Assembly (NCBI GenBank): GCA_002712945.1
Contig: PAVA01000072.1
Coordinates: 1-46,894 of the forward strand
Origin: Citromicrobium sp.
Lineage (GTDB): Bacteria; Pseudomonadota; Alphaproteobacteria; Sphingomonadales; Sphingomonadaceae
Direction of reading: 5' to 3'
Length of the DNA stretch: 46,894 nt
A program made the translations under genes and the position numbers. Under the pieces are notes generated by a model, which saw only the letters and a list, made by a program, of their open reading frames with translations, made no database searches and was not told the origin of the DNA. Numbering within the stretch: position 1 is the first letter of the stretch; the number at the start of each line of letters is the position of its first letter. Positions 1-46,894 of this stretch are shown here, piece after piece.

Positions 1-429
1 CATGGGCGAATACCAGCGATAATGCGGCGTGCGCATAGTCCACGTGTCGCCTATCCGCTGGAAATAGAGCGAGAGCGTGGCGGTCCCTCGCGGGTCTTCC
101 TGCGCCACGAAGCGCGTGCCGGGCGCCGCGTCGATCCGGTAGCGCATCACGATCCGCTCCGCACCCGCGAGCGATCCGCTCGGCGTGGTCACGTAATGGA
201 CATGGCCCGCGCTGGCCGTGGGGTAGGGAAAGTCGAACGCCGCACCCTCGGTCGTCGGCCGCATGGTCGCGGGCATGCGGGAGGAATAGTTCTTGCCCCG
301 GATGACCGGGCCGATCGACCAGGTCGACTGCTCGGTCTGCGCGACGAGGGGCGTTGCCGGTGCCACGGTGAGGCCTGCGAGCAACAGGGCGCTCGCGAGC
401 GAAGCCAAGAGGAAACCACGATTTTTCAT
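1..429 (-). CDS. Secreted protein of unknown function (3' end outside window)
   Basis: The frame reads leftward from an ATG at 429 and is still open at base 1, so only the first 143 residues are present. Residues 1 to about 30 form a clear Sec signal peptide: basic start MKNRG, a Leu/Ala-rich core, then a small-residue cleavage region ending LVAQ. The mature part is rich in Thr, Tyr, Trp and Arg and probably forms beta structure, which suggests a periplasmic or outer-membrane-exposed protein. I do not recognise the family. No operon partner is visible, because the next gene to the right is on the other strand. Reality of the gene is fairly sure; its function is not. Confidence 0.7.
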   Translation of the reverse strand, partial: MKNRGFLLASLASALLLAGLTVAPATPLVAQTEQSTWSIGPVIRGKNYSSRMPATMRPTTEGAAFDFPYPTASAGHVHYVTTPSGSLAGAERIVMRYRIDAAPGTRFVAQEDPRGTATLSLYFQRIGDTWTMRTPHYRWYSPM

Positions 430-649
430 GGAAGGCGATATGGCGTAGTGGCAATGGATCGACGCTGAACGAGCCGTCTTGCATCGCCGACCGGCTTCGG
501 GCGCGCCACGCATGTCGTTGATCGGGCCAGGATTGCCGTTCCTCCGATCCGCAGGGTGATCGCGGAGCGCGTTTGTGGGAATGGGGCGAGCATGGCAGCG
601 ATGTGTCGGCTCGCGTTCAATCGCCAGGACTTCAGGGAAACGGAAAATC

Positions 650-1831
650 ATGGATCATCGACCAGCTCATCTGCGCAATGCCGTTCTCGTCGGGCTCGGC
701 GCCGCCGGACTGGTGTTGTCGCCCGCCCCCGCTCTGGCGCAGGCCGAGGCGCAGGGAAGCGCGGCTGTCCAGGGCGATGCGCGCTTCGACCGCTTCGTCC
801 CTCAGGAAAGCACGAAGGCCACCCGGCTGGACTATGCGGTGTGGGACGAGGCGCTCGATTTCTTCGTGTTCTCGATGGGCATTTCCCTGCGCGAACGCGC
901 ACCGACGGTTCTGCCGTCGGTGGGCACCCGCGTGGTCTACGGCCACGATTCGCCCTATCGCCTCGAAGGCAACCGGGTCGCCTTCTCCTACCTCGAAGAC
1001 GATGTGATCGAATCGCTCACCACCTACCGGCAGGATCTCGAGAGCATGGCCGATCAGCTCGAGATCGCCAAACTGCCCCGCAACGAGCAGCTCGCCTACT
1101 GGATCAACCTGCACAACGTAGCCGTGATCGAACAGATCGCGCTGGCCTATCCGCTCAGCCGTCCCTCCAACCTCAAGATCGGCCCGGAGGAGCTTCCGCT
1201 CGACGAAGCGCCCTTCATCACCGTGAACGGCGTGGCGATGAGCCCGCGCGACATCCGCACCAAGATCGTGTTTCCCAACTGGCGCGATCCCAAGGTGATG
1301 TACGGCTTCTTCCGTGGCGATATCGGCGGCCCGTCGCTGCGCCGCAAGGCCTTTACCGGCGATAATGTCGACACGCTGCTGGACGGGGCGGCACGCGAAT
1401 TCGTCAACGCCCTGCGCGGGGTCCACAATCGCGGATCGACCCTTCAGGTCTCGCGCATTTATGCCGAGGCGCGCCCGTTCTTCTTCCCCGCCTGGCCGGA
1501 CGATCTGCGGGTCCACCTGCGCAACTATGCGAGCGAGGAAGTGCTCGAGCTTCTCGACAAGACCGACGAAGTCGACGCGGTCCTTTACGAGGAAGATATC
1601 GCGGACCTCGCGAAAGGGGAAAAGGAGCCTGTCTACACGAACGTCCAGACCACGGACGAGAATGGCAATCTCCAGCCGGTGGACACCTCGCAGATCCCGC
1701 GGAACATTCTGCGGATGGTCGCGGAACGCAACGAGAAGCTGAACAAGGCGATCCGCCGCGGCGACCGCATCGGGCGCGTCATCGTGTTGCCCGACGAGCC
1801 CGAGGAAGAGGAGGACAACGAAGTCGAATAG
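650..1831 (+). CDS. DUF547 domain secreted protein
   Basis: This is a 393-residue protein with a signal peptide (residues 1-30, ending APALA before Q31). It contains the DUF547 signature: a Trp/Tyr-rich first segment (YAVWDEALDFF) and the core 'QLAYWINLHNVAVIEQIAL' near residue 145, followed by the usual 'PRDIRTKIVFPN' region. The C-terminus ends in an acidic tail (PEEEEDNEVE). The ATG at 650 is chosen because it places the signal peptide at the N-terminus; an in-frame ATG at 575 would add 25 residues that look like noncoding sequence. DUF547 proteins are exported and of unknown function, possibly hydrolases. The gene appears monocistronic. Confidence 0.85.
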   Translation: MDHRPAHLRNAVLVGLGAAGLVLSPAPALAQAEAQGSAAVQGDARFDRFVPQESTKATRLDYAVWDEALDFFVFSMGISLRERAPTVLPSVGTRVVYGHDSPYRLEGNRVAFSYLEDDVIESLTTYRQDLESMADQLEIAKLPRNEQLAYWINLHNVAVIEQIALAYPLSRPSNLKIGPEELPLDEAPFITVNGVAMSPRDIRTKIVFPNWRDPKVMYGFFRGDIGGPSLRRKAFTGDNVDTLLDGAAREFVNALRGVHNRGSTLQVSRIYAEARPFFFPAWPDDLRVHLRNYASEEVLELLDKTDEVDAVLYEEDIADLAKGEKEPVYTNVQTTDENGNLQPVDTSQIPRNILRMVAERNEKLNKAIRRGDRIGRVIVLPDEPEEEEDNEVE

Positions 1832-1955
1832 GCTTCCGGGTCCTCGGCCGGGCGCGGTTGCTACACCATGCCCGCCCCGCCCCTGCACTTGCATTTGCCC
1901 GCCCGCTCCCGAATGAAGCGCAAAAATACCTGCGCGATCTGAGGGAGGGGGAGGC

Positions 1956-3389
1956 ATGCGGGCCAAGGCTATCGGATTGCTCGTCGGGCTCGCCGCGCTG
2001 GGCTTCGCGATCTTCGCATCGCCGCCTGCCGGGCTGAGCCGCGAGGGCTTCGTCGTCGCCGGGCTGGTCGTGCTGATGGCCGCCTGGTGGATCACCGAGG
2101 CGTTGCCGCTTACCGCGACCGCGCTGATGCCCTTTCTCGTCCTGCCCTTCGCGGGCGTGATGGACGCGAACGAGACCGCGAGCGCATATTACTCGCCGAT
2201 CCTGTTCCTGCTGCTGGGCGGGGCCTTCATCGCGCTCGCCATCGAGCGGGTCGGCCTTCATCGTCGGCTGTCGCTCGGCATCCTGAGGCTTGCCGGCGCG
2301 CATGCCGGACCCGGCCGGCTGCTGCTGGCCTTCATGATCAGCGCGGCGATCCTCTCCATGCTGATCTCCAACACCTCGACCGCGCTTATCATGATGCCGG
2401 TCGCGCTCGCGGTTCTGTCGGCGGGGCCCCAGGCCGCTCGCGAGGGCAGGGATGGCGCGGAACCCGATACGGAGGGGCTGAGCGGCGCGTTGCCGATGGG
2501 CATTGCCTTCGCGTGCAGCATCGGCGGGCTCGGCACGCTGGTCGGCTCGCCCACCAATGCCATCGCGGTCGGCCTGCTCGACCAGACCATCGGCGTGCGG
2601 ATCAGCTTTGCGGCCTGGACGATGTACGGCCTGCCGGTGGTGATCATCGGCATTCCGCTCGCGGCTGCCATCATCGCGCGAGTTCAGCGGGTGCGCGACC
2701 GGCCTTTCGATTCGGACGCCGCGCGCGAGGCGATCCCGGTGGAGCACGACTGGAGCGCGCCCGAAAAGCGCCTCGTTCCGCTGGTCGCCATCACCTTCCT
2801 GCTGTGGATGAGCCAGCCGCTGCTCGGCCCGCTGCTGCCCGAAGGATCGCTGACCGACGGCACCATCGCCATCGGCGCCAGCCTGCTCCTGTTCCTGATC
2901 CCCGACGGCACGGGCCGCACGCTGCTCAACTGGAGCGAGGCCGACCGCGCGCCATGGGGCGTCATCATGATGTTCGGCGGCGGGCTCGCGCTGGCGGCGG
3001 GCATGACCGCGAGCGGGCTGGCCACCTGGCTCGGCGATGCGCTGCTGCCGCTTTCCGCCGTGCCGCTGCTGCTGGTCGCCTTCGCGGTGGTCGCGATGGT
3101 GATCCTCATCACCGAGTTCGCTAGCAACGTCGCGACCGCATCGGCCATCGTGCCCGTCGTCGCCAGCCTGATCGTCACGCTCGGCGCGCCGCCCGAACTG
3201 CTCGCGCTGCCGGTGGCGCTGGCGGCGAGCTGGGGCTTCATGCTGCCCGCAGGGACCGGGCCCAATGCCATCGCCTGGTCGACCGGGCGGATACGGATCG
3301 GGCGGATGGTCACGGCCGGCGTGATGCTCGACCTGATCGGCGTGGTCCTGATCGTCGGCGCGGTTTGGACGGTCGCGGCGGTGGTCTGA
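1956..3389 (+). CDS. DASS family (SLC13-type) anion/dicarboxylate transporter
   Basis: This is a 477-residue inner-membrane protein with about eleven hydrophobic segments. Both halves carry the substrate- and sodium-site signatures of the divalent anion:sodium symporter family: 'LISNTSTALIMMP' near residue 135 followed by 'GSPTNAIAVGLL' near 200, then 'TEFASNVATASAIVPV' near 390 followed by 'PAGTGPNAIAWSTG' near 430. The second motif reads SNV rather than the more common SNT. The family takes up C4-dicarboxylates, citrate or sulfate by sodium coupling; the exact substrate cannot be read here. A purine-rich ribosome site (gggagggggagg) precedes the ATG. The next gene starts 165 bases downstream behind a structured leader. 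Confidence 0.88.
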   Translation: MRAKAIGLLVGLAALGFAIFASPPAGLSREGFVVAGLVVLMAAWWITEALPLTATALMPFLVLPFAGVMDANETASAYYSPILFLLLGGAFIALAIERVGLHRRLSLGILRLAGAHAGPGRLLLAFMISAAILSMLISNTSTALIMMPVALAVLSAGPQAAREGRDGAEPDTEGLSGALPMGIAFACSIGGLGTLVGSPTNAIAVGLLDQTIGVRISFAAWTMYGLPVVIIGIPLAAAIIARVQRVRDRPFDSDAAREAIPVEHDWSAPEKRLVPLVAITFLLWMSQPLLGPLLPEGSLTDGTIAIGASLLLFLIPDGTGRTLLNWSEADRAPWGVIMMFGGGLALAAGMTASGLATWLGDALLPLSAVPLLLVAFAVVAMVILITEFASNVATASAIVPVVASLIVTLGAPPELLALPVALAASWGFMLPAGTGPNAIAWSTGRIRIGRMVTAGVMLDLIGVVLIVGAVWTVAAVV

Positions 3390-3554
3390 GCGCACCATGC
3401 GCTTGATTGGCGAAACCTGCGCGGGTATCCGCGCGTTCGACTATCGGCAGCCGGTGGAGATGCGTTCCTGCGGAGGTTAGGAACGGGCCGCCTCCGGCCC
3501 TGCCTCGAACCCGAGCCCCCGCCTTCCTGGGGGCGCATTTGAGGAGGCCGAACC
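3390..3554 (+). promoter_or_regulatory. Structured leader with candidate leader peptide and alternative hairpins
   Basis: The region upstream of the PLP enzyme holds several arms that can pair. Arms 3464-3469 and 3479-3484 form hairpin A. Arms 3471-3476 and 3491-3496 form hairpin B. Arms 3485-3490 and 3495-3500 form hairpin C. Arms 3515-3520 and 3529-3534 form hairpin D just before the ribosome site gaggagg. Hairpin B overlaps and excludes both A and C, the usual logic of an attenuator. A 27-codon frame runs from ATG 3397 to TAG 3478-3480, encodes Cys at positions 8 and 25, and ends inside hairpin A. No uridine tract follows any hairpin, so control of translation initiation fits better than intrinsic termination. 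I could not match it to a SAM riboswitch class. Confidence 0.4.
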
Positions 3555-4871
3555 ATGACCGATGCGGTCGACGCCGTCGAAACACCTACCCCCCGTCGCA
3601 AGCCCAAGCCCGAGATCACGAAGATCGAAGGGCGCCAGCTCAAGCCCTCGACCCTGATGATGGGCCATGGCTACGATCCGTCGCTTTCCGAAGGATCGCT
3701 CAAGGCGCCGATCTTCCTGACCAGCACCTTCGCCTTCGAGAGCGCGGCTGCGGGCAAGCGCCATTTCGAAGGCATTACCGGCATGCGCGAAGGCGGCGCC
3801 GAAGGCCTCGTCTATTCGCGCTTCAACGGGCCGAACCAGGAAATCCTCGAAGACCGCCTCGCGATCTGGGATGGCGCGGAAGACGCGCTGTGCTTCTCGA
3901 GCGGGATGACCGCGATCTGCGTGATGATGATGGCGTATTGCAACGCCGGCGACGTGATCGTCCATTCCGGCCCGCTTTACGCCGCGACCGAGGGTTTCGT
4001 TGCCAAGATCCTCGCCAAGTTCGGCGTCAAATATGTCGACTTCCCGGCAGGCGCGACGCGCGAGGAATTCGACAAGGTGCTGGCGCGTGCAAAGGACATG
4101 GCGGACGAGAATGGCGGCAAGGTCGCCATGATCTACCTCGAAAGCCCCGGCAACCCGACCAACGCGCTGGTCGATATCGAGATGGTCCGCGAGGCACGCG
4201 ACGCCGCGCTGACGCCCGATTGCCCCATCGCGATCGACAATACCTTCCTCGGGCCGCTGTGGCAGCGCCCGCTCGAACACGGCGCGGACATCGTCTGCTA
4301 TTCGCTGACCAAGTATGTCGGTGGGCATTCGGATCTCGTCGCGGGCAGCATTGCCGGCGACGAGAAGTGGATGAACCCGGTGCGCATGATCCGCAACACG
4401 ATGGGCGGGATCGCCGATCCCAACACCGCATGGATGCTGCTGCGCTCCCTCGAAACCGTCGAGCTGCGGATGCAGCGCGCGGGCGAGAACGCGGCGAAGG
4501 TTTGCGAATTCCTGGCCAAGCATCCCAAGGTCGAAGGGCTCGGCTATCTCGGCATGCTGAAGGATGCGCGCCAGAAGGATATCTACGCGCGGCATTGCCT
4601 TGGCGCAGGCTCCACCTTCTCGCTGTTCCTCAAGGGCGGCGAAGAGGAGAGCTTCCGCTTCCTAGACGCGCTCAAGGTCGCCAAGCTGGCGGTGAGCCTC
4701 GGCGGCACCGAAACGCTCGCCAGCCACCCGGCCAGCATGACGCACCTCTCGGTGCCGCACGGGCGACGGCAGGAACTGGGCATTACCGACAGCCTGGTGC
4801 GGATCAGCATCGGGATCGAGGATCCCGACGACCTGATCGCCGACTTCGAGCAGGCACTCGAAGCGGTCTGA
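3555..4871 (+). CDS. Cystathionine gamma-synthase/methionine gamma-lyase family PLP enzyme
   Basis: The 438-residue protein is a fold-type I pyridoxal-phosphate enzyme of the Cys/Met metabolism family. The cofactor lysine is K253 in 'SLTKYVGGHSD'; the phosphate-binding segment 'FSSGMTAI', the aspartate of 'AIDNTFLGPLW' and the substrate-binding 'GGTETLASHPASMTH' are all present. Members catalyse gamma-replacement or elimination on homoserine esters, cystathionine or methionine, and the sequence alone does not separate these. The N-terminal extension of about 40 residues (rich in Lys and Pro) is longer than in classical MetB. The ATG at 3555 follows gaggagg at good spacing. The preceding structured leader suggests expression responds to a sulfur amino acid. 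A rhomboid gene follows after 6 bases. Confidence 0.88.
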   Translation: MTDAVDAVETPTPRRKPKPEITKIEGRQLKPSTLMMGHGYDPSLSEGSLKAPIFLTSTFAFESAAAGKRHFEGITGMREGGAEGLVYSRFNGPNQEILEDRLAIWDGAEDALCFSSGMTAICVMMMAYCNAGDVIVHSGPLYAATEGFVAKILAKFGVKYVDFPAGATREEFDKVLARAKDMADENGGKVAMIYLESPGNPTNALVDIEMVREARDAALTPDCPIAIDNTFLGPLWQRPLEHGADIVCYSLTKYVGGHSDLVAGSIAGDEKWMNPVRMIRNTMGGIADPNTAWMLLRSLETVELRMQRAGENAAKVCEFLAKHPKVEGLGYLGMLKDARQKDIYARHCLGAGSTFSLFLKGGEEESFRFLDALKVAKLAVSLGGTETLASHPASMTHLSVPHGRRQELGITDSLVRISIGIEDPDDLIADFEQALEAV

Positions 4872-4877
4872 CCCTTC

Positions 4878-5588
4878 ATGGGCTTCACCGATCCGGAGGG
4901 GGAACGCGAGCCGCTCTTTGCCGAGCCGATGTATGTCGACGAAGGCTTGAAGAGAGAGCGGCTCCTGCCCCCGCTGGTACTGGCCGTTCCGATGATCGGC
5001 GCCTTTGTCTGGATGTGGTGGACCAGCGGCGGGATGATCGGCTGGGCGGTGTCCGGCCCGGTCATCGCTGCCGGAAAGTATCAGAACATCCTGCTGCACA
5101 TGTTCGCCCATGGCGGGCTGATGCATATCGGCTTCAACATGATGGCGCTGCTGGCGATCGGACCTGCCGTGATGGAGCGGCTGGGCCCGCTTGGCCCGAA
5201 GACCTTCGTCGGTTTCATGGCCCTGTTCTTCGGCTCCGGGTTGGCGGGGCTCGCCTTCTGGCTCGCTCTCAACCCCGGCAGCCCCGTCCCGATGCTCGGG
5301 GCTTCGGGAGCAATCTTCGGCCTGCTCGGTGCGATCCTGCGCCAACCCGATCCCCTGCAGCCGCCTGTGCCGCTCTTCAGCAAGGCAATGGGCCGGGCAT
5401 TCGTCACGCTGGTGCGGTTGCATATTCCCTTGCTGGTGATCTTCGCCATCCCGCTGCTGTTGGGGGCGGACTTCTTCGGGCTCGCGTGGGAAGCGCATCT
5501 GGGCGGTTTTATTGGAGGGATGCTCCTGTCGAAACCGATCGTCGCATGGTGCGGGAACAGGGCGGACTGGTATCCGCTGCCCGATTAG
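4878..5588 (+). CDS. Rhomboid family intramembrane serine protease
   Basis: This 236-residue membrane protein has the rhomboid catalytic pair: Ser143 in 'MLGASGAIFG' (GxSG) and His207 in 'WEAHLGGFIGG'. The conserved 'HMFAHGGLMHIGFNMMAL' segment of transmembrane helix 2 is also present. About six hydrophobic helices are visible, matching the basic bacterial topology. Rhomboids cut single-pass membrane proteins inside the bilayer; the substrate is unknown. The gene starts 6 bases after the upstream PLP enzyme, so the two are probably co-transcribed, although no functional link is obvious. Confidence 0.9.
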   Translation: MGFTDPEGEREPLFAEPMYVDEGLKRERLLPPLVLAVPMIGAFVWMWWTSGGMIGWAVSGPVIAAGKYQNILLHMFAHGGLMHIGFNMMALLAIGPAVMERLGPLGPKTFVGFMALFFGSGLAGLAFWLALNPGSPVPMLGASGAIFGLLGAILRQPDPLQPPVPLFSKAMGRAFVTLVRLHIPLLVIFAIPLLLGADFFGLAWEAHLGGFIGGMLLSKPIVAWCGNRADWYPLPD

Positions 5589-5687
5589 GACGCACTACCC
5601 CCGGCCCCGCAGGCTGGGCAGAGTCGTCCCTGAGCAGTGCACGGGCCGGTCGACGACGGAGGCACTGGCCCCCGCCGCCCCATCGGA

Positions 5688-8048
5688 TCAGTTGCCGAAG
5701 CGCGCGGTCAGCTCCACGCCGAACAGGCGCGGCTCTGCGGGAATGAAGGTCGGCACCGTGAACGAACCGCCCGTGTTGCCCGCGTCGAGCAGGTAATCCT
5801 CGTCGAAGGCGTTGCGGATGAAGCCCGCCAGCTCGAACCGCTCGTCGGCGAAGGACACGCCCGCGCGCGCATTGACCAGCGTGACCGGGCCCTGCGAGAT
5901 CAGCGGATCGTTCGGCACCTCGAAGAAGATGCGGCTGCGGTGCGTGACGCTGGGCGTCGCGAAGAAGCGCACGCCGTCGGCCACCGGGTAATCGATGGTG
6001 AAGCCGCCCGCCGCCTGCCATTCGGGCTGGAGACGGAAGCGCGCACCCGAATATGCGGGCGAGTACGCATTATCCTCTGAGATGCCGCCATCGATGTAGC
6101 CGACATTGGCGAAGATGCTCAGCCAGTCGGTCGCATCCAGCGCGATTTCCGCCTCGACACCGAGGTTGGAGGCCGAACCCGCGCTCGCGGTGACGAAGGC
6201 GCCGGTGGGGTTCCCGTTCGCGTCGACCTCGGCGATCGAGACCTGGAAGTCGTCGTAGACCTGGTAGTAGACGCCGAGCGAGCCGGAGAGCGCGCCGGTG
6301 CTGAGCTTGAGGCCGCCCTCGTAGTTCCAGACGGTCTCCTCGGGGATGACCTGCGCCCCGCCCGCATTGACCTGGACGACCGGCGAACGGCGGCCCTTGG
6401 AGACGGTGGCAAACACGTTGGCCGCGTCGCTCAGGCGGTAGAGCACGTTGAAGCGCGGCAGGACGGCATAGAAGCTGTCTTCGGACGTAATTGTCTGGCC
6501 GCCGGTATCTACCTGGCCGGGGATCAGCGGCGCGCCGCTCAACACCGAATTGGGGACCGTCGCGGTGAAGCCCGATTGCCGCTCCTCAATCAGAACGCGC
6601 ACCCCTGCGGTCAGTTCGAGGCTCGGCGTGGGGATGTAGGTCGCATCGGCGAACAGCGAATAGCTGCTGTTCTCGCCCTGGTTCTCGAACACCGAAGTAT
6701 AGGGAATAGCGGTCGCCAGCCCCCCGGTGGCGAGCTGGGTCACGCCTGCAGCCGGGACGCTGCCATCGGGCGCAACGCAGGGAATGCCGGGTATCAGCGG
6801 CGCTCCGAAAAGCGTCGTCAGGCACTGCAGGAAGGTGCCTTCCTCGGTCGAGAAGGGCACGCTCTGGATGCCGTCTTCCTTGAAGAAGTTCCAGCCGAAG
6901 GCCGCGCGCCAGCTGGGGTCGGCATAGCTGAAGCGGCCCTCGTGGCTGAATTGGCGGCCTTCCGCGATCTCGGCGAATTCGAGGAAGGGTGCGGCCGAAC
7001 CGTCCGCGTCGAACACCTCGGCGCTGTCGAACTCGCGATAGCCGTTGACCGTGGTGAAGGTCAGCGAATCGGTCAGCTCGATTTCGGCGGTCAGGTTGAT
7101 GTCGTAGACCTCGCGATTCAGGCCCAGCTGGTCGTCGCCCAGATGCGTCGCCGAGAAGGGTGAACCGCCGAGGTTCGCATCGACGAAGGCGTTGGCGGGG
7201 CCGCCGGGCGCTCCGGCGAAGGCGGGGAAGGTGCCCGAGATGAAGGGCGTGCCGCCATTGCGCTGCTGGTCGTAGGTGCCGATCAGGTCGACCGTGACGA
7301 AGGGGCTGGGCGTGAAGCGCAGCGAGCCGCGCACGCCGAGCTGGTCCTGCGCGTAAAGCTCGTCTTCCTGGCTGGCGGCGAGGTTCTCGACATAGCCGTC
7401 GCGCGTGCGCCATTCGAAGGCGACGCGGCCCGCGATCGTGTCCGAGCCGAGGTTGACGAAGCCCGAGGCGAGCGTTGCGTCGAAATTGCCGTAGCCGCCG
7501 GTCAGCGCCGCCGAGGCTCCGGGCTCAGGCCGTGCCGAGACGAGGCTGATCGCACCCACCGCGCTGGCCGTGCCGAACAATGTCGCCTGCGGGCCCTTGA
7601 TGACCTCGACCCGCTCGAGATCGTAGATCGCCTGGTACGACCCGCGCGAGCGCGAGATGTCGACCCCGTTGTAATAGAGCGTCACGCGCGGGCCCTGCTG
7701 GGCGGAGCCGCTGTCCGAGGTGATCCCGCGGATCACGATGCCGGGGTTGTTGGCGCTCTGTTCCTGGATGTTGAGGCCGGGGACGTAGTTCGACAATTCG
7801 TCGAGATCGGTCACGCCGAGGTCCGAGATCCGCTCTCCGGTCAACGCGCTGATGGTGATCGGCACGTCCTGCGCGCGCTGCTCGATCTTCTGGGCGGTCA
7901 CGATGATCGTGTTGCCGGTGGCCTCGGTGACGCTTTCTTCGGCCTCGCCTTCGGGCTGGGCGGGAGCCTGGGCGAGCGCCGCGGCGGGCAGAAGCGCGGC
8001 GGTGCCGAGCAAGGCGAACCGGATGGTGGAGATGGACGACGAACGCAT
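5688..8048 (-). CDS. TonB-dependent outer-membrane receptor
   Basis: The 786-residue protein has a signal peptide (residues 1-26, ending AAALA), then a TonB-box-like segment 'NTIIVTAQKIEQRAQDVP' at about 46-63. The plug domain contains 'LDELSNYVPGLNIQ', 'NPGIVIRGITSD' and 'LERVEVIKGPQATLFG'. A long beta-barrel follows, with alternating aromatic strands, ending in 'LTARFGN' with the terminal aromatic needed for barrel insertion. Such receptors use TonB-ExbB-ExbD energy to import siderophores, cobalamin, saccharides or other large nutrients. The plug resembles the large sphingomonad receptor group whose ligands are mostly unknown. It stands alone, with no adjacent regulator or permease to indicate the ligand. 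Confidence 0.92.
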   Translation of the reverse strand: MRSSSISTIRFALLGTAALLPAAALAQAPAQPEGEAEESVTEATGNTIIVTAQKIEQRAQDVPITISALTGERISDLGVTDLDELSNYVPGLNIQEQSANNPGIVIRGITSDSGSAQQGPRVTLYYNGVDISRSRGSYQAIYDLERVEVIKGPQATLFGTASAVGAISLVSARPEPGASAALTGGYGNFDATLASGFVNLGSDTIAGRVAFEWRTRDGYVENLAASQEDELYAQDQLGVRGSLRFTPSPFVTVDLIGTYDQQRNGGTPFISGTFPAFAGAPGGPANAFVDANLGGSPFSATHLGDDQLGLNREVYDINLTAEIELTDSLTFTTVNGYREFDSAEVFDADGSAAPFLEFAEIAEGRQFSHEGRFSYADPSWRAAFGWNFFKEDGIQSVPFSTEEGTFLQCLTTLFGAPLIPGIPCVAPDGSVPAAGVTQLATGGLATAIPYTSVFENQGENSSYSLFADATYIPTPSLELTAGVRVLIEERQSGFTATVPNSVLSGAPLIPGQVDTGGQTITSEDSFYAVLPRFNVLYRLSDAANVFATVSKGRRSPVVQVNAGGAQVIPEETVWNYEGGLKLSTGALSGSLGVYYQVYDDFQVSIAEVDANGNPTGAFVTASAGSASNLGVEAEIALDATDWLSIFANVGYIDGGISEDNAYSPAYSGARFRLQPEWQAAGGFTIDYPVADGVRFFATPSVTHRSRIFFEVPNDPLISQGPVTLVNARAGVSFADERFELAGFIRNAFDEDYLLDAGNTGGSFTVPTFIPAEPRLFGVELTARFGN

Positions 8049-8150
8049 GGTGAGACCCCTTTTGCTGCAGTTGCGAAGGGGCGTTAGTCCGGTGTGGTGA
8101 CCGAACCGCGTCGGCGCGATTACAGTTTCGTTAAGCCACCTATTTTGGGG

Positions 8151-8684
8151 TCAGCCGTGCCATTCGCGCCGCGCTTCGGCGGCCTTGAGCACTTCATAGG
8201 CGAGCTGGAGCTTGCGAAATTCCGCCGCCGCCTCGGCATCGCCGGGCTTCACATCGGGGTGGACCGTCTTGGCCTTTTCGCGCCACGCGCGCTTGATGCT
8301 CGCGAAATCGGCATCGGCCTCCAGCTCGAGCGCGTCGAGCGCGCGCATCTCGTCCGCCGAACGCGACCCGTCGCCCGACCCGCCCCAGCTATAATGCGAG
8401 GCTTCGGCATAGCCTGCATTGTCGCGCCGCTCGTCCTTGGCGCGCGCTTCCTTCTCGGCCTTGTCGAGGCCTTCGAAATAGTCCCACTTGGAATTGTATT
8501 CCGCCGCGTGGCGCTGGCAGAAATACCACCGCTCGGGGCTGTTGGGGGCCTTGGGCGCGGGGCAATTGCCCGGCTCCTCGCATCCATGGCGATCGCACAG
8601 GCGCACGGTCGTCGCCTCGCGCGAGGCGCCATAGCCCCGCCAGCGGGGGAAGCCCCAATCGTTCGATCGCCGTGGTTTTGCCAT
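8151..8684 (-). CDS. J-domain (DnaJ-like) protein with Cys/His N-terminus
   Basis: This 177-residue protein carries a C-terminal J-domain (about residues 115-175) with the HPD tripeptide in 'TVHPDVKPGD' and the helix 'EFRKLQLAYEVL'. Upstream lies a segment with spaced Cys and His residues (CDRHGCEEPGNC, then WYFCQRH) that could bind zinc. The architecture, with the J-domain last and no G/F or CxxCxGxG regions, is that of the short alphaproteobacterial J-proteins rather than DnaJ itself. It presumably stimulates DnaK ATPase activity for particular clients. The gene stands alone between the TonB receptor and the tol-pal operon terminator. Confidence 0.85.
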   Translation of the reverse strand: MAKPRRSNDWGFPRWRGYGASREATTVRLCDRHGCEEPGNCPAPKAPNSPERWYFCQRHAAEYNSKWDYFEGLDKAEKEARAKDERRDNAGYAEASHYSWGGSGDGSRSADEMRALDALELEADADFASIKRAWREKAKTVHPDVKPGDAEAAAEFRKLQLAYEVLKAAEARREWHG

Positions 8685-8751
8685 CGCGTCAATCTAGAGG
8701 ATGCTGCCCCATTGTGAACCCATGGCCCGCACGCACAGGCCCTGCCGACAC

Positions 8752-8787
8752 AAAAAAGGCGGGCAGTCCACGTCGGACCGCCCGCCT
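8752..8787 (-). terminator. Rho-independent terminator of the tol-pal operon
   Basis: Reading leftward, an 8-bp GC-rich stem (AGGCGGGC with GCCCGCCT, extended inside by GTCC/GGAC) is followed directly by six T residues. It lies 23 bases after the pal stop codon. Confidence 0.8.
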
Positions 8788-8809
8788 CTTGCTGTCGGCG
8801 AATAGCGCC

Positions 8810-9319
8810 CTAGTCGATCACGACCGTCACCGCGCGGCGGTTCTGCGCCCACGCGCTCGGCGTGGAGGCGGTCGCAACGGGGCGTTCCTCGCCATAGCTC
8901 ACGGTGCGGATGCGATTGGCCGCAATGCCGAGGCTGACGAGATAGTTCTTCGCCGCATTCGCACGCCGCTCGCCCAGCGCGAGGTTGTAGTCGCGCGTGC
9001 CACGCTCGTCGGCATGGCCTTCGATGGTGACGGTGATGCTCGGGTACTGCGACAGATACTGCGCCTGGGTCTGCAGGGCCGCGGCATCGGCGGTATCGAT
9101 GTTGTAGCGATCGGTGTCGAAGTAGATCACGTTCTGGCCGTTCACGGCGTTGACGAAGTGTTCCTGCGTGCCCACGCCGGGGCCGCTGGTGCCACCGCCG
9201 CCGCCGCCGGGTTGGCTCACACCGGGCTCGGGCGGGAGCTGTTCGGGCGCGCCCGACTTGCACGCGGCAAGCGAAGCGGTCGCGGCCAGGATAATCGCAA
9301 TCTTGATACGCGAATTCAT
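8810..9319 (-). CDS. pal: Peptidoglycan-associated lipoprotein Pal
   Basis: The 169-residue product is a lipoprotein with lipobox LAAC (Cys20), a short Pro/Gly-rich linker and a C-terminal OmpA-like peptidoglycan-binding domain. The domain shows 'VIYFDTDRYNID', 'TIEGHADERGTRDYN' and 'LGERRANAAKNYLVSLG', the residues that contact diaminopimelate. Pal anchors the outer membrane to peptidoglycan and interacts with TolB during cell constriction. The ATG at 9319 is chosen over one eight codons upstream because it places the signal peptide correctly. It is the last gene of the tol-pal operon and is followed by a terminator. Confidence 0.95.
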   Translation of the reverse strand: MNSRIKIAIILAATASLAACKSGAPEQLPPEPGVSQPGGGGGGTSGPGVGTQEHFVNAVNGQNVIYFDTDRYNIDTADAAALQTQAQYLSQYPSITVTIEGHADERGTRDYNLALGERRANAAKNYLVSLGIAANRIRTVSYGEERPVATASTPSAWAQNRRAVTVVID

Positions 9320-9392
9320 AGGTCTCTCCTCCAAAAGTGCCATTCCATCGTCGGTGCGACCCCACGAAGTCCGTCACTCAAGCTCAAACGCA

Positions 9393-10799
9393 TCAGGGCA
9401 GGATCGGGCCCCATGCCGGATCGGAAGCATCCACCGGGGTCGGCAGACGGCGCAGATTCTCGCCGGTCAGATCGACCTGATAGATCGCGGTGCGCCCCGT
9501 GTTCCGCTCGGTCCGGAAGAACTGCAGCACGCGCCCGTTAGGCGCCCAGGTCGGTGCCTCGTCCTGCCAGCCGTCGGTCAGCTTGCGGAAATTGCCGCCA
9601 CTGGGGCTCATGGTGGCGATGTTGAAGTCGCCCGGGATGTAGGTGAAGGCGATCTGGTCGCCGCGCGGGCTCCATTCGGGCGTCGCCGCGCGTCCGCCGA
9701 AGAAGGTGATGCGCCGCTGGTTCGATCCGTCGGCGTTCATCATGTAGATCTGCTGTTCGCCGGAGCGATCGCTCTCGAACACGATCCGGCTGCCGTCGGG
9801 CGAATAGGAACCGCCGACATCGATGCCGGGCCCGGTGGTCAGCCGCACTCCCCCCCCGCCGCTGGCCGATACGCGGTAGATATCCGTGTTCCCGTTCACC
9901 GCCATCGAATAGAGGATGTAGCGGCCATCGGGGCTCCAGCGCGGCGCGAAGGTGGGGTTGGAGCTTTGCGTCACCAGCGTCTGACGGCCCGTGCCGATAT
10001 CGTAGATGTAGATGCGCGGGTTTCCGTCGACATAGCTCAGATACATGAGGCGGCGGTAATCGGGCGAATAGCGAGGGGTGAGCGCAGTTGCGCGCCCGGT
10101 GGTGATGAAGCGGTGGTTCGCCCCGTCGCTGTCCATGATCGCGAGCCGCTTGGTCCGGTTATCCTTCGGCCCGGTCTCCGCGATATAGGCGATCCGGCTG
10201 TCGAAGAACGGGCTTTCCCCGGTCAGACGCGAATAGATGAGGTCGGCGCATTTGTGCGCGGCGCGGCGCCAGTCGGCGGGCGGGACGACCCAGCCGGAAC
10301 GGACCAGCTCGTCCTGCAGCGCGACGTCGTAGAGATAGCAGCCGACGATCAGGTTGCCGTCGGGGCGCGGGCGCACATAGCCGTGAACCAGCATTTCCGC
10401 GCGGCGCAGGTTCCACAGGCTCCACACCGGATCGGTGATCTGCTGATAGGACGGGCGCGGCAGCGCATCGGGCCCGGTCGGATCGAACAACCCGTTGTTC
10501 TGCAGGTCGGCGGTGACCACGCGCGCCAGCTCCGCGCCCAGCGCGGCGGTGCCCTGCGAATTGGCGGCAGTCGCCACATCGCGTTCGGCGGCGAAGGCGG
10601 GAATGGCGAGCGACAGGTCGTCGAGCGCGCTCTCATCTGTGACAGTGAACGTGAGGCCGCCTTCTTCCGCTTCACTGCTTTCGGTCTGGACTGTCTCGAC
10701 CTCTCCGCCCGGGGGGGGGGCGGCGCCGAGATCCTCGTTCTGCGCCACGGCAGGAGCAGCAGCAATAAGCAAGAGGGACAAAGCATAGATCAGTTTCAT
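9393..10799 (-). CDS. tolB: Tol-Pal system periplasmic protein TolB
   Basis: The 468-residue protein has a signal peptide (1-19, ending AVAQ), an N-terminal alpha/beta domain (about 55-200) and a six-bladed beta-propeller made of WD40-like repeats. The repeats show as recurring 'SPDGRYILYSM', 'SPDGSRIVFESDRSG' and 'SPRGDQIAF'. TolB shuttles between TolA and Pal in the periplasm. Its start overlaps the end of tolA by 4 bases (ATGA), which indicates translational coupling. Between the signal peptide and the first domain is a Pro/Gly/Glu-rich linker encoded partly by an uninterrupted run of ten cytosines (10711-10720), which could be prone to slippage. Confidence 0.95.
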   Translation of the reverse strand: MKLIYALSLLLIAAAPAVAQNEDLGAAPPPGGEVETVQTESSEAEEGGLTFTVTDESALDDLSLAIPAFAAERDVATAANSQGTAALGAELARVVTADLQNNGLFDPTGPDALPRPSYQQITDPVWSLWNLRRAEMLVHGYVRPRPDGNLIVGCYLYDVALQDELVRSGWVVPPADWRRAAHKCADLIYSRLTGESPFFDSRIAYIAETGPKDNRTKRLAIMDSDGANHRFITTGRATALTPRYSPDYRRLMYLSYVDGNPRIYIYDIGTGRQTLVTQSSNPTFAPRWSPDGRYILYSMAVNGNTDIYRVSASGGGGVRLTTGPGIDVGGSYSPDGSRIVFESDRSGEQQIYMMNADGSNQRRITFFGGRAATPEWSPRGDQIAFTYIPGDFNIATMSPSGGNFRKLTDGWQDEAPTWAPNGRVLQFFRTERNTGRTAIYQVDLTGENLRRLPTPVDASDPAWGPILP

Positions 10800-11602
10800 T
10801 GAGATAGGTTCCTATCAAATCGGGCGCCGCTGATCGTCTTCCACGCGTTATAGTATTCGGGCGGCAAATCGAAGGGGGCGGCCAATTGGACCGCACGGAT
10901 TGCGACTTCCGCGTGGCGCTCTTTCTGAGCCGAGTTGGCCGGTGTGATACCCTGTTGGGAGACCAACCGCGGACGCCCTCTCAACGAGCCATCGGGATTG
11001 AGGTCGAAGGCGATGATGCTCACAAGCTGCTCGGCATCGGCCCCGCTTGGCGCGCGCCCCTGCCAATGCGGCTTAACCTGTCGGGCGATTGCAGCGACAA
11101 TACTGGCCCTCGCACTCGCACCGATCTGACTGGCGGGGATTCGGTTGTCGCTCGACGTCTCCGAACTGCCTGATCCGGCGAGGAAATCGCTACCGACGCG
11201 GCTACCGCCCGAACGGGTCGGCTCGGCGCTGGGTTGCGGCCTGGGCCGTGGGGGAGAGGTAGCGCGCTGCGTCGGGCGCGGCGCCGGGCGGCTCGTCGCG
11301 CGCGTGCTCGGCGCGGGGGCGGAGGTCGGCTGCGGCAGGGGTTGCGGCTGGGTATATTCGATCGGCGGGGCGACCTGTTCGCCCAGTTCGGGCGCGACCG
11401 AGGCCTGCGATTCCTGCACCGGATCGGGCGCCGCTGAAGTCATCCCGACCTCTTCGGCGAAATTGACCGTGATCCGCTCCGGCACCGGCATCGGCTCGCG
11501 CGTCGCGCCCTGCAGCAGCAGCGCCGCGACCAGCGCGACATGCAGGATGCCCGCAACAATCAGCGCAACGGCATCGAGGCCAAGAGACGATTTCGCCTGC
11601 AT
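10796..11602 (-). CDS. tolA: TolA-like cell envelope/energy transducer protein
   Basis: This 268-residue protein has one N-terminal transmembrane helix (about residues 10-31), a long Pro/Ser/Arg-rich periplasmic linker (about 60-150), and a C-terminal domain containing 'VKPHWQGRAP', 'DLNPDGSLRGRPRLVSQ' and 'RAVQLAAPFDLPPEYY'. The last is the TonB/TolA C-terminal fold. The proline-rich spacer replaces the long helical Ala/Lys/Glu region of enterobacterial TolA, which is usual in Sphingomonadales. Position between tolR and tolB supports the TolA assignment: it couples the TolQR proton motor to TolB-Pal. It lies 12 bases after tolR. Confidence 0.88.
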   Translation of the reverse strand: MQAKSSLGLDAVALIVAGILHVALVAALLLQGATREPMPVPERITVNFAEEVGMTSAAPDPVQESQASVAPELGEQVAPPIEYTQPQPLPQPTSAPAPSTRATSRPAPRPTQRATSPPRPRPQPSAEPTRSGGSRVGSDFLAGSGSSETSSDNRIPASQIGASARASIVAAIARQVKPHWQGRAPSGADAEQLVSIIAFDLNPDGSLRGRPRLVSQQGITPANSAQKERHAEVAIRAVQLAAPFDLPPEYYNAWKTISGARFDRNLSQ

Positions 11603-11614
11603 CGACCCTCGGCG

Positions 11615-12058
11615 CTAGAGCGATTCGCTTGAACTGTTGGTGACCAGCGAAATCGCGTTGCAGCCCATGCGGTTGAGCTCGCCCATCACGCCCATCACCC
11701 GCCCGTAATCGAGCGTGCGGTCGGCGCGCAGCACGACCTCGCGCTGCGAACAGGCGACGCCCTGGCTGGCAGTAGCGAGCGCGGCACCCAGCTCGCCCTG
11801 CGGCACCGCGTTCTCGCCGACATAGATCGTGCCGTCGCTGGCGATCGCGACGTTGAGCGCCTCTTCCTCCTGCGGCAGCGCGTTGGCGCGGCTGTCGGGC
11901 AGATCGACGGGCACACCGGCGGTCAGCAGCGGCGCGGTGACCATGAATATGATCAGCAGCACCAGCATCACGTCGACCAGCGGGGTGACGTTGATCTCCG
12001 CCATCGGCGCGCGACGCGAATTGCGCCCGCGTTTCTGGGTGTGAAGACCCATCGCCAT
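11615..12058 (-). CDS. tolR: ExbD/TolR family proton channel subunit TolR
   Basis: The 147-residue protein has one N-terminal transmembrane helix with the conserved proton-carrying aspartate in 'INVTPLVDVMLVLLIIFMV'. A periplasmic ExbD/TolR domain ends with 'RADRTLDYGRVMGVMGELN'. TolR forms a rotary proton channel with TolQ and energises TolA. Two cysteines (in VACSQRE and MGCNAIS) are found in the periplasmic domain. It starts one base after the tolQ stop codon. Confidence 0.93.
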   Translation of the reverse strand: MAMGLHTQKRGRNSRRAPMAEINVTPLVDVMLVLLIIFMVTAPLLTAGVPVDLPDSRANALPQEEEALNVAIASDGTIYVGENAVPQGELGAALATASQGVACSQREVVLRADRTLDYGRVMGVMGELNRMGCNAISLVTNSSSESL

Positions 12059-12059
12059 G

Positions 12060-12767
12060 TCAGACGCGCTCCAGTTCGCGGCCGAGGTTGGCGTTGAAGC
12101 GGTCGGCGAAGCGCTGGAGGATCGCCTCGTAGCGGTTCACGCTGGCGGAAAAGCGGTTGTACGCGATCACCGCAGGAATGGCCGCGAACAGGCCGATAGC
12201 AGTCGCGAACAGCGCCTCCGAAATGCCCGGCGCGACCACCGCGAGCGAGGAATTGTTCTGCGCGCCGATCTGGAAGAAGCTGTTCATGATGCCCCATACG
12301 GTGCCGAACAGGCCGACAAACGGCGCAACCGAGCCAAGCGTGGCGAGGAAGGTCAGGCGGCCCGCCATCCGGTCCGCTTCCTCGGCTACGTGGCTGTCCA
12401 TCACCGCCGCGATGCGCCCTTGCGCGCCGCGCACGTCCTTCACGCCGCCCTTGGTCGACTTCTTCCACTCGGTAATCGCACCCCACGCGATCCGCGCAGG
12501 CGCGACGTCGCGGTTGCGGTAGGCGTCGAGCGTTTCCTCGTAGTTCTCCGAGGCCCAGAAATCCTGCTCGAAATTCCGGGCGCGCTTTTTCGCTCCGCCG
12601 ATCTTCAGCGCGAAGGAGATGATGATCATCCAGCTCCAGATCGAGGCCAGCAGCAGCCCGGCCATCACCGCCTGGACGACGATGTCGGCGTCGAGGAACA
12701 GCTCGACGGGTTCGAGCCGGGTCGGCGGGGCAGGCGTGGCGGCGGCCAGCAGGTCGAGAATCATCAT
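12060..12767 (-). CDS. tolQ: MotA/TolQ/ExbB family proton channel subunit TolQ
   Basis: The 235-residue protein shows three transmembrane helices (about 28-50, 140-160 and 175-200), with the large cytoplasmic loop between the first and second. The helix-2/3 core 'TLGSVAPFVGLFGTVWGIM' and 'ISEALFATAIGLFAAIPAV' is the MotA/TolQ/ExbB signature that surrounds the TolR helix. It is placed directly after ybgC (stop codon followed at once by ATGATG, so the start may be 12767 or 12764). Together with TolR it uses the proton gradient to drive envelope constriction. Confidence 0.95.
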   Translation of the reverse strand: MMILDLLAAATPAPPTRLEPVELFLDADIVVQAVMAGLLLASIWSWMIIISFALKIGGAKKRARNFEQDFWASENYEETLDAYRNRDVAPARIAWGAITEWKKSTKGGVKDVRGAQGRIAAVMDSHVAEEADRMAGRLTFLATLGSVAPFVGLFGTVWGIMNSFFQIGAQNNSSLAVVAPGISEALFATAIGLFAAIPAVIAYNRFSASVNRYEAILQRFADRFNANLGRELERV

Positions 12768-13250
12768 TCAGGCAGGCTCCCCAGTCGGGCTGTCATCGAG
12801 AAGTGTCTTGAAGGCTTCGCGCCAGGCCTCCGGCTGGCGGCGCGGGCGGCCATCGGGTGCGACGAAGCCGACGCGCAAGGCAGCGGTGCAGATCGTTTCC
12901 CCATCGCGTTTCGCTTCCTGTGCCATCCGCACGCTCGCTGCGCGCAATTCGCTGCACCTTGTATGAATGACGATATCGTCGTCGAGCAGCGCGGGCCGGA
13001 TGTACCGCAATTGCACATCGGCGACCGCATAGGCGCCCTCTCCCGCCTCGATCGCGGCGCGCTGGTCGATCCCGAGCATGCGCACGAGGTCGGATCGGGC
13101 GCGCTCGAACCAGCGCAGATAATTGGCGTGATAGACGATGCCGGAAAGGTCGGTGTCTTCGTAATAGGCCCGCACGGCATAGAGATGCTCGGTGCCGTCG
13201 AAGACGCCGCCGGGCGGCTTGGGTACGGGGTGATCGGATGTGTGGGTCAT
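12768..13250 (-). CDS. ybgC: Tol-Pal-associated acyl-CoA thioesterase YbgC
   Basis: This 160-residue hotdog-fold protein carries the 4-hydroxybenzoyl-CoA thioesterase signature 'YYEDTDLSGIVYHANYLRWF', with the catalytic aspartate in EDTD. YbgC hydrolyses acyl-CoA or acyl-ACP and is the conserved first gene of tol-pal operons, where it is linked to phospholipid synthesis. It heads the leftward operon and abuts tolQ. The first 18 residues (Pro/His-rich) extend beyond the usual start but no better start codon is seen. Confidence 0.93.
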   Translation of the reverse strand: MTHTSDHPVPKPPGGVFDGTEHLYAVRAYYEDTDLSGIVYHANYLRWFERARSDLVRMLGIDQRAAIEAGEGAYAVADVQLRYIRPALLDDDIVIHTRCSELRAASVRMAQEAKRDGETICTAALRVGFVAPDGRPRRQPEAWREAFKTLLDDSPTGEPA

Positions 13251-13359
13251 GCAGGCGGCGCCTTTACGGCAAAGCGAGTCCGCGCGGCAATCACTTGTGC
13301 ATCCCTCGTCGCAGGCGGAGAGCGTTTCGACCGCGCCCCGGCTCCGCTTTCCCGGCCAT

Positions 13360-13734
13360 TCAGGCGATCATCCGGCCCAGTTTCTGCCCGCCGAAGATGT
13401 GGATATGCAGGTGCGGCACCTCCTGTCCGCCATCGGCGCCGACATTGGCGAGCAGGCGATAACCGGGCTCGACCAGCCCCTTGGCCCGCGCCACCTTGCC
13501 CACTGCGCGCACGAAACCGGCGATTTCCTCGTCCGGCGCTTCTCTCGAAAAATCGTCCCAGCTCACGTATTTGCCCTTGGGCACGACCAGCGTGTGAATC
13601 TCGGCCTGCGGATTGATATCCTCGAAGGCGATCGCCCACTCGTCCTCGTAAACGCGCGTCGAGGGGATTTCGCCGCGCAGGATTTTCGCGAAGACATTGT
13701 CGTCGTCGTAAGCTGCGGTCGCGTCAATCGGCAC
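13360..13734 (-). CDS. HIT family nucleotide-binding protein (HinT-like)
   Basis: The 124-residue protein has the histidine triad 'EVPHLHIHIFGGQKLG' near its C-terminus and the N-terminal 'NVFAKILRGEIPSTRVYED' of the PKCI/HinT branch. HinT proteins hydrolyse purine nucleoside phosphoramidates and aminoacyl-adenylates. A GTG at 13734 is the most likely start because the family begins at about this point. It overlaps the end of hisE by 11 bases, so the gene is the translationally coupled last member of the histidine operon, a common arrangement in alphaproteobacteria. Confidence 0.9.
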   Translation of the reverse strand: MPIDATAAYDDDNVFAKILRGEIPSTRVYEDEWAIAFEDINPQAEIHTLVVPKGKYVSWDDFSREAPDEEIAGFVRAVGKVARAKGLVEPGYRLLANVGADGGQEVPHLHIHIFGGQKLGRMIA

Positions 13735-14050
13735 TGGTCGCCTCCCTGTTGGATTTCTCTTCGATCCCCGACACACCCTCGCGCCGGTCGAGTTCCGCGA
13801 GGACATCGGCAAGCGCGATCTCGCGGTCGGCCAGCAGCACCATCAGGTGAAACAGCACGTCCGCCGCCTCGCCGACGAGGTCTTCTTCGCTGCCCGAAAG
13901 CGCCGCAACCACCGCCTCGACAGCCTCCTCGCCCAGCTTGCGCGCCATCATCGGGCGCCCTTCGCGCTTCATCAGTGCGACATAGCTGGTTTCGGGATCG
14001 CCCCTGCGGCGCTCGAGGATCACCTGTTCCAGGCGGGCGAGAGTTTCCAT
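13724..14050 (-). CDS. hisE: Phosphoribosyl-ATP pyrophosphatase HisE
   Basis: The 108-residue all-alpha protein belongs to the MazG-like superfamily. It shows the metal-binding acidic motif 'EEAVEAVVAALSGSEEDLVGEAADVLFH' in two parts (EExxE around residue 45 and ExxD around 65), plus 'SYVALMKREG'. It removes pyrophosphate from phosphoribosyl-ATP in the second step of histidine synthesis. It follows hisF by 36 bases and precedes the HIT gene in the same operon. HisI, often fused or adjacent, is not in the window. Confidence 0.93.
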   Translation of the reverse strand: METLARLEQVILERRRGDPETSYVALMKREGRPMMARKLGEEAVEAVVAALSGSEEDLVGEAADVLFHLMVLLADREIALADVLAELDRREGVSGIEEKSNREATSAD

Positions 14051-14086
14051 GCTTAGCGGGCCTCTTTCTGATTCTTGCGTGTCGGC

Positions 14087-14875
14087 TCAACCGCCTGCGC
14101 TTGCGTAGGGTTCCGGGTGGCGCGCAGGCAACCCCGCATCGCGCAGCGCGGCTTGCGCCTCGGCAATCGTATGCTGGCCGAAATGGAAGATCGACGCAGC
14201 GAGCACCGCGCTGGCATGGCCTTCGCGCACGCCCGCCACCATGTGATCGAGCGTGCCGACCCCGCCGCTGGCGACCACGGGCACGTCCACCGCATCGGCG
14301 ATCATCCGCGTGAGTTCGAGGTCGTAGCCGTCCCTGGTCCCGTCGCGGTCCATCGAGGTGACCAGCAATTCGCCCGCGCCCAGCTGCGCCAGCCGGGCCG
14401 CGTGTTCGAGCGCATCGATCCCCGTCGCGCGGCGGCCGCCATGGGTGAAGATCTCGTATCGCCCGCTTTCGCCTTTGCGTGCATCCACGCTCGCGACGAC
14501 ACACTGGCTGCCCATGCGCTGAGCGATGTCGTCGACCAGTTCGGGCCGCGCCACGGCGGCGGAGTTGATCGCGACCTTGTCTGCGCCTGCCAGCAGCAGC
14601 GCGCGCGCATCCTCGACGCTGCGTACGCCGCCGCCCACGGTCAGCGGCATGAAGCAGACTTCCGCGGTGCGCCGGACGATATCGACCAGCGTCGCGCGCC
14701 CTTCATGGCTGGCAGAGATGTCGAGGAAGCACAGCTCGTCGGCGCCTGCGAGGTCATAGGCATGCGCCTGCTCCACCGGATCGCCTGCATCCTTGAGATC
14801 GACGAAGTTGACGCCCTTGACCACGCGGCCCTCGGCCACATCGAGACAGGGAATCACGCGGATGCGGACGGTCAT
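14087..14875 (-). CDS. hisF: Imidazole glycerol phosphate synthase subunit HisF
   Basis: The 262-residue (beta/alpha)8 barrel begins '[20 protein letters not shown]', carrying the catalytic Asp of 'CLDV'; the second catalytic Asp lies in 'VVASVDARK'. The phosphate-binding loops 'LTVGGGVRS' and 'VVASGGVG' are intact. HisF closes the imidazole ring using ammonia from HisH. The start overlaps the stop of the upstream 88-residue membrane gene by ATGA. A degenerate copy of this gene's first 18 codons is found about 430 bases upstream, at the 3' end of another small membrane gene. Confidence 0.96.
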
Positions 14876-15138
14876 GTGGCGGCACTCGTGACGGGAACCA
14901 CGGGAGGGGCCTCCATCCGGCTGGCTTCGGTTTCGGCCACCCGGGCCTGTCCGGCCAGCCACCACATGCCGATCGCCATGTTGATGTAGAGCACGATCGC
15001 GAACCAGAACCGCGTCGGATCTTCGTCGGTCTTGCTGAGCCGAAACTTGCCGAGCGCGGTCTTGCCGCGCAGCCCGTCGAACGTGGCGACAGCCAGCATC
15101 ACGAACATGGCAATCAGGGCGAGGTTGGCGATGGTCAT
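14872..15138 (-). CDS. Small two-helix membrane protein in the his operon (unknown)
   Basis: This 88-residue protein has two predicted transmembrane helices: residues about 4-20 ([17 protein letters not shown]) and about 45-63 ([20 protein letters not shown]). A basic loop lies between them and a Pro/Val/Ala tail follows. I do not recognise a named family. Its stop overlaps the hisF start (ATGA), so it is translated in coupling with hisF. The pattern of a helix, a charged loop with an Asp-Pro, then 'FW.AI' and a second helix is shared with the 65-residue protein at 15305-15502, which suggests they are diverged copies. Confidence 0.7.
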
Positions 15139-15157
15139 AGGGACCGATCCTACCGCT

Positions 15158-15242
15158 CGTCATTGCGAGCGGAGCGAAGCAATCCAGAGCGGACACGCGC
15201 CAACCCTGGATTGCCGCGGGGCGTTCGCCCCTCGCAATGACG
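15158..15242. repeat. Palindromic intergenic repeat (cgtcattgcgag family)
   Basis: This 85-bp element is bounded by inverted termini CGTCATTGCGAG (15158-15169) and CTCGCAATGACG (15231-15242). Inside are further arms, including GCAATCCAGAG pairing with a central CTGGATTGC. Elements with these termini are dispersed extragenic palindromes in many alphaproteobacteria. It lies between the two small membrane genes and directly follows the truncated hisF fragment. Confidence 0.85.
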
Positions 15243-15254
15243 AGAGGAATGCGT

Positions 15255-15308
15255 CTCGCGCTCCTCGGCCATGTCGAGACAGGCGATGACTGGGATGCGG
15301 ACGGTCAT
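15255..15308 (-). pseudogene. Remnant of a second hisF 5' end
   Basis: Reading leftward from the ATG at 15308, the first 17 residues are [17 protein letters not shown], against [17 protein letters not shown] in the intact HisF: 13 of 17 identical. By my count 44 of 54 bases match. Homology then stops, about a dozen bases before the palindromic repeat at 15158-15242. The remnant's ATG overlaps the stop of the 65-residue membrane gene as ATGA, exactly as the intact hisF overlaps its own upstream membrane gene, so the junction as a whole looks duplicated. Confidence 0.75.
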
Positions 15309-15502
15309 GGTTTGAGAAGCAGGTAAAGGTATGAAAGCATGAGACAAATCCCGACTATGATAGCCCCCCAGAAGGGTATCGGATTGTCCGATCTCGTCCG
15401 CTGCCCGAACCAGAAGACGATTTTGCCTTGCCGCAAAGCGAGCAATACCAACCCTCCGACGGCAAGGATATTCATCGCGTAAAGGAGGGAAATTAGACTC
15501 AC
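15305..15502 (-). CDS. Small two-helix membrane protein in the his operon (unknown, paralog-like)
   Basis: The 65-residue protein has two hydrophobic helices (about 3-22, and about 45-63 containing '[20 protein letters not shown]') around a basic loop (QRTRSDNP). It starts at GTG 15502, overlapping the hisA stop as GTGA, which implies coupled translation. Its layout matches the 88-residue protein at 14872-15138, and its 3' end is followed by a remnant of hisF. No named family is recognised. Because it is short and GC content dips slightly, I am moderately sure it is expressed. Confidence 0.6.
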
Positions 15503-16227
15503 GCCCCCGCCCCTACGCGCAGCGCCTCGGCGAGATCGAGCCGCCCGTCGTAGAGCGCGCGGCCGGTAATCACGCCCTCGATGCCGTCACTGGCATGCGG
15601 CGCGAGCGCGCGGATATCCTCGATCCCCGCCACGCCGCCGCTGGCGATCACGGGCAGGCTCTGCGCCTTGGCCAGCGCCAATGTCGCCTCGACATTGCAG
15701 CCCTTGAGCAACCCGTCGCGCCCGATATCGGTAAACAGCAGCGCGGCGACGCCCGCATCCTCGAACCGGCGCGCAAGATCTTCTACGGCCAAGTCGGAGA
15801 CGCTCGCCCAGCCTTCCGTCGCGACCATCCCGTCGCGCGCATCGACCGCGACCACGACCTTGCCCGGATGGTCCTTCGCCAGCGCCTTGACCAGCTCGGG
15901 GTCATTCAGCGCCGCCGTGCCGATCACCACCCGCGCCACGCCCAGCTCCAGCCAGCGCTCCGCGCCCTCGCGCGTGCGGAGGCCGCCGCCCAGCTGCACC
16001 CTGCCGGGGAACCGCCGCAGGATGGCCTCGACCGCATGCGCGTTGACCGGCTCGCCCGCGAAGGCCCCGTCGAGATCGACCACATGCAGCCAGCTTGCAC
16101 CGGCAAGCGCGAAGCGCGCGGCCTGCTCGCCCGGATCGTCGCCATAGACGGTCGCGCGGTCCATATCGCCTTCGGCAAGGCGGACGACCTGACCGCCCTT
16201 GAGGTCGATGGCGGGGAAGATGATCAC
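15499..16227 (-). CDS. hisA: Phosphoribosylformimino-AICAR ribotide isomerase HisA
   Basis: The 242-residue (beta/alpha)8 barrel opens '[20 protein letters not shown]', with the catalytic Asp8 in 'PAIDL'. The second catalytic Asp lies in '[10 protein letters not shown]', and phosphate sites 'QLGGGLRT' and 'VIASGGVAG' are present. HisA performs the Amadori isomerisation before HisF-HisH. The start is a GTG at 16227, chosen because it matches the family N-terminus; the in-frame sequence further upstream runs into a palindromic repeat. The stop overlaps the next small membrane gene by 4 bases. Confidence 0.95.
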
Positions 16228-16235
16228 GAGTATGA

Positions 16236-16308
16236 GCTCCTGCGAAAGCAGGAGCCTCGTGCCACAGGCTCTTCGCAAGCGGAAGGAGGTCCCAGCCTGC
16301 GCTGGGAC
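16236..16308. repeat. Palindromic repeat pair between hisH and hisA
   Basis: Two hairpins lie close together. GCTCCTGC gaaa GCAGGAGC is at 16236-16255, and GTCCCAGC ctgc GCTGGGAC is at 16289-16308. They are separated by 33 bases. The arrangement resembles the paired-palindrome (REPIN-like) elements of sphingomonads and differs in sequence from the other repeats in this operon. Confidence 0.75.
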
Positions 16309-16318
16309 TCGCGCATGC

Positions 16319-16936
16319 TCACGGCTTCCATTCGAGAAACCTCTCCAGCAGCGCCAGCCCGTAGGCCTGGCTCTTTTCGGGATGGAACTGCACACCCAGG
16401 ATATTGTCGCGCTCCACCGCCGCGGTCACCGGGCCGCCATGGTCGGTGCGCGCGGCGACATGGGCCGGGTTGGCCACATCGAAGGCGTAGGAATGGAGGA
16501 AATAGGCCTCGCCCGCTGCGATGAGATGCGACGCATCCTCCACCACGATCACATCGTTCCACCCCATGTGCGGCACCTTGACCGTGTCGCTCGATTCGAG
16601 CGCGCGGACCTCGCCGCCGATCCAGCCGAGCCCGGATGTTTCGCCGTGTTCCAGCCCGCGATCCGCGAGCAGTTGCATCCCTACGCAAATGCCGAGGAAG
16701 GGCACGCCGTCGCGCAAGACGCGCTGCTCGAGCGCCTCGATCACCCCCGGCAGGCTGGCCAGCCCTTCGTAACACGCACCGAACGCGCCGACGCCCGGCA
16801 GCACGATCCGCTCCGCTTTCGCCAGAACATCGCCATCGGACACCAGCACGACCTCCGCGCCGACACGCCGCAGCGCGTTTTCGACCGAATGCAGGTTGCC
16901 TGCGCCGTAATCGATAAGGGCGACTTGCTGCTTCAA
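16319..16936 (-). CDS. hisH: Imidazole glycerol phosphate synthase glutaminase subunit HisH
   Basis: The roughly 205-residue class I glutamine amidotransferase shows the nucleophile Cys in '[15 protein letters not shown]', the oxyanion-side '[13 protein letters not shown]', and the His/Glu pair in '[14 protein letters not shown]'. It supplies ammonia to HisF. The likely start is TTG at 16936 ([18 protein letters not shown]) behind a GGAAG site. The longer ATG frame starting at 16975 would read through a dispersed palindromic repeat and is unlikely. The gene is separated from hisB and hisA by different palindromic repeats. Confidence 0.92.
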
Positions 16937-16943
16937 GACACTT

Positions 16944-17020
16944 CCGTTCGGGCTGAGCCTGTCGAAGCCCTGCACTTTTCTTCAAGAAAAACAGCCCTTC
17001 GACAAGCTCAGGGCGAGCGG
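16944..17020. repeat. Palindromic repeat (ccgttcg...ctgtcgaag family) between hisB and hisH
   Basis: The termini CCGTTCGGGCTGAGCCTGTC (from 16944) and GACAAGCTCAGGGCGAGCGG (to 17020) are imperfect inverted copies, with a second short palindrome TTTTCTTCAAGAAAA in the centre. The same family occurs at 23522-23593. This is a well-known dispersed repeat type of Sphingomonadales, recognised from memory. Confidence 0.85.
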
Positions 17021-17033
17021 GCCTGGCGAGATA

Positions 17034-17627
17034 CTAGCCTCCAAGAATCCCCTTGGTGCTGGGTACCGCCCCGCCCTTGCGCGGGTCGATCTCCACCGCT
17101 TGGCGCATCGCGCGGGCGAAACCCTTGTAGATCGCTTCGCAGATATGGTGGTTGTTGCTGCCGTACAGCAGCTCGACATGCAGCGTGATCCCCGCGGTCT
17201 GCGCGACCGACTGGAACCAGTGCTCGATCAGTTCGGTGTCCCATTCGCCCAGCTTCGTCTGGCTGAACCCTGCACGCCATACGCACCAGGGCCGCCCCGA
17301 AATGTCGAGTGCGACGCGCGCCAGCGTCTCGTCCATCGGCGAGTAGGCCTGCCCGTATCGGGAGATTCCGCCCTTGTCGCCCAGTGCCTGCGCAATCGCC
17401 TGACCCAGCGCGATCGCGCTGTCCTCGGTCGTGTGGTGCTGGTCGACATGAAGATCGCCATCGACGCGCATTTCCACGTCGATCAGCGAATGGCGGGAGA
17501 ACTGCTCGACCATGTGATCGAGAAAACCGATCCCGGTCGAAACCTCGTAGGCGCCCGTCCCGTCGAGGTTCACCGCCACGCGGATGCGGGTTTCCTTGGT
17601 ATCGCGCTCTATCAAGCCTGTACGCAT
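17034..17627 (-). CDS. hisB: Imidazoleglycerol-phosphate dehydratase HisB
   Basis: The 197-residue protein is the monofunctional dehydratase, without the phosphatase half found in enterobacteria. Metal-binding motifs '[16 protein letters not shown]'-type (here [14 protein letters not shown]) and '[20 protein letters not shown]' are intact, and '[16 protein letters not shown]' supplies further ligands. It heads the visible leftward histidine operon. The ATG at 17627 ([13 protein letters not shown]) is the family start; the open frame extends far upstream only because stops are rare in GC-rich DNA. The divergent sspB begins 87 bases away. Confidence 0.95.
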
Positions 17628-17714
17628 AAGGCCGCGCGCTATCCGCCGCCGCGCCCTCGCGCAAGCATTCTGCGCTTGACCGGGGGCGTGCGCGGCTTCA
17701 CCTAAACCATCGTG

Positions 17715-18227
17715 ATGAGTGACGAAGCGCCCGACAGCCTGATCCCCTATGACCAGATCGTGCAGGAGGCCCTGCGCGCAGTGGTCGGCAGCGTGCTGAG
17801 CGAGATCGAGGCGGGCGGCGGGACCCTGCCGGGCAATCACCACTTCTACATCACCTTCAAGACCGGGGTGCCGGGGGTCGAAATCCCCGATCACCTGCGC
17901 CAGCGCTTTCCCGACGAGATGACGATCGTGCTCCAGAACAAGTTCTGGGACCTGAACGTGACCGACACGGGCTTTTCGGTCGGCCTCAGCTTCAACAAGA
18001 TTTCCTCGCACCTCGTGGTGCCCTTCGCGGCGATCACCGCCTTCGTCGATCCGGCGGTCGATTTCGGCCTGCAGTTCCAGGCGACGGCGGTGGAAGATTC
18101 GCCCGCCCCCACCGAGTCGGCAGGCAACGACGGCGAAGAGGATGGGGAACACGGGGACGGCGAACCCGTTGCAAAGAGCGACGACGGCTCCAACGTCGTC
18201 ACGGTCGATTTCGGCCGCAAGAAGTAG
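17715..18227 (+). CDS. sspB: ClpXP protease specificity-enhancing factor SspB
   Basis: The 170-residue protein matches alphaproteobacterial SspB: '[13 protein letters not shown]', then '[20 protein letters not shown]', '[13 protein letters not shown]' and '[10 protein letters not shown]', which form the ssrA-tag-binding fold. A long acidic linker follows, and a short basic end '[10 protein letters not shown]' corresponds to the ClpX-binding tail. It delivers ssrA-tagged proteins to ClpXP. The ATG at 17715 is preferred; a GTG immediately before it would add one residue. It is divergent from hisB. Confidence 0.9.
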
Positions 18228-18263
18228 GTCGCCAGCGGCGGCCCGATCAGGGGGCAAGCCCGT

Positions 18264-18662
18264 ATGAGCAGGAAGCGCGAGGAACTGCGCCGGAAGGTCG
18301 CCCGTGGCCAGGCGCGTGCACGCGGCGAGGCCGTGCCCGGCCTCTCGCCCAACCCCGCCAGCAATCTCATCATGGCCAATGCGATCGTGCGCACCGGGTC
18401 GATCCTGCTGCGCAAGGCGGTCGACAAGCGCATGCTGCAGAAGCGTTACGGCAAGGAAACCGCCGAAGCGGCGGTCGAGAACCAGGGACTGGGATCGACC
18501 ATCGTCAGCTTCCTGATGGCCAGGACCGCGGCGAAGTCCTCCACCGGCGCGATCCTGGTCGGCGGCGGCATGCTGGCGAAGACGCTCTACGACCGGCGCC
18601 AGGGCAAGAAGGCCGCGCTCAAGGGCGATGCCGAACTGCTGCAAAACGCCGCCAAGGACTGA
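18264..18662 (+). CDS. Hypothetical basic protein, conserved-looking
   Basis: The 132-residue protein begins with a strongly basic segment ([19 protein letters not shown]), then a helical middle '[20 protein letters not shown]' and '[19 protein letters not shown]'. A Gly/Ala-rich amphipathic or weakly hydrophobic stretch '[20 protein letters not shown]' follows near residue 95. It could associate peripherally with membrane. I do not recognise the family. It lies 36 bases after sspB and 77 bases before gmk, all on the same strand, so it may be co-transcribed with them. Confidence 0.65.
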
Positions 18663-18739
18663 CGCCGCAATCCATTCGGCAGGGGAGCGCGTCCACCCGC
18701 AGGGTTGATCTTGAACCCATCAGGCGTCCAAGGACGGAC

Positions 18740-19396
18740 ATGGCCGAGCCCTCCTCCACCCCGACCGAATCCGACACCCTCCATCGCCGGGGGCTGATGT
18801 TCATCCTCTCCTCGCCCTCGGGCGCGGGCAAGACGACCATTTCCAACATGCTGCTGGCAGCGGACCCGGCGATCAAGCTGTCGGTCTCCGCCACCACCCG
18901 GCCGATGCGCAGGGGCGAGCAAGACGGGGTCCACTACCATTTCGTCGACGATGCCGAGTTCGACCGCCTGCTGGAGGAAGACGGCTTCTACGAATGGGCG
19001 CATGTCTTCGGCCACCGCTACGGCACGCCCAAGGGGCACATCCGCAGCGCGCTGAAGGAAGGGCAGGATTTCCTGTTCGACATCGACTGGCAGGGCACCC
19101 AGCAGCTCTACCAGAAGGACCAGCAGGATGTGGTGCGCGTGTTCATCCTGCCGCCCAGCCTGCCCGAACTGCGCCGCCGGTTGACCGGGCGGGGGACCGA
19201 CAGTGCCGAAGTGATCGAGGCGCGGATGGACCGCGCGCGCGCCGAGATCAGCCACTGGGACGGGTACGACTACGTGGTCATCAACGATGACGTCGATTCC
19301 TGCTTCACCAAGGTCCGCGAGATTCTCCACGCCGAACGGATGAAACGCCAGCGCCAGACCGGGCTGATCGATTTCGTCCGCGACCTGATGGGCTGA
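18740..19396 (+). CDS. gmk: Guanylate kinase
   Basis: The 218-residue enzyme has the P-loop 'SSPSGAGKTTISNML', the GMP-binding 'VSATTRPMRRGEQDGVHYHF', and 'EWAHVFGHRYGT', with the lid region 'RLTGRGTDSAEVIEARM'. It phosphorylates GMP to GDP, essential for GTP and ppGpp supply. Length and motif order match bacterial Gmk. It converges with copB across a 21-base gap with no clear terminator. Confidence 0.96.
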   Translation: MAEPSSTPTESDTLHRRGLMFILSSPSGAGKTTISNMLLAADPAIKLSVSATTRPMRRGEQDGVHYHFVDDAEFDRLLEEDGFYEWAHVFGHRYGTPKGHIRSALKEGQDFLFDIDWQGTQQLYQKDQQDVVRVFILPPSLPELRRRLTGRGTDSAEVIEARMDRARAEISHWDGYDYVVINDDVDSCFTKVREILHAERMKRQRQTGLIDFVRDLMG

Positions 19397-19417
19397 GACA
19401 CCGGCCCGCCACAGGGC

Positions 19418-20449
19418 TCAGAACCAGACGCGCAGGCCGACCACGGCCTTGACGCCATCGGGGTCTTCCCCGGCAAGCCGCGCAATATCCGCCGTCTCGC
19501 CCAGCTTCGCCTCGTATTCGACGCCGACATAGGGCGCGAATTCGCGGGCGATCTCGTAGCGCAGACGCAGCCCCGGCTCGATTTTCGTGAATCCAGCGCC
19601 GATCGCGCGCTCCGGAATATCCTGCGCGGCAAGCTCTGCCTCGATACGCGGCTGGAGAATCAGCGCCTGCGTGATCTTCTGATCGTATTCGGCCTCGATC
19701 CGCGCGGTCAGGTCGCCCCGGTCGGACAGGAACAGCGCCCCGTCGACATGGAACATGTAGGGCGCGAGGCCCTGCACCCCTATCACCAGATGCGTCAGGC
19801 TGTCGGGCTCGGGATCGAAGCGGACGCCCGTTTGAAGATCGAAGAAGGGGCCGATCGCGCGGCTGTAGAGCGCCTGGATCTCGGCATCCTCCAGCGCACC
19901 GCCAATCTCGCCCTCGCCTTCGGTCTTGAGAACGAAGCGGTCGAGATCGCCGCCGTACCAGCCCTGCACATCCCACAGGTAGCCGTCTTCCCCGCCATCG
20001 GTGGCGAGGCGTGCCTCGAGCCGTTCGATCAGAATCGAGCCGGTGGTCATGCCCCCATTTCCGCGCACAAGCTCAGCGCGGGCGGGTTCCATCACATCGC
20101 TGCCCCACAGCGCATCGGCGGCATGGCGCGGCCCCTCGAAGGCGCGGGGCGGCACTGCGTCCTCGGGCGCCGCACCGGGAGCCGATTTGTCGCTCGCCGC
20201 GCCGTGGGAGCCATGATCCATGCCTTCCATCTCGCCCCCCGACATGCCCATGTCGGGCTTGCCCTTCTCCATCGGCGCTTCGGCGTCGGGGGCGTCCTTC
20301 GGCGGGCACTTCTCGGGCGGGAGATGACCCATGGCGCAATGGTCCATCGCCGGTTCGGGCTCCGACTTCGCGGGATGCGAAGCGTGGCTTTGCGCGGCGA
20401 GCGGACTGGCCAGAAACACCGCGCCAAGAAGGATTGTCGCGCGGATCAT
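19418..20449 (-). CDS. copB: Copper resistance outer-membrane protein CopB
   Basis: The 343-residue protein has a signal peptide (MIRATILLGAVFLASPLAAQ). A His/Met/Cys-rich metal-binding segment (MDHCAMGHLPPEKC, then MGMSGGEMEGMDHGSHG) covers about residues 35-95. The C-terminal beta-barrel domain starts near 'ADALWGSDVMEPARAEL' and ends 'GLRVWF'. CopB works with CopA to sequester or export copper. The ATG at 20449 overlaps the copA stop as ATGA; upstream in-frame sequence belongs to copA. The pair is divergent from a CsoR-type regulator. Confidence 0.93.
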   Translation of the reverse strand: MIRATILLGAVFLASPLAAQSHASHPAKSEPEPAMDHCAMGHLPPEKCPPKDAPDAEAPMEKGKPDMGMSGGEMEGMDHGSHGAASDKSAPGAAPEDAVPPRAFEGPRHAADALWGSDVMEPARAELVRGNGGMTTGSILIERLEARLATDGGEDGYLWDVQGWYGGDLDRFVLKTEGEGEIGGALEDAEIQALYSRAIGPFFDLQTGVRFDPEPDSLTHLVIGVQGLAPYMFHVDGALFLSDRGDLTARIEAEYDQKITQALILQPRIEAELAAQDIPERAIGAGFTKIEPGLRLRYEIAREFAPYVGVEYEAKLGETADIARLAGEDPDGVKAVVGLRVWF

Positions 20450-22137
20450 GCGCCGTCTCCTTCGGGGAACGGGCGCACGGTCACCACCTGAAACATGCCT
20501 GCGTGCATGTGGTAGAGCAGGTGGCAATGGAAGGCCCAGTCGCCCGGCTCGTTGGCGGTCAGATCGAAAGTGGCGGTGCCGCCCGGCTGCACGATAAGGG
20601 TGTGCTTCAGGGGCTGGTGCATGTGGTCCGCGCCATTGACCAGCTCGAAGAAATGGCCGTGAAGATGGATCGGGTGCGCCATCATCGTCTGGTTGACCAG
20701 CTTGACCCGCACCCGCTCGTCATAGCCGAAGCGGATCGGATCGTCGCTGACGGCGGTGAATTTCTTGCCGTCGAAGCTCCACATGTAGCGTTCCATGTTG
20801 CCGGTGAGGTGGATCTCCATCTCCCGGTCGACCTCGCGGTGCGGGTTCATCCGCTTCGCCTTCAGGTCGGTATAACGCAGCACGCGGTGCGCCACCTTGT
20901 CGAGGCCGAGGCCGGGGAAGTCCATGCGATCCATCGGCATCGGGGCAATCATGTCGACACCCGGGCCGACCTTCACGTCATCGGGCACGAGCGACTTGTC
21001 CCGCATGGAATGGTCCATGTCGCCCATGCCTTCCATGCCGCCATGATCCATCATGCCCATATCGGCCATGGTCAGTGTCACGGGTTCACGAAGCGCAGGC
21101 GGCGTAGCGATGTGGCCGGCATGGCTGGTGAGGCTGGCGATGCCCATCCCGCTGCGATCCATTGCCTCGGCAACGATGGCGTGGCTGCCATCGGGCGGAG
21201 TCACGATCACGTCGTAGGTCTCGGCCACGCCGATCTGGAACTCGTCCACCTCGACCGGCGCGACATCCTGCCCGTCGGCCGCGATCACCGTCATCGGCAC
21301 GCCGGGAATGCGCAGATTGAAGAAGGTCATCGCCGAGCCGTTGATGATCCGCAGGCGCACCTGTTCGCCCGCACGGAATGCGAACTGGAGGTCGTCCTGC
21401 GGACCATGGCCGTTGACGAGGAAGGTGTAGGTGCTGCCCGTCACGTCCGAGATGTCGCGCGGGTTCATCCGCATCCGGCCCCACATGCGCCGCATCGCAC
21501 CCGGCATGTCGCCCTCGGTCGCGGTCTGCATCTGGCGGTTGAAATAGTGCTCGCCGACCTTGAGCTTGCGAATGATCTCGTGCGGATGCATCGGCGTGAA
21601 CTCGCTCAGCAGCACGACGTAATCGCGGTCGTAGCGCGGATCGGGATCGGCGCTTTCGACCACGATCGGGCCGTAGTGCCCCGCCTGCTCCTGCAGGCCC
21701 GAATGCGAGTGCCACCAGTAGGTGCCGCTCTGGCGGATCGGGAATTCGTAGGTGAAACGCTCGCCCGGACGGATGCCGGGGAAGCTGACGCCGGGCACGC
21801 CATCGAATTGGAAAGGCACCAGCAGCCCGTGCCAGTGGATCGAGCTGTCTTCGTCGAGGCCATTGGCAACATTGAAGCGGACGGTCTGCCCTTCGCGCAG
21901 GCGGATCAGCGGACCCGGCACCGTGCCGTTCACCGCGACCGCGTGGCCCGACCGGCCGCCAGTGGCGAAATGATGCCTGCCGATGGCAAGGTCGATTGTC
22001 TCGCCCGAAAGCTCGCCAAAACCCTTCTTCGCATGGGTCAGCGACGCGCCCTTCGCCCAGGCGGGCATGGGCAGGGCACTGGCGGCAGCGAGCGCGGCGG
22101 TGCTCTTGATGAGGCGGCGACGGGAAAGAGGGGGCAT
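20446..22137 (-). CDS. copA: Multicopper oxidase CopA (copper resistance)
   Basis: The 563-residue protein starts with a Tat-type signal (SRRRLIKSTAALAAASALP), as expected for a folded, copper-loaded periplasmic oxidase. The four copper-ligand motifs are present: 'SIHWHGLLVP', 'YWWHSHSGLQEQAG', 'HPIHLHGHFFELV' and 'WAFHCHLLYHMHAGMF'. A Met/His-rich insert (MGMMDHGGMEGMGDMDHSM) near residue 360 is typical of CopA/PcoA and binds Cu(I). It oxidises Cu(I) to the less toxic Cu(II). The ATG at 22137 places the twin-arginine motif at the N-terminus. Confidence 0.95.
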   Translation of the reverse strand: MPPLSRRRLIKSTAALAAASALPMPAWAKGASLTHAKKGFGELSGETIDLAIGRHHFATGGRSGHAVAVNGTVPGPLIRLREGQTVRFNVANGLDEDSSIHWHGLLVPFQFDGVPGVSFPGIRPGERFTYEFPIRQSGTYWWHSHSGLQEQAGHYGPIVVESADPDPRYDRDYVVLLSEFTPMHPHEIIRKLKVGEHYFNRQMQTATEGDMPGAMRRMWGRMRMNPRDISDVTGSTYTFLVNGHGPQDDLQFAFRAGEQVRLRIINGSAMTFFNLRIPGVPMTVIAADGQDVAPVEVDEFQIGVAETYDVIVTPPDGSHAIVAEAMDRSGMGIASLTSHAGHIATPPALREPVTLTMADMGMMDHGGMEGMGDMDHSMRDKSLVPDDVKVGPGVDMIAPMPMDRMDFPGLGLDKVAHRVLRYTDLKAKRMNPHREVDREMEIHLTGNMERYMWSFDGKKFTAVSDDPIRFGYDERVRVKLVNQTMMAHPIHLHGHFFELVNGADHMHQPLKHTLIVQPGGTATFDLTANEPGDWAFHCHLLYHMHAGMFQVVTVRPFPEGDGA

Positions 22138-22177
22138 GGGGGCCTGCGAGTGATTGATCCTGCGGGCGCGCCTATAT

Positions 22178-22194
22178 ATACCCCCATGGGGTAT
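22178..22194. promoter_or_regulatory. CsoR-type operator between copA and the regulator gene
   Basis: The sequence ATACCCCCATGGGGTAT is an imperfect inverted repeat with a C/G-run core (CCCCATGGGG) flanked by ATA/TAT. This is the pattern of CsoR/RcnR-class operators. It sits 20 bases upstream of the regulator ATG and 41 bases upstream of copA, so one site could control both genes. Confidence 0.7.
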
Positions 22195-22213
22195 TACAAT
22201 CGGACTTTGGACC

Positions 22214-22483
22214 ATGGCTGATACAAAGAGCGCCAAAATCAATCGGCTGAACCGGATCGCAGGCCAGGTGCGCGGCCTCGCGCAGATGATCGAGGATGAT
22301 CGCTACTGCATGGACATCCTGCACCAGCTGCAGGCGGTCAAATCCGCGCTCGCCAAGGTCGAGACGCAGGTCCTGAAGGACCACGCGGCGTGTTGCGTCG
22401 CCGAAGCCATCGCCAGCGGAGACGAAGCCGACCAGCGCGAAAAGTTCGAGGAACTGGTGGAGCTGTTCGCCAAGCGCCGCTGA
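22214..22483 (+). CDS. csoR: CsoR-type metal-sensing transcriptional repressor
   Basis: The 89-residue all-helical protein belongs to the CsoR/RcnR family: 'INRLNRIAGQVRGLAQMIED', then 'YCMDILHQLQAVKSAL' and 'VLKDHAACCVAEAI'. The Cys in YCMD with His and Cys in DHAACC matches the Cys-His-Cys copper site of CsoR rather than the Ni/Co or formaldehyde-type sites. It would repress copAB and itself until Cu(I) binds. The ATG at 22214 is chosen because the family begins close to this point. A G/C-run operator lies directly upstream. Confidence 0.88.
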   Translation: MADTKSAKINRLNRIAGQVRGLAQMIEDDRYCMDILHQLQAVKSALAKVETQVLKDHAACCVAEAIASGDEADQREKFEELVELFAKRR

Positions 22484-22633
22484 GGTGCGGCGCGAGCCCT
22501 CCTGCTCACCGTAACGATTTTCCTACTCGCCGCGCGCAGGCTATGGCTCTGGCGGCTCTTTCACATCGTCGGCAGACCCTGCGCAAGAAAGGGGGCGAAC
22601 CCTGCAGCTCGCCCCCTCGCCCATGCGCTCTTC

Positions 22634-22691
22634 TTGCCCCTCCAAAGGGGGCAGGTTTTAGCCCCTATGACACTGTGTCAGGTGTGTCAGG
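22634..22691. repeat. Dispersed repeat with 23-bp segment shared with 42127-42149
   Basis: The 217-base gap after csoR holds a small hairpin (cccctccaaagggg, 22638-22651) and then, at 22669-22691, a 23-bp segment beginning GACACTGTGTCAGG. That segment is the exact reverse complement of 42127-42149. Partial similarity continues outward into a T-rich then C-rich flank. The rest of the gap shows no gene that I can support. Confidence 0.7.
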
Positions 22692-22700
22692 CCGCCGCCC

Positions 22701-23510
22701 CTATTCGCCCGACGGATCGACGAAATTGCCCGCGCCGATATTGGCGTTGACCACGCCGCCGTCGATCGGGATCGTCGTGCCGACCACGTAATCGCCCGCA
22801 CGGCTCAGCAGGTAGATCGCGCCCGCCGCCATATCCTCGGTCACGCCGACGCGGCGCGCGGGGATGCCGCGCTTGACCGTCTCCGCGTTGTCGCGTGCGG
22901 CGCGGTTCATGGCACTGGGGAAGGCGCCCGGCCCGATCCCGTTGACCACGATATTGTGGCCGATCAGCTCGGCCGCCATGCGCCGGGTCAGGTGGATCAG
23001 CCCCGCCTTGCTCGCCTGATAGGGATAGGTCGGCCAGGGATTGCACTTCATCCCGTCGATGCTGGAGATCATCAGCACCTTGGCCGGGCGCTCCGCCGTG
23101 CCCGCCTTCTTGAGCAGCGGCAGCAGCTTCTGGGTGAGGAAGAACGGGGTCTTCAGGTTGAGGTCCATCGTGCGGTGCCAGCCGGCCTCGCTGAACTCCT
23201 CGAACGGCTCGCCCCAGGCAGCGCCCGCGTTGTTGACCAGCAGGTCGAGCTTGTCCTCGCGGGAAGCGAGCTCGTCGGCCAGCGCCTTGATACCGTCCAT
23301 TTGGCTGAGGTCGCCGACCAGGCCGATGACCTTGTCGCCAAGCTCGGCGCTGGTTTCGTCGACCTGCTCCTTCTTGCGGGCGACGATATAGACCTTCGCG
23401 CAGCCCGCTTCGAGCAGGCCTTCCACGATCATCCTGCCGATTCCGCGGCTGCCGCCGGTAACCAGCGCGATCTTCCCTTCGAGACCGAAAAGGTCGGTGA
23501 GTTTCATCAT
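22701..23510 (-). CDS. Short-chain dehydrogenase/reductase (SDR)
   Basis: The roughly 269-residue oxidoreductase has the NAD(P)-binding 'ALVTGGSRGIGRMIVEGL', 'LLVNNAGAAWGEPFEEF', the active-site 'YPYQASKAGLIHLTRRM' (Tyr-x3-Lys) and 'VNGIGPGAFPS'. It is a classical SDR; RhlG-like 3-oxoacyl reductases have similar sequences, so a role in oxidising or reducing acyl intermediates is plausible next to the acyl-CoA dehydrogenases. Two adjacent ATG codons at 23510 and 23507 can serve as start. Upstream in-frame sequence runs into a palindromic repeat and is not coding. Confidence 0.88.
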   Translation of the reverse strand: MMKLTDLFGLEGKIALVTGGSRGIGRMIVEGLLEAGCAKVYIVARKKEQVDETSAELGDKVIGLVGDLSQMDGIKALADELASREDKLDLLVNNAGAAWGEPFEEFSEAGWHRTMDLNLKTPFFLTQKLLPLLKKAGTAERPAKVLMISSIDGMKCNPWPTYPYQASKAGLIHLTRRMAAELIGHNIVVNGIGPGAFPSAMNRAARDNAETVKRGIPARRVGVTEDMAAGAIYLLSRAGDYVVGTTIPIDGGVVNANIGAGNFVDPSGE

Positions 23511-23521
23511 GTCCGTATGCT

Positions 23522-23593
23522 CCGTTCGTCCTGAGCCTGTCGAAGGGCGAACCCTGCGCAACGTTCGCGGTTCGACAGGCTCACCACGAACGG
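23522..23593. repeat. Palindromic repeat (ccgttcg...ctgtcgaag family)
   Basis: The inverted termini CCGTTCGTCCTGAGCCTGTC and GACAGGCTCACCACGAACGG bound a 72-bp element of the same family as 16944-17020. It lies just upstream of the SDR start. A separate hairpin with arms CCCCCTCCTTT and AAAGGAGGGGG follows at about 23618-23641. Confidence 0.85.
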
Positions 23594-23650
23594 GAAAGGC
23601 GTCGTCTTGGCCCCCGACCCCCTCCTTTGGAAAGGAGGGGGAGTGAAGGC

Positions 23651-24790
23651 TCAATACCCGCTCAGTTCCGCAACGCGGCCCGCGTGGTAGTACATGTCGC
23701 CGAGGAACTCCTGCAGCGCGCGGTCGCGCTTCATGTAGAGGCCGATGTCGTATTCGTCGGTCATCCCGATGCCGCCGTGCATCTGCACGCCTTCGCGCAC
23801 CGCAAGCCCCGCCGCCTTGGCGACCTTGGCCTTGGCGACCGAGGTCATCAGATCGGCCTTCTCGCTCTCGCCATCGACCAGCTGCGCGGCCTTGAGTGTC
23901 ACAGCGCGTGCGATCTCGACTTCGGAATAGAGATGGGCCGCACGGTGCTGAAGCGCCTGGAAGCTGCCGATCAGCTGGCCGAACTGCTTGCGCTGCTTGA
24001 GGTAGTCGACCGTCATGTCCATCGCCCCGCGCGCCACGCCCACGCCTTCGGCCGCCGCGCCGACGCGGCCCGCACGCAGCATCGCGTTGAGAATCTCGCG
24101 CCCGCCGTCGACTTCGCCGATCACCGCATCGCCGTCGAGTTCCACGCCGTCGAAGGTGATGTGGCTGGCCATCGAAGAATCGACCAGCCGCACGCTGTCA
24201 TGGCTCATTCCGCTCGCATCCTGCGGCACCGCGAACAGCGTGATGCCGTCGGTGTCGCTGTCGCTGCCCGAGGTGCGGGCGGCGACCACGATCATCTCCG
24301 CGCTGGCGCCGTAGACCACGAAGTCCTTCTTGCCGGTAAGCTTGAAGCCATTGCCCGACTTCTCCGCCTTGCAGGCAATGCGCTCAGGCCGGTGCTTGGG
24401 CCCTTCGTCGATCGCGACGGCATATACGTTCTTCCCCGCCACCAGGTCGGGCAGCCAGCGCCCGCGCGTATCGTCGCTACCATGCTTGAGAGCGGTGGCC
24501 GCGAGCACCGAAGAGCTGAGGAAAGGCGACGGGGTGAGGTTCGCGCCGATTTCCTCGAGCACGATATTCGCCTCGACCTGGCCCATGCCGAGCCCGCCGT
24601 CCTCTTCGGGCAGCAGGATGCCGGTGAAGCCCATCTCGCCGAACTGCTCCCACAACCCGTGGCCGAAGCCGTCCTTGCAGTCGCGGTCGCGCCAGTGGCG
24701 CAGCTGCTTGGCGATCGCGCCTTCCTCGCGGATGAAATCGCTTGCGCTGTCGGCGAGCATCGCCTGATCGTCGTCGTAGTAAAGTGGCAT
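23651..24790 (-). CDS. Acyl-CoA dehydrogenase (379 aa)
   Basis: The protein covers the full acyl-CoA dehydrogenase fold: an N-terminal helical domain ('FGHGLWEQFGEMGFTGILLP'), a middle beta domain ('GNGFKLTGKKDFVVYGASAE') and a C-terminal helical domain ('YLKQRKQFGQLIGSFQALQH', 'QMHGGIGMTDEYDIGLYMKR'). It uses FAD to form the alpha,beta double bond of an acyl-CoA. It is directly downstream (113 bases) of a second, different acyl-CoA dehydrogenase on the same strand. Adjacent unlike pairs of this kind form alpha2-beta2 heterotetramers in actinobacterial steroid side-chain oxidation, so a joint enzyme is possible. Confidence 0.88.
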   Translation of the reverse strand: MPLYYDDDQAMLADSASDFIREEGAIAKQLRHWRDRDCKDGFGHGLWEQFGEMGFTGILLPEEDGGLGMGQVEANIVLEEIGANLTPSPFLSSSVLAATALKHGSDDTRGRWLPDLVAGKNVYAVAIDEGPKHRPERIACKAEKSGNGFKLTGKKDFVVYGASAEMIVVAARTSGSDSDTDGITLFAVPQDASGMSHDSVRLVDSSMASHITFDGVELDGDAVIGEVDGGREILNAMLRAGRVGAAAEGVGVARGAMDMTVDYLKQRKQFGQLIGSFQALQHRAAHLYSEVEIARAVTLKAAQLVDGESEKADLMTSVAKAKVAKAAGLAVREGVQMHGGIGMTDEYDIGLYMKRDRALQEFLGDMYYHAGRVAELSGY

Positions 24791-24810
24791 CGAACAAACC
24801 TTCCCAATCC

Positions 24811-24898
24811 GTCATCCCGGACTTGATCCGGGATCCCGCTTTCTTTTCGCCCGCCGCAGGAAAGAAGCGGGACCCCGGATCGAAGGCCGGGGTGACGA
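24811..24898. repeat. Palindromic repeat (gtcatcccgg...ccggggtgacgat family)
   Basis: The left half (GTCATCCCGGACTTGATCCG then GGATCCCGCTTTCTT) is mirrored by the right half (AAGAAGCGGGACCCCGGATC then CCGGGGTGACGAT). This makes an 88-bp element between the two acyl-CoA dehydrogenase genes. It is a third or fourth distinct dispersed repeat family in the window. Confidence 0.85.
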
Positions 24899-24903
24899 TG
24901 TGT

Positions 24904-26082
24904 CTAAGCCCCCGGCAATTCGAGGATACGCTTGGCGACCACGTTGAGCATCACCTCGGAGGTGCCGCCCTCGATGCTGTTCGCCTTGGTCCGCAGCCAG
25001 CTGCGCGCGGGCTTGCCGTTTTCGGTCTCCTCGCTCTCCCATTCGAGCAAGCGCGATCCGCCCGCCGCCATCAGCAATTCGTGCCGCCGCTTGTTGAGCT
25101 CGGTGCCCGCATACTTGAGCATGTTGGGCTGGGCCGGATGGCCCTTGCCGATCTTCACCTCGTCGAGGAACTTCTCGCTCATCGCGGTGAAGGCCAGCGC
25201 GTCGACATCGAACAGCGCCATCTCGGCGCGCAGTACGGGGTCGAGCTCGCCCTGGCGGCTGGTCACGGCGCCGAGCGAAGAGGCGCGGTCGCCCCCGCCG
25301 GTGGCGGAGATCATCTCGCGCTCGTGGCCGAGGAGATACTTGGCGACATCCCACCCGCGATTGATCTCGCCGACATAGGCCGGGATGTCCTCGCCGTAGG
25401 ACTTGGGCACCTTCACATCGTCCATGAATGTTTCGCAGAACGGGCTGTTGCCGCTGATCAGCTTGATCGGCTGGGTGCTCACCCCATCGTTCGTCATGTC
25501 GAACAGCATGAAGGTGATGCCCTGGTACTTGTTCTCCTTGTCGGTGCGGACGAGGCAGAAAATCCAGTCGGCTTCGTCGGCGTAGGAGGTCCAGATCTTC
25601 TGGCCATTGACGATCCAGTGGTCGCCCTTGTCCTCGCCATAGGTCTGCATCGAGACGAGGTCCGATCCGCTGCCTGGCTCGCTATAGCCCTGGCACCAGC
25701 GAATCTCGCCGCGTGCGATTTCGTTGAGGAATTTCAGCTTCTGTCCCTCGGTGCCGAAGTGCAGCAGCGCCGGGCCGAGCATCCAGATGCCGAAGGAGCT
25801 GAGCGGCGGGCGTGCATTGATGCGCGCCATTTCCTCGCGCAGGACCTTGGCTTCGGGGGCCGAGAGCCCTGCCCCGCCGTATTCCTTCGGCCACATGGGC
25901 ACGGTGTAGCCCTTGTCGCGGCAGGCTTCGAACCACGCCTTCTGCGCGTCGTTCTTGAAGGTGGCGTTGCGTCCGCCCCAGTATACGTCGTTCTCGTCCT
26001 CGACGGGCTCACGCATTTCGGGCGGGCAGTTGGCTTCGAGCCAGCTGCGCGTTTCCGCGCGGAATTGCTCCAGATCGGACAT
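24904..26082 (-). CDS. Acyl-CoA dehydrogenase (392 aa)
   Basis: This second acyl-CoA dehydrogenase begins 'MSDLEQFRAETRSWLEANCP' and contains the FAD/substrate-loop region 'RWCQGYSEPGSGSDLVSMQT', 'WIVNGQKIWTSYADEADW', and the C-terminal 'ANSIEGGTSEVMLNVVAKRI'. The GxSDL and GGTSE motifs are the flavin-binding signatures missing or weaker in its 379-residue neighbour, so this subunit probably holds the main FAD site. It is the first gene of a leftward unit whose promoter region (26083-26308) is shared with a divergent transporter gene and contains two copies of a 14-bp operator. Confidence 0.9.
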   Translation of the reverse strand: MSDLEQFRAETRSWLEANCPPEMREPVEDENDVYWGGRNATFKNDAQKAWFEACRDKGYTVPMWPKEYGGAGLSAPEAKVLREEMARINARPPLSSFGIWMLGPALLHFGTEGQKLKFLNEIARGEIRWCQGYSEPGSGSDLVSMQTYGEDKGDHWIVNGQKIWTSYADEADWIFCLVRTDKENKYQGITFMLFDMTNDGVSTQPIKLISGNSPFCETFMDDVKVPKSYGEDIPAYVGEINRGWDVAKYLLGHEREMISATGGGDRASSLGAVTSRQGELDPVLRAEMALFDVDALAFTAMSEKFLDEVKIGKGHPAQPNMLKYAGTELNKRRHELLMAAGGSRLLEWESEETENGKPARSWLRTKANSIEGGTSEVMLNVVAKRILELPGA

Positions 26083-26142
26083 GTATCTCTCTCCTCGGTC
26101 CGCGGCGGAGCGGTTGTAGACTCTCGCCGTCGATGCTTTTGC

Positions 26143-26156
26143 TGACGCCTACGTAA
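26143..26156. promoter_or_regulatory. 14-bp operator copy 1 (TGACGCCTACGTAA)
   Basis: This site lies 60 bases upstream of the leftward acyl-CoA dehydrogenase start. It matches the second copy at 26254 at 11 of 14 positions, with ACG and TACGTAA in common. The pattern, ACG and CGT halves in a near-palindrome, resembles operators of MerR/TetR-class regulators of branched-chain and fatty acid catabolism (for example LiuR). No regulator gene is adjacent. Confidence 0.5.
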
Positions 26157-26253
26157 AGGCAAGCGAGCCCCTGCTGCAAGCGCACATTCGTAAAACGGGT
26201 ATGCCGTAGCGGCAGGGCGATTGCGCTTGCACGCAACGACACAACCCCTAGTG

Positions 26254-26267
26254 TTACGTGTACGTAA
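26254..26267. promoter_or_regulatory. 14-bp operator copy 2 (TTACGTGTACGTAA)
   Basis: This copy is a clean inverted repeat, TTACG-TGTA-CGTAA. It lies 42 bases upstream of the rightward transporter ATG at 26309. Together with copy 1 it suggests one regulator controlling both divergent units. Confidence 0.55.
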
Positions 26268-26308
26268 GACGCGGCCAGAGAAGCGCCGCCGGGAGAGATT
26301 TTCACACC

Positions 26309-27775
26309 ATGGCTTTCACCCAAGGCCCGCTGCCGATCCGCCTGCGGCTGACCCAGGGGCTTGGCGCAATGGCCTTCGGCGTGAAGGACAACGGCTTTTC
26401 CTTCTTCCTGCTGATCTTCTACAATCAGGTGCTGGGGATGGACGCCGGGCTGGTGGGCCTTGCGCTGATGCTGGCGCTGGTGGTCGACGCGGTGTTCGAT
26501 CCGCTGATCGGCTATTTCTCGGACCGGACCTATACCCGCTGGGGCCGCCGCCTCCCTTGGCTCTATGTCGCGCCGTGGCCGCTTGCGATCATGTGGATCG
26601 TGCTGTGGTCGCCCCCGGGCGGCGAGGCCCCCAGCTTCCTCGGCCTGCTGGGCATCGCGGTGGGCGTGCGCGTGCTGCTGTCGGCCTGCGAGGTGCCGCA
26701 GGTGAGCCTGCTGCCCGAGATCACCGCCGACTATGACGAGCGGACCACACTGTTCCGCTATCGCTACCTGATGGGCTGGGCTGGCGGCATCCTGATGATG
26801 GTGCTCGCCTACACCGTTTTCCTGAGCGGGCCGGACGGCATTCTGGAGGCGGACGGCTATTTCGGCTTCGGGATCGCGGGCGCGCTCATCATGGCCATTT
26901 CGGTCGTCGGCTCGGCGCTGGGACTGCACCGGCTGGTCGCCCTTCCGCCGGCGAAGCGCCCGCCGCCATTCCGCTGGCGCGACGCCTTTTCGGAGATCGC
27001 CGATGCGTTCAGCGAAAAGGCCTTCCTGATCTTCGCCGCAGGGGCGATGGCGGCCTATATCAGCCAGGGGACGACCTTCTCGATCTCCAACTACCTCAAC
27101 GTCTTCGTCTGGCAGCTCGATCAGGTCGACATCCCCGGCCTGCCTTTCGCGCTGACGGGGCTGACCGCCTATCCGCTGGTGCTGTTCCTCAGCGCGGTGC
27201 TGATGTTCATCGTGGTTAGCCCGCTGCACCGCCGTTTCGGCAAGGCCTATACCGCAGCCGGCGGCGCGCTGGCGGCCTTTGCGCTGGGCTTCGCCCCCTA
27301 TTTCCTGTTCCTGCTGGGTGCCTGGCCGCAGGTCGGCACGCTCGGCTCGACCATGCTGTTCTACCTCTTCCTCGTCTTCGCCAATGCATCGGGCATCGTC
27401 TCGATGATCTCCGCATCCTCCATGGTGGCGGAGATTATCGAACTGTACGAGGAGCGCACCGGGGCGCGTGCCGAGGGCAAGTTCTACGCGGGCAACTGGC
27501 TGGTCCAGAAATGCGCGACCGGGGCCGGGATCTTCATCTCGGGCCAGATCATCGCGCTGGCCCAGATGCCGGCGAGGGCCAAGGCGGGCGAAGTGGGGAT
27601 GGACGTGCTGAGCCCGATGATCCTTCTTTACGCAGGGGTATCGCTGATCCTCGCGCTGATAGCCGCCTACTGGCTCGCGCGGTTCCCGATTACCCGCGAA
27701 AGCCACGAGGCGCGGCTTGCCCTGCTCGACGAGGCGGCGCGGGGCGACCCGGAAGGCGAGGTGCTGCCCCCCTGA
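26309..27775 (+). CDS. MFS/GPH-family cation symporter
   Basis: The 488-residue protein has about twelve transmembrane helices and the glycoside-pentoside-hexuronide signature '[20 protein letters not shown]' followed by RRLPW near residue 70, plus '[15 protein letters not shown]' near 145. In sphingomonads such carriers often sit in catabolic clusters for substrates other than sugars. The divergent acyl-CoA dehydrogenases and the following acyl-CoA dehydrogenase operon point to an acid, lipid or steroid-like substrate, but this is inference. The ATG at 26309 is chosen because the hydrophobic core starts soon after; upstream codons cover the operator. Confidence 0.82.
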
Positions 27776-27866
27776 CCCCTCGGAACGGGGTTGGCGCGTG
27801 CGCGCCGCTCTGCCACGAACGTTTCAAAATACAGACCGAACCGACGATCAAAGAGAGGCCAAAACC

Positions 27867-29210
27867 ATGGATTTCGAACCCACAGAACGGCAAACCCACT
27901 GGCGCGACCGCGTGCGCGACTTCGTGCAGAACGAGGTCCGCCCAGCCGTGCCCACCTACCAGCAGCAGGATGCCGAGGGCGATCGGTGGAAGGTTATCCC
28001 GGTCGTCGAGGAGCTGAAGGAAAAGGCCAAGGCCAAGGGCCTGTGGAACCTCTTCATGCCGCCGCGCAACGACAGCCACCATCATGTCGATGAAAGCTTC
28101 GAATTCGAAGGGCCGGGCCTCAGCAACCTCGAATACGCGATGGTCGCCGAGGAACTGGGCCGGATCGGCTTCGCCAGCGAGACGATGAATTGCTCCGCCC
28201 CCGATACCGGCAATATGGAAGTGCTCCACCGCTACGGCACGCGTGAGCAGAAGGACCAGTGGCTTGCCCCGCTGATGGCCGGTGAAATCCGCAGCGCCTT
28301 CCTGATGACCGAACCGCAGGTCGCCAGCTCGGACGCGACCAACATCGAAACCTCCATCATCCGCGAAGGCGACGAATACGTCATCAACGGGCGCAAGTGG
28401 TGGTCGAGCGGTGCGGGCGATCCGCGCTGCAAGGTCGCCATTGTGATGGGCAAGAGCGACACCTCTGCGCAGCGCCACCAGCAGCAGTCGATGATCCTCA
28501 TGCCGCTCGATGCCGAAGGCGTGACGATCGACCGTTACCTGCCGGTGTTCGGCTACGACGATGCGCCGCACGGCCACATGGAAATCACGCTCAAGAACGT
28601 GCGCGTGCCGGCCTCCAACATGCTGCTGGGCGAAGGCCGCGGGTTCGAGATCGCACAGGGCCGCCTCGGTCCGGGCCGAATCCACCACTGCATGCGCACG
28701 ATCGGCGTCGCGGAAGAAGCGCTGGAGAAGATGTGCAAGCGGCTGCAGGCGCGCGAAGCCTTCGGTAAGCCCGTCTACAAGCATTCGATCTGGGAACAGC
28801 GCGTGGCACAGGCCCGGATCGATATCGAGATGACGCGGCTTCTCTGCCTCAAGGCCGCCGACATGATGGACAAGGTCGGCAACAAGGCCGCCAAGCAGGA
28901 GATCGCGATGATCAAGGTTGCCGCTCCCAACATGGCGCTGCGGATCATCGACGATGCGATCCAGGCGCATGGCGGCGCGGGCGTGTCGAACGATTTCGGC
29001 CTTGCCAAGGCCTATGCCCACCAGCGCACGCTGCGGCTGGCGGACGGCCCGGACGAGGTTCACGCCCGCTCGATCGCACGGATGGAATTTGCCCGCCACG
29101 TGCCCGGCGAGGACGAGATGGTGGCGAGCCTCAAGGGATCCAACGCGATGTCCGCCAGCGCGGGCAGCGCCGCTTCGTACAGCTCCGGCGATATGGGGGC
29201 CACGCGATAG
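27867..29210 (+). CDS. Acyl-CoA dehydrogenase, ACAD10/11-like (447 aa)
   Basis: The protein starts '[20 protein letters not shown]' and is longer than ordinary acyl-CoA dehydrogenases. It shows '[20 protein letters not shown]', '[19 protein letters not shown]', '[19 protein letters not shown]' and '[20 protein letters not shown]', which I recognise as the ACAD10/ACAD11 subgroup. In mammals that domain is fused to an APH-like kinase and acts on 4-hydroxyacyl-CoA after phosphorylation. In Pseudomonas levulinate catabolism LvaC does the same with the separate kinase LvaA. Here a matching kinase gene lies two genes downstream. A standard ribosome site (agagagg) precedes the ATG. Confidence 0.88.
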
Positions 29211-29218
29211 CAATCTCT

Positions 29219-29353
29219 CCCCTCCCGCTTGCGGGAGGGGCCCGGGGGTGGGCCCCGGAACGGAGTGGGCATTGGTGAGCGCCCACCCCGTTGCGCGACT
29301 AGGAATTGCGGGACAAGCCCAAGTCCCGCTGCCCCTCCCGCAGGCGGGAGGGG
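29219..29353. repeat. 135-bp element bounded by two ccctcccgc palindromes
   Basis: Two perfect hairpins with identical arms, CCCCTCCCGC tt GCGGGAGGGG (29219-29240) and CCCCTCCCGC ag GCGGGAGGGG (29332-29353), bracket a G+C-rich spacer. The whole lies between the acyl-CoA dehydrogenase stop and the alcohol dehydrogenase start. It looks like a paired-palindrome mobile repeat, and may affect read-through inside the operon. Confidence 0.8.
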
Positions 29354-29364
29354 ATGGAGGACAA

Positions 29365-30450
29365 ATGACCAAAGCAGCCATTCTCGAAAAACCCGGCGAA
29401 CCGATGGTGATCGGCGAGATCGACGTCGCCGATCCCGCGCCGCACGAAGTGCTGATCGACACGAAGGCCTGCGGCCTGTGCCATTCGGACCTGCACTTCA
29501 TCGACGGCAAGTACCCGCACGCCCTCCCGCTGATCCCGGGGCACGAGGCGGCGGGCGTTGTCCGCGCCGTGGGCAGCGAAGTGACGATGGTGAAGCCGGG
29601 CGACCACGTAGTCACCTGCCTCAGCGCCTTCTGCGGCCAGTGCGAATTCTGCGTCACGGGCCGCATGGCGCTGTGCCTCGGCCAGGGCACGCGCCGCGCC
29701 AAGGATGCAGCGCCGCGTCTGTCCCGCAACGGTGAGCCGGTCCAGCAGCTGCTCAACCTGTCGGCATTCGCCGAACAGATGCTGATCCACGAACATGCCT
29801 GCGTCGCCATCGACAAGGACATGCCGCTCGATCGCGCGGCGGTGATCGGCTGTGCGGTGACGACCGGCGCGGGCACGATCTTCAATACGGTGAAGCTGAC
29901 GCCCGGTGAAACCGTGGCGGTGATCGGTTGCGGCGGCGTAGGCCTCGCCGCGATCAACGCCGCGAAGATCGCGGGCGCGGGCATGATCATCGCCGCCGAT
30001 CCGCTGCCCGAAAAGCGCGCGCTGGCCGAAACGCTGGGCGCGACGCACACGATCGACGCGCTGGCCGAGGACGCGGCAACGCAGATCGTCAAGCTGTCCG
30101 GCGGCGGCGTGCATTACGGGATCGAGGCGGTCGGCCGGCAGGCCTCGGCGGACCTCGCGGTCGCCTGCCTGCGGCGCGGCGGCACCGCCGTGATCCTCGG
30201 CATGATGCCGCTCGACTGCAAGGTGGGCCTCGGCGCGATGGACCTGCTCGGCGGGAAAAAGCTGATGGGCGCGATCATGGGGATGAATCACTTCCCGGTC
30301 GACCTGCCGCGGCTGGTCGATTTCTACATGCGCGGCCTGCTCGACCTCGACACGATCATCGCCGAGCGGATCGGGCTGGAAGACATCAACGCGGGCTTCG
30401 ACAAATTGAGAGAGGGGCACTCTGCGCGCAGCATTGTGATGTTCGACTGA
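29365..30450 (+). CDS. Zinc-dependent alcohol dehydrogenase (MDR family)
   Basis: The 361-residue medium-chain dehydrogenase has the catalytic zinc ligands in 'CGLCHSDLHF' and 'PGHEAAGVV', the structural zinc cysteines in 'CGQCEFCVTGRMALC', and the NAD-binding 'VAVIGCGGVGLAAINAAKIA'. It resembles the branch with mycobacterial AdhD-like and glutathione-dependent formaldehyde dehydrogenase relatives. Its place between the ACAD10/11-like enzyme and the kinase suggests it converts a keto or hydroxy group of the same substrate. It begins 11 bases after a palindromic repeat and its stop overlaps the kinase start by one base. Confidence 0.92.
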   Translation: MTKAAILEKPGEPMVIGEIDVADPAPHEVLIDTKACGLCHSDLHFIDGKYPHALPLIPGHEAAGVVRAVGSEVTMVKPGDHVVTCLSAFCGQCEFCVTGRMALCLGQGTRRAKDAAPRLSRNGEPVQQLLNLSAFAEQMLIHEHACVAIDKDMPLDRAAVIGCAVTTGAGTIFNTVKLTPGETVAVIGCGGVGLAAINAAKIAGAGMIIAADPLPEKRALAETLGATHTIDALAEDAATQIVKLSGGGVHYGIEAVGRQASADLAVACLRRGGTAVILGMMPLDCKVGLGAMDLLGGKKLMGAIMGMNHFPVDLPRLVDFYMRGLLDLDTIIAERIGLEDINAGFDKLREGHSARSIVMFD

Positions 30451-31520
30451 TGGCGAAGATCGACTACGAAAAGGAAATGGTCGGCACGATCGACGTGCCC
30501 GAGGCCGACAAGCTGGACGAAGCGGCGCTGACCGCCTGGTTCGAAGCGAATGTCGACGATTTCGAAGGGCCGATTGCACTTTCGAAATTCAAGGGCGGGC
30601 AATCCAACCCGACCTACAAGGTCGAAACCGGCAACCGCAACTACGTGCTGCGCCGCCAGCCCTTCGGCAAGCTGCTGCCCTCCGCCCACGCGGTCGATCG
30701 CGAATACACCGTGATGAGCGCTCTCGGCCCCACGGGCTTTCCCGTGCCGCGCACCTTCGGCCTGTGCGAGGAAACCGAGGTCATCGGCTCCAAGTTCTTC
30801 GTCATGGAACTGATCCAGGGGCGCAACCTGTGGAACGGCTCGCTGCCCGATTCCTCGCCGGAGGAGCGCCGCGAGATCTATCATGCGATGGTCGATACGC
30901 TCGCCGATCTGCACACCACCGATCCGCAGAAGATCGGCCTCGGCGATTACGGCAAGCCGCAGGATTACTGCGCACGCCAGATCGCCCGCTGGACCAAGCA
31001 ATACAAGCTCTCCGAAACCGAAGAGATACCGGAGATGGAAGCGCTGATCGCGTGGCTGCCCGAGACCGTGCCCGAACAGCACGCGAGCGGCATCGTCCAT
31101 GGCGACTACCGGCTCGACAACATGATCTTCCGGTCGGACGCCAACTCGGTTGCCGCCGTGCTCGACTGGGAACTGTCCACGCTGGGCGATCCGATCGCGG
31201 ATTTCAGCTACTTCGTGCTCAACTGGCACAATCCGTCCGATGGCCGCGCGGGCCTGGGCGGGGTCGACATCGAAAAGCTCGGCATCCCCTCGGCCGAAGA
31301 GGTGACGCAGCGCTATGTCGAGCGCACCGGCTATCCCGTGCCGCCGATGGACTGGTACTTCGCGTTCAACCTGTTCAAGTTCGCCGGCATCATTCAGGGC
31401 ATCAAGAAGCGCGTGATCGACGGCACGGCATCCTCGGCCCACGCCAGGCAGATGAGCGAACGTGTGCGCCCGCTGGTCGAGACAGCCTACGGCTTCGCCA
31501 AGCGCGCCGGAATGGACTGA
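30450..31520 (+). CDS. APH-type phosphotransferase (ACAD10/11 kinase-like)
   Basis: The 356-residue protein is a kinase-fold enzyme of the aminoglycoside phosphotransferase superfamily. It shows the glycine/lysine region 'KGGQSNPTYKVETGNRNYVL', 'FFVMELIQGRNLWNG', the catalytic loop 'IVHGDYRLDNMIF' and the metal-binding 'VLDWELSTLGDPIADFSYFV'. The WELSTLGDP form is typical of the family fused to acyl-CoA dehydrogenases in ACAD10/11 and of LvaA, which phosphorylate the hydroxyl of 4-hydroxyacyl-CoA. The start ATG shares one base with the alcohol dehydrogenase stop (TGATG), indicating tight coupling. It is unlikely to be an antibiotic resistance gene. Confidence 0.88.
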   Translation: MAKIDYEKEMVGTIDVPEADKLDEAALTAWFEANVDDFEGPIALSKFKGGQSNPTYKVETGNRNYVLRRQPFGKLLPSAHAVDREYTVMSALGPTGFPVPRTFGLCEETEVIGSKFFVMELIQGRNLWNGSLPDSSPEERREIYHAMVDTLADLHTTDPQKIGLGDYGKPQDYCARQIARWTKQYKLSETEEIPEMEALIAWLPETVPEQHASGIVHGDYRLDNMIFRSDANSVAAVLDWELSTLGDPIADFSYFVLNWHNPSDGRAGLGGVDIEKLGIPSAEEVTQRYVERTGYPVPPMDWYFAFNLFKFAGIIQGIKKRVIDGTASSAHARQMSERVRPLVETAYGFAKRAGMD

Positions 31521-31618
31521 CCGGGCGCGCTTGAGATCGGCGCGAGTGGCGGCTAGCACCGCGCGCTCGCCGTCGATGACCGGCGACAGCGGCAATCATT
31601 CTTGGGGAACGAGCGGAC

Positions 31619-32440
31619 ATGAGTGACGACCAACGGCAGGTGATCGAGCAGGCGTGGGACAATCGCGACAGCCTCGATACCGGCGATGCAGCCCTGCGCG
31701 ATGCGGTCGAGAGCGCGATCGCCCGGCTCGACGATGGCAGCGCGCGTGTCGCCGAACCCGACGGGAACGGCGGCTGGACGGTCCACCAGTGGCTCAAGAA
31801 GGCGGTGCTGCTGTCCTTCCGCCTGTCCGACAATGTCGTAATGGATGGCGCGGTCGGCGCACCCGCCTTCGACAAGGTGCCGAGCAAGTTCACCGGGTGG
31901 GACGAAGCCCGCTTCCGCGAGGCGGGTTTCCGCGTCGTGCCCGGGGCGATCGCCCGGCGCGGCAGCTTCATCGGAAGAAACTGCGTGCTGATGCCCAGCT
32001 TCACCAATATCGGCGCCTATGTGGGCGAAGGCACCATGCTCGATACCTGGGCGAGCGTGGGAAGCTGCGCGCAGATCGGCAAGGGCTGCCACATCTCCGC
32101 CGGTGCCGGGATCGGCGGCGTGCTCGAACCGCTGCAGGCCAACCCGACCATCATCGGCGACAACTGCTTCATCGGCGCGCGCTCCGAAATCGTCGAGGGC
32201 GTGATTGTGGGCGAAGGCAGCGTCGTCGCGATGGGCGTTTTCATCACCCAGTCGACCAAGATCGTGGTTCGCGAAACCGGCGAGGTTCTGCGCGGTGAAA
32301 TCCCGCCCTACTCGGTGGTCGTGCCCGGCTCCATGCCTGCGGCGAATGGCGGCCCGTCCTTGGCATGTGCGGTGATCGTCAAGACGGTCGATGCGCGTAC
32401 GCGGGAGAAGACCGGCATAAACGAGCTGTTGCGCGACTGA
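31619..32440 (+). CDS. dapD: 2,3,4,5-tetrahydropyridine-2,6-dicarboxylate N-succinyltransferase
   Basis: The 273-residue enzyme has the N-terminal helical domain ('[15 protein letters not shown]') and a left-handed parallel beta-helix made of hexapeptide repeats ('[20 protein letters not shown]', '[20 protein letters not shown]', '[20 protein letters not shown]'). It ends with the '[12 protein letters not shown]' segment that binds CoA. It transfers succinyl from succinyl-CoA in diaminopimelate and lysine synthesis. Length matches the family (about 275). It stands alone, 98 bases after the kinase gene. Confidence 0.96.
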
Positions 32441-32465
32441 TAACCCGGCTCGCGCCCCGGCTGGC

Positions 32466-32490
32466 GGAACCGCGTTGCAGACAGGCCGTT
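32466..32490 (+). promoter_or_regulatory. EcfG (general stress) sigma promoter of the three-gene stress unit
   Basis: GGAAC at 32466-32470 and CGTT at 32487-32490 are separated by exactly 16 bases. This matches the consensus GGAAC-N16/17-CGTT of the alphaproteobacterial PhyR-NepR-EcfG regulon. It lies 32 bases upstream of the ATG at 32523. Confidence 0.75.
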
Positions 32491-32522
32491 TGTTGGGCGC
32501 GGTGGACGGGAAAGGAAAGAAC

Positions 32523-32837
32523 ATGACCGACAAGAACAACGGCGAAATCCATATCGACGAAGAACGTGTGACCGGCGGCAGCAAGGAAGGCGTGGTGCGC
32601 TGGGTGCTCGGTATCGGCCTGATCCTCGCGATCATCGCCCTCTCGCTCATCTGGATCGTTCCCGCGCTGACGCAGGGCGATGCCGAGGAAGAGGCGACCG
32701 TCGCAGGCACCATGGAAGCCGCCAGCGAGGACGAAGGCGACGACACCGACGGCGTCGTGCTCGAGCAGGACCTTGGCGACGAAGGCTTCGGCGAGGAACC
32801 TGCCGCCGATCCGGCGGTTGACCCCGAGGAGAACTGA
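32523..32837 (+). CDS. Small single-pass membrane protein with acidic tail
   Basis: The 104-residue protein has a charged N-terminus (MTDKNNGEIHIDEERVTGGS), one transmembrane helix at about 25-47 ('VRWVLGIGLILAIIALSLIW'), and a very acidic C-terminal half ending in repeated AAD/AVDPEE. The positive-inside rule gives no strong orientation, but the acidic tail is probably periplasmic. The family is not recognised. A strong EcfG-type promoter directly upstream, and the DUF2945 and DUF3008 genes following on the same strand, suggest a role in the general stress response. Confidence 0.75.
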   Translation: MTDKNNGEIHIDEERVTGGSKEGVVRWVLGIGLILAIIALSLIWIVPALTQGDAEEEATVAGTMEAASEDEGDDTDGVVLEQDLGDEGFGEEPAADPAVDPEEN

Positions 32838-32859
32838 TTTCGGCCCGGGAGCCCTTTTC

Positions 32860-33090
32860 GTGAGCAATCCGAACAGTTTCCAGAGCGGCCAGCACGTCCG
32901 GTGGGACTGGGGCACGGGAACCGCGGAAGGGCAGATCCGGGAACGGTTCGAGCGCGAGGTGACCCGCACCCTCAAGGGCAGCGAGATCATCCGCCAGGGC
33001 ACCGAAGACAACCCGGCCTACCTCATCAGGCAGGAGGACGGGGACGAGGTGCTCAAGCTCGGCTCCGAGATCGAGGCCCGAGACACTTGA
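32860..33090 (+). CDS. DUF2945 small protein
   Basis: The 76-residue protein contains 'FQSGQHVRWDWGTGTAEGQI' and 'TRTLKGSEIIRQGTEDNPAY', then 'LIRQEDGDEVLKLGSEI'. This is the DUF2945 (Tudor-like, 'hypervirulence-associated') pattern. A GTG at 32860 is the start that fits the family. It follows the membrane gene by 22 bases. DUF2945 genes are often part of stress regulons, which agrees with the upstream EcfG promoter. Molecular function is unknown. Confidence 0.8.
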   Translation: MSNPNSFQSGQHVRWDWGTGTAEGQIRERFEREVTRTLKGSEIIRQGTEDNPAYLIRQEDGDEVLKLGSEIEARDT

Positions 33091-33128
33091 CGGCGCACGC
33101 CTGATGGCGTGCCCCCGAGGAGAGAACG

Positions 33129-33323
33129 ATGCCCAAGGCGAAATCGAAACAGCAGCAGCAGGCGGCAGGCGCCGCGCTTTCGGCCAAGCGGGGCGAGACC
33201 AACAAGTCGGACCTGCAGGGCGCCTCTATCGGCATGTACGAAAGCATGACCGAGGACGAGCTGGAGGAAATGGCCTCGACCGACCGCGAGGGCCTGCCCG
33301 AAACCGCCGACGATGACGACTAG
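33129..33323 (+). CDS. DUF3008 small protein
   Basis: The 64-residue protein 'MPKAKSKQQQQAAGAALSAK' followed by RGETNKSDLQGAS and 'MYESMTEDELEEMASTDREG' matches DUF3008, a short, charged, probably cytoplasmic or nucleic-acid-associated family of unknown function. A good ribosome site (gaggagag) precedes the ATG. It is the third gene behind the EcfG promoter at 32466, 38 bases after the DUF2945 gene, so it is likely co-induced under stress and stationary phase. Confidence 0.85.
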   Translation: MPKAKSKQQQQAAGAALSAKRGETNKSDLQGASIGMYESMTEDELEEMASTDREGLPETADDDD

Positions 33324-33344
33324 GCCACGCGGCCGAGGCGCGCC

Positions 33345-34604
33345 CTAGCGCTCCTCGCCCGCGGGATATTCGTAAGGCGGCACACCGGCCATCGCCGCGC
33401 TGGTCGCCTCGACCGCGCGCATCACCCGCATCATGTTGCGAAAGCTGATCTTTTCGAGATCGCCCTGGCTATAGCCGCGCCGCGCCAGCTCGGTGAACAG
33501 CGCGGGATAGGTCGAGACATCCTCCAGCCCCTCGGGCGCGAAGGGGATACCGTCATAGTCGCCGCCGATCCCGATCGCGTCGATCCCCGCCACCTTTCGC
33601 ACATGGTCGATATGATCGGCCATGTCGGCAATATCGGCCGGGGGATAGGGGTTCGCCTCGTCCCACGCCTTCAGGCCCGCTTCGACGGCCTCAGGCTGCC
33701 CCTGCCACAGTGCCTGCAGCCGCGCTTCCTCTGCGTCGCGATTGGCGTTCCACACGCGCGCATCCTCGCTCAGGAAGCCGGGGACCGCCGTCACCATGAT
33801 GATCCCGCCATTCTCGCGCAGGCGCCGCAGCACTGCGTCGGGCACGTTGCGGGCATGGCCGTTGATCGCGCGGGCCGAGGAATGGCTGAAGATGACCGGA
33901 GCGCGCGCCACGTCGAGCGCGTCCATCATCGTCTTCTCTGAGACATGGCTCAGGTCCACCACCATGCCGATCCGGTTCATCTCGCGCACCAGATCCTTGC
34001 CGAAGGCGGTCAGCCCGTCATGTTCGGGATCGTCGGTCGAGCTGTCGGCCCAGGGCGTGTTGGCGTTGTGGGTGAGCGTCATGTAGCGCGCGCCGAGCGC
34101 ATACATCTGGCGCAGAACGGCGAGGCTCGATCCGATCGAATGGCCCCCTTCCATGCCGAGCAGCCCGGCGATCTTGCCTTCTGCCCGCGCTGCCTCGACA
34201 TCGTCGGCGCTCAGCGCGAGCGTCATGTCCTGCGGATAGCGCGCGATCAGCCGCTTGGTGACGTCGATCTGCTCCATCGTCATCTGCACCGCCTCGGGCT
34301 CGGACAGAGAAGCGGGCACGTAGACCGACCACCATTGCGCACCGACCTTGCCCGCCCGAAGCCGCGCGATGTCGGTATGCATCGCGCTACGGGTATCGGT
34401 CCTGGTGTGCCCGGTATGCTCGAAGTCGAAATCGCCGATCTGGTTGCCGGCGCGGCTGCGCAGCTGGATCGGCACATCATTGTGCCCGTCCCATACCGGC
34501 GCCGCGTCGAGCGCGGCCTGCGCGACCTCCTCGGGCGATTGGGCAGCGAGCGGCGTACCCAGCAGGGCGAGGCAGGCGGTAGCAGTGGCGAAACGGCGCA
34601 GCAT
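33345..34604 (-). CDS. Secreted M19 family (renal dipeptidase-like) peptidase
   Basis: The 419-residue protein has a signal peptide ([20 protein letters not shown], cleavage after about residue 21). The metal ligands of membrane dipeptidases are present: 'WDGHNDVP' (HxD), '[10 protein letters not shown]' (bridging Glu), '[11 protein letters not shown]', '[18 protein letters not shown]', and the '[11 protein letters not shown]' aspartate. These zinc enzymes hydrolyse dipeptides, including D-amino acid forms. The ATG at 34604 is chosen for the signal peptide; the frame stays open upstream without coding features. It converges with the DUF3008 gene and diverges from the cupin gene. Confidence 0.92.
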
Positions 34605-34673
34605 GTGGTGACTCCCCGGCATCTTCGCGGCTAGGCATAATGCCGCGCCAGCAAAAGGGAAGCAGCACAGACG

Positions 34674-35111
34674 ATGACCGAAGCCAAGAAGCTGATCGAA
34701 GCGCACGGGCTGCAGCCCCATCCCGAGGGCGGCTGGTATCGCGAAACATGGCGAGGGCCGGAGCGCGAGGGTCGTGCGACCGCCACGATGATCCATTTCC
34801 TGCTCGAAGCGGACCAGAGCTCGCACTGGCACCGGGTCGATGCCGACGAGTTGTGGCTGTGGCATGCGGGCGATCCGCTAGCCCTGCGGGTGGCCGAGAG
34901 CGAGGACGCCGCGGTCGAGACCATGGTGCTCGGCGACAGCGAGGGGCCGGTCCGCCTGTGGCAGGGCGTGGTGCCGCAGGGCCAGTGGCAAGCGGCGACA
35001 CCGCTCCCCGGCCCGGCAGGCTATGTGTTCGTCAGCTGCATCGTCGCGCCGGGTTTCGAGTTCGAGGGGTTCGAGCTGGCCTCGCCCGGCTGGGCCCCCA
35101 AGCGGGCCTGA
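34674..35111 (+). CDS. Cupin superfamily (DUF985) protein
   Basis: The 145-residue protein matches the DUF985/cupin_5 family: '[20 protein letters not shown]', '[20 protein letters not shown]', '[11 protein letters not shown]', then '[20 protein letters not shown]' and '[13 protein letters not shown]'. It forms a beta-barrel with possible metal-binding histidines (HWHRVDADE). Its substrate is unknown; relatives resemble sugar-modifying or dioxygenase cupins. It is 20 bases upstream of the DoxX-like gene on the same strand. Confidence 0.88.
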
Positions 35112-35131
35112 TTGCTCCCCTGCACAGGAAA

Positions 35132-35545
35132 ATGGCACGCACGCTCACCCGCTGGTTTCTCGCGCTCGCCTATCTGGCGGCGGGCGTGATCCATATCGCC
35201 GCGCCGGCGCCTTTCCTCGCGATCATGCCGGGCTTCGTGCCCTTCCCCGAAGCGGTCGTGTTCTGGACCGGCGTGGCCGAAATCCTCGGCGCGATCGGCC
35301 TCGCGCAGGGGTTTTCGCCGAGGCTGAGACACTCCGCCGCCATCGGACTTGCGCTTTATGCGCTGTGCGTGTGGCCCGCCAATATCCAGCACATGATCGA
35401 CGATCTGGGCACGGGCACCGGGCTCGGCCTCGTCTACCATGGGCCCCGGATGATCGCACAGCCGGTCATCATCTGGGCCGCGCTGTGGGCCGGCCGGGTG
35501 ACCGACTGGCCCTTCGCCCACCGCGAGCCGAAACGGCGCGCCTAG
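35132..35545 (+). CDS. DoxX-like small membrane protein
   Basis: The 137-residue protein has four hydrophobic helices: 'TRWFLALAYLAAGVIHIAAP', 'VFWTGVAEILGAIGLAQG', 'HSAAIGLALYALCVWPANI', and 'IAQPVIIWAALWAG'. The motifs 'YLAAGVIHI' and 'GVAEILGAIGL' are those of the DoxX/DoxX-like family. Function is unclear; relatives support redox or respiratory membrane systems. The ATG at 35132 follows an aggaaa site. The stop TAG overlaps the stop of the convergent PEBP gene by two bases. Confidence 0.8.
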   Translation: MARTLTRWFLALAYLAAGVIHIAAPAPFLAIMPGFVPFPEAVVFWTGVAEILGAIGLAQGFSPRLRHSAAIGLALYALCVWPANIQHMIDDLGTGTGLGLVYHGPRMIAQPVIIWAALWAGRVTDWPFAHREPKRRA

Positions 35546-36123
35546 CTCTCGTCGTCTCCCGCATCGAGGAAATCCTCCTCGTCCTCTCCGCTATAGGTCG
35601 CGGTCAGAACGCTGGCGGCGATGACGTGGCCTTCCATGGCCGCGAACAGCTCCGCCTTGCCCGCGCCCGGCATCAGCGCGATCGGCAGGTCGAGCGCGAA
35701 GAGCTGGAAGACGAAGCAATGCGGCTTGCCCTCGGGATCGACCCTGGGCAGCAGCCAGTCCGAATTGCCCTGATCGTTCTTGCCCGTGCGTGGCGGGGCC
35801 TCGCCCTCCAGCAGCTTGCCGTGCTGGGGCGTCAGGCCCCACACGAGCCAGTGGCAGGTCGGCTCTTCGGTGCTCGCATCCTCGACCACCAGGACCATTT
35901 CCTCGGCCATCTTGGGCGGCGCGGTCCATTCCATCGGCGGCGCGACCGCGTCTTCCTCGTCTGCGGTGAAGCACGGATCGAGTTCCTCGCCCTGCCCGAA
36001 GGCGGGGCTGGAAAGAGTGAAGCCACCCTTGCCGATCGCCTCGCGCGAGGCGAGGCGGGCGATGGCGAGCCCGGCATTGGCGGGGCAGGATGCGGGTAGA
36101 ATGGCGGGAAGCCAGTCGGTCAT
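35542..36123 (-). CDS. YbhB/YbcL (PEBP, Raf kinase inhibitor-like) protein
   Basis: The 193-residue protein has the phosphatidylethanolamine-binding protein fold: 'SSPAFGQGEELDPCFTADEE' is a diverged form of the DGxDxSPPL segment, and 'PPMEWTAPPKMAEEMVLVVE' precedes 'DASTEEPTCHWLVWGLTP' (equivalent to DPDAP..FxHWxVxxI). 'FVFQLFALDLPIAL' also fits. Bacterial members are small cytoplasmic or periplasmic ligand-binding proteins without known partners. The tail is acidic. The ATG at 36123 is chosen over the upstream frame because it fits the family N-terminus. Confidence 0.85.
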   Translation of the reverse strand: MTDWLPAILPASCPANAGLAIARLASREAIGKGGFTLSSPAFGQGEELDPCFTADEEDAVAPPMEWTAPPKMAEEMVLVVEDASTEEPTCHWLVWGLTPQHGKLLEGEAPPRTGKNDQGNSDWLLPRVDPEGKPHCFVFQLFALDLPIALMPGAGKAELFAAMEGHVIAASVLTATYSGEDEEDFLDAGDDES

Positions 36124-36269
36124 TTCGTCGAATCTCCTTGTCTGGCGACGTGCTAGGCGTTTGCGGCGCGCGATGTAAGGGCACCGCCCCCTCGCGCGAT
36201 TACCGATGGACAAGCGACGGATTGCCACAATAGGTTGCAGGTCATTGGTTTGCGGGGGAGCTTCTGGCC

Positions 36270-37697
36270 ATGTCTATCGCGCGTATTTCGCTTTCGCTCA
36301 TTCTCGCAGGCGCGCTTGCGGCTTGCGGTAGCGACGGGGGCGGCGCCCCGTCTACCGGCGGTGGCGGTGGCGGTGGCGGTGGCGGATCGGGCGGGAACAC
36401 CGCCTGCTCGCTCGCCGACCGGAAGGCCTGGGTGCTCGACCAGCTGCGGACCTACTACCTGTTTCCCAACCTGCTCGACACCAGCGTGAACCCGGCGAAC
36501 TACAACACGGTACAGGGCTATATCGACGCGCTGGTGGCACCGGCCCGCGCGCAGGGGCGCGACCGCTATTTCACCTACATCACCTCGATCCAGGAAGAGA
36601 ACGAGCTGATCAATTCGGGCTCGTCTGCCGGGTTCGGCATCCGGCTCGGCTACGACACCGCAAACGGTCGCGTCTTCGTGCTGGAAGCCTTCGAGAATGC
36701 ACCCGCCTTCCCGCAGGGCTTCGACCGGGGGACGGAGATTCTCTCGGTCAACGGGACCAGCACGGCCAGCCTGCTCGCCTCGGGCGGGCCGGGCGCGTTC
36801 AGCGATGCGCTCGGGCCAAGCGAGCCGGGCGTCCAGCGGACCTTCACCATCCGTCAGCCGAGCGGGGCGCAGAGCACGGTGACGGTGGTCAAATCCGAAT
36901 ATTCGCTCGATCCGATTTCGGATCGCTACGGCGCGCAGGTGATCGACAATAACGGCACCAAGGTCGGTTACATCAACCTGCGTACCTTCATCGTGCAGGA
37001 TGCCGGCCCGCAGCTGGAGGCCGCGGTGAACGGCTTTCGCCAGCAGGGCATCACGCAGGTGATCCTCGATTTCCGCTATAATGGCGGCGGTCTGGTCTCG
37101 GTCGCCGAATTGCTCGGCGATCTGCTCGGCGCGGACAAGGTCGGGCAGGTCTATAGCGAGACCATCTTCCGCGATTCGCTGGCCAGCAACAACGAGACCG
37201 AGCGCTTCGAGGGCCGGTCCGCAGCAATCGCTGCAACCAAGATCGCGCTGATCGGCACCGGATCGACCGCTTCGGCAAGCGAGCTGGTCGGCAATGCCTT
37301 CATTCCCTATCTCGGCAACAACACCGCACTGGTGGGCAGCGATACCTTCGGCAAGCCGTCGGGCCAGATCGCGCGGGACCGGAGCGAGTGCGACGATCGC
37401 CTGCGGGTGCTCGCCTTCCGCACGGTCAACGCAGCGGGAGGCGGCGACTATTACAACGGCTTGGCCGAGGTCTATCCGCAGACCTGCGCAGCCGCGGACG
37501 ACTTCCTGGACCAGATGGGCTCTACAAGCGAGGATTCGACCGCGACGGCGCTGACCTTCCTGCGCGGCGGTGCCTGCAGCGCGATCAGCGGCAAGATCGA
37601 CGGGACGCAGCAACGCCCGCGCGGCGAACAGCGGATCGATACGCTGCAGGCGCGGACGCCCAGCGCGGCCCAGTACCAGATCCCGGGCCTGTTCTAG
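36270..37697 (+). CDS. S41 family (C-terminal processing) peptidase, lipoprotein
   Basis: The 475-residue protein is a lipoprotein with lipobox LAAC (Cys19), followed by a glycine-rich spacer made from repeated ggtggc codons (about residues 30-42). A PDZ domain covers about 120-195 ('SAGFGIRLGYDTANGRVFVL', 'GTEILSVNGTS'). The S41 protease domain includes 'KVGYINLRTFI', 'QVILDFRYNGGG', the serine segment 'GTGSTASASELVGNAF' and the lysine in 'GSDTFGKPSGQIA'. It presumably degrades or trims periplasmic proteins. The C-terminus, with paired cysteines, extends beyond the core. The gene stands alone. Confidence 0.9.
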   Translation: MSIARISLSLILAGALAACGSDGGGAPSTGGGGGGGGGGSGGNTACSLADRKAWVLDQLRTYYLFPNLLDTSVNPANYNTVQGYIDALVAPARAQGRDRYFTYITSIQEENELINSGSSAGFGIRLGYDTANGRVFVLEAFENAPAFPQGFDRGTEILSVNGTSTASLLASGGPGAFSDALGPSEPGVQRTFTIRQPSGAQSTVTVVKSEYSLDPISDRYGAQVIDNNGTKVGYINLRTFIVQDAGPQLEAAVNGFRQQGITQVILDFRYNGGGLVSVAELLGDLLGADKVGQVYSETIFRDSLASNNETERFEGRSAAIAATKIALIGTGSTASASELVGNAFIPYLGNNTALVGSDTFGKPSGQIARDRSECDDRLRVLAFRTVNAAGGGDYYNGLAEVYPQTCAAADDFLDQMGSTSEDSTATALTFLRGGACSAISGKIDGTQQRPRGEQRIDTLQARTPSAAQYQIPGLF

Positions 37698-37706
37698 GCT
37701 TGCACC

Positions 37707-38093
37707 CTAGTTAGGCCGGGCCGCTGCATCCGGCGTCCGGGCCAGCGCCAGCGCGGTTTCGACCACCCGGCGCGAACACGCGGGCTTGGCGATCAATTCG
37801 GCATCGAGCGCCGCGAGCGTCCCTTCCTGCCGGTTGAGATCGCCCGAATGGAGAAGGTAGGGAATCGAGCGCCGCTCCAGCTCGCGCGCGACCGGGATGC
37901 AGGTCTCGCCATCGCGCAGCGTCACGTCGAGCACGGCGCAGGATACGCCGCCCTGGGCTTCGATGTGCTCCATTGCTTCGCGCACATTGGTCGCCGTCAG
38001 CGGCAGGCAATCCTTGTCTTCGGCCGCAAACTCGAGGTCCATGAGGATCAGGGGCTCGTCGTCCAGCAGAAGGATCCGGCAATCTGCGTTCAT
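37707..38093 (-). CDS. Single-domain response regulator (LovR-like)
   Basis: The 128-residue receiver domain has the acidic pair D11-D12 ('RILLLDDEPLILMDLEF'), the phosphoacceptor D56 in 'CAVLDVTLRDG', and the lysine in 'ELIAKPACSRRVV'. There is no output domain. Its start overlaps the stop of the LOV histidine kinase region (ATGA at 38090-38093), so they form an operon. In Erythrobacter litoralis and Caulobacter, LovR-type regulators pair with LOV kinases to tune the general stress response. This is probably the partner, although the kinase gene is frameshifted here. Confidence 0.85.
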   Translation of the reverse strand: MNADCRILLLDDEPLILMDLEFAAEDKDCLPLTATNVREAMEHIEAQGGVSCAVLDVTLRDGETCIPVARELERRSIPYLLHSGDLNRQEGTLAALDAELIAKPACSRRVVETALALARTPDAAARPN

Positions 38094-39165
38094 GCCCCGC
38101 CTCCCTCGATCGGCACGGTGAGGACGGCATGCAGGCCTTCGGGCTTCCAGTCCCTTTCGATCGTGCCGCGCGCGGCCGCGACCATACGGTCCATGATAAC
38201 CGCGCCCGGCCCGGTGTCCTCCGGCGGACCATCCACCCGGGGGCCGCCTGTTTCGATCCAGGTCAGCACCACGTTGCCCCCATCACGCTGCCAGTCCAGC
38301 CTCACCTGTCCTTTGCCCTCCCCTGCCCAAGCGCCGAAGCGGGTGGCATTGCCCGCCAGTTCGTGCAGCACAAGCCCGATGAGAGACATGGCCGAAAACG
38401 GCACTTGTACGCCATTACCGAGAAATTTCAGCTGTTCACCCTCCGCATAGGGCTGGAGGATCGCTTTCACCGCGGGCCCCAGGTCGATCACGCCGACAGA
38501 CGCTTCGTCCAGCGTCGTCTCGTACGCCCGCCCAGCGCCTGGATACGGCTGTTGATCTCGCCCGTCGCGTCCTCGATCCCGCGCACCCGGCCCATCACGT
38601 TGACGATGCCGGAAATGACCGAGAACATATTCTTCATCCGATGCGACAGCTCGCGCGCCATCTCGCGTGCGTGACGTTCTTCGGCCCGCGCGGCGCGGAC
38701 ATCGGACACATCCCACTGGCTGCCGAAGAAATAGATCAGCTTGCCTTGCGAATCGTAGATCGGGCCGAGGTGCAGGGCGTTCCAGAAAGGCGTGCCGTCC
38801 TTGCGGTAATTGAGCAGCTCGATCACCAGGACGTCTTCGTTCTCAATCGCCTCGCGCACGCGCGCAACCGCTTCGCGATCGGTCTTGGGGCCTTGCAGAA
38901 AGCGGCAATTGCGGCCGAGGACTTCGTCTTCCTCGTAGCCGGTCAGCCGGCGGAAGGCGCGATTGGCGAAGACGATCGGCAGGTCGGGCTGGGTAGGATC
39001 GCTCAGGCACACCGCCATGCGGGTTTGCGCCATCGCCTGCTCGAACAACACGCCGGACGTGTCGGAGAAACGATCCTCCTGCTCCACGTCCTTCATGTCG
39101 CGGCGCGGGCGCGCCTGCGGATCGCTCGTGCCAGCCTGGTTATGTACCTCAGGACGGTCGGCCAT
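38090..39165 (-). pseudogene. LOV-domain HWE histidine kinase interrupted by a one-base frameshift
   Basis: The first frame (39165-38488, 225 residues) carries a LOV domain with flavin-adduct Cys87 in 'GRNCRFLQGPKTD', then 'YRKDGTPFWNALHLGPIYDS' and 'FFGSQWDVSDVRAARAEERH'. The phosphoacceptor His175 follows in 'ELSHRMKNMFSVISGIV'. After 'SRIQALG' the frame changes and soon ends. The +1-shifted frame continues as 'GRAYETTLDEASVGVIDLGP' with 'LVLHELAGNATRFGAWAG' (N box) and 'VVLTWIETGGPRVDGPPEDT' (HWE-type WxE). Total length is 1076 bases, one short of 359 codons. A missing C in GGC(C)GGGCG near 38525-38530 would explain it. It could be a real loss or an assembly error. Confidence 0.85.
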
Positions 39166-39219
39166 GGAAATCCAGTTGAATCAGCCGTATCATGGCTGGG
39201 AGTTAACGTTGACTGGCTG

Positions 39220-39244
39220 AACGGCCATGATCGCGACCTGTTCC
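39220..39244 (-). promoter_or_regulatory. EcfG (general stress) sigma promoter of the LOV kinase operon
   Basis: On the minus strand GGAAC (39244-39240) and CGTT (39223-39220) are separated by exactly 16 bases, matching the EcfG consensus. It lies 54 bases upstream of the kinase ATG at 39165. Confidence 0.7.
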
Positions 39245-39318
39245 AGAGATCGACCTGCATTGCCCCGCTTCGGGGCAGGTCGGCGTCGGACACGGAGAGG
39301 AAAGAGGAGACAGGAGGA

Positions 39319-39663
39319 ATGGCAGAGCGCGCCTACACGACCTTTCGGGATTTCTGGCCCTTCTACCTGCGCGAACACAGCCGCCCCGCGACCCGCAGGC
39401 TCCATTATGTCGGCACCGCGCTGGTGATCGCGCTGGCCATCGTGGCCGTGGCGACGCGGACCTGGTGGCTGCTCGTCGCCCTGCCGGTCGCGGGTTATTT
39501 CTTCGCCTGGATCGCGCATTTCCGGGTCGAGCGGAACCGGCCCGCAACCTTCACCTATCCTCTGTGGAGCCTGGTGGCGGATTTCCGCATGTTCTTCCTG
39601 TGGCTCGGCGGGCGCCTCGGCCCCGAGCTCGAGCGGGCGGGCGTGGCCGACACCCACAGCTAA
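39319..39663 (+). CDS. DUF962/Mpo1-like small membrane protein
   Basis: The 114-residue protein opens 'FRDFWPFYLREHSRPATRRL' then HYVGT, has two hydrophobic helices ('ALVIALAIVAVATRTWWLLV' and 'LPVAGYFFAWIAHFRVERNR'), and continues 'PATFTYPLWSLVADFRMFFL'. This is the DUF962 pattern, also found in yeast Mpo1, an iron-dependent dioxygenase that alpha-oxidises 2-hydroxy fatty acids. Conserved histidines (HSR, HYVGT, HFRVE) could bind metal. The ATG follows a strong ggagga site. It is divergent from the LOV kinase. Confidence 0.85.
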   Translation: MAERAYTTFRDFWPFYLREHSRPATRRLHYVGTALVIALAIVAVATRTWWLLVALPVAGYFFAWIAHFRVERNRPATFTYPLWSLVADFRMFFLWLGGRLGPELERAGVADTHS

Positions 39664-39670
39664 GGCTGAA

Positions 39671-40096
39671 TCAGGGCGCCTCGGGCCCCTCGAACGGCTC
39701 GGCCTCGGTCCACGCGCAGCCACGGCGGGTCTCCTCGCCGAGTTTGAGGGTGACCGTAAAAGGGTAGGTCCGGTCGCTCATACCGTCCGAACAGGCGCCC
39801 GGCGTGATCGTCATGTCGAAAGCCGCGCCCTCCAGCGTGCCCGAATATCCGAGCCCGCCCTGCCCGGTGAAGCGCTTAACGGAAATTCTCGTGCCCTCGA
39901 TGTTCTCCGGGTGCCGGTAGGTCAGGTCGGTCCCGGTGACCGATCCGCCCCAGAAGGGTTCGGTGCCGGTGAAGTTGACCGTTTCCTCCTCGCCGATGCC
40001 GGTGAAGCCCTCGGGCGAGGTGCCCGGCGCGCCCGAGGTATTCTCCGTCTGGCATGCGACGAGCAGGAGGGGGGCGGCGATCAACAGCAGGCGCAT
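39671..40096 (-). CDS. COG3650-like lipoprotein
   Basis: The 141-residue protein has a lipobox LVAC (Cys15), a flexible Gly/Ser/Thr linker, then 'FTGTEPFWGGSVTGTDLTYR' and 'SGTLEGAAFDMTITPGACSD' with 'GMSDRTYPFTVTL'. This is the pattern of the COG3650 family of predicted membrane-anchored proteins, often fused to META-like domains. Two cysteines (ACSD and GCAW) could form a disulfide. Function is unknown. It converges with the DUF962 gene across 7 bases. Confidence 0.75.
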   Translation of the reverse strand: MRLLLIAAPLLLVACQTENTSGAPGTSPEGFTGIGEEETVNFTGTEPFWGGSVTGTDLTYRHPENIEGTRISVKRFTGQGGLGYSGTLEGAAFDMTITPGACSDGMSDRTYPFTVTLKLGEETRRGCAWTEAEPFEGPEAP

Positions 40097-40262
40097 GTGC
40101 TTTCCTTCGGCTGGGTTTGATGCTTAACTTCGTGACCGCGCTCCTTACCGCGAGACGTACCGCTGCGAAAGCGACGAGGCCCGCGGTCCTCGGGTTCGGG
40201 AACATCCGGCGCGTGCCGGAAGTTGGAACAGGCAAGAGGATTCAGCCAAGGAGTTCAACATC

Positions 40263-40745
40263 ATGCGCGTCCTGCCCTGGTTCATGGGTGCCGTTGCAGT
40301 CGTTGCAATCGGTGGCGCTGTTGCCGGCGCGGCGATCGACACGACTCCGCGCAAGATCCACGATTCGCCGAGTGTTCCCGCCGGCAGCGGTATCGATTTC
40401 GACGACACGCGAAGCCGTGCGCTCGGCGCGAACCACTACCCTCTCGAAACGAGGGATCGCACGGTCGAGGTGGCAGAGCTGCGCGAACGCGGGCTCTACA
40501 GCCAGGATCGTTACGCACGGACATACTACGTCGAGGACGACAGCGCGGCCTTCGACTTCGACGCGGCGGAAGCGGAGCAGCGCCGCTGGGAAGCCTCGCA
40601 GCTGAGCGAGCGGCCCCGCAAGGCGCCGCCGCGCCCCTCCACCCGGCAACCGCTCGAGCGCGAGCGTCCGGAGAAGGTGGCCGAGCCCGAGGTCGAGTTC
40701 GTCTCCCGCCCCGTGGTGCAGGACACCAGCGGCATGGCGCGCTGA
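40263..40745 (+). CDS. Hypothetical membrane-anchored or secreted protein
   Basis: The 160-residue protein has an N-terminal hydrophobic segment (about residues 3-26, 'PWFMGAVAVVAIGGAVAGAA') that is either a signal anchor or signal peptide. The rest is highly charged: 'LRERGLYSQDRYARTYYVED' and a Pro/Glu/Arg-rich end. I do not recognise the family. A weak EcfG-like match (GGAAC at 40199 with AGTT instead of CGTT after 17 bases) lies upstream. A symmetric terminator follows at 40787. Confidence 0.65.
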   Translation: MRVLPWFMGAVAVVAIGGAVAGAAIDTTPRKIHDSPSVPAGSGIDFDDTRSRALGANHYPLETRDRTVEVAELRERGLYSQDRYARTYYVEDDSAAFDFDAAEAEQRRWEASQLSERPRKAPPRPSTRQPLERERPEKVAEPEVEFVSRPVVQDTSGMAR

Positions 40746-40786
40746 GCGCGGCAGGGCGCCCCGTTCCCGACACCTGGCACGCATGA

Positions 40787-40812
40787 AAAGGGCTCCCTCG
40801 CGGGAGCCCTTT
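40787..40812. terminator. Bidirectional hairpin terminator
   Basis: A perfect 11-bp stem AAAGGGCTCCC / GGGAGCCCTTT with a TCGC loop lies between two convergent genes. The A and T runs at its ends are short but present on both strands. Confidence 0.75.
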
Positions 40813-40834
40813 CGCGTTGCCAAGGATGCCGGTC

Positions 40835-41416
40835 TTATCCGGGCATCAGCACGGTATCGATCACGTGGATCACGCCGTTCGAAGCGTCGATATCGGTCTG
40901 CGTCACGGTCGCGGTATTGCCCGCCGCATCGCGCAGCACGACATTGCCGCCGTCCATCATCGCGGTCAGCTGCGCGCCGTTGACCGTGGTGAGCACGTAG
41001 CCCTCCTCGCCCCCGCCCTCGATCGCCTGCGTCAGCGCGGCGGCCATCGTTTCGCCCTCGACCACGTGGTAGGTGAGGATGCTGCCCAGCTGGTCGGTAT
41101 CCTCGGTGGTCAGCGTTTCGACCGTGCCGTCGGGCAGCTTGTCGAACGCGGCATTGGTCGGCGCGAACACGGTATAGTCGCCTCCCGAGAGGGTTTCGCC
41201 CAGATCGGCAGCGGTCACCGCAGCGACCAGGGTCGAGAAATCGGGGTTGCCCTGCGCGACTTCGACGATGGTGCCGCTGGCCGTGTCGTCGAGGGCCATC
41301 TGGTCGGCGGACATCTCGTCCATCGTCGCGGTGTCTTCTTCGGTGGTCTCGGTTTCGGCACAGGCACCGAGCGAGAGCGCGGCGACCGAGGCGAGCGTGA
41401 TTGCGAGCTTTTTCAT
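40835..41416 (-). CDS. Fasciclin domain lipoprotein
   Basis: The 193-residue protein has lipobox LGAC (Cys19), an acidic linker (ETETTEEDTATMDEMSADQM) and one fasciclin domain (about 60-193). The domain shows the H1 motif 'YTVFAPTNAAFDKLPDGTVE' and the H2 motif 'LGSILTYHVVEGETM', and ends 'SNGVIHVIDTVLMPG'. Fasciclin domains mediate adhesion or surface interaction; in alphaproteobacteria similar proteins are secreted or anchored in the envelope. It stands alone. Confidence 0.92.
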   Translation of the reverse strand: MKKLAITLASVAALSLGACAETETTEEDTATMDEMSADQMALDDTASGTIVEVAQGNPDFSTLVAAVTAADLGETLSGGDYTVFAPTNAAFDKLPDGTVETLTTEDTDQLGSILTYHVVEGETMAAALTQAIEGGGEEGYVLTTVNGAQLTAMMDGGNVVLRDAAGNTATVTQTDIDASNGVIHVIDTVLMPG

Positions 41417-41583
41417 CGGGTTGTCGTCCTTGGGACTGTTTGAAAGGTTGTGCGAACCTGCGCAGCCGTTGCGGCCGCGCCGGTTACCTCATCAATACCT
41501 GCCCAAAGCCCGCCGTTCCGGCCCGGCGGGCCGATTGCCCCAAAGCAGGTAGTCCCGCCGGACGATCCTCCCGCGCGAAAACC

Positions 41584-41973
41584 CTAATCCGCTACCCGGC
41601 CCACGACCCGCACGAGGCAGCGTTGCGGCCCCATGGTCGAGGAGGGGACGACGATATTGGTGGTTTCGCCGGTGCAAAGGCTCGACCCGGAACGTTCGTC
41701 GATCGCGATACGGCGCGCGAAATCGATGTCGAAGCAGGTGCCGACGGGTTCGAGCACGAACTTCTCGTTCGGGCCGGTATCGACGAAAATCCGCTCGTCG
41801 CCATCGGGTGCATCGGGCGCATCCGAAAAGCCGTTGACCGTGCGGGTGAAGAAGCACTGGTCGCTGGTGTCGAGCCCGGCGATCGTCTCCGGCCCCGGTT
41901 CGGGCACCGGCGCGCAGGATGCAAGGGCGGCCGCGCCGCCGATAATGGCAAGGGGAATGAGGGTGCGGGACAT
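41584..41973 (-). CDS. DUF6491-like secreted lipoprotein
   Basis: The 129-residue protein has a lipobox-like LASC (Cys20). It continues 'DQCFFTRTVNGFSDAP', 'ERIFVDTGPNEKFVLEPVGT', then CFDIDFARRIAI and a final 'CLVRVVGRVAD'. The cysteine pattern and the order RTVNGF, VxxGP, C(P/F)DID match DUF6491, a common family of small periplasmic proteins in Sphingomonadales and Xanthomonadales of unknown role. A full EcfG-type promoter lies about 50 bases upstream, which suggests stress induction. Confidence 0.8.
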   Translation of the reverse strand: MSRTLIPLAIIGGAAALASCAPVPEPGPETIAGLDTSDQCFFTRTVNGFSDAPDAPDGDERIFVDTGPNEKFVLEPVGTCFDIDFARRIAIDERSGSSLCTGETTNIVVPSSTMGPQRCLVRVVGRVAD

Positions 41974-42021
41974 GGCAGTCTCCTTCGTTTGCCCGGTCGT
42001 GCCGACCGGGTGTGGCTGACA

Positions 42022-42047
42022 AACGGCCCGAAACCCGCGGCCGTTCC
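42022..42047 (-). promoter_or_regulatory. EcfG (general stress) sigma promoter of the DUF6491 gene
   Basis: On the minus strand GGAAC (42047-42043) and CGTT (42025-42022) are separated by 17 bases, within the accepted spacing of the EcfG consensus. It lies 48 bases upstream of the ATG at 41973. Confidence 0.6.
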
Positions 42048-42126
42048 ATCCTTAACAGGGCCATCCTTAGCAGAGGGACGGAGTCGCCAGCCGCAATCCT
42101 TGGTTCCCGTTCGGCAGGGCAGCCTG

Positions 42127-42149
42127 CCTGACACACCTGACACAGTGTC
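42127..42149. repeat. 23-bp inverted copy of the 22669-22691 repeat
   Basis: The sequence starting CCTGACACACCTGACACAGT is the exact reverse complement of 22669-22691, about 19.4 kb away. It lies in the 466-base gene-free interval 41974-42439. Confidence 0.8.
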
Positions 42150-42178
42150 CAAGGGTCGAAAAGCCCCATCCCCTGGCG

Positions 42179-42247
42179 GCCATTCGCTTCGGGCCGTTCA
42201 CCTGCGCGCCATTCACCTCCCGGCCATCCTTTCGCGGCCATTCCGCC
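42179..42247. repeat. Degenerate tandem repeat, about five units of 14-15 bp
   Basis: Units starting GCCATTCGC, GCCGTTCACCTGCGC (42193), GCCATTCACCTCCCG (42208), GCCATCCTTTCGCG (42223) and GCCATTCCGCC (42237) follow each other without gaps. No gene is supported here, although a spurious leftward frame runs through it. Confidence 0.65.
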
Positions 42248-42347
42248 ACAGGAAGCCGATTCGGATGACGAGCCCGCTTCCCGGATCGCCATCGGCGGCA
42301 CGAAACACGATTTCGCCGGAGTAGGAAAGCAGCGCTCCCCGGATGCT

Positions 42348-42386
42348 GCATCGCGATACCGCATTGCGATACCGCACTGCGGAACC
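42348..42386. repeat. Three tandem 13-bp repeats upstream of a lipoprotein gene
   Basis: GCATCGCGATACC (42348-42360), GCATTGCGATACC (42361-42373) and GCACTGCGGAACC (42374-42386) lie head to tail, ending 53 bases before the ATG at 42440. They could be regulator-binding sites or simple tandem duplication. Confidence 0.7.
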
Positions 42387-42439
42387 TATGACCCGGCCTT
42401 GGCATTCATTCCGTTCACGTAAACGAGAGGACACACTTG

Positions 42440-42889
42440 ATGATTTCCAGACCCGCCCTCGCGCTGCTGCTCGCCGGAAGCACGATCCTGGCTGCGTGCG
42501 GCGACTCCGCCGCCGAGCAGGAAGCAGAGCGGACCGAAGACGCGATCGAGGCGCAGGCAGCGGCCGACGCTGCCGAAGCCGCACCCGAAGAAGAGATCCT
42601 CGGCATGACCGAAGCGCAGCTGCTCGAAGCCGACCTCGTCGATGCCGACGGCAACGAGCTGGGCGACATCGCGCTGGTCGAGCGCAACGCCATGCGCACG
42701 GTCACCGGCCTGCTGGTGGAGCTGGAAGGCGATCGCTACGTCACGCTCCGGCTGCGCGACGTCTCGCCGCGTCCCGATGGAGACGAAGTGGACGTGCAGA
42801 CCACGCTGAGCTCGGGCCAGCTTGCCAAGCTGCCCGATGCCGACATCGACCCGACGTCCGATACGATGACCGGCGCAGGCAGCATGTAG
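42440..42889 (+). CDS. Lipoprotein with PRC-barrel-like C-terminal region
   Basis: The 149-residue protein has lipobox LAAC (about Cys19), an Ala/Glu-rich helical linker ('AERTEDAIEAQAAADAAEAA'), and a C-terminal part 'LLEADLVDADGNELGDIALV' followed by a hydrophobic strand ('RTVTGLLVELEGDRYVTLRL'). That pattern resembles PRC-barrel proteins, which other sphingomonad small lipoproteins also show. The function is unknown. The ATG at 42440 is taken as start; a TTG codon directly before it is in frame. A strong terminator follows. Confidence 0.75.
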   Translation: MISRPALALLLAGSTILAACGDSAAEQEAERTEDAIEAQAAADAAEAAPEEEILGMTEAQLLEADLVDADGNELGDIALVERNAMRTVTGLLVELEGDRYVTLRLRDVSPRPDGDEVDVQTTLSSGQLAKLPDADIDPTSDTMTGAGSM

Positions 42890-42913
42890 CCCGCCGGACC
42901 GACCGGAAATGGA

Positions 42914-42949
42914 AACCCGCCCCGGCACCCGCGCCGGGGCGGGTTTTTT
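42914..42949 (+). terminator. Rho-independent terminator
   Basis: A 13-bp stem (AACCCGCCCCGGC paired with GCCGGGGCGGGTT) with a short loop is followed by T residues, 24 bases after the lipoprotein stop codon. Confidence 0.9.
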
Positions 42950-42985
42950 GTTGGCCTGCCTGGGTTAGCGTCAGGGGGACTGGCG

Positions 42986-43195
42986 TCAGGCCGCAGCGTC
43001 GCTCGCAGCGGCTTCGGCCTTGTCGCGCACGATCTTGGCGCGTTCCTCGGCCACGCCGCGCGCATGTTCGGCCAGCCCGCGCCAGGTCTTCTCGGCACGC
43101 AACTCGCGCTCGCGCACCTGTTCGAGCTCGGCGGCTTCGGCAGCAGCGGCGGCTTCCTGCGCGCGGGCGCAGTAGAATTCGTAGGACTGGGCCAT
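42986..43195 (-). CDS. Small Ala/Glu-rich helical protein
   Basis: The 69-residue protein begins 'MAQSYEFYCARAQEAAAAAE' and continues as one long charged helix (AAELEQVRERELRAEKTWRG, then VAEERAKIVRDKAEAAASD), probably a coiled coil. Similar short proteins are frequent in Erythrobacteraceae, but I know no function. It lies downstream of the cold shock gene on the same strand, separated by a strong terminator, so it probably has its own promoter. Confidence 0.65.
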   Translation of the reverse strand: MAQSYEFYCARAQEAAAAAEAAELEQVRERELRAEKTWRGLAEHARGVAEERAKIVRDKAEAAASDAAA

Positions 43196-43240
43196 GGGGT
43201 GTCTCCTGTGGGTGCGGGGGCGAAAAGGAAAACCGAAAAG

Positions 43241-43280
43241 AAAAAGGGCGCCGCGCTCGAACCGAACGCGACGCCCTTGA
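43241..43280 (-). terminator. Rho-independent terminator of the cold shock gene
   Basis: Reading leftward, AAGGGCGTCGCG pairs with CGCGGCGCCCTT and is followed by a T run, just after the cold shock gene stop at 43284. Confidence 0.85.
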
Positions 43281-43283
43281 AAC

Positions 43284-43496
43284 CTAGTCGGCGGCAGTCA
43301 GGTTGACCGCGCTTTCCTTGCCGTTGCGGCCCTGCTCGACATCGTAGTTGAGGCGCTGGTCCTTATCGAGGCCCTGCATGCCCGCTGCCTGGACGGCGGT
43401 GATGTGGACGAAGCTGTCGTTCGAGCCGTCGTCGGGCTGGATGAAGCCGTAGCCCTTGTCGGCGTTGAAGAATTTTACGGTGCCGGTCTTGGCCAT
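43284..43496 (-). CDS. Cold shock domain protein (CspA family)
   Basis: The 70-residue protein is a single cold shock domain: 'MAKTGTVKFFNADKGYGFIQ' holds RNP1, and 'GSNDSFVHITAVQAAGM' holds RNP2 (SFVH in place of the commoner VFVH). It binds single-stranded RNA and DNA and acts as an RNA chaperone. Family length is about 70, so the ATG at 43496 is right. A leader of more than 100 bases without genes lies upstream, as is common in csp genes. Confidence 0.95.
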   Translation of the reverse strand: MAKTGTVKFFNADKGYGFIQPDDGSNDSFVHITAVQAAGMQGLDKDQRLNYDVEQGRNGKESAVNLTAAD

Positions 43497-43868
43497 GAAG
43501 TGTTCCTTTCGAGAACGCGCGCCGCGCTTTTCGGGCGGCGCGAAGGGTTGCCCGCACGCGGTATTGCGCGAAGGCCGTGCGTCTAATCGTCCGATGAAAG
43601 GAAAACGTCGTCTGGTTAACGCCGGGGCCGGAGCTGGTGGCTCTGATGGCAAGCGGCGAGGCAAATTCCGAAGTCCGTCGCAAATTTCGACGTCAGCGAG
43701 GAGTGTCTAGCATGGCCGGAGCCAAATGCCTAACGATTGCCGCACTACGCGCCGCTTCCGCGCAATTCTCGCTTCCACGCGCGCTGGGGCCTGCGAATTG
43801 ATGCAAAGCTTCGGCCCGAATGGGCGTATCGTGCCCGGTGGGGCATTTCCACCCCTATTGGGACCGAT

Positions 43869-43997
43869 ATGGCCAAGGGCCAGCAGAAGATGAGTCGCGA
43901 GAACCGCAAGGAATGGGGCCGGTGTGTTCATGTGAGGGCGAAACTCTCGTCCAACCCGAGCCTGTCAGCAACGTTGATGCATTTTTGTCTATGTTGA
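43869..43997 (+). pseudogene. Truncated small basic protein gene (MAKGQQK type)
   Basis: The frame starts 'MAKGQQKMSRENRK', which resembles the short Lys/Arg-rich proteins (MAKGQxxSNREx(K)KPK...) common in alphaproteobacteria. It then changes into unrelated sequence ('EWGRCVHVRAKLSSNPSLSA') and stops. The change, near 43910, coincides with the beginning of a more AT-rich segment, so the gene may have been cut by an insertion. The rest of the interval 43497-43868 shows no gene that I can support. Confidence 0.45.
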
Positions 43998-44005
43998 CAA
44001 CCCGC

Positions 44006-44034
44006 TTGACAACCACGCTCGCTTTTGATATATT
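44006..44034 (+). promoter_or_regulatory. Sigma70-type promoter with tandem TTGACAACC
   Basis: TTGACA (44006-44011) and TATATT (44029-44034) are separated by 17 bases, an almost consensus housekeeping promoter. A second TTGACAACC lies exactly 12 bases upstream (from 43994), so the -35 region is duplicated in tandem. Confidence 0.75.
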
Positions 44035-44058
44035 ATATTTGAAAGTGAGGACTCGGCC

Positions 44059-44640
44059 ATGAACGGCAAGCGTGACGTGACGGCAATCTTGGAGTTCCAA
44101 GACTACCAGAGCGAAAAAGGGTTGTTGACCAAGGCGACTGCGGGAGCACGAAAAGCGGCTCTCGGGAAGGTTTTAGGCATCTTGGATGGAGAGGAGGCTG
44201 CGGATGTAACTGCTATCAACCTCGACGATGTCATGATGCGCTTCAGCAATCTGGAAGGCCGAACCTACACGCCCGGAAGTCTAAAGACTTATAAGAGTCG
44301 TGTCGCGTCCGCACTTGAAGACTTCTCACGTTACCTCGAAAACCCCTTGGGCTTTCGTCCATCAATTAACAAGCGTTCCACAAAGAGTGCAAAACAACAG
44401 GCCTCAAAACAGCAGCCTTCAAAGCAAGTGCAATCAGCAACCAAGAGCGAAGAAGATGCCGGGCAGCAGGCCACGCCGCAGAAAACTGCAAATACACACT
44501 TCGAAGCAGCCACGATCCTTCCAATTCCACTTAGACAGAATCTAATTGTGAGGATCCAAGGACTTCCGTTCGATATGACCGCTTCGGAAGCGAAAAAAAT
44601 CGCAAATGTGGTGATTGCGATGGCCACACAGGAGGAATGA
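44059..44640 (+). CDS. Orphan protein with integrase core-binding-like domain
   Basis: The 193-residue protein has an N-terminal region (about 10-95) that resembles the SAM-like DNA-binding domain of phage integrases: 'ILEFQDYQSEKGLLTKATAG', 'AALGKVLGILDGEEAADVTA', 'RTYTPGSLKTYKSRVASALE', 'DFSRYLENPLGF'. No catalytic integrase domain follows. A Gln/Lys/Ser-rich linker (about 100-145) leads to a short C-terminal module 'LPIPLRQNLIVRIQGLPFDM' and 'TASEAKKIANVVIAMA'. Codon use is clearly less GC-rich than the neighbours, which suggests horizontal transfer. A strong promoter and a perfect terminator frame it as a single-gene unit. Function unknown. Confidence 0.75.
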   Translation: MNGKRDVTAILEFQDYQSEKGLLTKATAGARKAALGKVLGILDGEEAADVTAINLDDVMMRFSNLEGRTYTPGSLKTYKSRVASALEDFSRYLENPLGFRPSINKRSTKSAKQQASKQQPSKQVQSATKSEEDAGQQATPQKTANTHFEAATILPIPLRQNLIVRIQGLPFDMTASEAKKIANVVIAMATQEE

Positions 44641-44645
44641 ATCAA

Positions 44646-44670
44646 AAGCCCGAGCCATGGGCTCGGGCTT
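44646..44670 (+). terminator. Perfect hairpin terminator
   Basis: AAGCCCGAGCC and GGCTCGGGCTT form an 11-bp stem with an ATG loop, 6 bases after the stop codon. T residues are few beyond the stem. Confidence 0.75.
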
Positions 44671-44798
44671 AAGAGTTTGCGCCAGGTTAACGGGCTCGCT
44701 GGTGCAATGCTCGCCTACCTAGTGCATTCTGTAGCAAGGCGCACATATAATACCATAACGGTGTAGGCAAGCTTAACATCGCCCCGATGAGGTGTGCT

Positions 44799-44939
44799 AT
44801 GAGTAAGCGTAAGCTTCCTCCTGCGCCGCCCGGGTATCGATACATCTTCCGCGCTTCGCGGAAGTGTCCGAAAACCGGTGAGGTGCTGCTCGCTTCAGCC
44901 TTCGGGCTGAAAGCGTGGCCAATCCTTGTCCCGAGGTAA
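44799..44939 (+). CDS. 46-residue basic small protein (or structured RNA)
   Basis: A 46-codon frame starts at ATG 44799 behind gatgaggtg and encodes 'MSKRKLPPAPPGYRYIFRAS' then RKCPKTGEVLLASAFGLKAW and a terminal PILVPR. The composition (Pro-rich start, aromatic/Arg middle, 'TGEVLLA' and 'LKAWPILVP') looks like a genuine small folded protein family rather than random sequence. Two very stable hairpins lie inside the frame: arms 44846-44853 with 44857-44864, and arms 44891-44900 with 44905-44915 around a UUCG loop. So a structured RNA is an alternative. A -10-like TATAAT (44746-44751) lies upstream and a hairpin terminator follows. Confidence 0.55.
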   Translation: MSKRKLPPAPPGYRYIFRASRKCPKTGEVLLASAFGLKAWPILVPR

Positions 44940-44950
44940 CGGGAGAACGG

Positions 44951-44978
44951 TGCAGGTGGCGGGTTTCTGCCACCTGCA
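44951..44978 (+). terminator. Hairpin after the small ORF
   Basis: A perfect 10-bp stem, TGCAGGTGGC with GCCACCTGCA, encloses an 8-base loop, 11 bases after the small ORF stop. No long T run follows. Confidence 0.6.
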
Positions 44979-44992
44979 TTGAAGCTTAACAC

Positions 44993-45364
44993 CTATTTCT
45001 CCAACTCAGGGGATTTTCCACCCGCCAACCTTCGATGCTCGTCCACACTCCGCCGCATTTCGCGCGCCTGCAGGTGGAGCGCCTTGTTGCTCAGCCTGAT
45101 CTCGCGGCTCTGCTGGAAGAAGCCGAGCACCAGCCACAGGAAGGCGATCGGGCTGGAGACGCCGCCGAGAAAATCGCCCAGCTCGTTCAAACGGAGCTCC
45201 GCCGGGTTCTGGCCCTGCACGGCCAGATAGACCACCAGCCCCACCAGATAGAACGCGGTCAGCCACAGGCCGATGACGGGCAGGCGACGCCGCTCGCGCC
45301 GCTCCTGCGCCTCGGGGTCGTCCAGAATCGCTTCCGCGTCCGTATCGCCCGGTTGGTCGGTCAC
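44993..45364 (-). CDS. Small two-helix membrane protein (unknown)
   Basis: The 123-residue protein has an acidic N-terminus, two hydrophobic helices ('LPVIGLWLTAFYLVGLVVYL' and 'GGVSSPIAFLWLVLGFFQQS'), and a cytoplasmic helical tail 'QSREIRLSNKALHLQAREMR' predicted to form a coiled coil. The segment 'LGDFLGGVSSPIAFLWLVLG' is a motif I have seen in many small bacterial membrane proteins of unknown function. Its ATG overlaps the stop of the upstream 197-residue membrane gene (ATGA), so both are co-translated. Confidence 0.7.
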   Translation of the reverse strand: MTDQPGDTDAEAILDDPEAQERRERRRLPVIGLWLTAFYLVGLVVYLAVQGQNPAELRLNELGDFLGGVSSPIAFLWLVLGFFQQSREIRLSNKALHLQAREMRRSVDEHRRLAGGKSPELEK

Positions 45365-45954
45365 GCACTATTCTCCCCGTTCTCCTCGCCATAGCGCGCC
45401 AGGTGCTTGCGCCAGTCGATCTTCGTCAACAGCACCAGTCCGCCCAGCATGACAACCTGCACCGCGATGCCCAGCGGGCTGGCGAACTCCTCGCGCAGCA
45501 CCTCGCCCATGCTGGTCGAGCGGATGGTCTGCGCGGTGAGGCCGTAGATGGTGTAGCTGACGAAGCGCCCGGCGAAAAAGGCCGCGGTGAAGGGCAGCAG
45601 CGGCAGGCGGGCGAGCCCCGCCGCCTCGAACAATTGTGCCGACGGGAGGGGCGAGAGCGCGAAGATGCCCAGCGCGAGCAGGTTGTTGCGGCGTCGCTTT
45701 TCCAGCGCGCGGCGCGCGGCGGCGAGGTTGGCGTGGGTCTTCGCCGAGAGGAAACGGGTGCCGAGCGCGCGGGTCGCATGGCCGAGCACGAAGCGCCCCG
45801 TCGCCGCGGCCAGCGCGGCCAGGCCAACCATCGGGGCGAGCCCGAGATCGCTGTTGAACGCATAGAGCGCGATGATCGACCAGGTCGGCGGCCCGAAGGC
45901 GGGCAGCAGATTCACGCCGAGGACGATGGCGAAGAAGATCAGGTAGTCAGTCAA
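45361..45954 (-). CDS. VTT/DedA-like inner-membrane protein
   Basis: The 197-residue protein has about five hydrophobic segments. It begins 'YLIFFAIVLGVNLLPAFGPP' and contains 'LGLAPMVGLAALAAATGRFV', a basic cytoplasmic stretch (AAARRALEKRRRNN), then 'LLALGIFALSPLPSAQLFEA' and 'FFAGRFVSYTIYGL'. The order, with a re-entrant 'SPLPSAQLFEAAGL' segment and a GR(F)xxY helix, resembles VTT/DedA-family scramblase-like proteins. The assignment is tentative. It is translationally coupled to the following 123-residue gene. Confidence 0.65.
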   Translation of the reverse strand: MTDYLIFFAIVLGVNLLPAFGPPTWSIIALYAFNSDLGLAPMVGLAALAAATGRFVLGHATRALGTRFLSAKTHANLAAARRALEKRRRNNLLALGIFALSPLPSAQLFEAAGLARLPLLPFTAAFFAGRFVSYTIYGLTAQTIRSTSMGEVLREEFASPLGIAVQVVMLGGLVLLTKIDWRKHLARYGEENGENSA

Positions 45955-46005
45955 CCTCGCGGCGCCCGCCAGGCCCCCGCCCCCGGCAGATCGCCGCCGG
46001 TCATG

Positions 46006-46894
<889 letters not shown>

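What the first reader, a model, noticed from the sequence alone, without database searches (positions are those of the whole stretch)
38090..39244. Light-sensing LOV-HWE kinase split by a single missing base, with its LovR-like partner and EcfG promoter intact
The N-terminal frame holds an intact LOV photocycle cysteine and phosphoacceptor His. The continuation (N box, HWE-type WxE) is intact but in the next frame, and the total length is one base short of a whole number of codons. The rest is well preserved, so any damage is recent, or it is an assembly error, or it is a programmed or phase-variable switch. A truncated sensor that keeps LOV and the His phosphoacceptor but lacks the ATPase domain could act as a light-dependent scavenger. 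Erythrobacter LOV kinases feed the PhyR stress pathway, and this one also appears to be a target of that pathway.
Basis: partly seen in the sequence, partly recalled or inferred. Interest (0 to 1): 0.75.

Follow-up and report, generated by a model that had tools for sequence, protein, structure and literature searches.

The report
Blue-light sensor kinase cut in two
In an unnamed marine Citromicrobium-like bacterium the gene for a blue-light-sensing stress kinase has lost one DNA letter, which separates its light sensor from its ATP-binding half; this is most likely a recently disabled light switch whose promoter and partner protein are still in place.

Summary
On the minus strand, ORF 38488-39165 holds an intact LOV domain (Cys87) and HWE phosphoacceptor helix (His175). 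At 38530/38529 the frame slips by one base, and the ATP-binding (CA) half continues intact in the next frame to 38090. A LovR/SdrG-like receiver gene (37707-38093) and an EcfG-type promoter (39220-39244) are intact. Orthologues in 9 of 10 genomes of the nearest held genus are unbroken; the tenth lacks kinase and receiver. A lone sequencing slip is unlikely: the protein database lists the CA half as its own 133-aa protein in 21 contigs and the receiver in 19, and its search listed no intact copy closer than 95% (N-half). The CA half's GTG start overlaps the TGA of the first half (GTGA). Selection on the CA half shows no relaxation, so the break is young. No slippery heptamer or repeat tract was seen. 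Erythrobacter sp. JK5 carries an independent one-base break at the DHp/CA junction, also with CA frame and receiver preserved. Best explanation: a recent loss-of-function allele of a kind seen once more in this family. A split kinase working in trans by termination-reinitiation is not excluded but improbable.

The parts
39220..39244 (-). EcfG-type promoter, GGAAC-N16-CGTT, 54 nt upstream of the kinase ATG
   Evidence: GGAAC and GTT invariant in window + 9 congeners, 8 of the 15 invariant columns of that upstream alignment
38488..39165 (-). N-half ORF, 225 aa: LOV domain (Cys87), linker helix, HWE H-box helix (His175), start of second DHp helix (genuine to residue 212, base 38530), out-of-frame tail 213-225
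38529..38530 (-). junction at which the reading frame slips by one base relative to intact relatives
38488..38491 (-). GTGA: stop TGA (38490-38488) of the N-half overlapping a possible GTG start (38491-38489) of the C-half; no clear Shine-Dalgarno
38090..38491 (-). C-half ORF, 133 aa: HWE catalytic and ATP-binding (CA) domain, N box and WxE intact; listed as its own database protein (P0123) in 21 contigs
37707..38093 (-). single-domain receiver (LovR/SdrG-like), 128 aa; ATG overlaps the kinase stop (ATGA)
38100..38104 (-). Shine-Dalgarno GGAGG of the receiver gene, 6 nt before its ATG
   Evidence: -11.4 kcal/mol, best 1% of positions in the operon

Best explanation
This is a real, recent loss-of-function allele of a LOV-HWE blue-light histidine kinase in a natural population of a Citromicrobium/Alteriqipengyuania-like species. 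Shown: one base is missing inside the second DHp helix; the sensor and phosphoacceptor half ends 13 codons later; the CA half stays intact in the next frame. Shown: the EcfG-type promoter and the downstream receiver gene are intact, and the receiver has its own strong ribosome-binding site. Inferred: the operon is still transcribed under general stress and the receiver still made; the LOV protein still sees light but cannot phosphorylate itself in cis, so light no longer drives phosphate through this receiver toward the PhyR-NepR-EcfG pathway. Inferred: the loss is tolerated, as in the congener that lacks kinase and receiver and in Erythrobacter sp. JK5, whose kinase has an independent one-base break about 40 codons further on.
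For: Break. Not a lone slip: CA half as a separate 133-aa protein, 21 contigs, longest 56,388 nt; receiver in 19 contigs, longest also 56,388; nearest intact protein 95% identical in the N-half and 89% in the C-half, its cluster holding one member. Of 77 genes of two relatives that match the window at 55% identity or more (36,090 of 46,894 bases), only this kinase continues in a second frame in a way that I cannot put down to shadow frames or stretches before a start codon. Young: dN/dS after the break is 0.112-0.155 against nine relatives, and 0.037-0.186 in nine relative-to-relative pairs; window-derived changes in the C-half are 9 synonymous, 3 nonsynonymous; the 12 codons between break and GTG keep their peptide while differing at three synonymous sites from JLT1363 (read). 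Structure: the N-half model ends its second DHp helix at residue 211, tail below pLDDT 50. Recurrence and dispensability: JK5 break with CA frame and receiver kept; congener G010 has the two flanking genes adjacent, without kinase or receiver.
Against: The contigs behind P0123 and P0212 cannot be inspected, so their independence is unknown, and what the contig column counts is my inference. The N-half product was not listed as its own entry among the 120 shown of 2903 hits; it may sit in a cluster with a longer representative. No reads, no genome of this species, no expression data. The CA half models well as a unit and has a possible start at the domain border. The kinase's own ATG scores as weak a Shine-Dalgarno (-3.1) as the GTG (-3.0), so a weak score does not prove that the GTG is silent.
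Confidence: 0.68

Rival explanations
1. Sequencing or assembly error: the gene is whole in the organism, and the missing base is an artefact repeated because the 21 contigs are re-assemblies of the same reads.
For: No relaxation of selection; the site lies in a G/C-rich stretch; independence of the contigs unknown.
Against: No homopolymer longer than three at the site (sequence); no other clear frame break in the 36,090 bases compared with relatives' genes, so the assembly does not look error-rich; no intact near-identical copy in the listings from a 5.8-billion-protein set.
Confidence: 0.15
2. Functional split kinase: the LOV-DHp half and the CA half are made as two proteins, coupled by termination-reinitiation at GTGA, and the CA half phosphorylates His175 in trans.
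For: GTGA overlap at the first codon of a self-contained CA domain (AlphaFold mean pLDDT 91.2; the ten best PDB matches are chains of LOV-HWE kinases); both halves still look constrained; bipartite kinases exist, e.g. CheA3/CheA4 (passages of PMC3591291); overlapping gene pairs can be coupled and the need for an SD varies by pair (passages of PMC6728339); the kinase's own start has no better SD than the GTG.
Against: No clear Shine-Dalgarno before the GTG (-3.0 kcal/mol, about the median of the operon); the conserved segment AYETTLDEASVG is in neither product; the GTGA is a by-product of an in-frame GTG-ATC pair also seen in 4 of 5 relatives; constraint is equally explained by recency.
Confidence: 0.08
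3. The LOV-DHp half alone is retained as a light-controlled phosphatase, sink or decoy for the receiver.
For: LOV Cys, His175 and promoter are intact; a second break in JK5 also leaves LOV and DHp; LOV-HKs without the phosphoacceptor His are reported (passage of PMC10359499).
Against: The second DHp helix is truncated; no sign that the N-half is kept and the C-half let go; only two cases.
Confidence: 0.07
4. Programmed frameshifting or phase variation makes full-length kinase from this allele.
For: Only that one frame is open up to the junction and the next from it.
Against: No slippery heptamer or repeat tract seen at the junction (sequence); intact frame in 9 of 9 congeners that carry the gene.
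Confidence: 0.02

Closest known systems
LOV-HWE kinases of Erythrobacter litoralis (EL346, EL362, EL368; named in PMC10359499, passages read) and NCBIfam NF010077 (PRK13559)
   Same: LOV sensor, HWE H-box, N box and WxE in the same order; the intact relative P0003 aligns to EL346 (4r3a) over residues 44-331 and scores 450.5 bits against the NF010077 cut-off of 361
   Different: here divided between two frames; neither half passes the NF010077 cut-off (315.9 and 121.3 bits)
LovK-LovR of Caulobacter (names recalled, and seen in search listings and a reference list)
   Same: LOV-HWE kinase beside a single-domain receiver, linked to the general stress response
   Different: no sequence comparison with Caulobacter LovK or LovR was made; the kinase here is broken
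Single-domain receivers 2msw (identity as EL_LovR recalled) and SdrG (5ieb)
   Same: 76.1 and 50.8 bits over most of the receiver
   Different: Pfam Response_reg reaches 21.3 bits, below its cut-off of 30.2
Bipartite kinase CheA3/CheA4 of Rhodobacter sphaeroides (PMC3591291, passages read)
   Same: phosphoacceptor and ATP-binding parts on separate polypeptides
   Different: there both proteins keep docking domains and reaction in trans was shown; here a DHp helix is cut and nothing was shown
LOV-HWE kinase of Erythrobacter sp. JK5 (L170)
   Same: one-base frame break at the DHp/CA junction with LOV, CA frame and receiver kept
   Different: independent event about 40 codons downstream, in a 3,340,457-base contig

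Membership tests
LOV-HWE histidine kinase | LOV domain with photocycle cysteine (NCRFLQ) | tested here: met
   Cys87 in GRNCRFLQ, invariant in 36 aligned proteins
LOV-HWE histidine kinase | HWE H-box with phosphoacceptor His | tested here: met
   HWE_HK 26.6 bits against cut-off 22.8, residues 172-212; His175 invariant
LOV-HWE histidine kinase | N box and WxE of the CA domain | tested here: met
   HELAGNATRFG and TWIE in the C-half; CA fold
LOV-HWE histidine kinase | sensor, DHp and CA in one polypeptide | tested here: not met
   frame slips at 38530/38529
LOV-HWE histidine kinase | light-dependent autophosphorylation | not testable with these tools
   biochemistry needed
LovR/SdrG-like single-domain receiver | receiver only, beside a HWE kinase | tested here: met
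   128 aa, ATGA overlap with the kinase stop; 2msw 76.1 bits, 5ieb 50.8 bits
LovR/SdrG-like single-domain receiver | passes Pfam Response_reg cut-off | tested here: not met
   21.3 of 30.2 bits
EcfG-dependent promoter | GGAAC-N17-20-GTT within 100 nt of the start (form given in PMC6599016, passages read) | tested here: met
   N17 to GTT, 54 nt before the ATG, present in 10 of 10
EcfG-dependent promoter | EcfG-dependent transcription | not testable with these tools
   no expression data
Split histidine kinase | both parts made as separate proteins and reacting in trans | not testable with these tools
   the CA half is a predicted database protein only
Phase-variable gene | simple repeat tract at the frame slip | tested here: not met
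   no run longer than three at the junction, read from the sequence

The most novel reading that the evidence does not exclude
A blue-light HWE kinase has become a two-protein kinase in nature: a LOV-DHp subunit and a free CA subunit made from overlapping ORFs joined by GTGA, under an EcfG stress promoter. Loss of one base at the DHp/CA border would be a recurring route (here and in Erythrobacter sp. JK5) by which marine Erythrobacteraceae uncouple light sensing from phosphorylation.
Probability: 0.07. Interest if true: 0.7.

Novelty: new member of a known kind. Interest (0 to 1): 0.35.

Why it matters
If real, it is a natural loss of blue-light input to the general stress response in a marine lineage, with promoter and receiver still standing. 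It gives a testable case of what a LovR-like receiver does without its kinase. Two independent breaks near the same domain border make it worth asking whether LOV-DHp proteins without a CA domain are selected or only decaying. As sequence alone it is close to ordinary: this gene was found at E <= 1e-60 in only 64 of 397 family genomes searched, so it is gained and lost.

Tried and rejected
Programmed frameshifting and phase variation: rejected, no slippery heptamer or repeat seen by eye in the sequence. Old pseudogene: rejected by dN/dS and lineage counts. Error-rich assembly: rejected by comparing the window with relatives' genes. The first passes were poor, because long shadow frames outranked real genes and the output was cut; I repeated the survey with 109 coding-like reference ORFs of two relatives, 77 of which match. 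Fifteen of the 77 were flagged for a stop or a second frame: two are this kinase; I put the other 13 down to antisense or shadow frames or stretches ahead of a start, by position and not by further tests. 10,804 bases were not covered. Phage or viral copies: an exact 26-mer across the junction gave 0 matches in viral contigs. tRNA and Rfam (gathering) scans of the window were empty. The CA half alone found no solved relative by sequence and no Pfam family reported, though its model matches LOV-HWE CA domains by fold. Literature: searches for LOV/HWE/Erythrobacter, split histidine kinase, LovR/LovK, EcfG/Erythrobacter, Citromicrobium/blue light, termination-reinitiation, EnvZ domain reconstitution and LOV pseudogene/frameshift; no title or abstract start listed there describes this broken gene, but I read passages of only five papers (PMC12148442, PMC10359499, PMC3591291, PMC6599016, PMC6728339). 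Fiebig 2019 (PMC6703928) and Ocasio 2015 (PMC4423417) were not held and were not read.

Full report
Observation. The minus strand at 38090-39165 encodes a LOV-HWE histidine kinase in two frames. The first ORF (38488-39165) gives 225 aa, of which 212 are genuine and 13 are an out-of-frame tail. The second frame is open from before the junction to the stop at 38090. The two halves meet at position 216 of the 364-position NCBIfam profile NF010077. In a DNA alignment with five relatives the window's only one-base gap inside the kinase is at 38530/38529; the other indels are a 15-base insertion of one relative near the N-terminus and one at another relative's 3' end. The photocycle cysteine (Cys87), the phosphoacceptor (His175), the N box and the WxE are all kept.

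Where it comes from. No genome is held for the window. The nearest named relative is Citromicrobium sp. JLT1363, 92% identical over residues 1-212 and largely syntenic; DNA identity over the kinase-receiver stretch is 83%. The nearest database protein is P0003, 358 aa, 95% identical in the N-half and 89% in the C-half. None of the 10 held genomes of that genus is closer than 83% over this stretch, so I could reach no genome of the species.

Relatives. Of those 10 genomes, 9 carry the kinase unbroken (open frames 361-376 aa). The tenth, G010, has the Mpo1-like and S41 peptidase genes side by side with neither kinase nor receiver between them. Of 397 genomes drawn from the family, 64 have a homologue at E <= 1e-60. 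Their open frames are 349 aa or more, with one exception: G329, 248 aa, a kinase without LOV beside a receiver, whose ORF list shows no LOV frame upstream. Four of those matches carry a '1 TGA' flag; in three of them the frame runs to the normal C-terminus (355, 376 and 364 aa), and the fourth (G045, open frame 393 aa) was fetched but not seen by my filter. Of the 80 loci, 75 have at least 272 open codons from the LOV motif onward; of the other five, four gave a whole ORF in a second scan and L016 in a third. So none of the 80 shows this break.

A second case. P0108 of Erythrobacter sp. JK5 is 267 aa. It follows its relatives to about residue 251 and then runs out of frame. The genome matching it at 100% (G455, contig of the same 3,340,457-base length) has the CA half in the next frame, complete, followed by an intact receiver gene. 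It is the only one of 30 genomes with the gene in that genus (114 searched) whose open frame is short: 278 aa against 352 or more. Its site is a run of four G, so an error there is not excluded.

Is the break real? The database search with the C-half returned P0123, 133 aa, the same as the window from GTG 38491 onward with GTG read as Met, listed as 2 member sequences and 21 contigs, the longest 56,388 nt. The receiver gives P0212, identical, 10 members and 19 contigs, the longest also 56,388 nt. Sources are blank, which the tool uses for proteins that the window itself encodes. I read the contig column as contigs carrying that very sequence, since P0004 has 21 members but 1 contig; this is my inference. 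A gene caller would hardly report a 133-aa protein from GTG if the frame upstream were whole (inference). P0003's cluster has a single member, so it hides no intact copy; P0004 (about 89% overall by my weighting) is below the 90% clustering threshold. Against this, the 225-aa N-half is not listed as its own entry, and the contigs may share reads. The window is not generally broken: of 77 relatives' genes that match it, only the kinase is divided between frames in a way that shadow frames or pre-start stretches do not explain.

How old? Pairwise dN/dS after the break is 0.112-0.155 between the window and nine relatives, and 0.037-0.186 in nine of the 36 possible relative-to-relative pairs; before the break it is 0.058-0.110 and 0.008-0.108 (the junction codon was left out). 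Changes unique to the window are 9 synonymous and 4 nonsynonymous in the N-half, and 9 and 3 in the C-half; for the JLT1363/G008 pair 17/4 and 8/8 (Fisher p 0.25 for the C-half comparison, so this shows only absence of relaxation, with small numbers). The 12 codons between the break and the GTG keep their peptide although they differ from JLT1363 at three synonymous sites (read), which a long-standing split would not require. The break is therefore young on the scale of divergence from known congeners, or absent in the living cell.

What would be made. The best N-half model (mean pLDDT 74.5; the other four 47-64) has a well-folded LOV domain, a long helix 154-195 bearing His175 and a second helix ending at 211; the tail is below pLDDT 50. 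The C-half model is confident (mean pLDDT 91.2) and its ten best PDB matches are chains of LOV-HWE kinases. The TGA of the N-half overlaps the GTG of the C-half (GTGA), but there is no clear Shine-Dalgarno (-3.0 kcal/mol, near the median of operon positions), whereas the receiver has a strong one (-11.4, best 1%). The kinase's own ATG scores only -3.1, so this score does not by itself silence the GTG. The conserved segment between junction and GTG is in neither product. My reading is that the receiver is still made, the CA half is made poorly or not at all, and the kinase is inactive in cis.

Promoter and pathway. GGAAC-N16-CGTT lies 54 nt before the kinase ATG. GGAAC and GTT are invariant across window and nine relatives (several of them close kin) and make up 8 of the 15 invariant columns in that upstream alignment. 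It fits the GGAAC-N17-20-GTT motif within 100 nt of the start described for Sphingomonas melonis Fr1 (PMC6599016, passages). In the wider set, an EcfG-like site near the kinase ORF was seen in 18 of 61 scored loci in strict form and 27 in strict or loose form; no shuffled control was run there. NepR is present in 10 of 10 genomes of the genus. Control of this operon by EcfG is inferred.

Conclusion. The most economical account is a recent null allele of a known kind of sensor, with promoter and partner still in place, in a family where a like break is seen once more. A split kinase acting in trans is not excluded, and the deciding experiment is simple.

Noticed in passing
L170 (G455, Erythrobacter sp. 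JK5), 821-1935 (+): Independent one-base frame break in the homologous LOV-HWE kinase at the DHp/CA junction; CA frame and receiver intact.
   Followed up: yes
L165 (G329), 1502-2592 (-): HWE kinase of the same family without its LOV domain, still followed by a LovR-like receiver with an ATGA overlap.
   Followed up: partly
L166 (G010), 1080-2957: In one congener the genes that flank the window's kinase and receiver are adjacent; the kinase-receiver pair is missing cleanly.
   Followed up: partly
window 32466-32490 (+) and 42022-42047 (-): Two more EcfG-type sites (GGAAC-N16/17-CGTT), each a short way upstream of an ATG; possible further stress-regulated genes.
   Followed up: no
P0125, 135 aa: A second CA-only ORF of the same kinase group (70% identical), from contigs of at most 1105 nt; could be another break or a contig-edge effect.
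   Followed up: no
P0003 versus P0004: P0003 is closest to the window over most of its length, but its last 25 residues equal those of P0004: recombination or a chimeric contig.
   Followed up: no
window about 19400-22480: This stretch matches a different part of the JLT1363 contig (about 366-369 kb) than its neighbours (about 400-449 kb): a rearrangement between the two species.
   Followed up: no
window 38090-38093: The receiver start is ATG here and apparently in G007, but GTG in the other eight relatives examined, overlapping or abutting the kinase stop.
   Followed up: no
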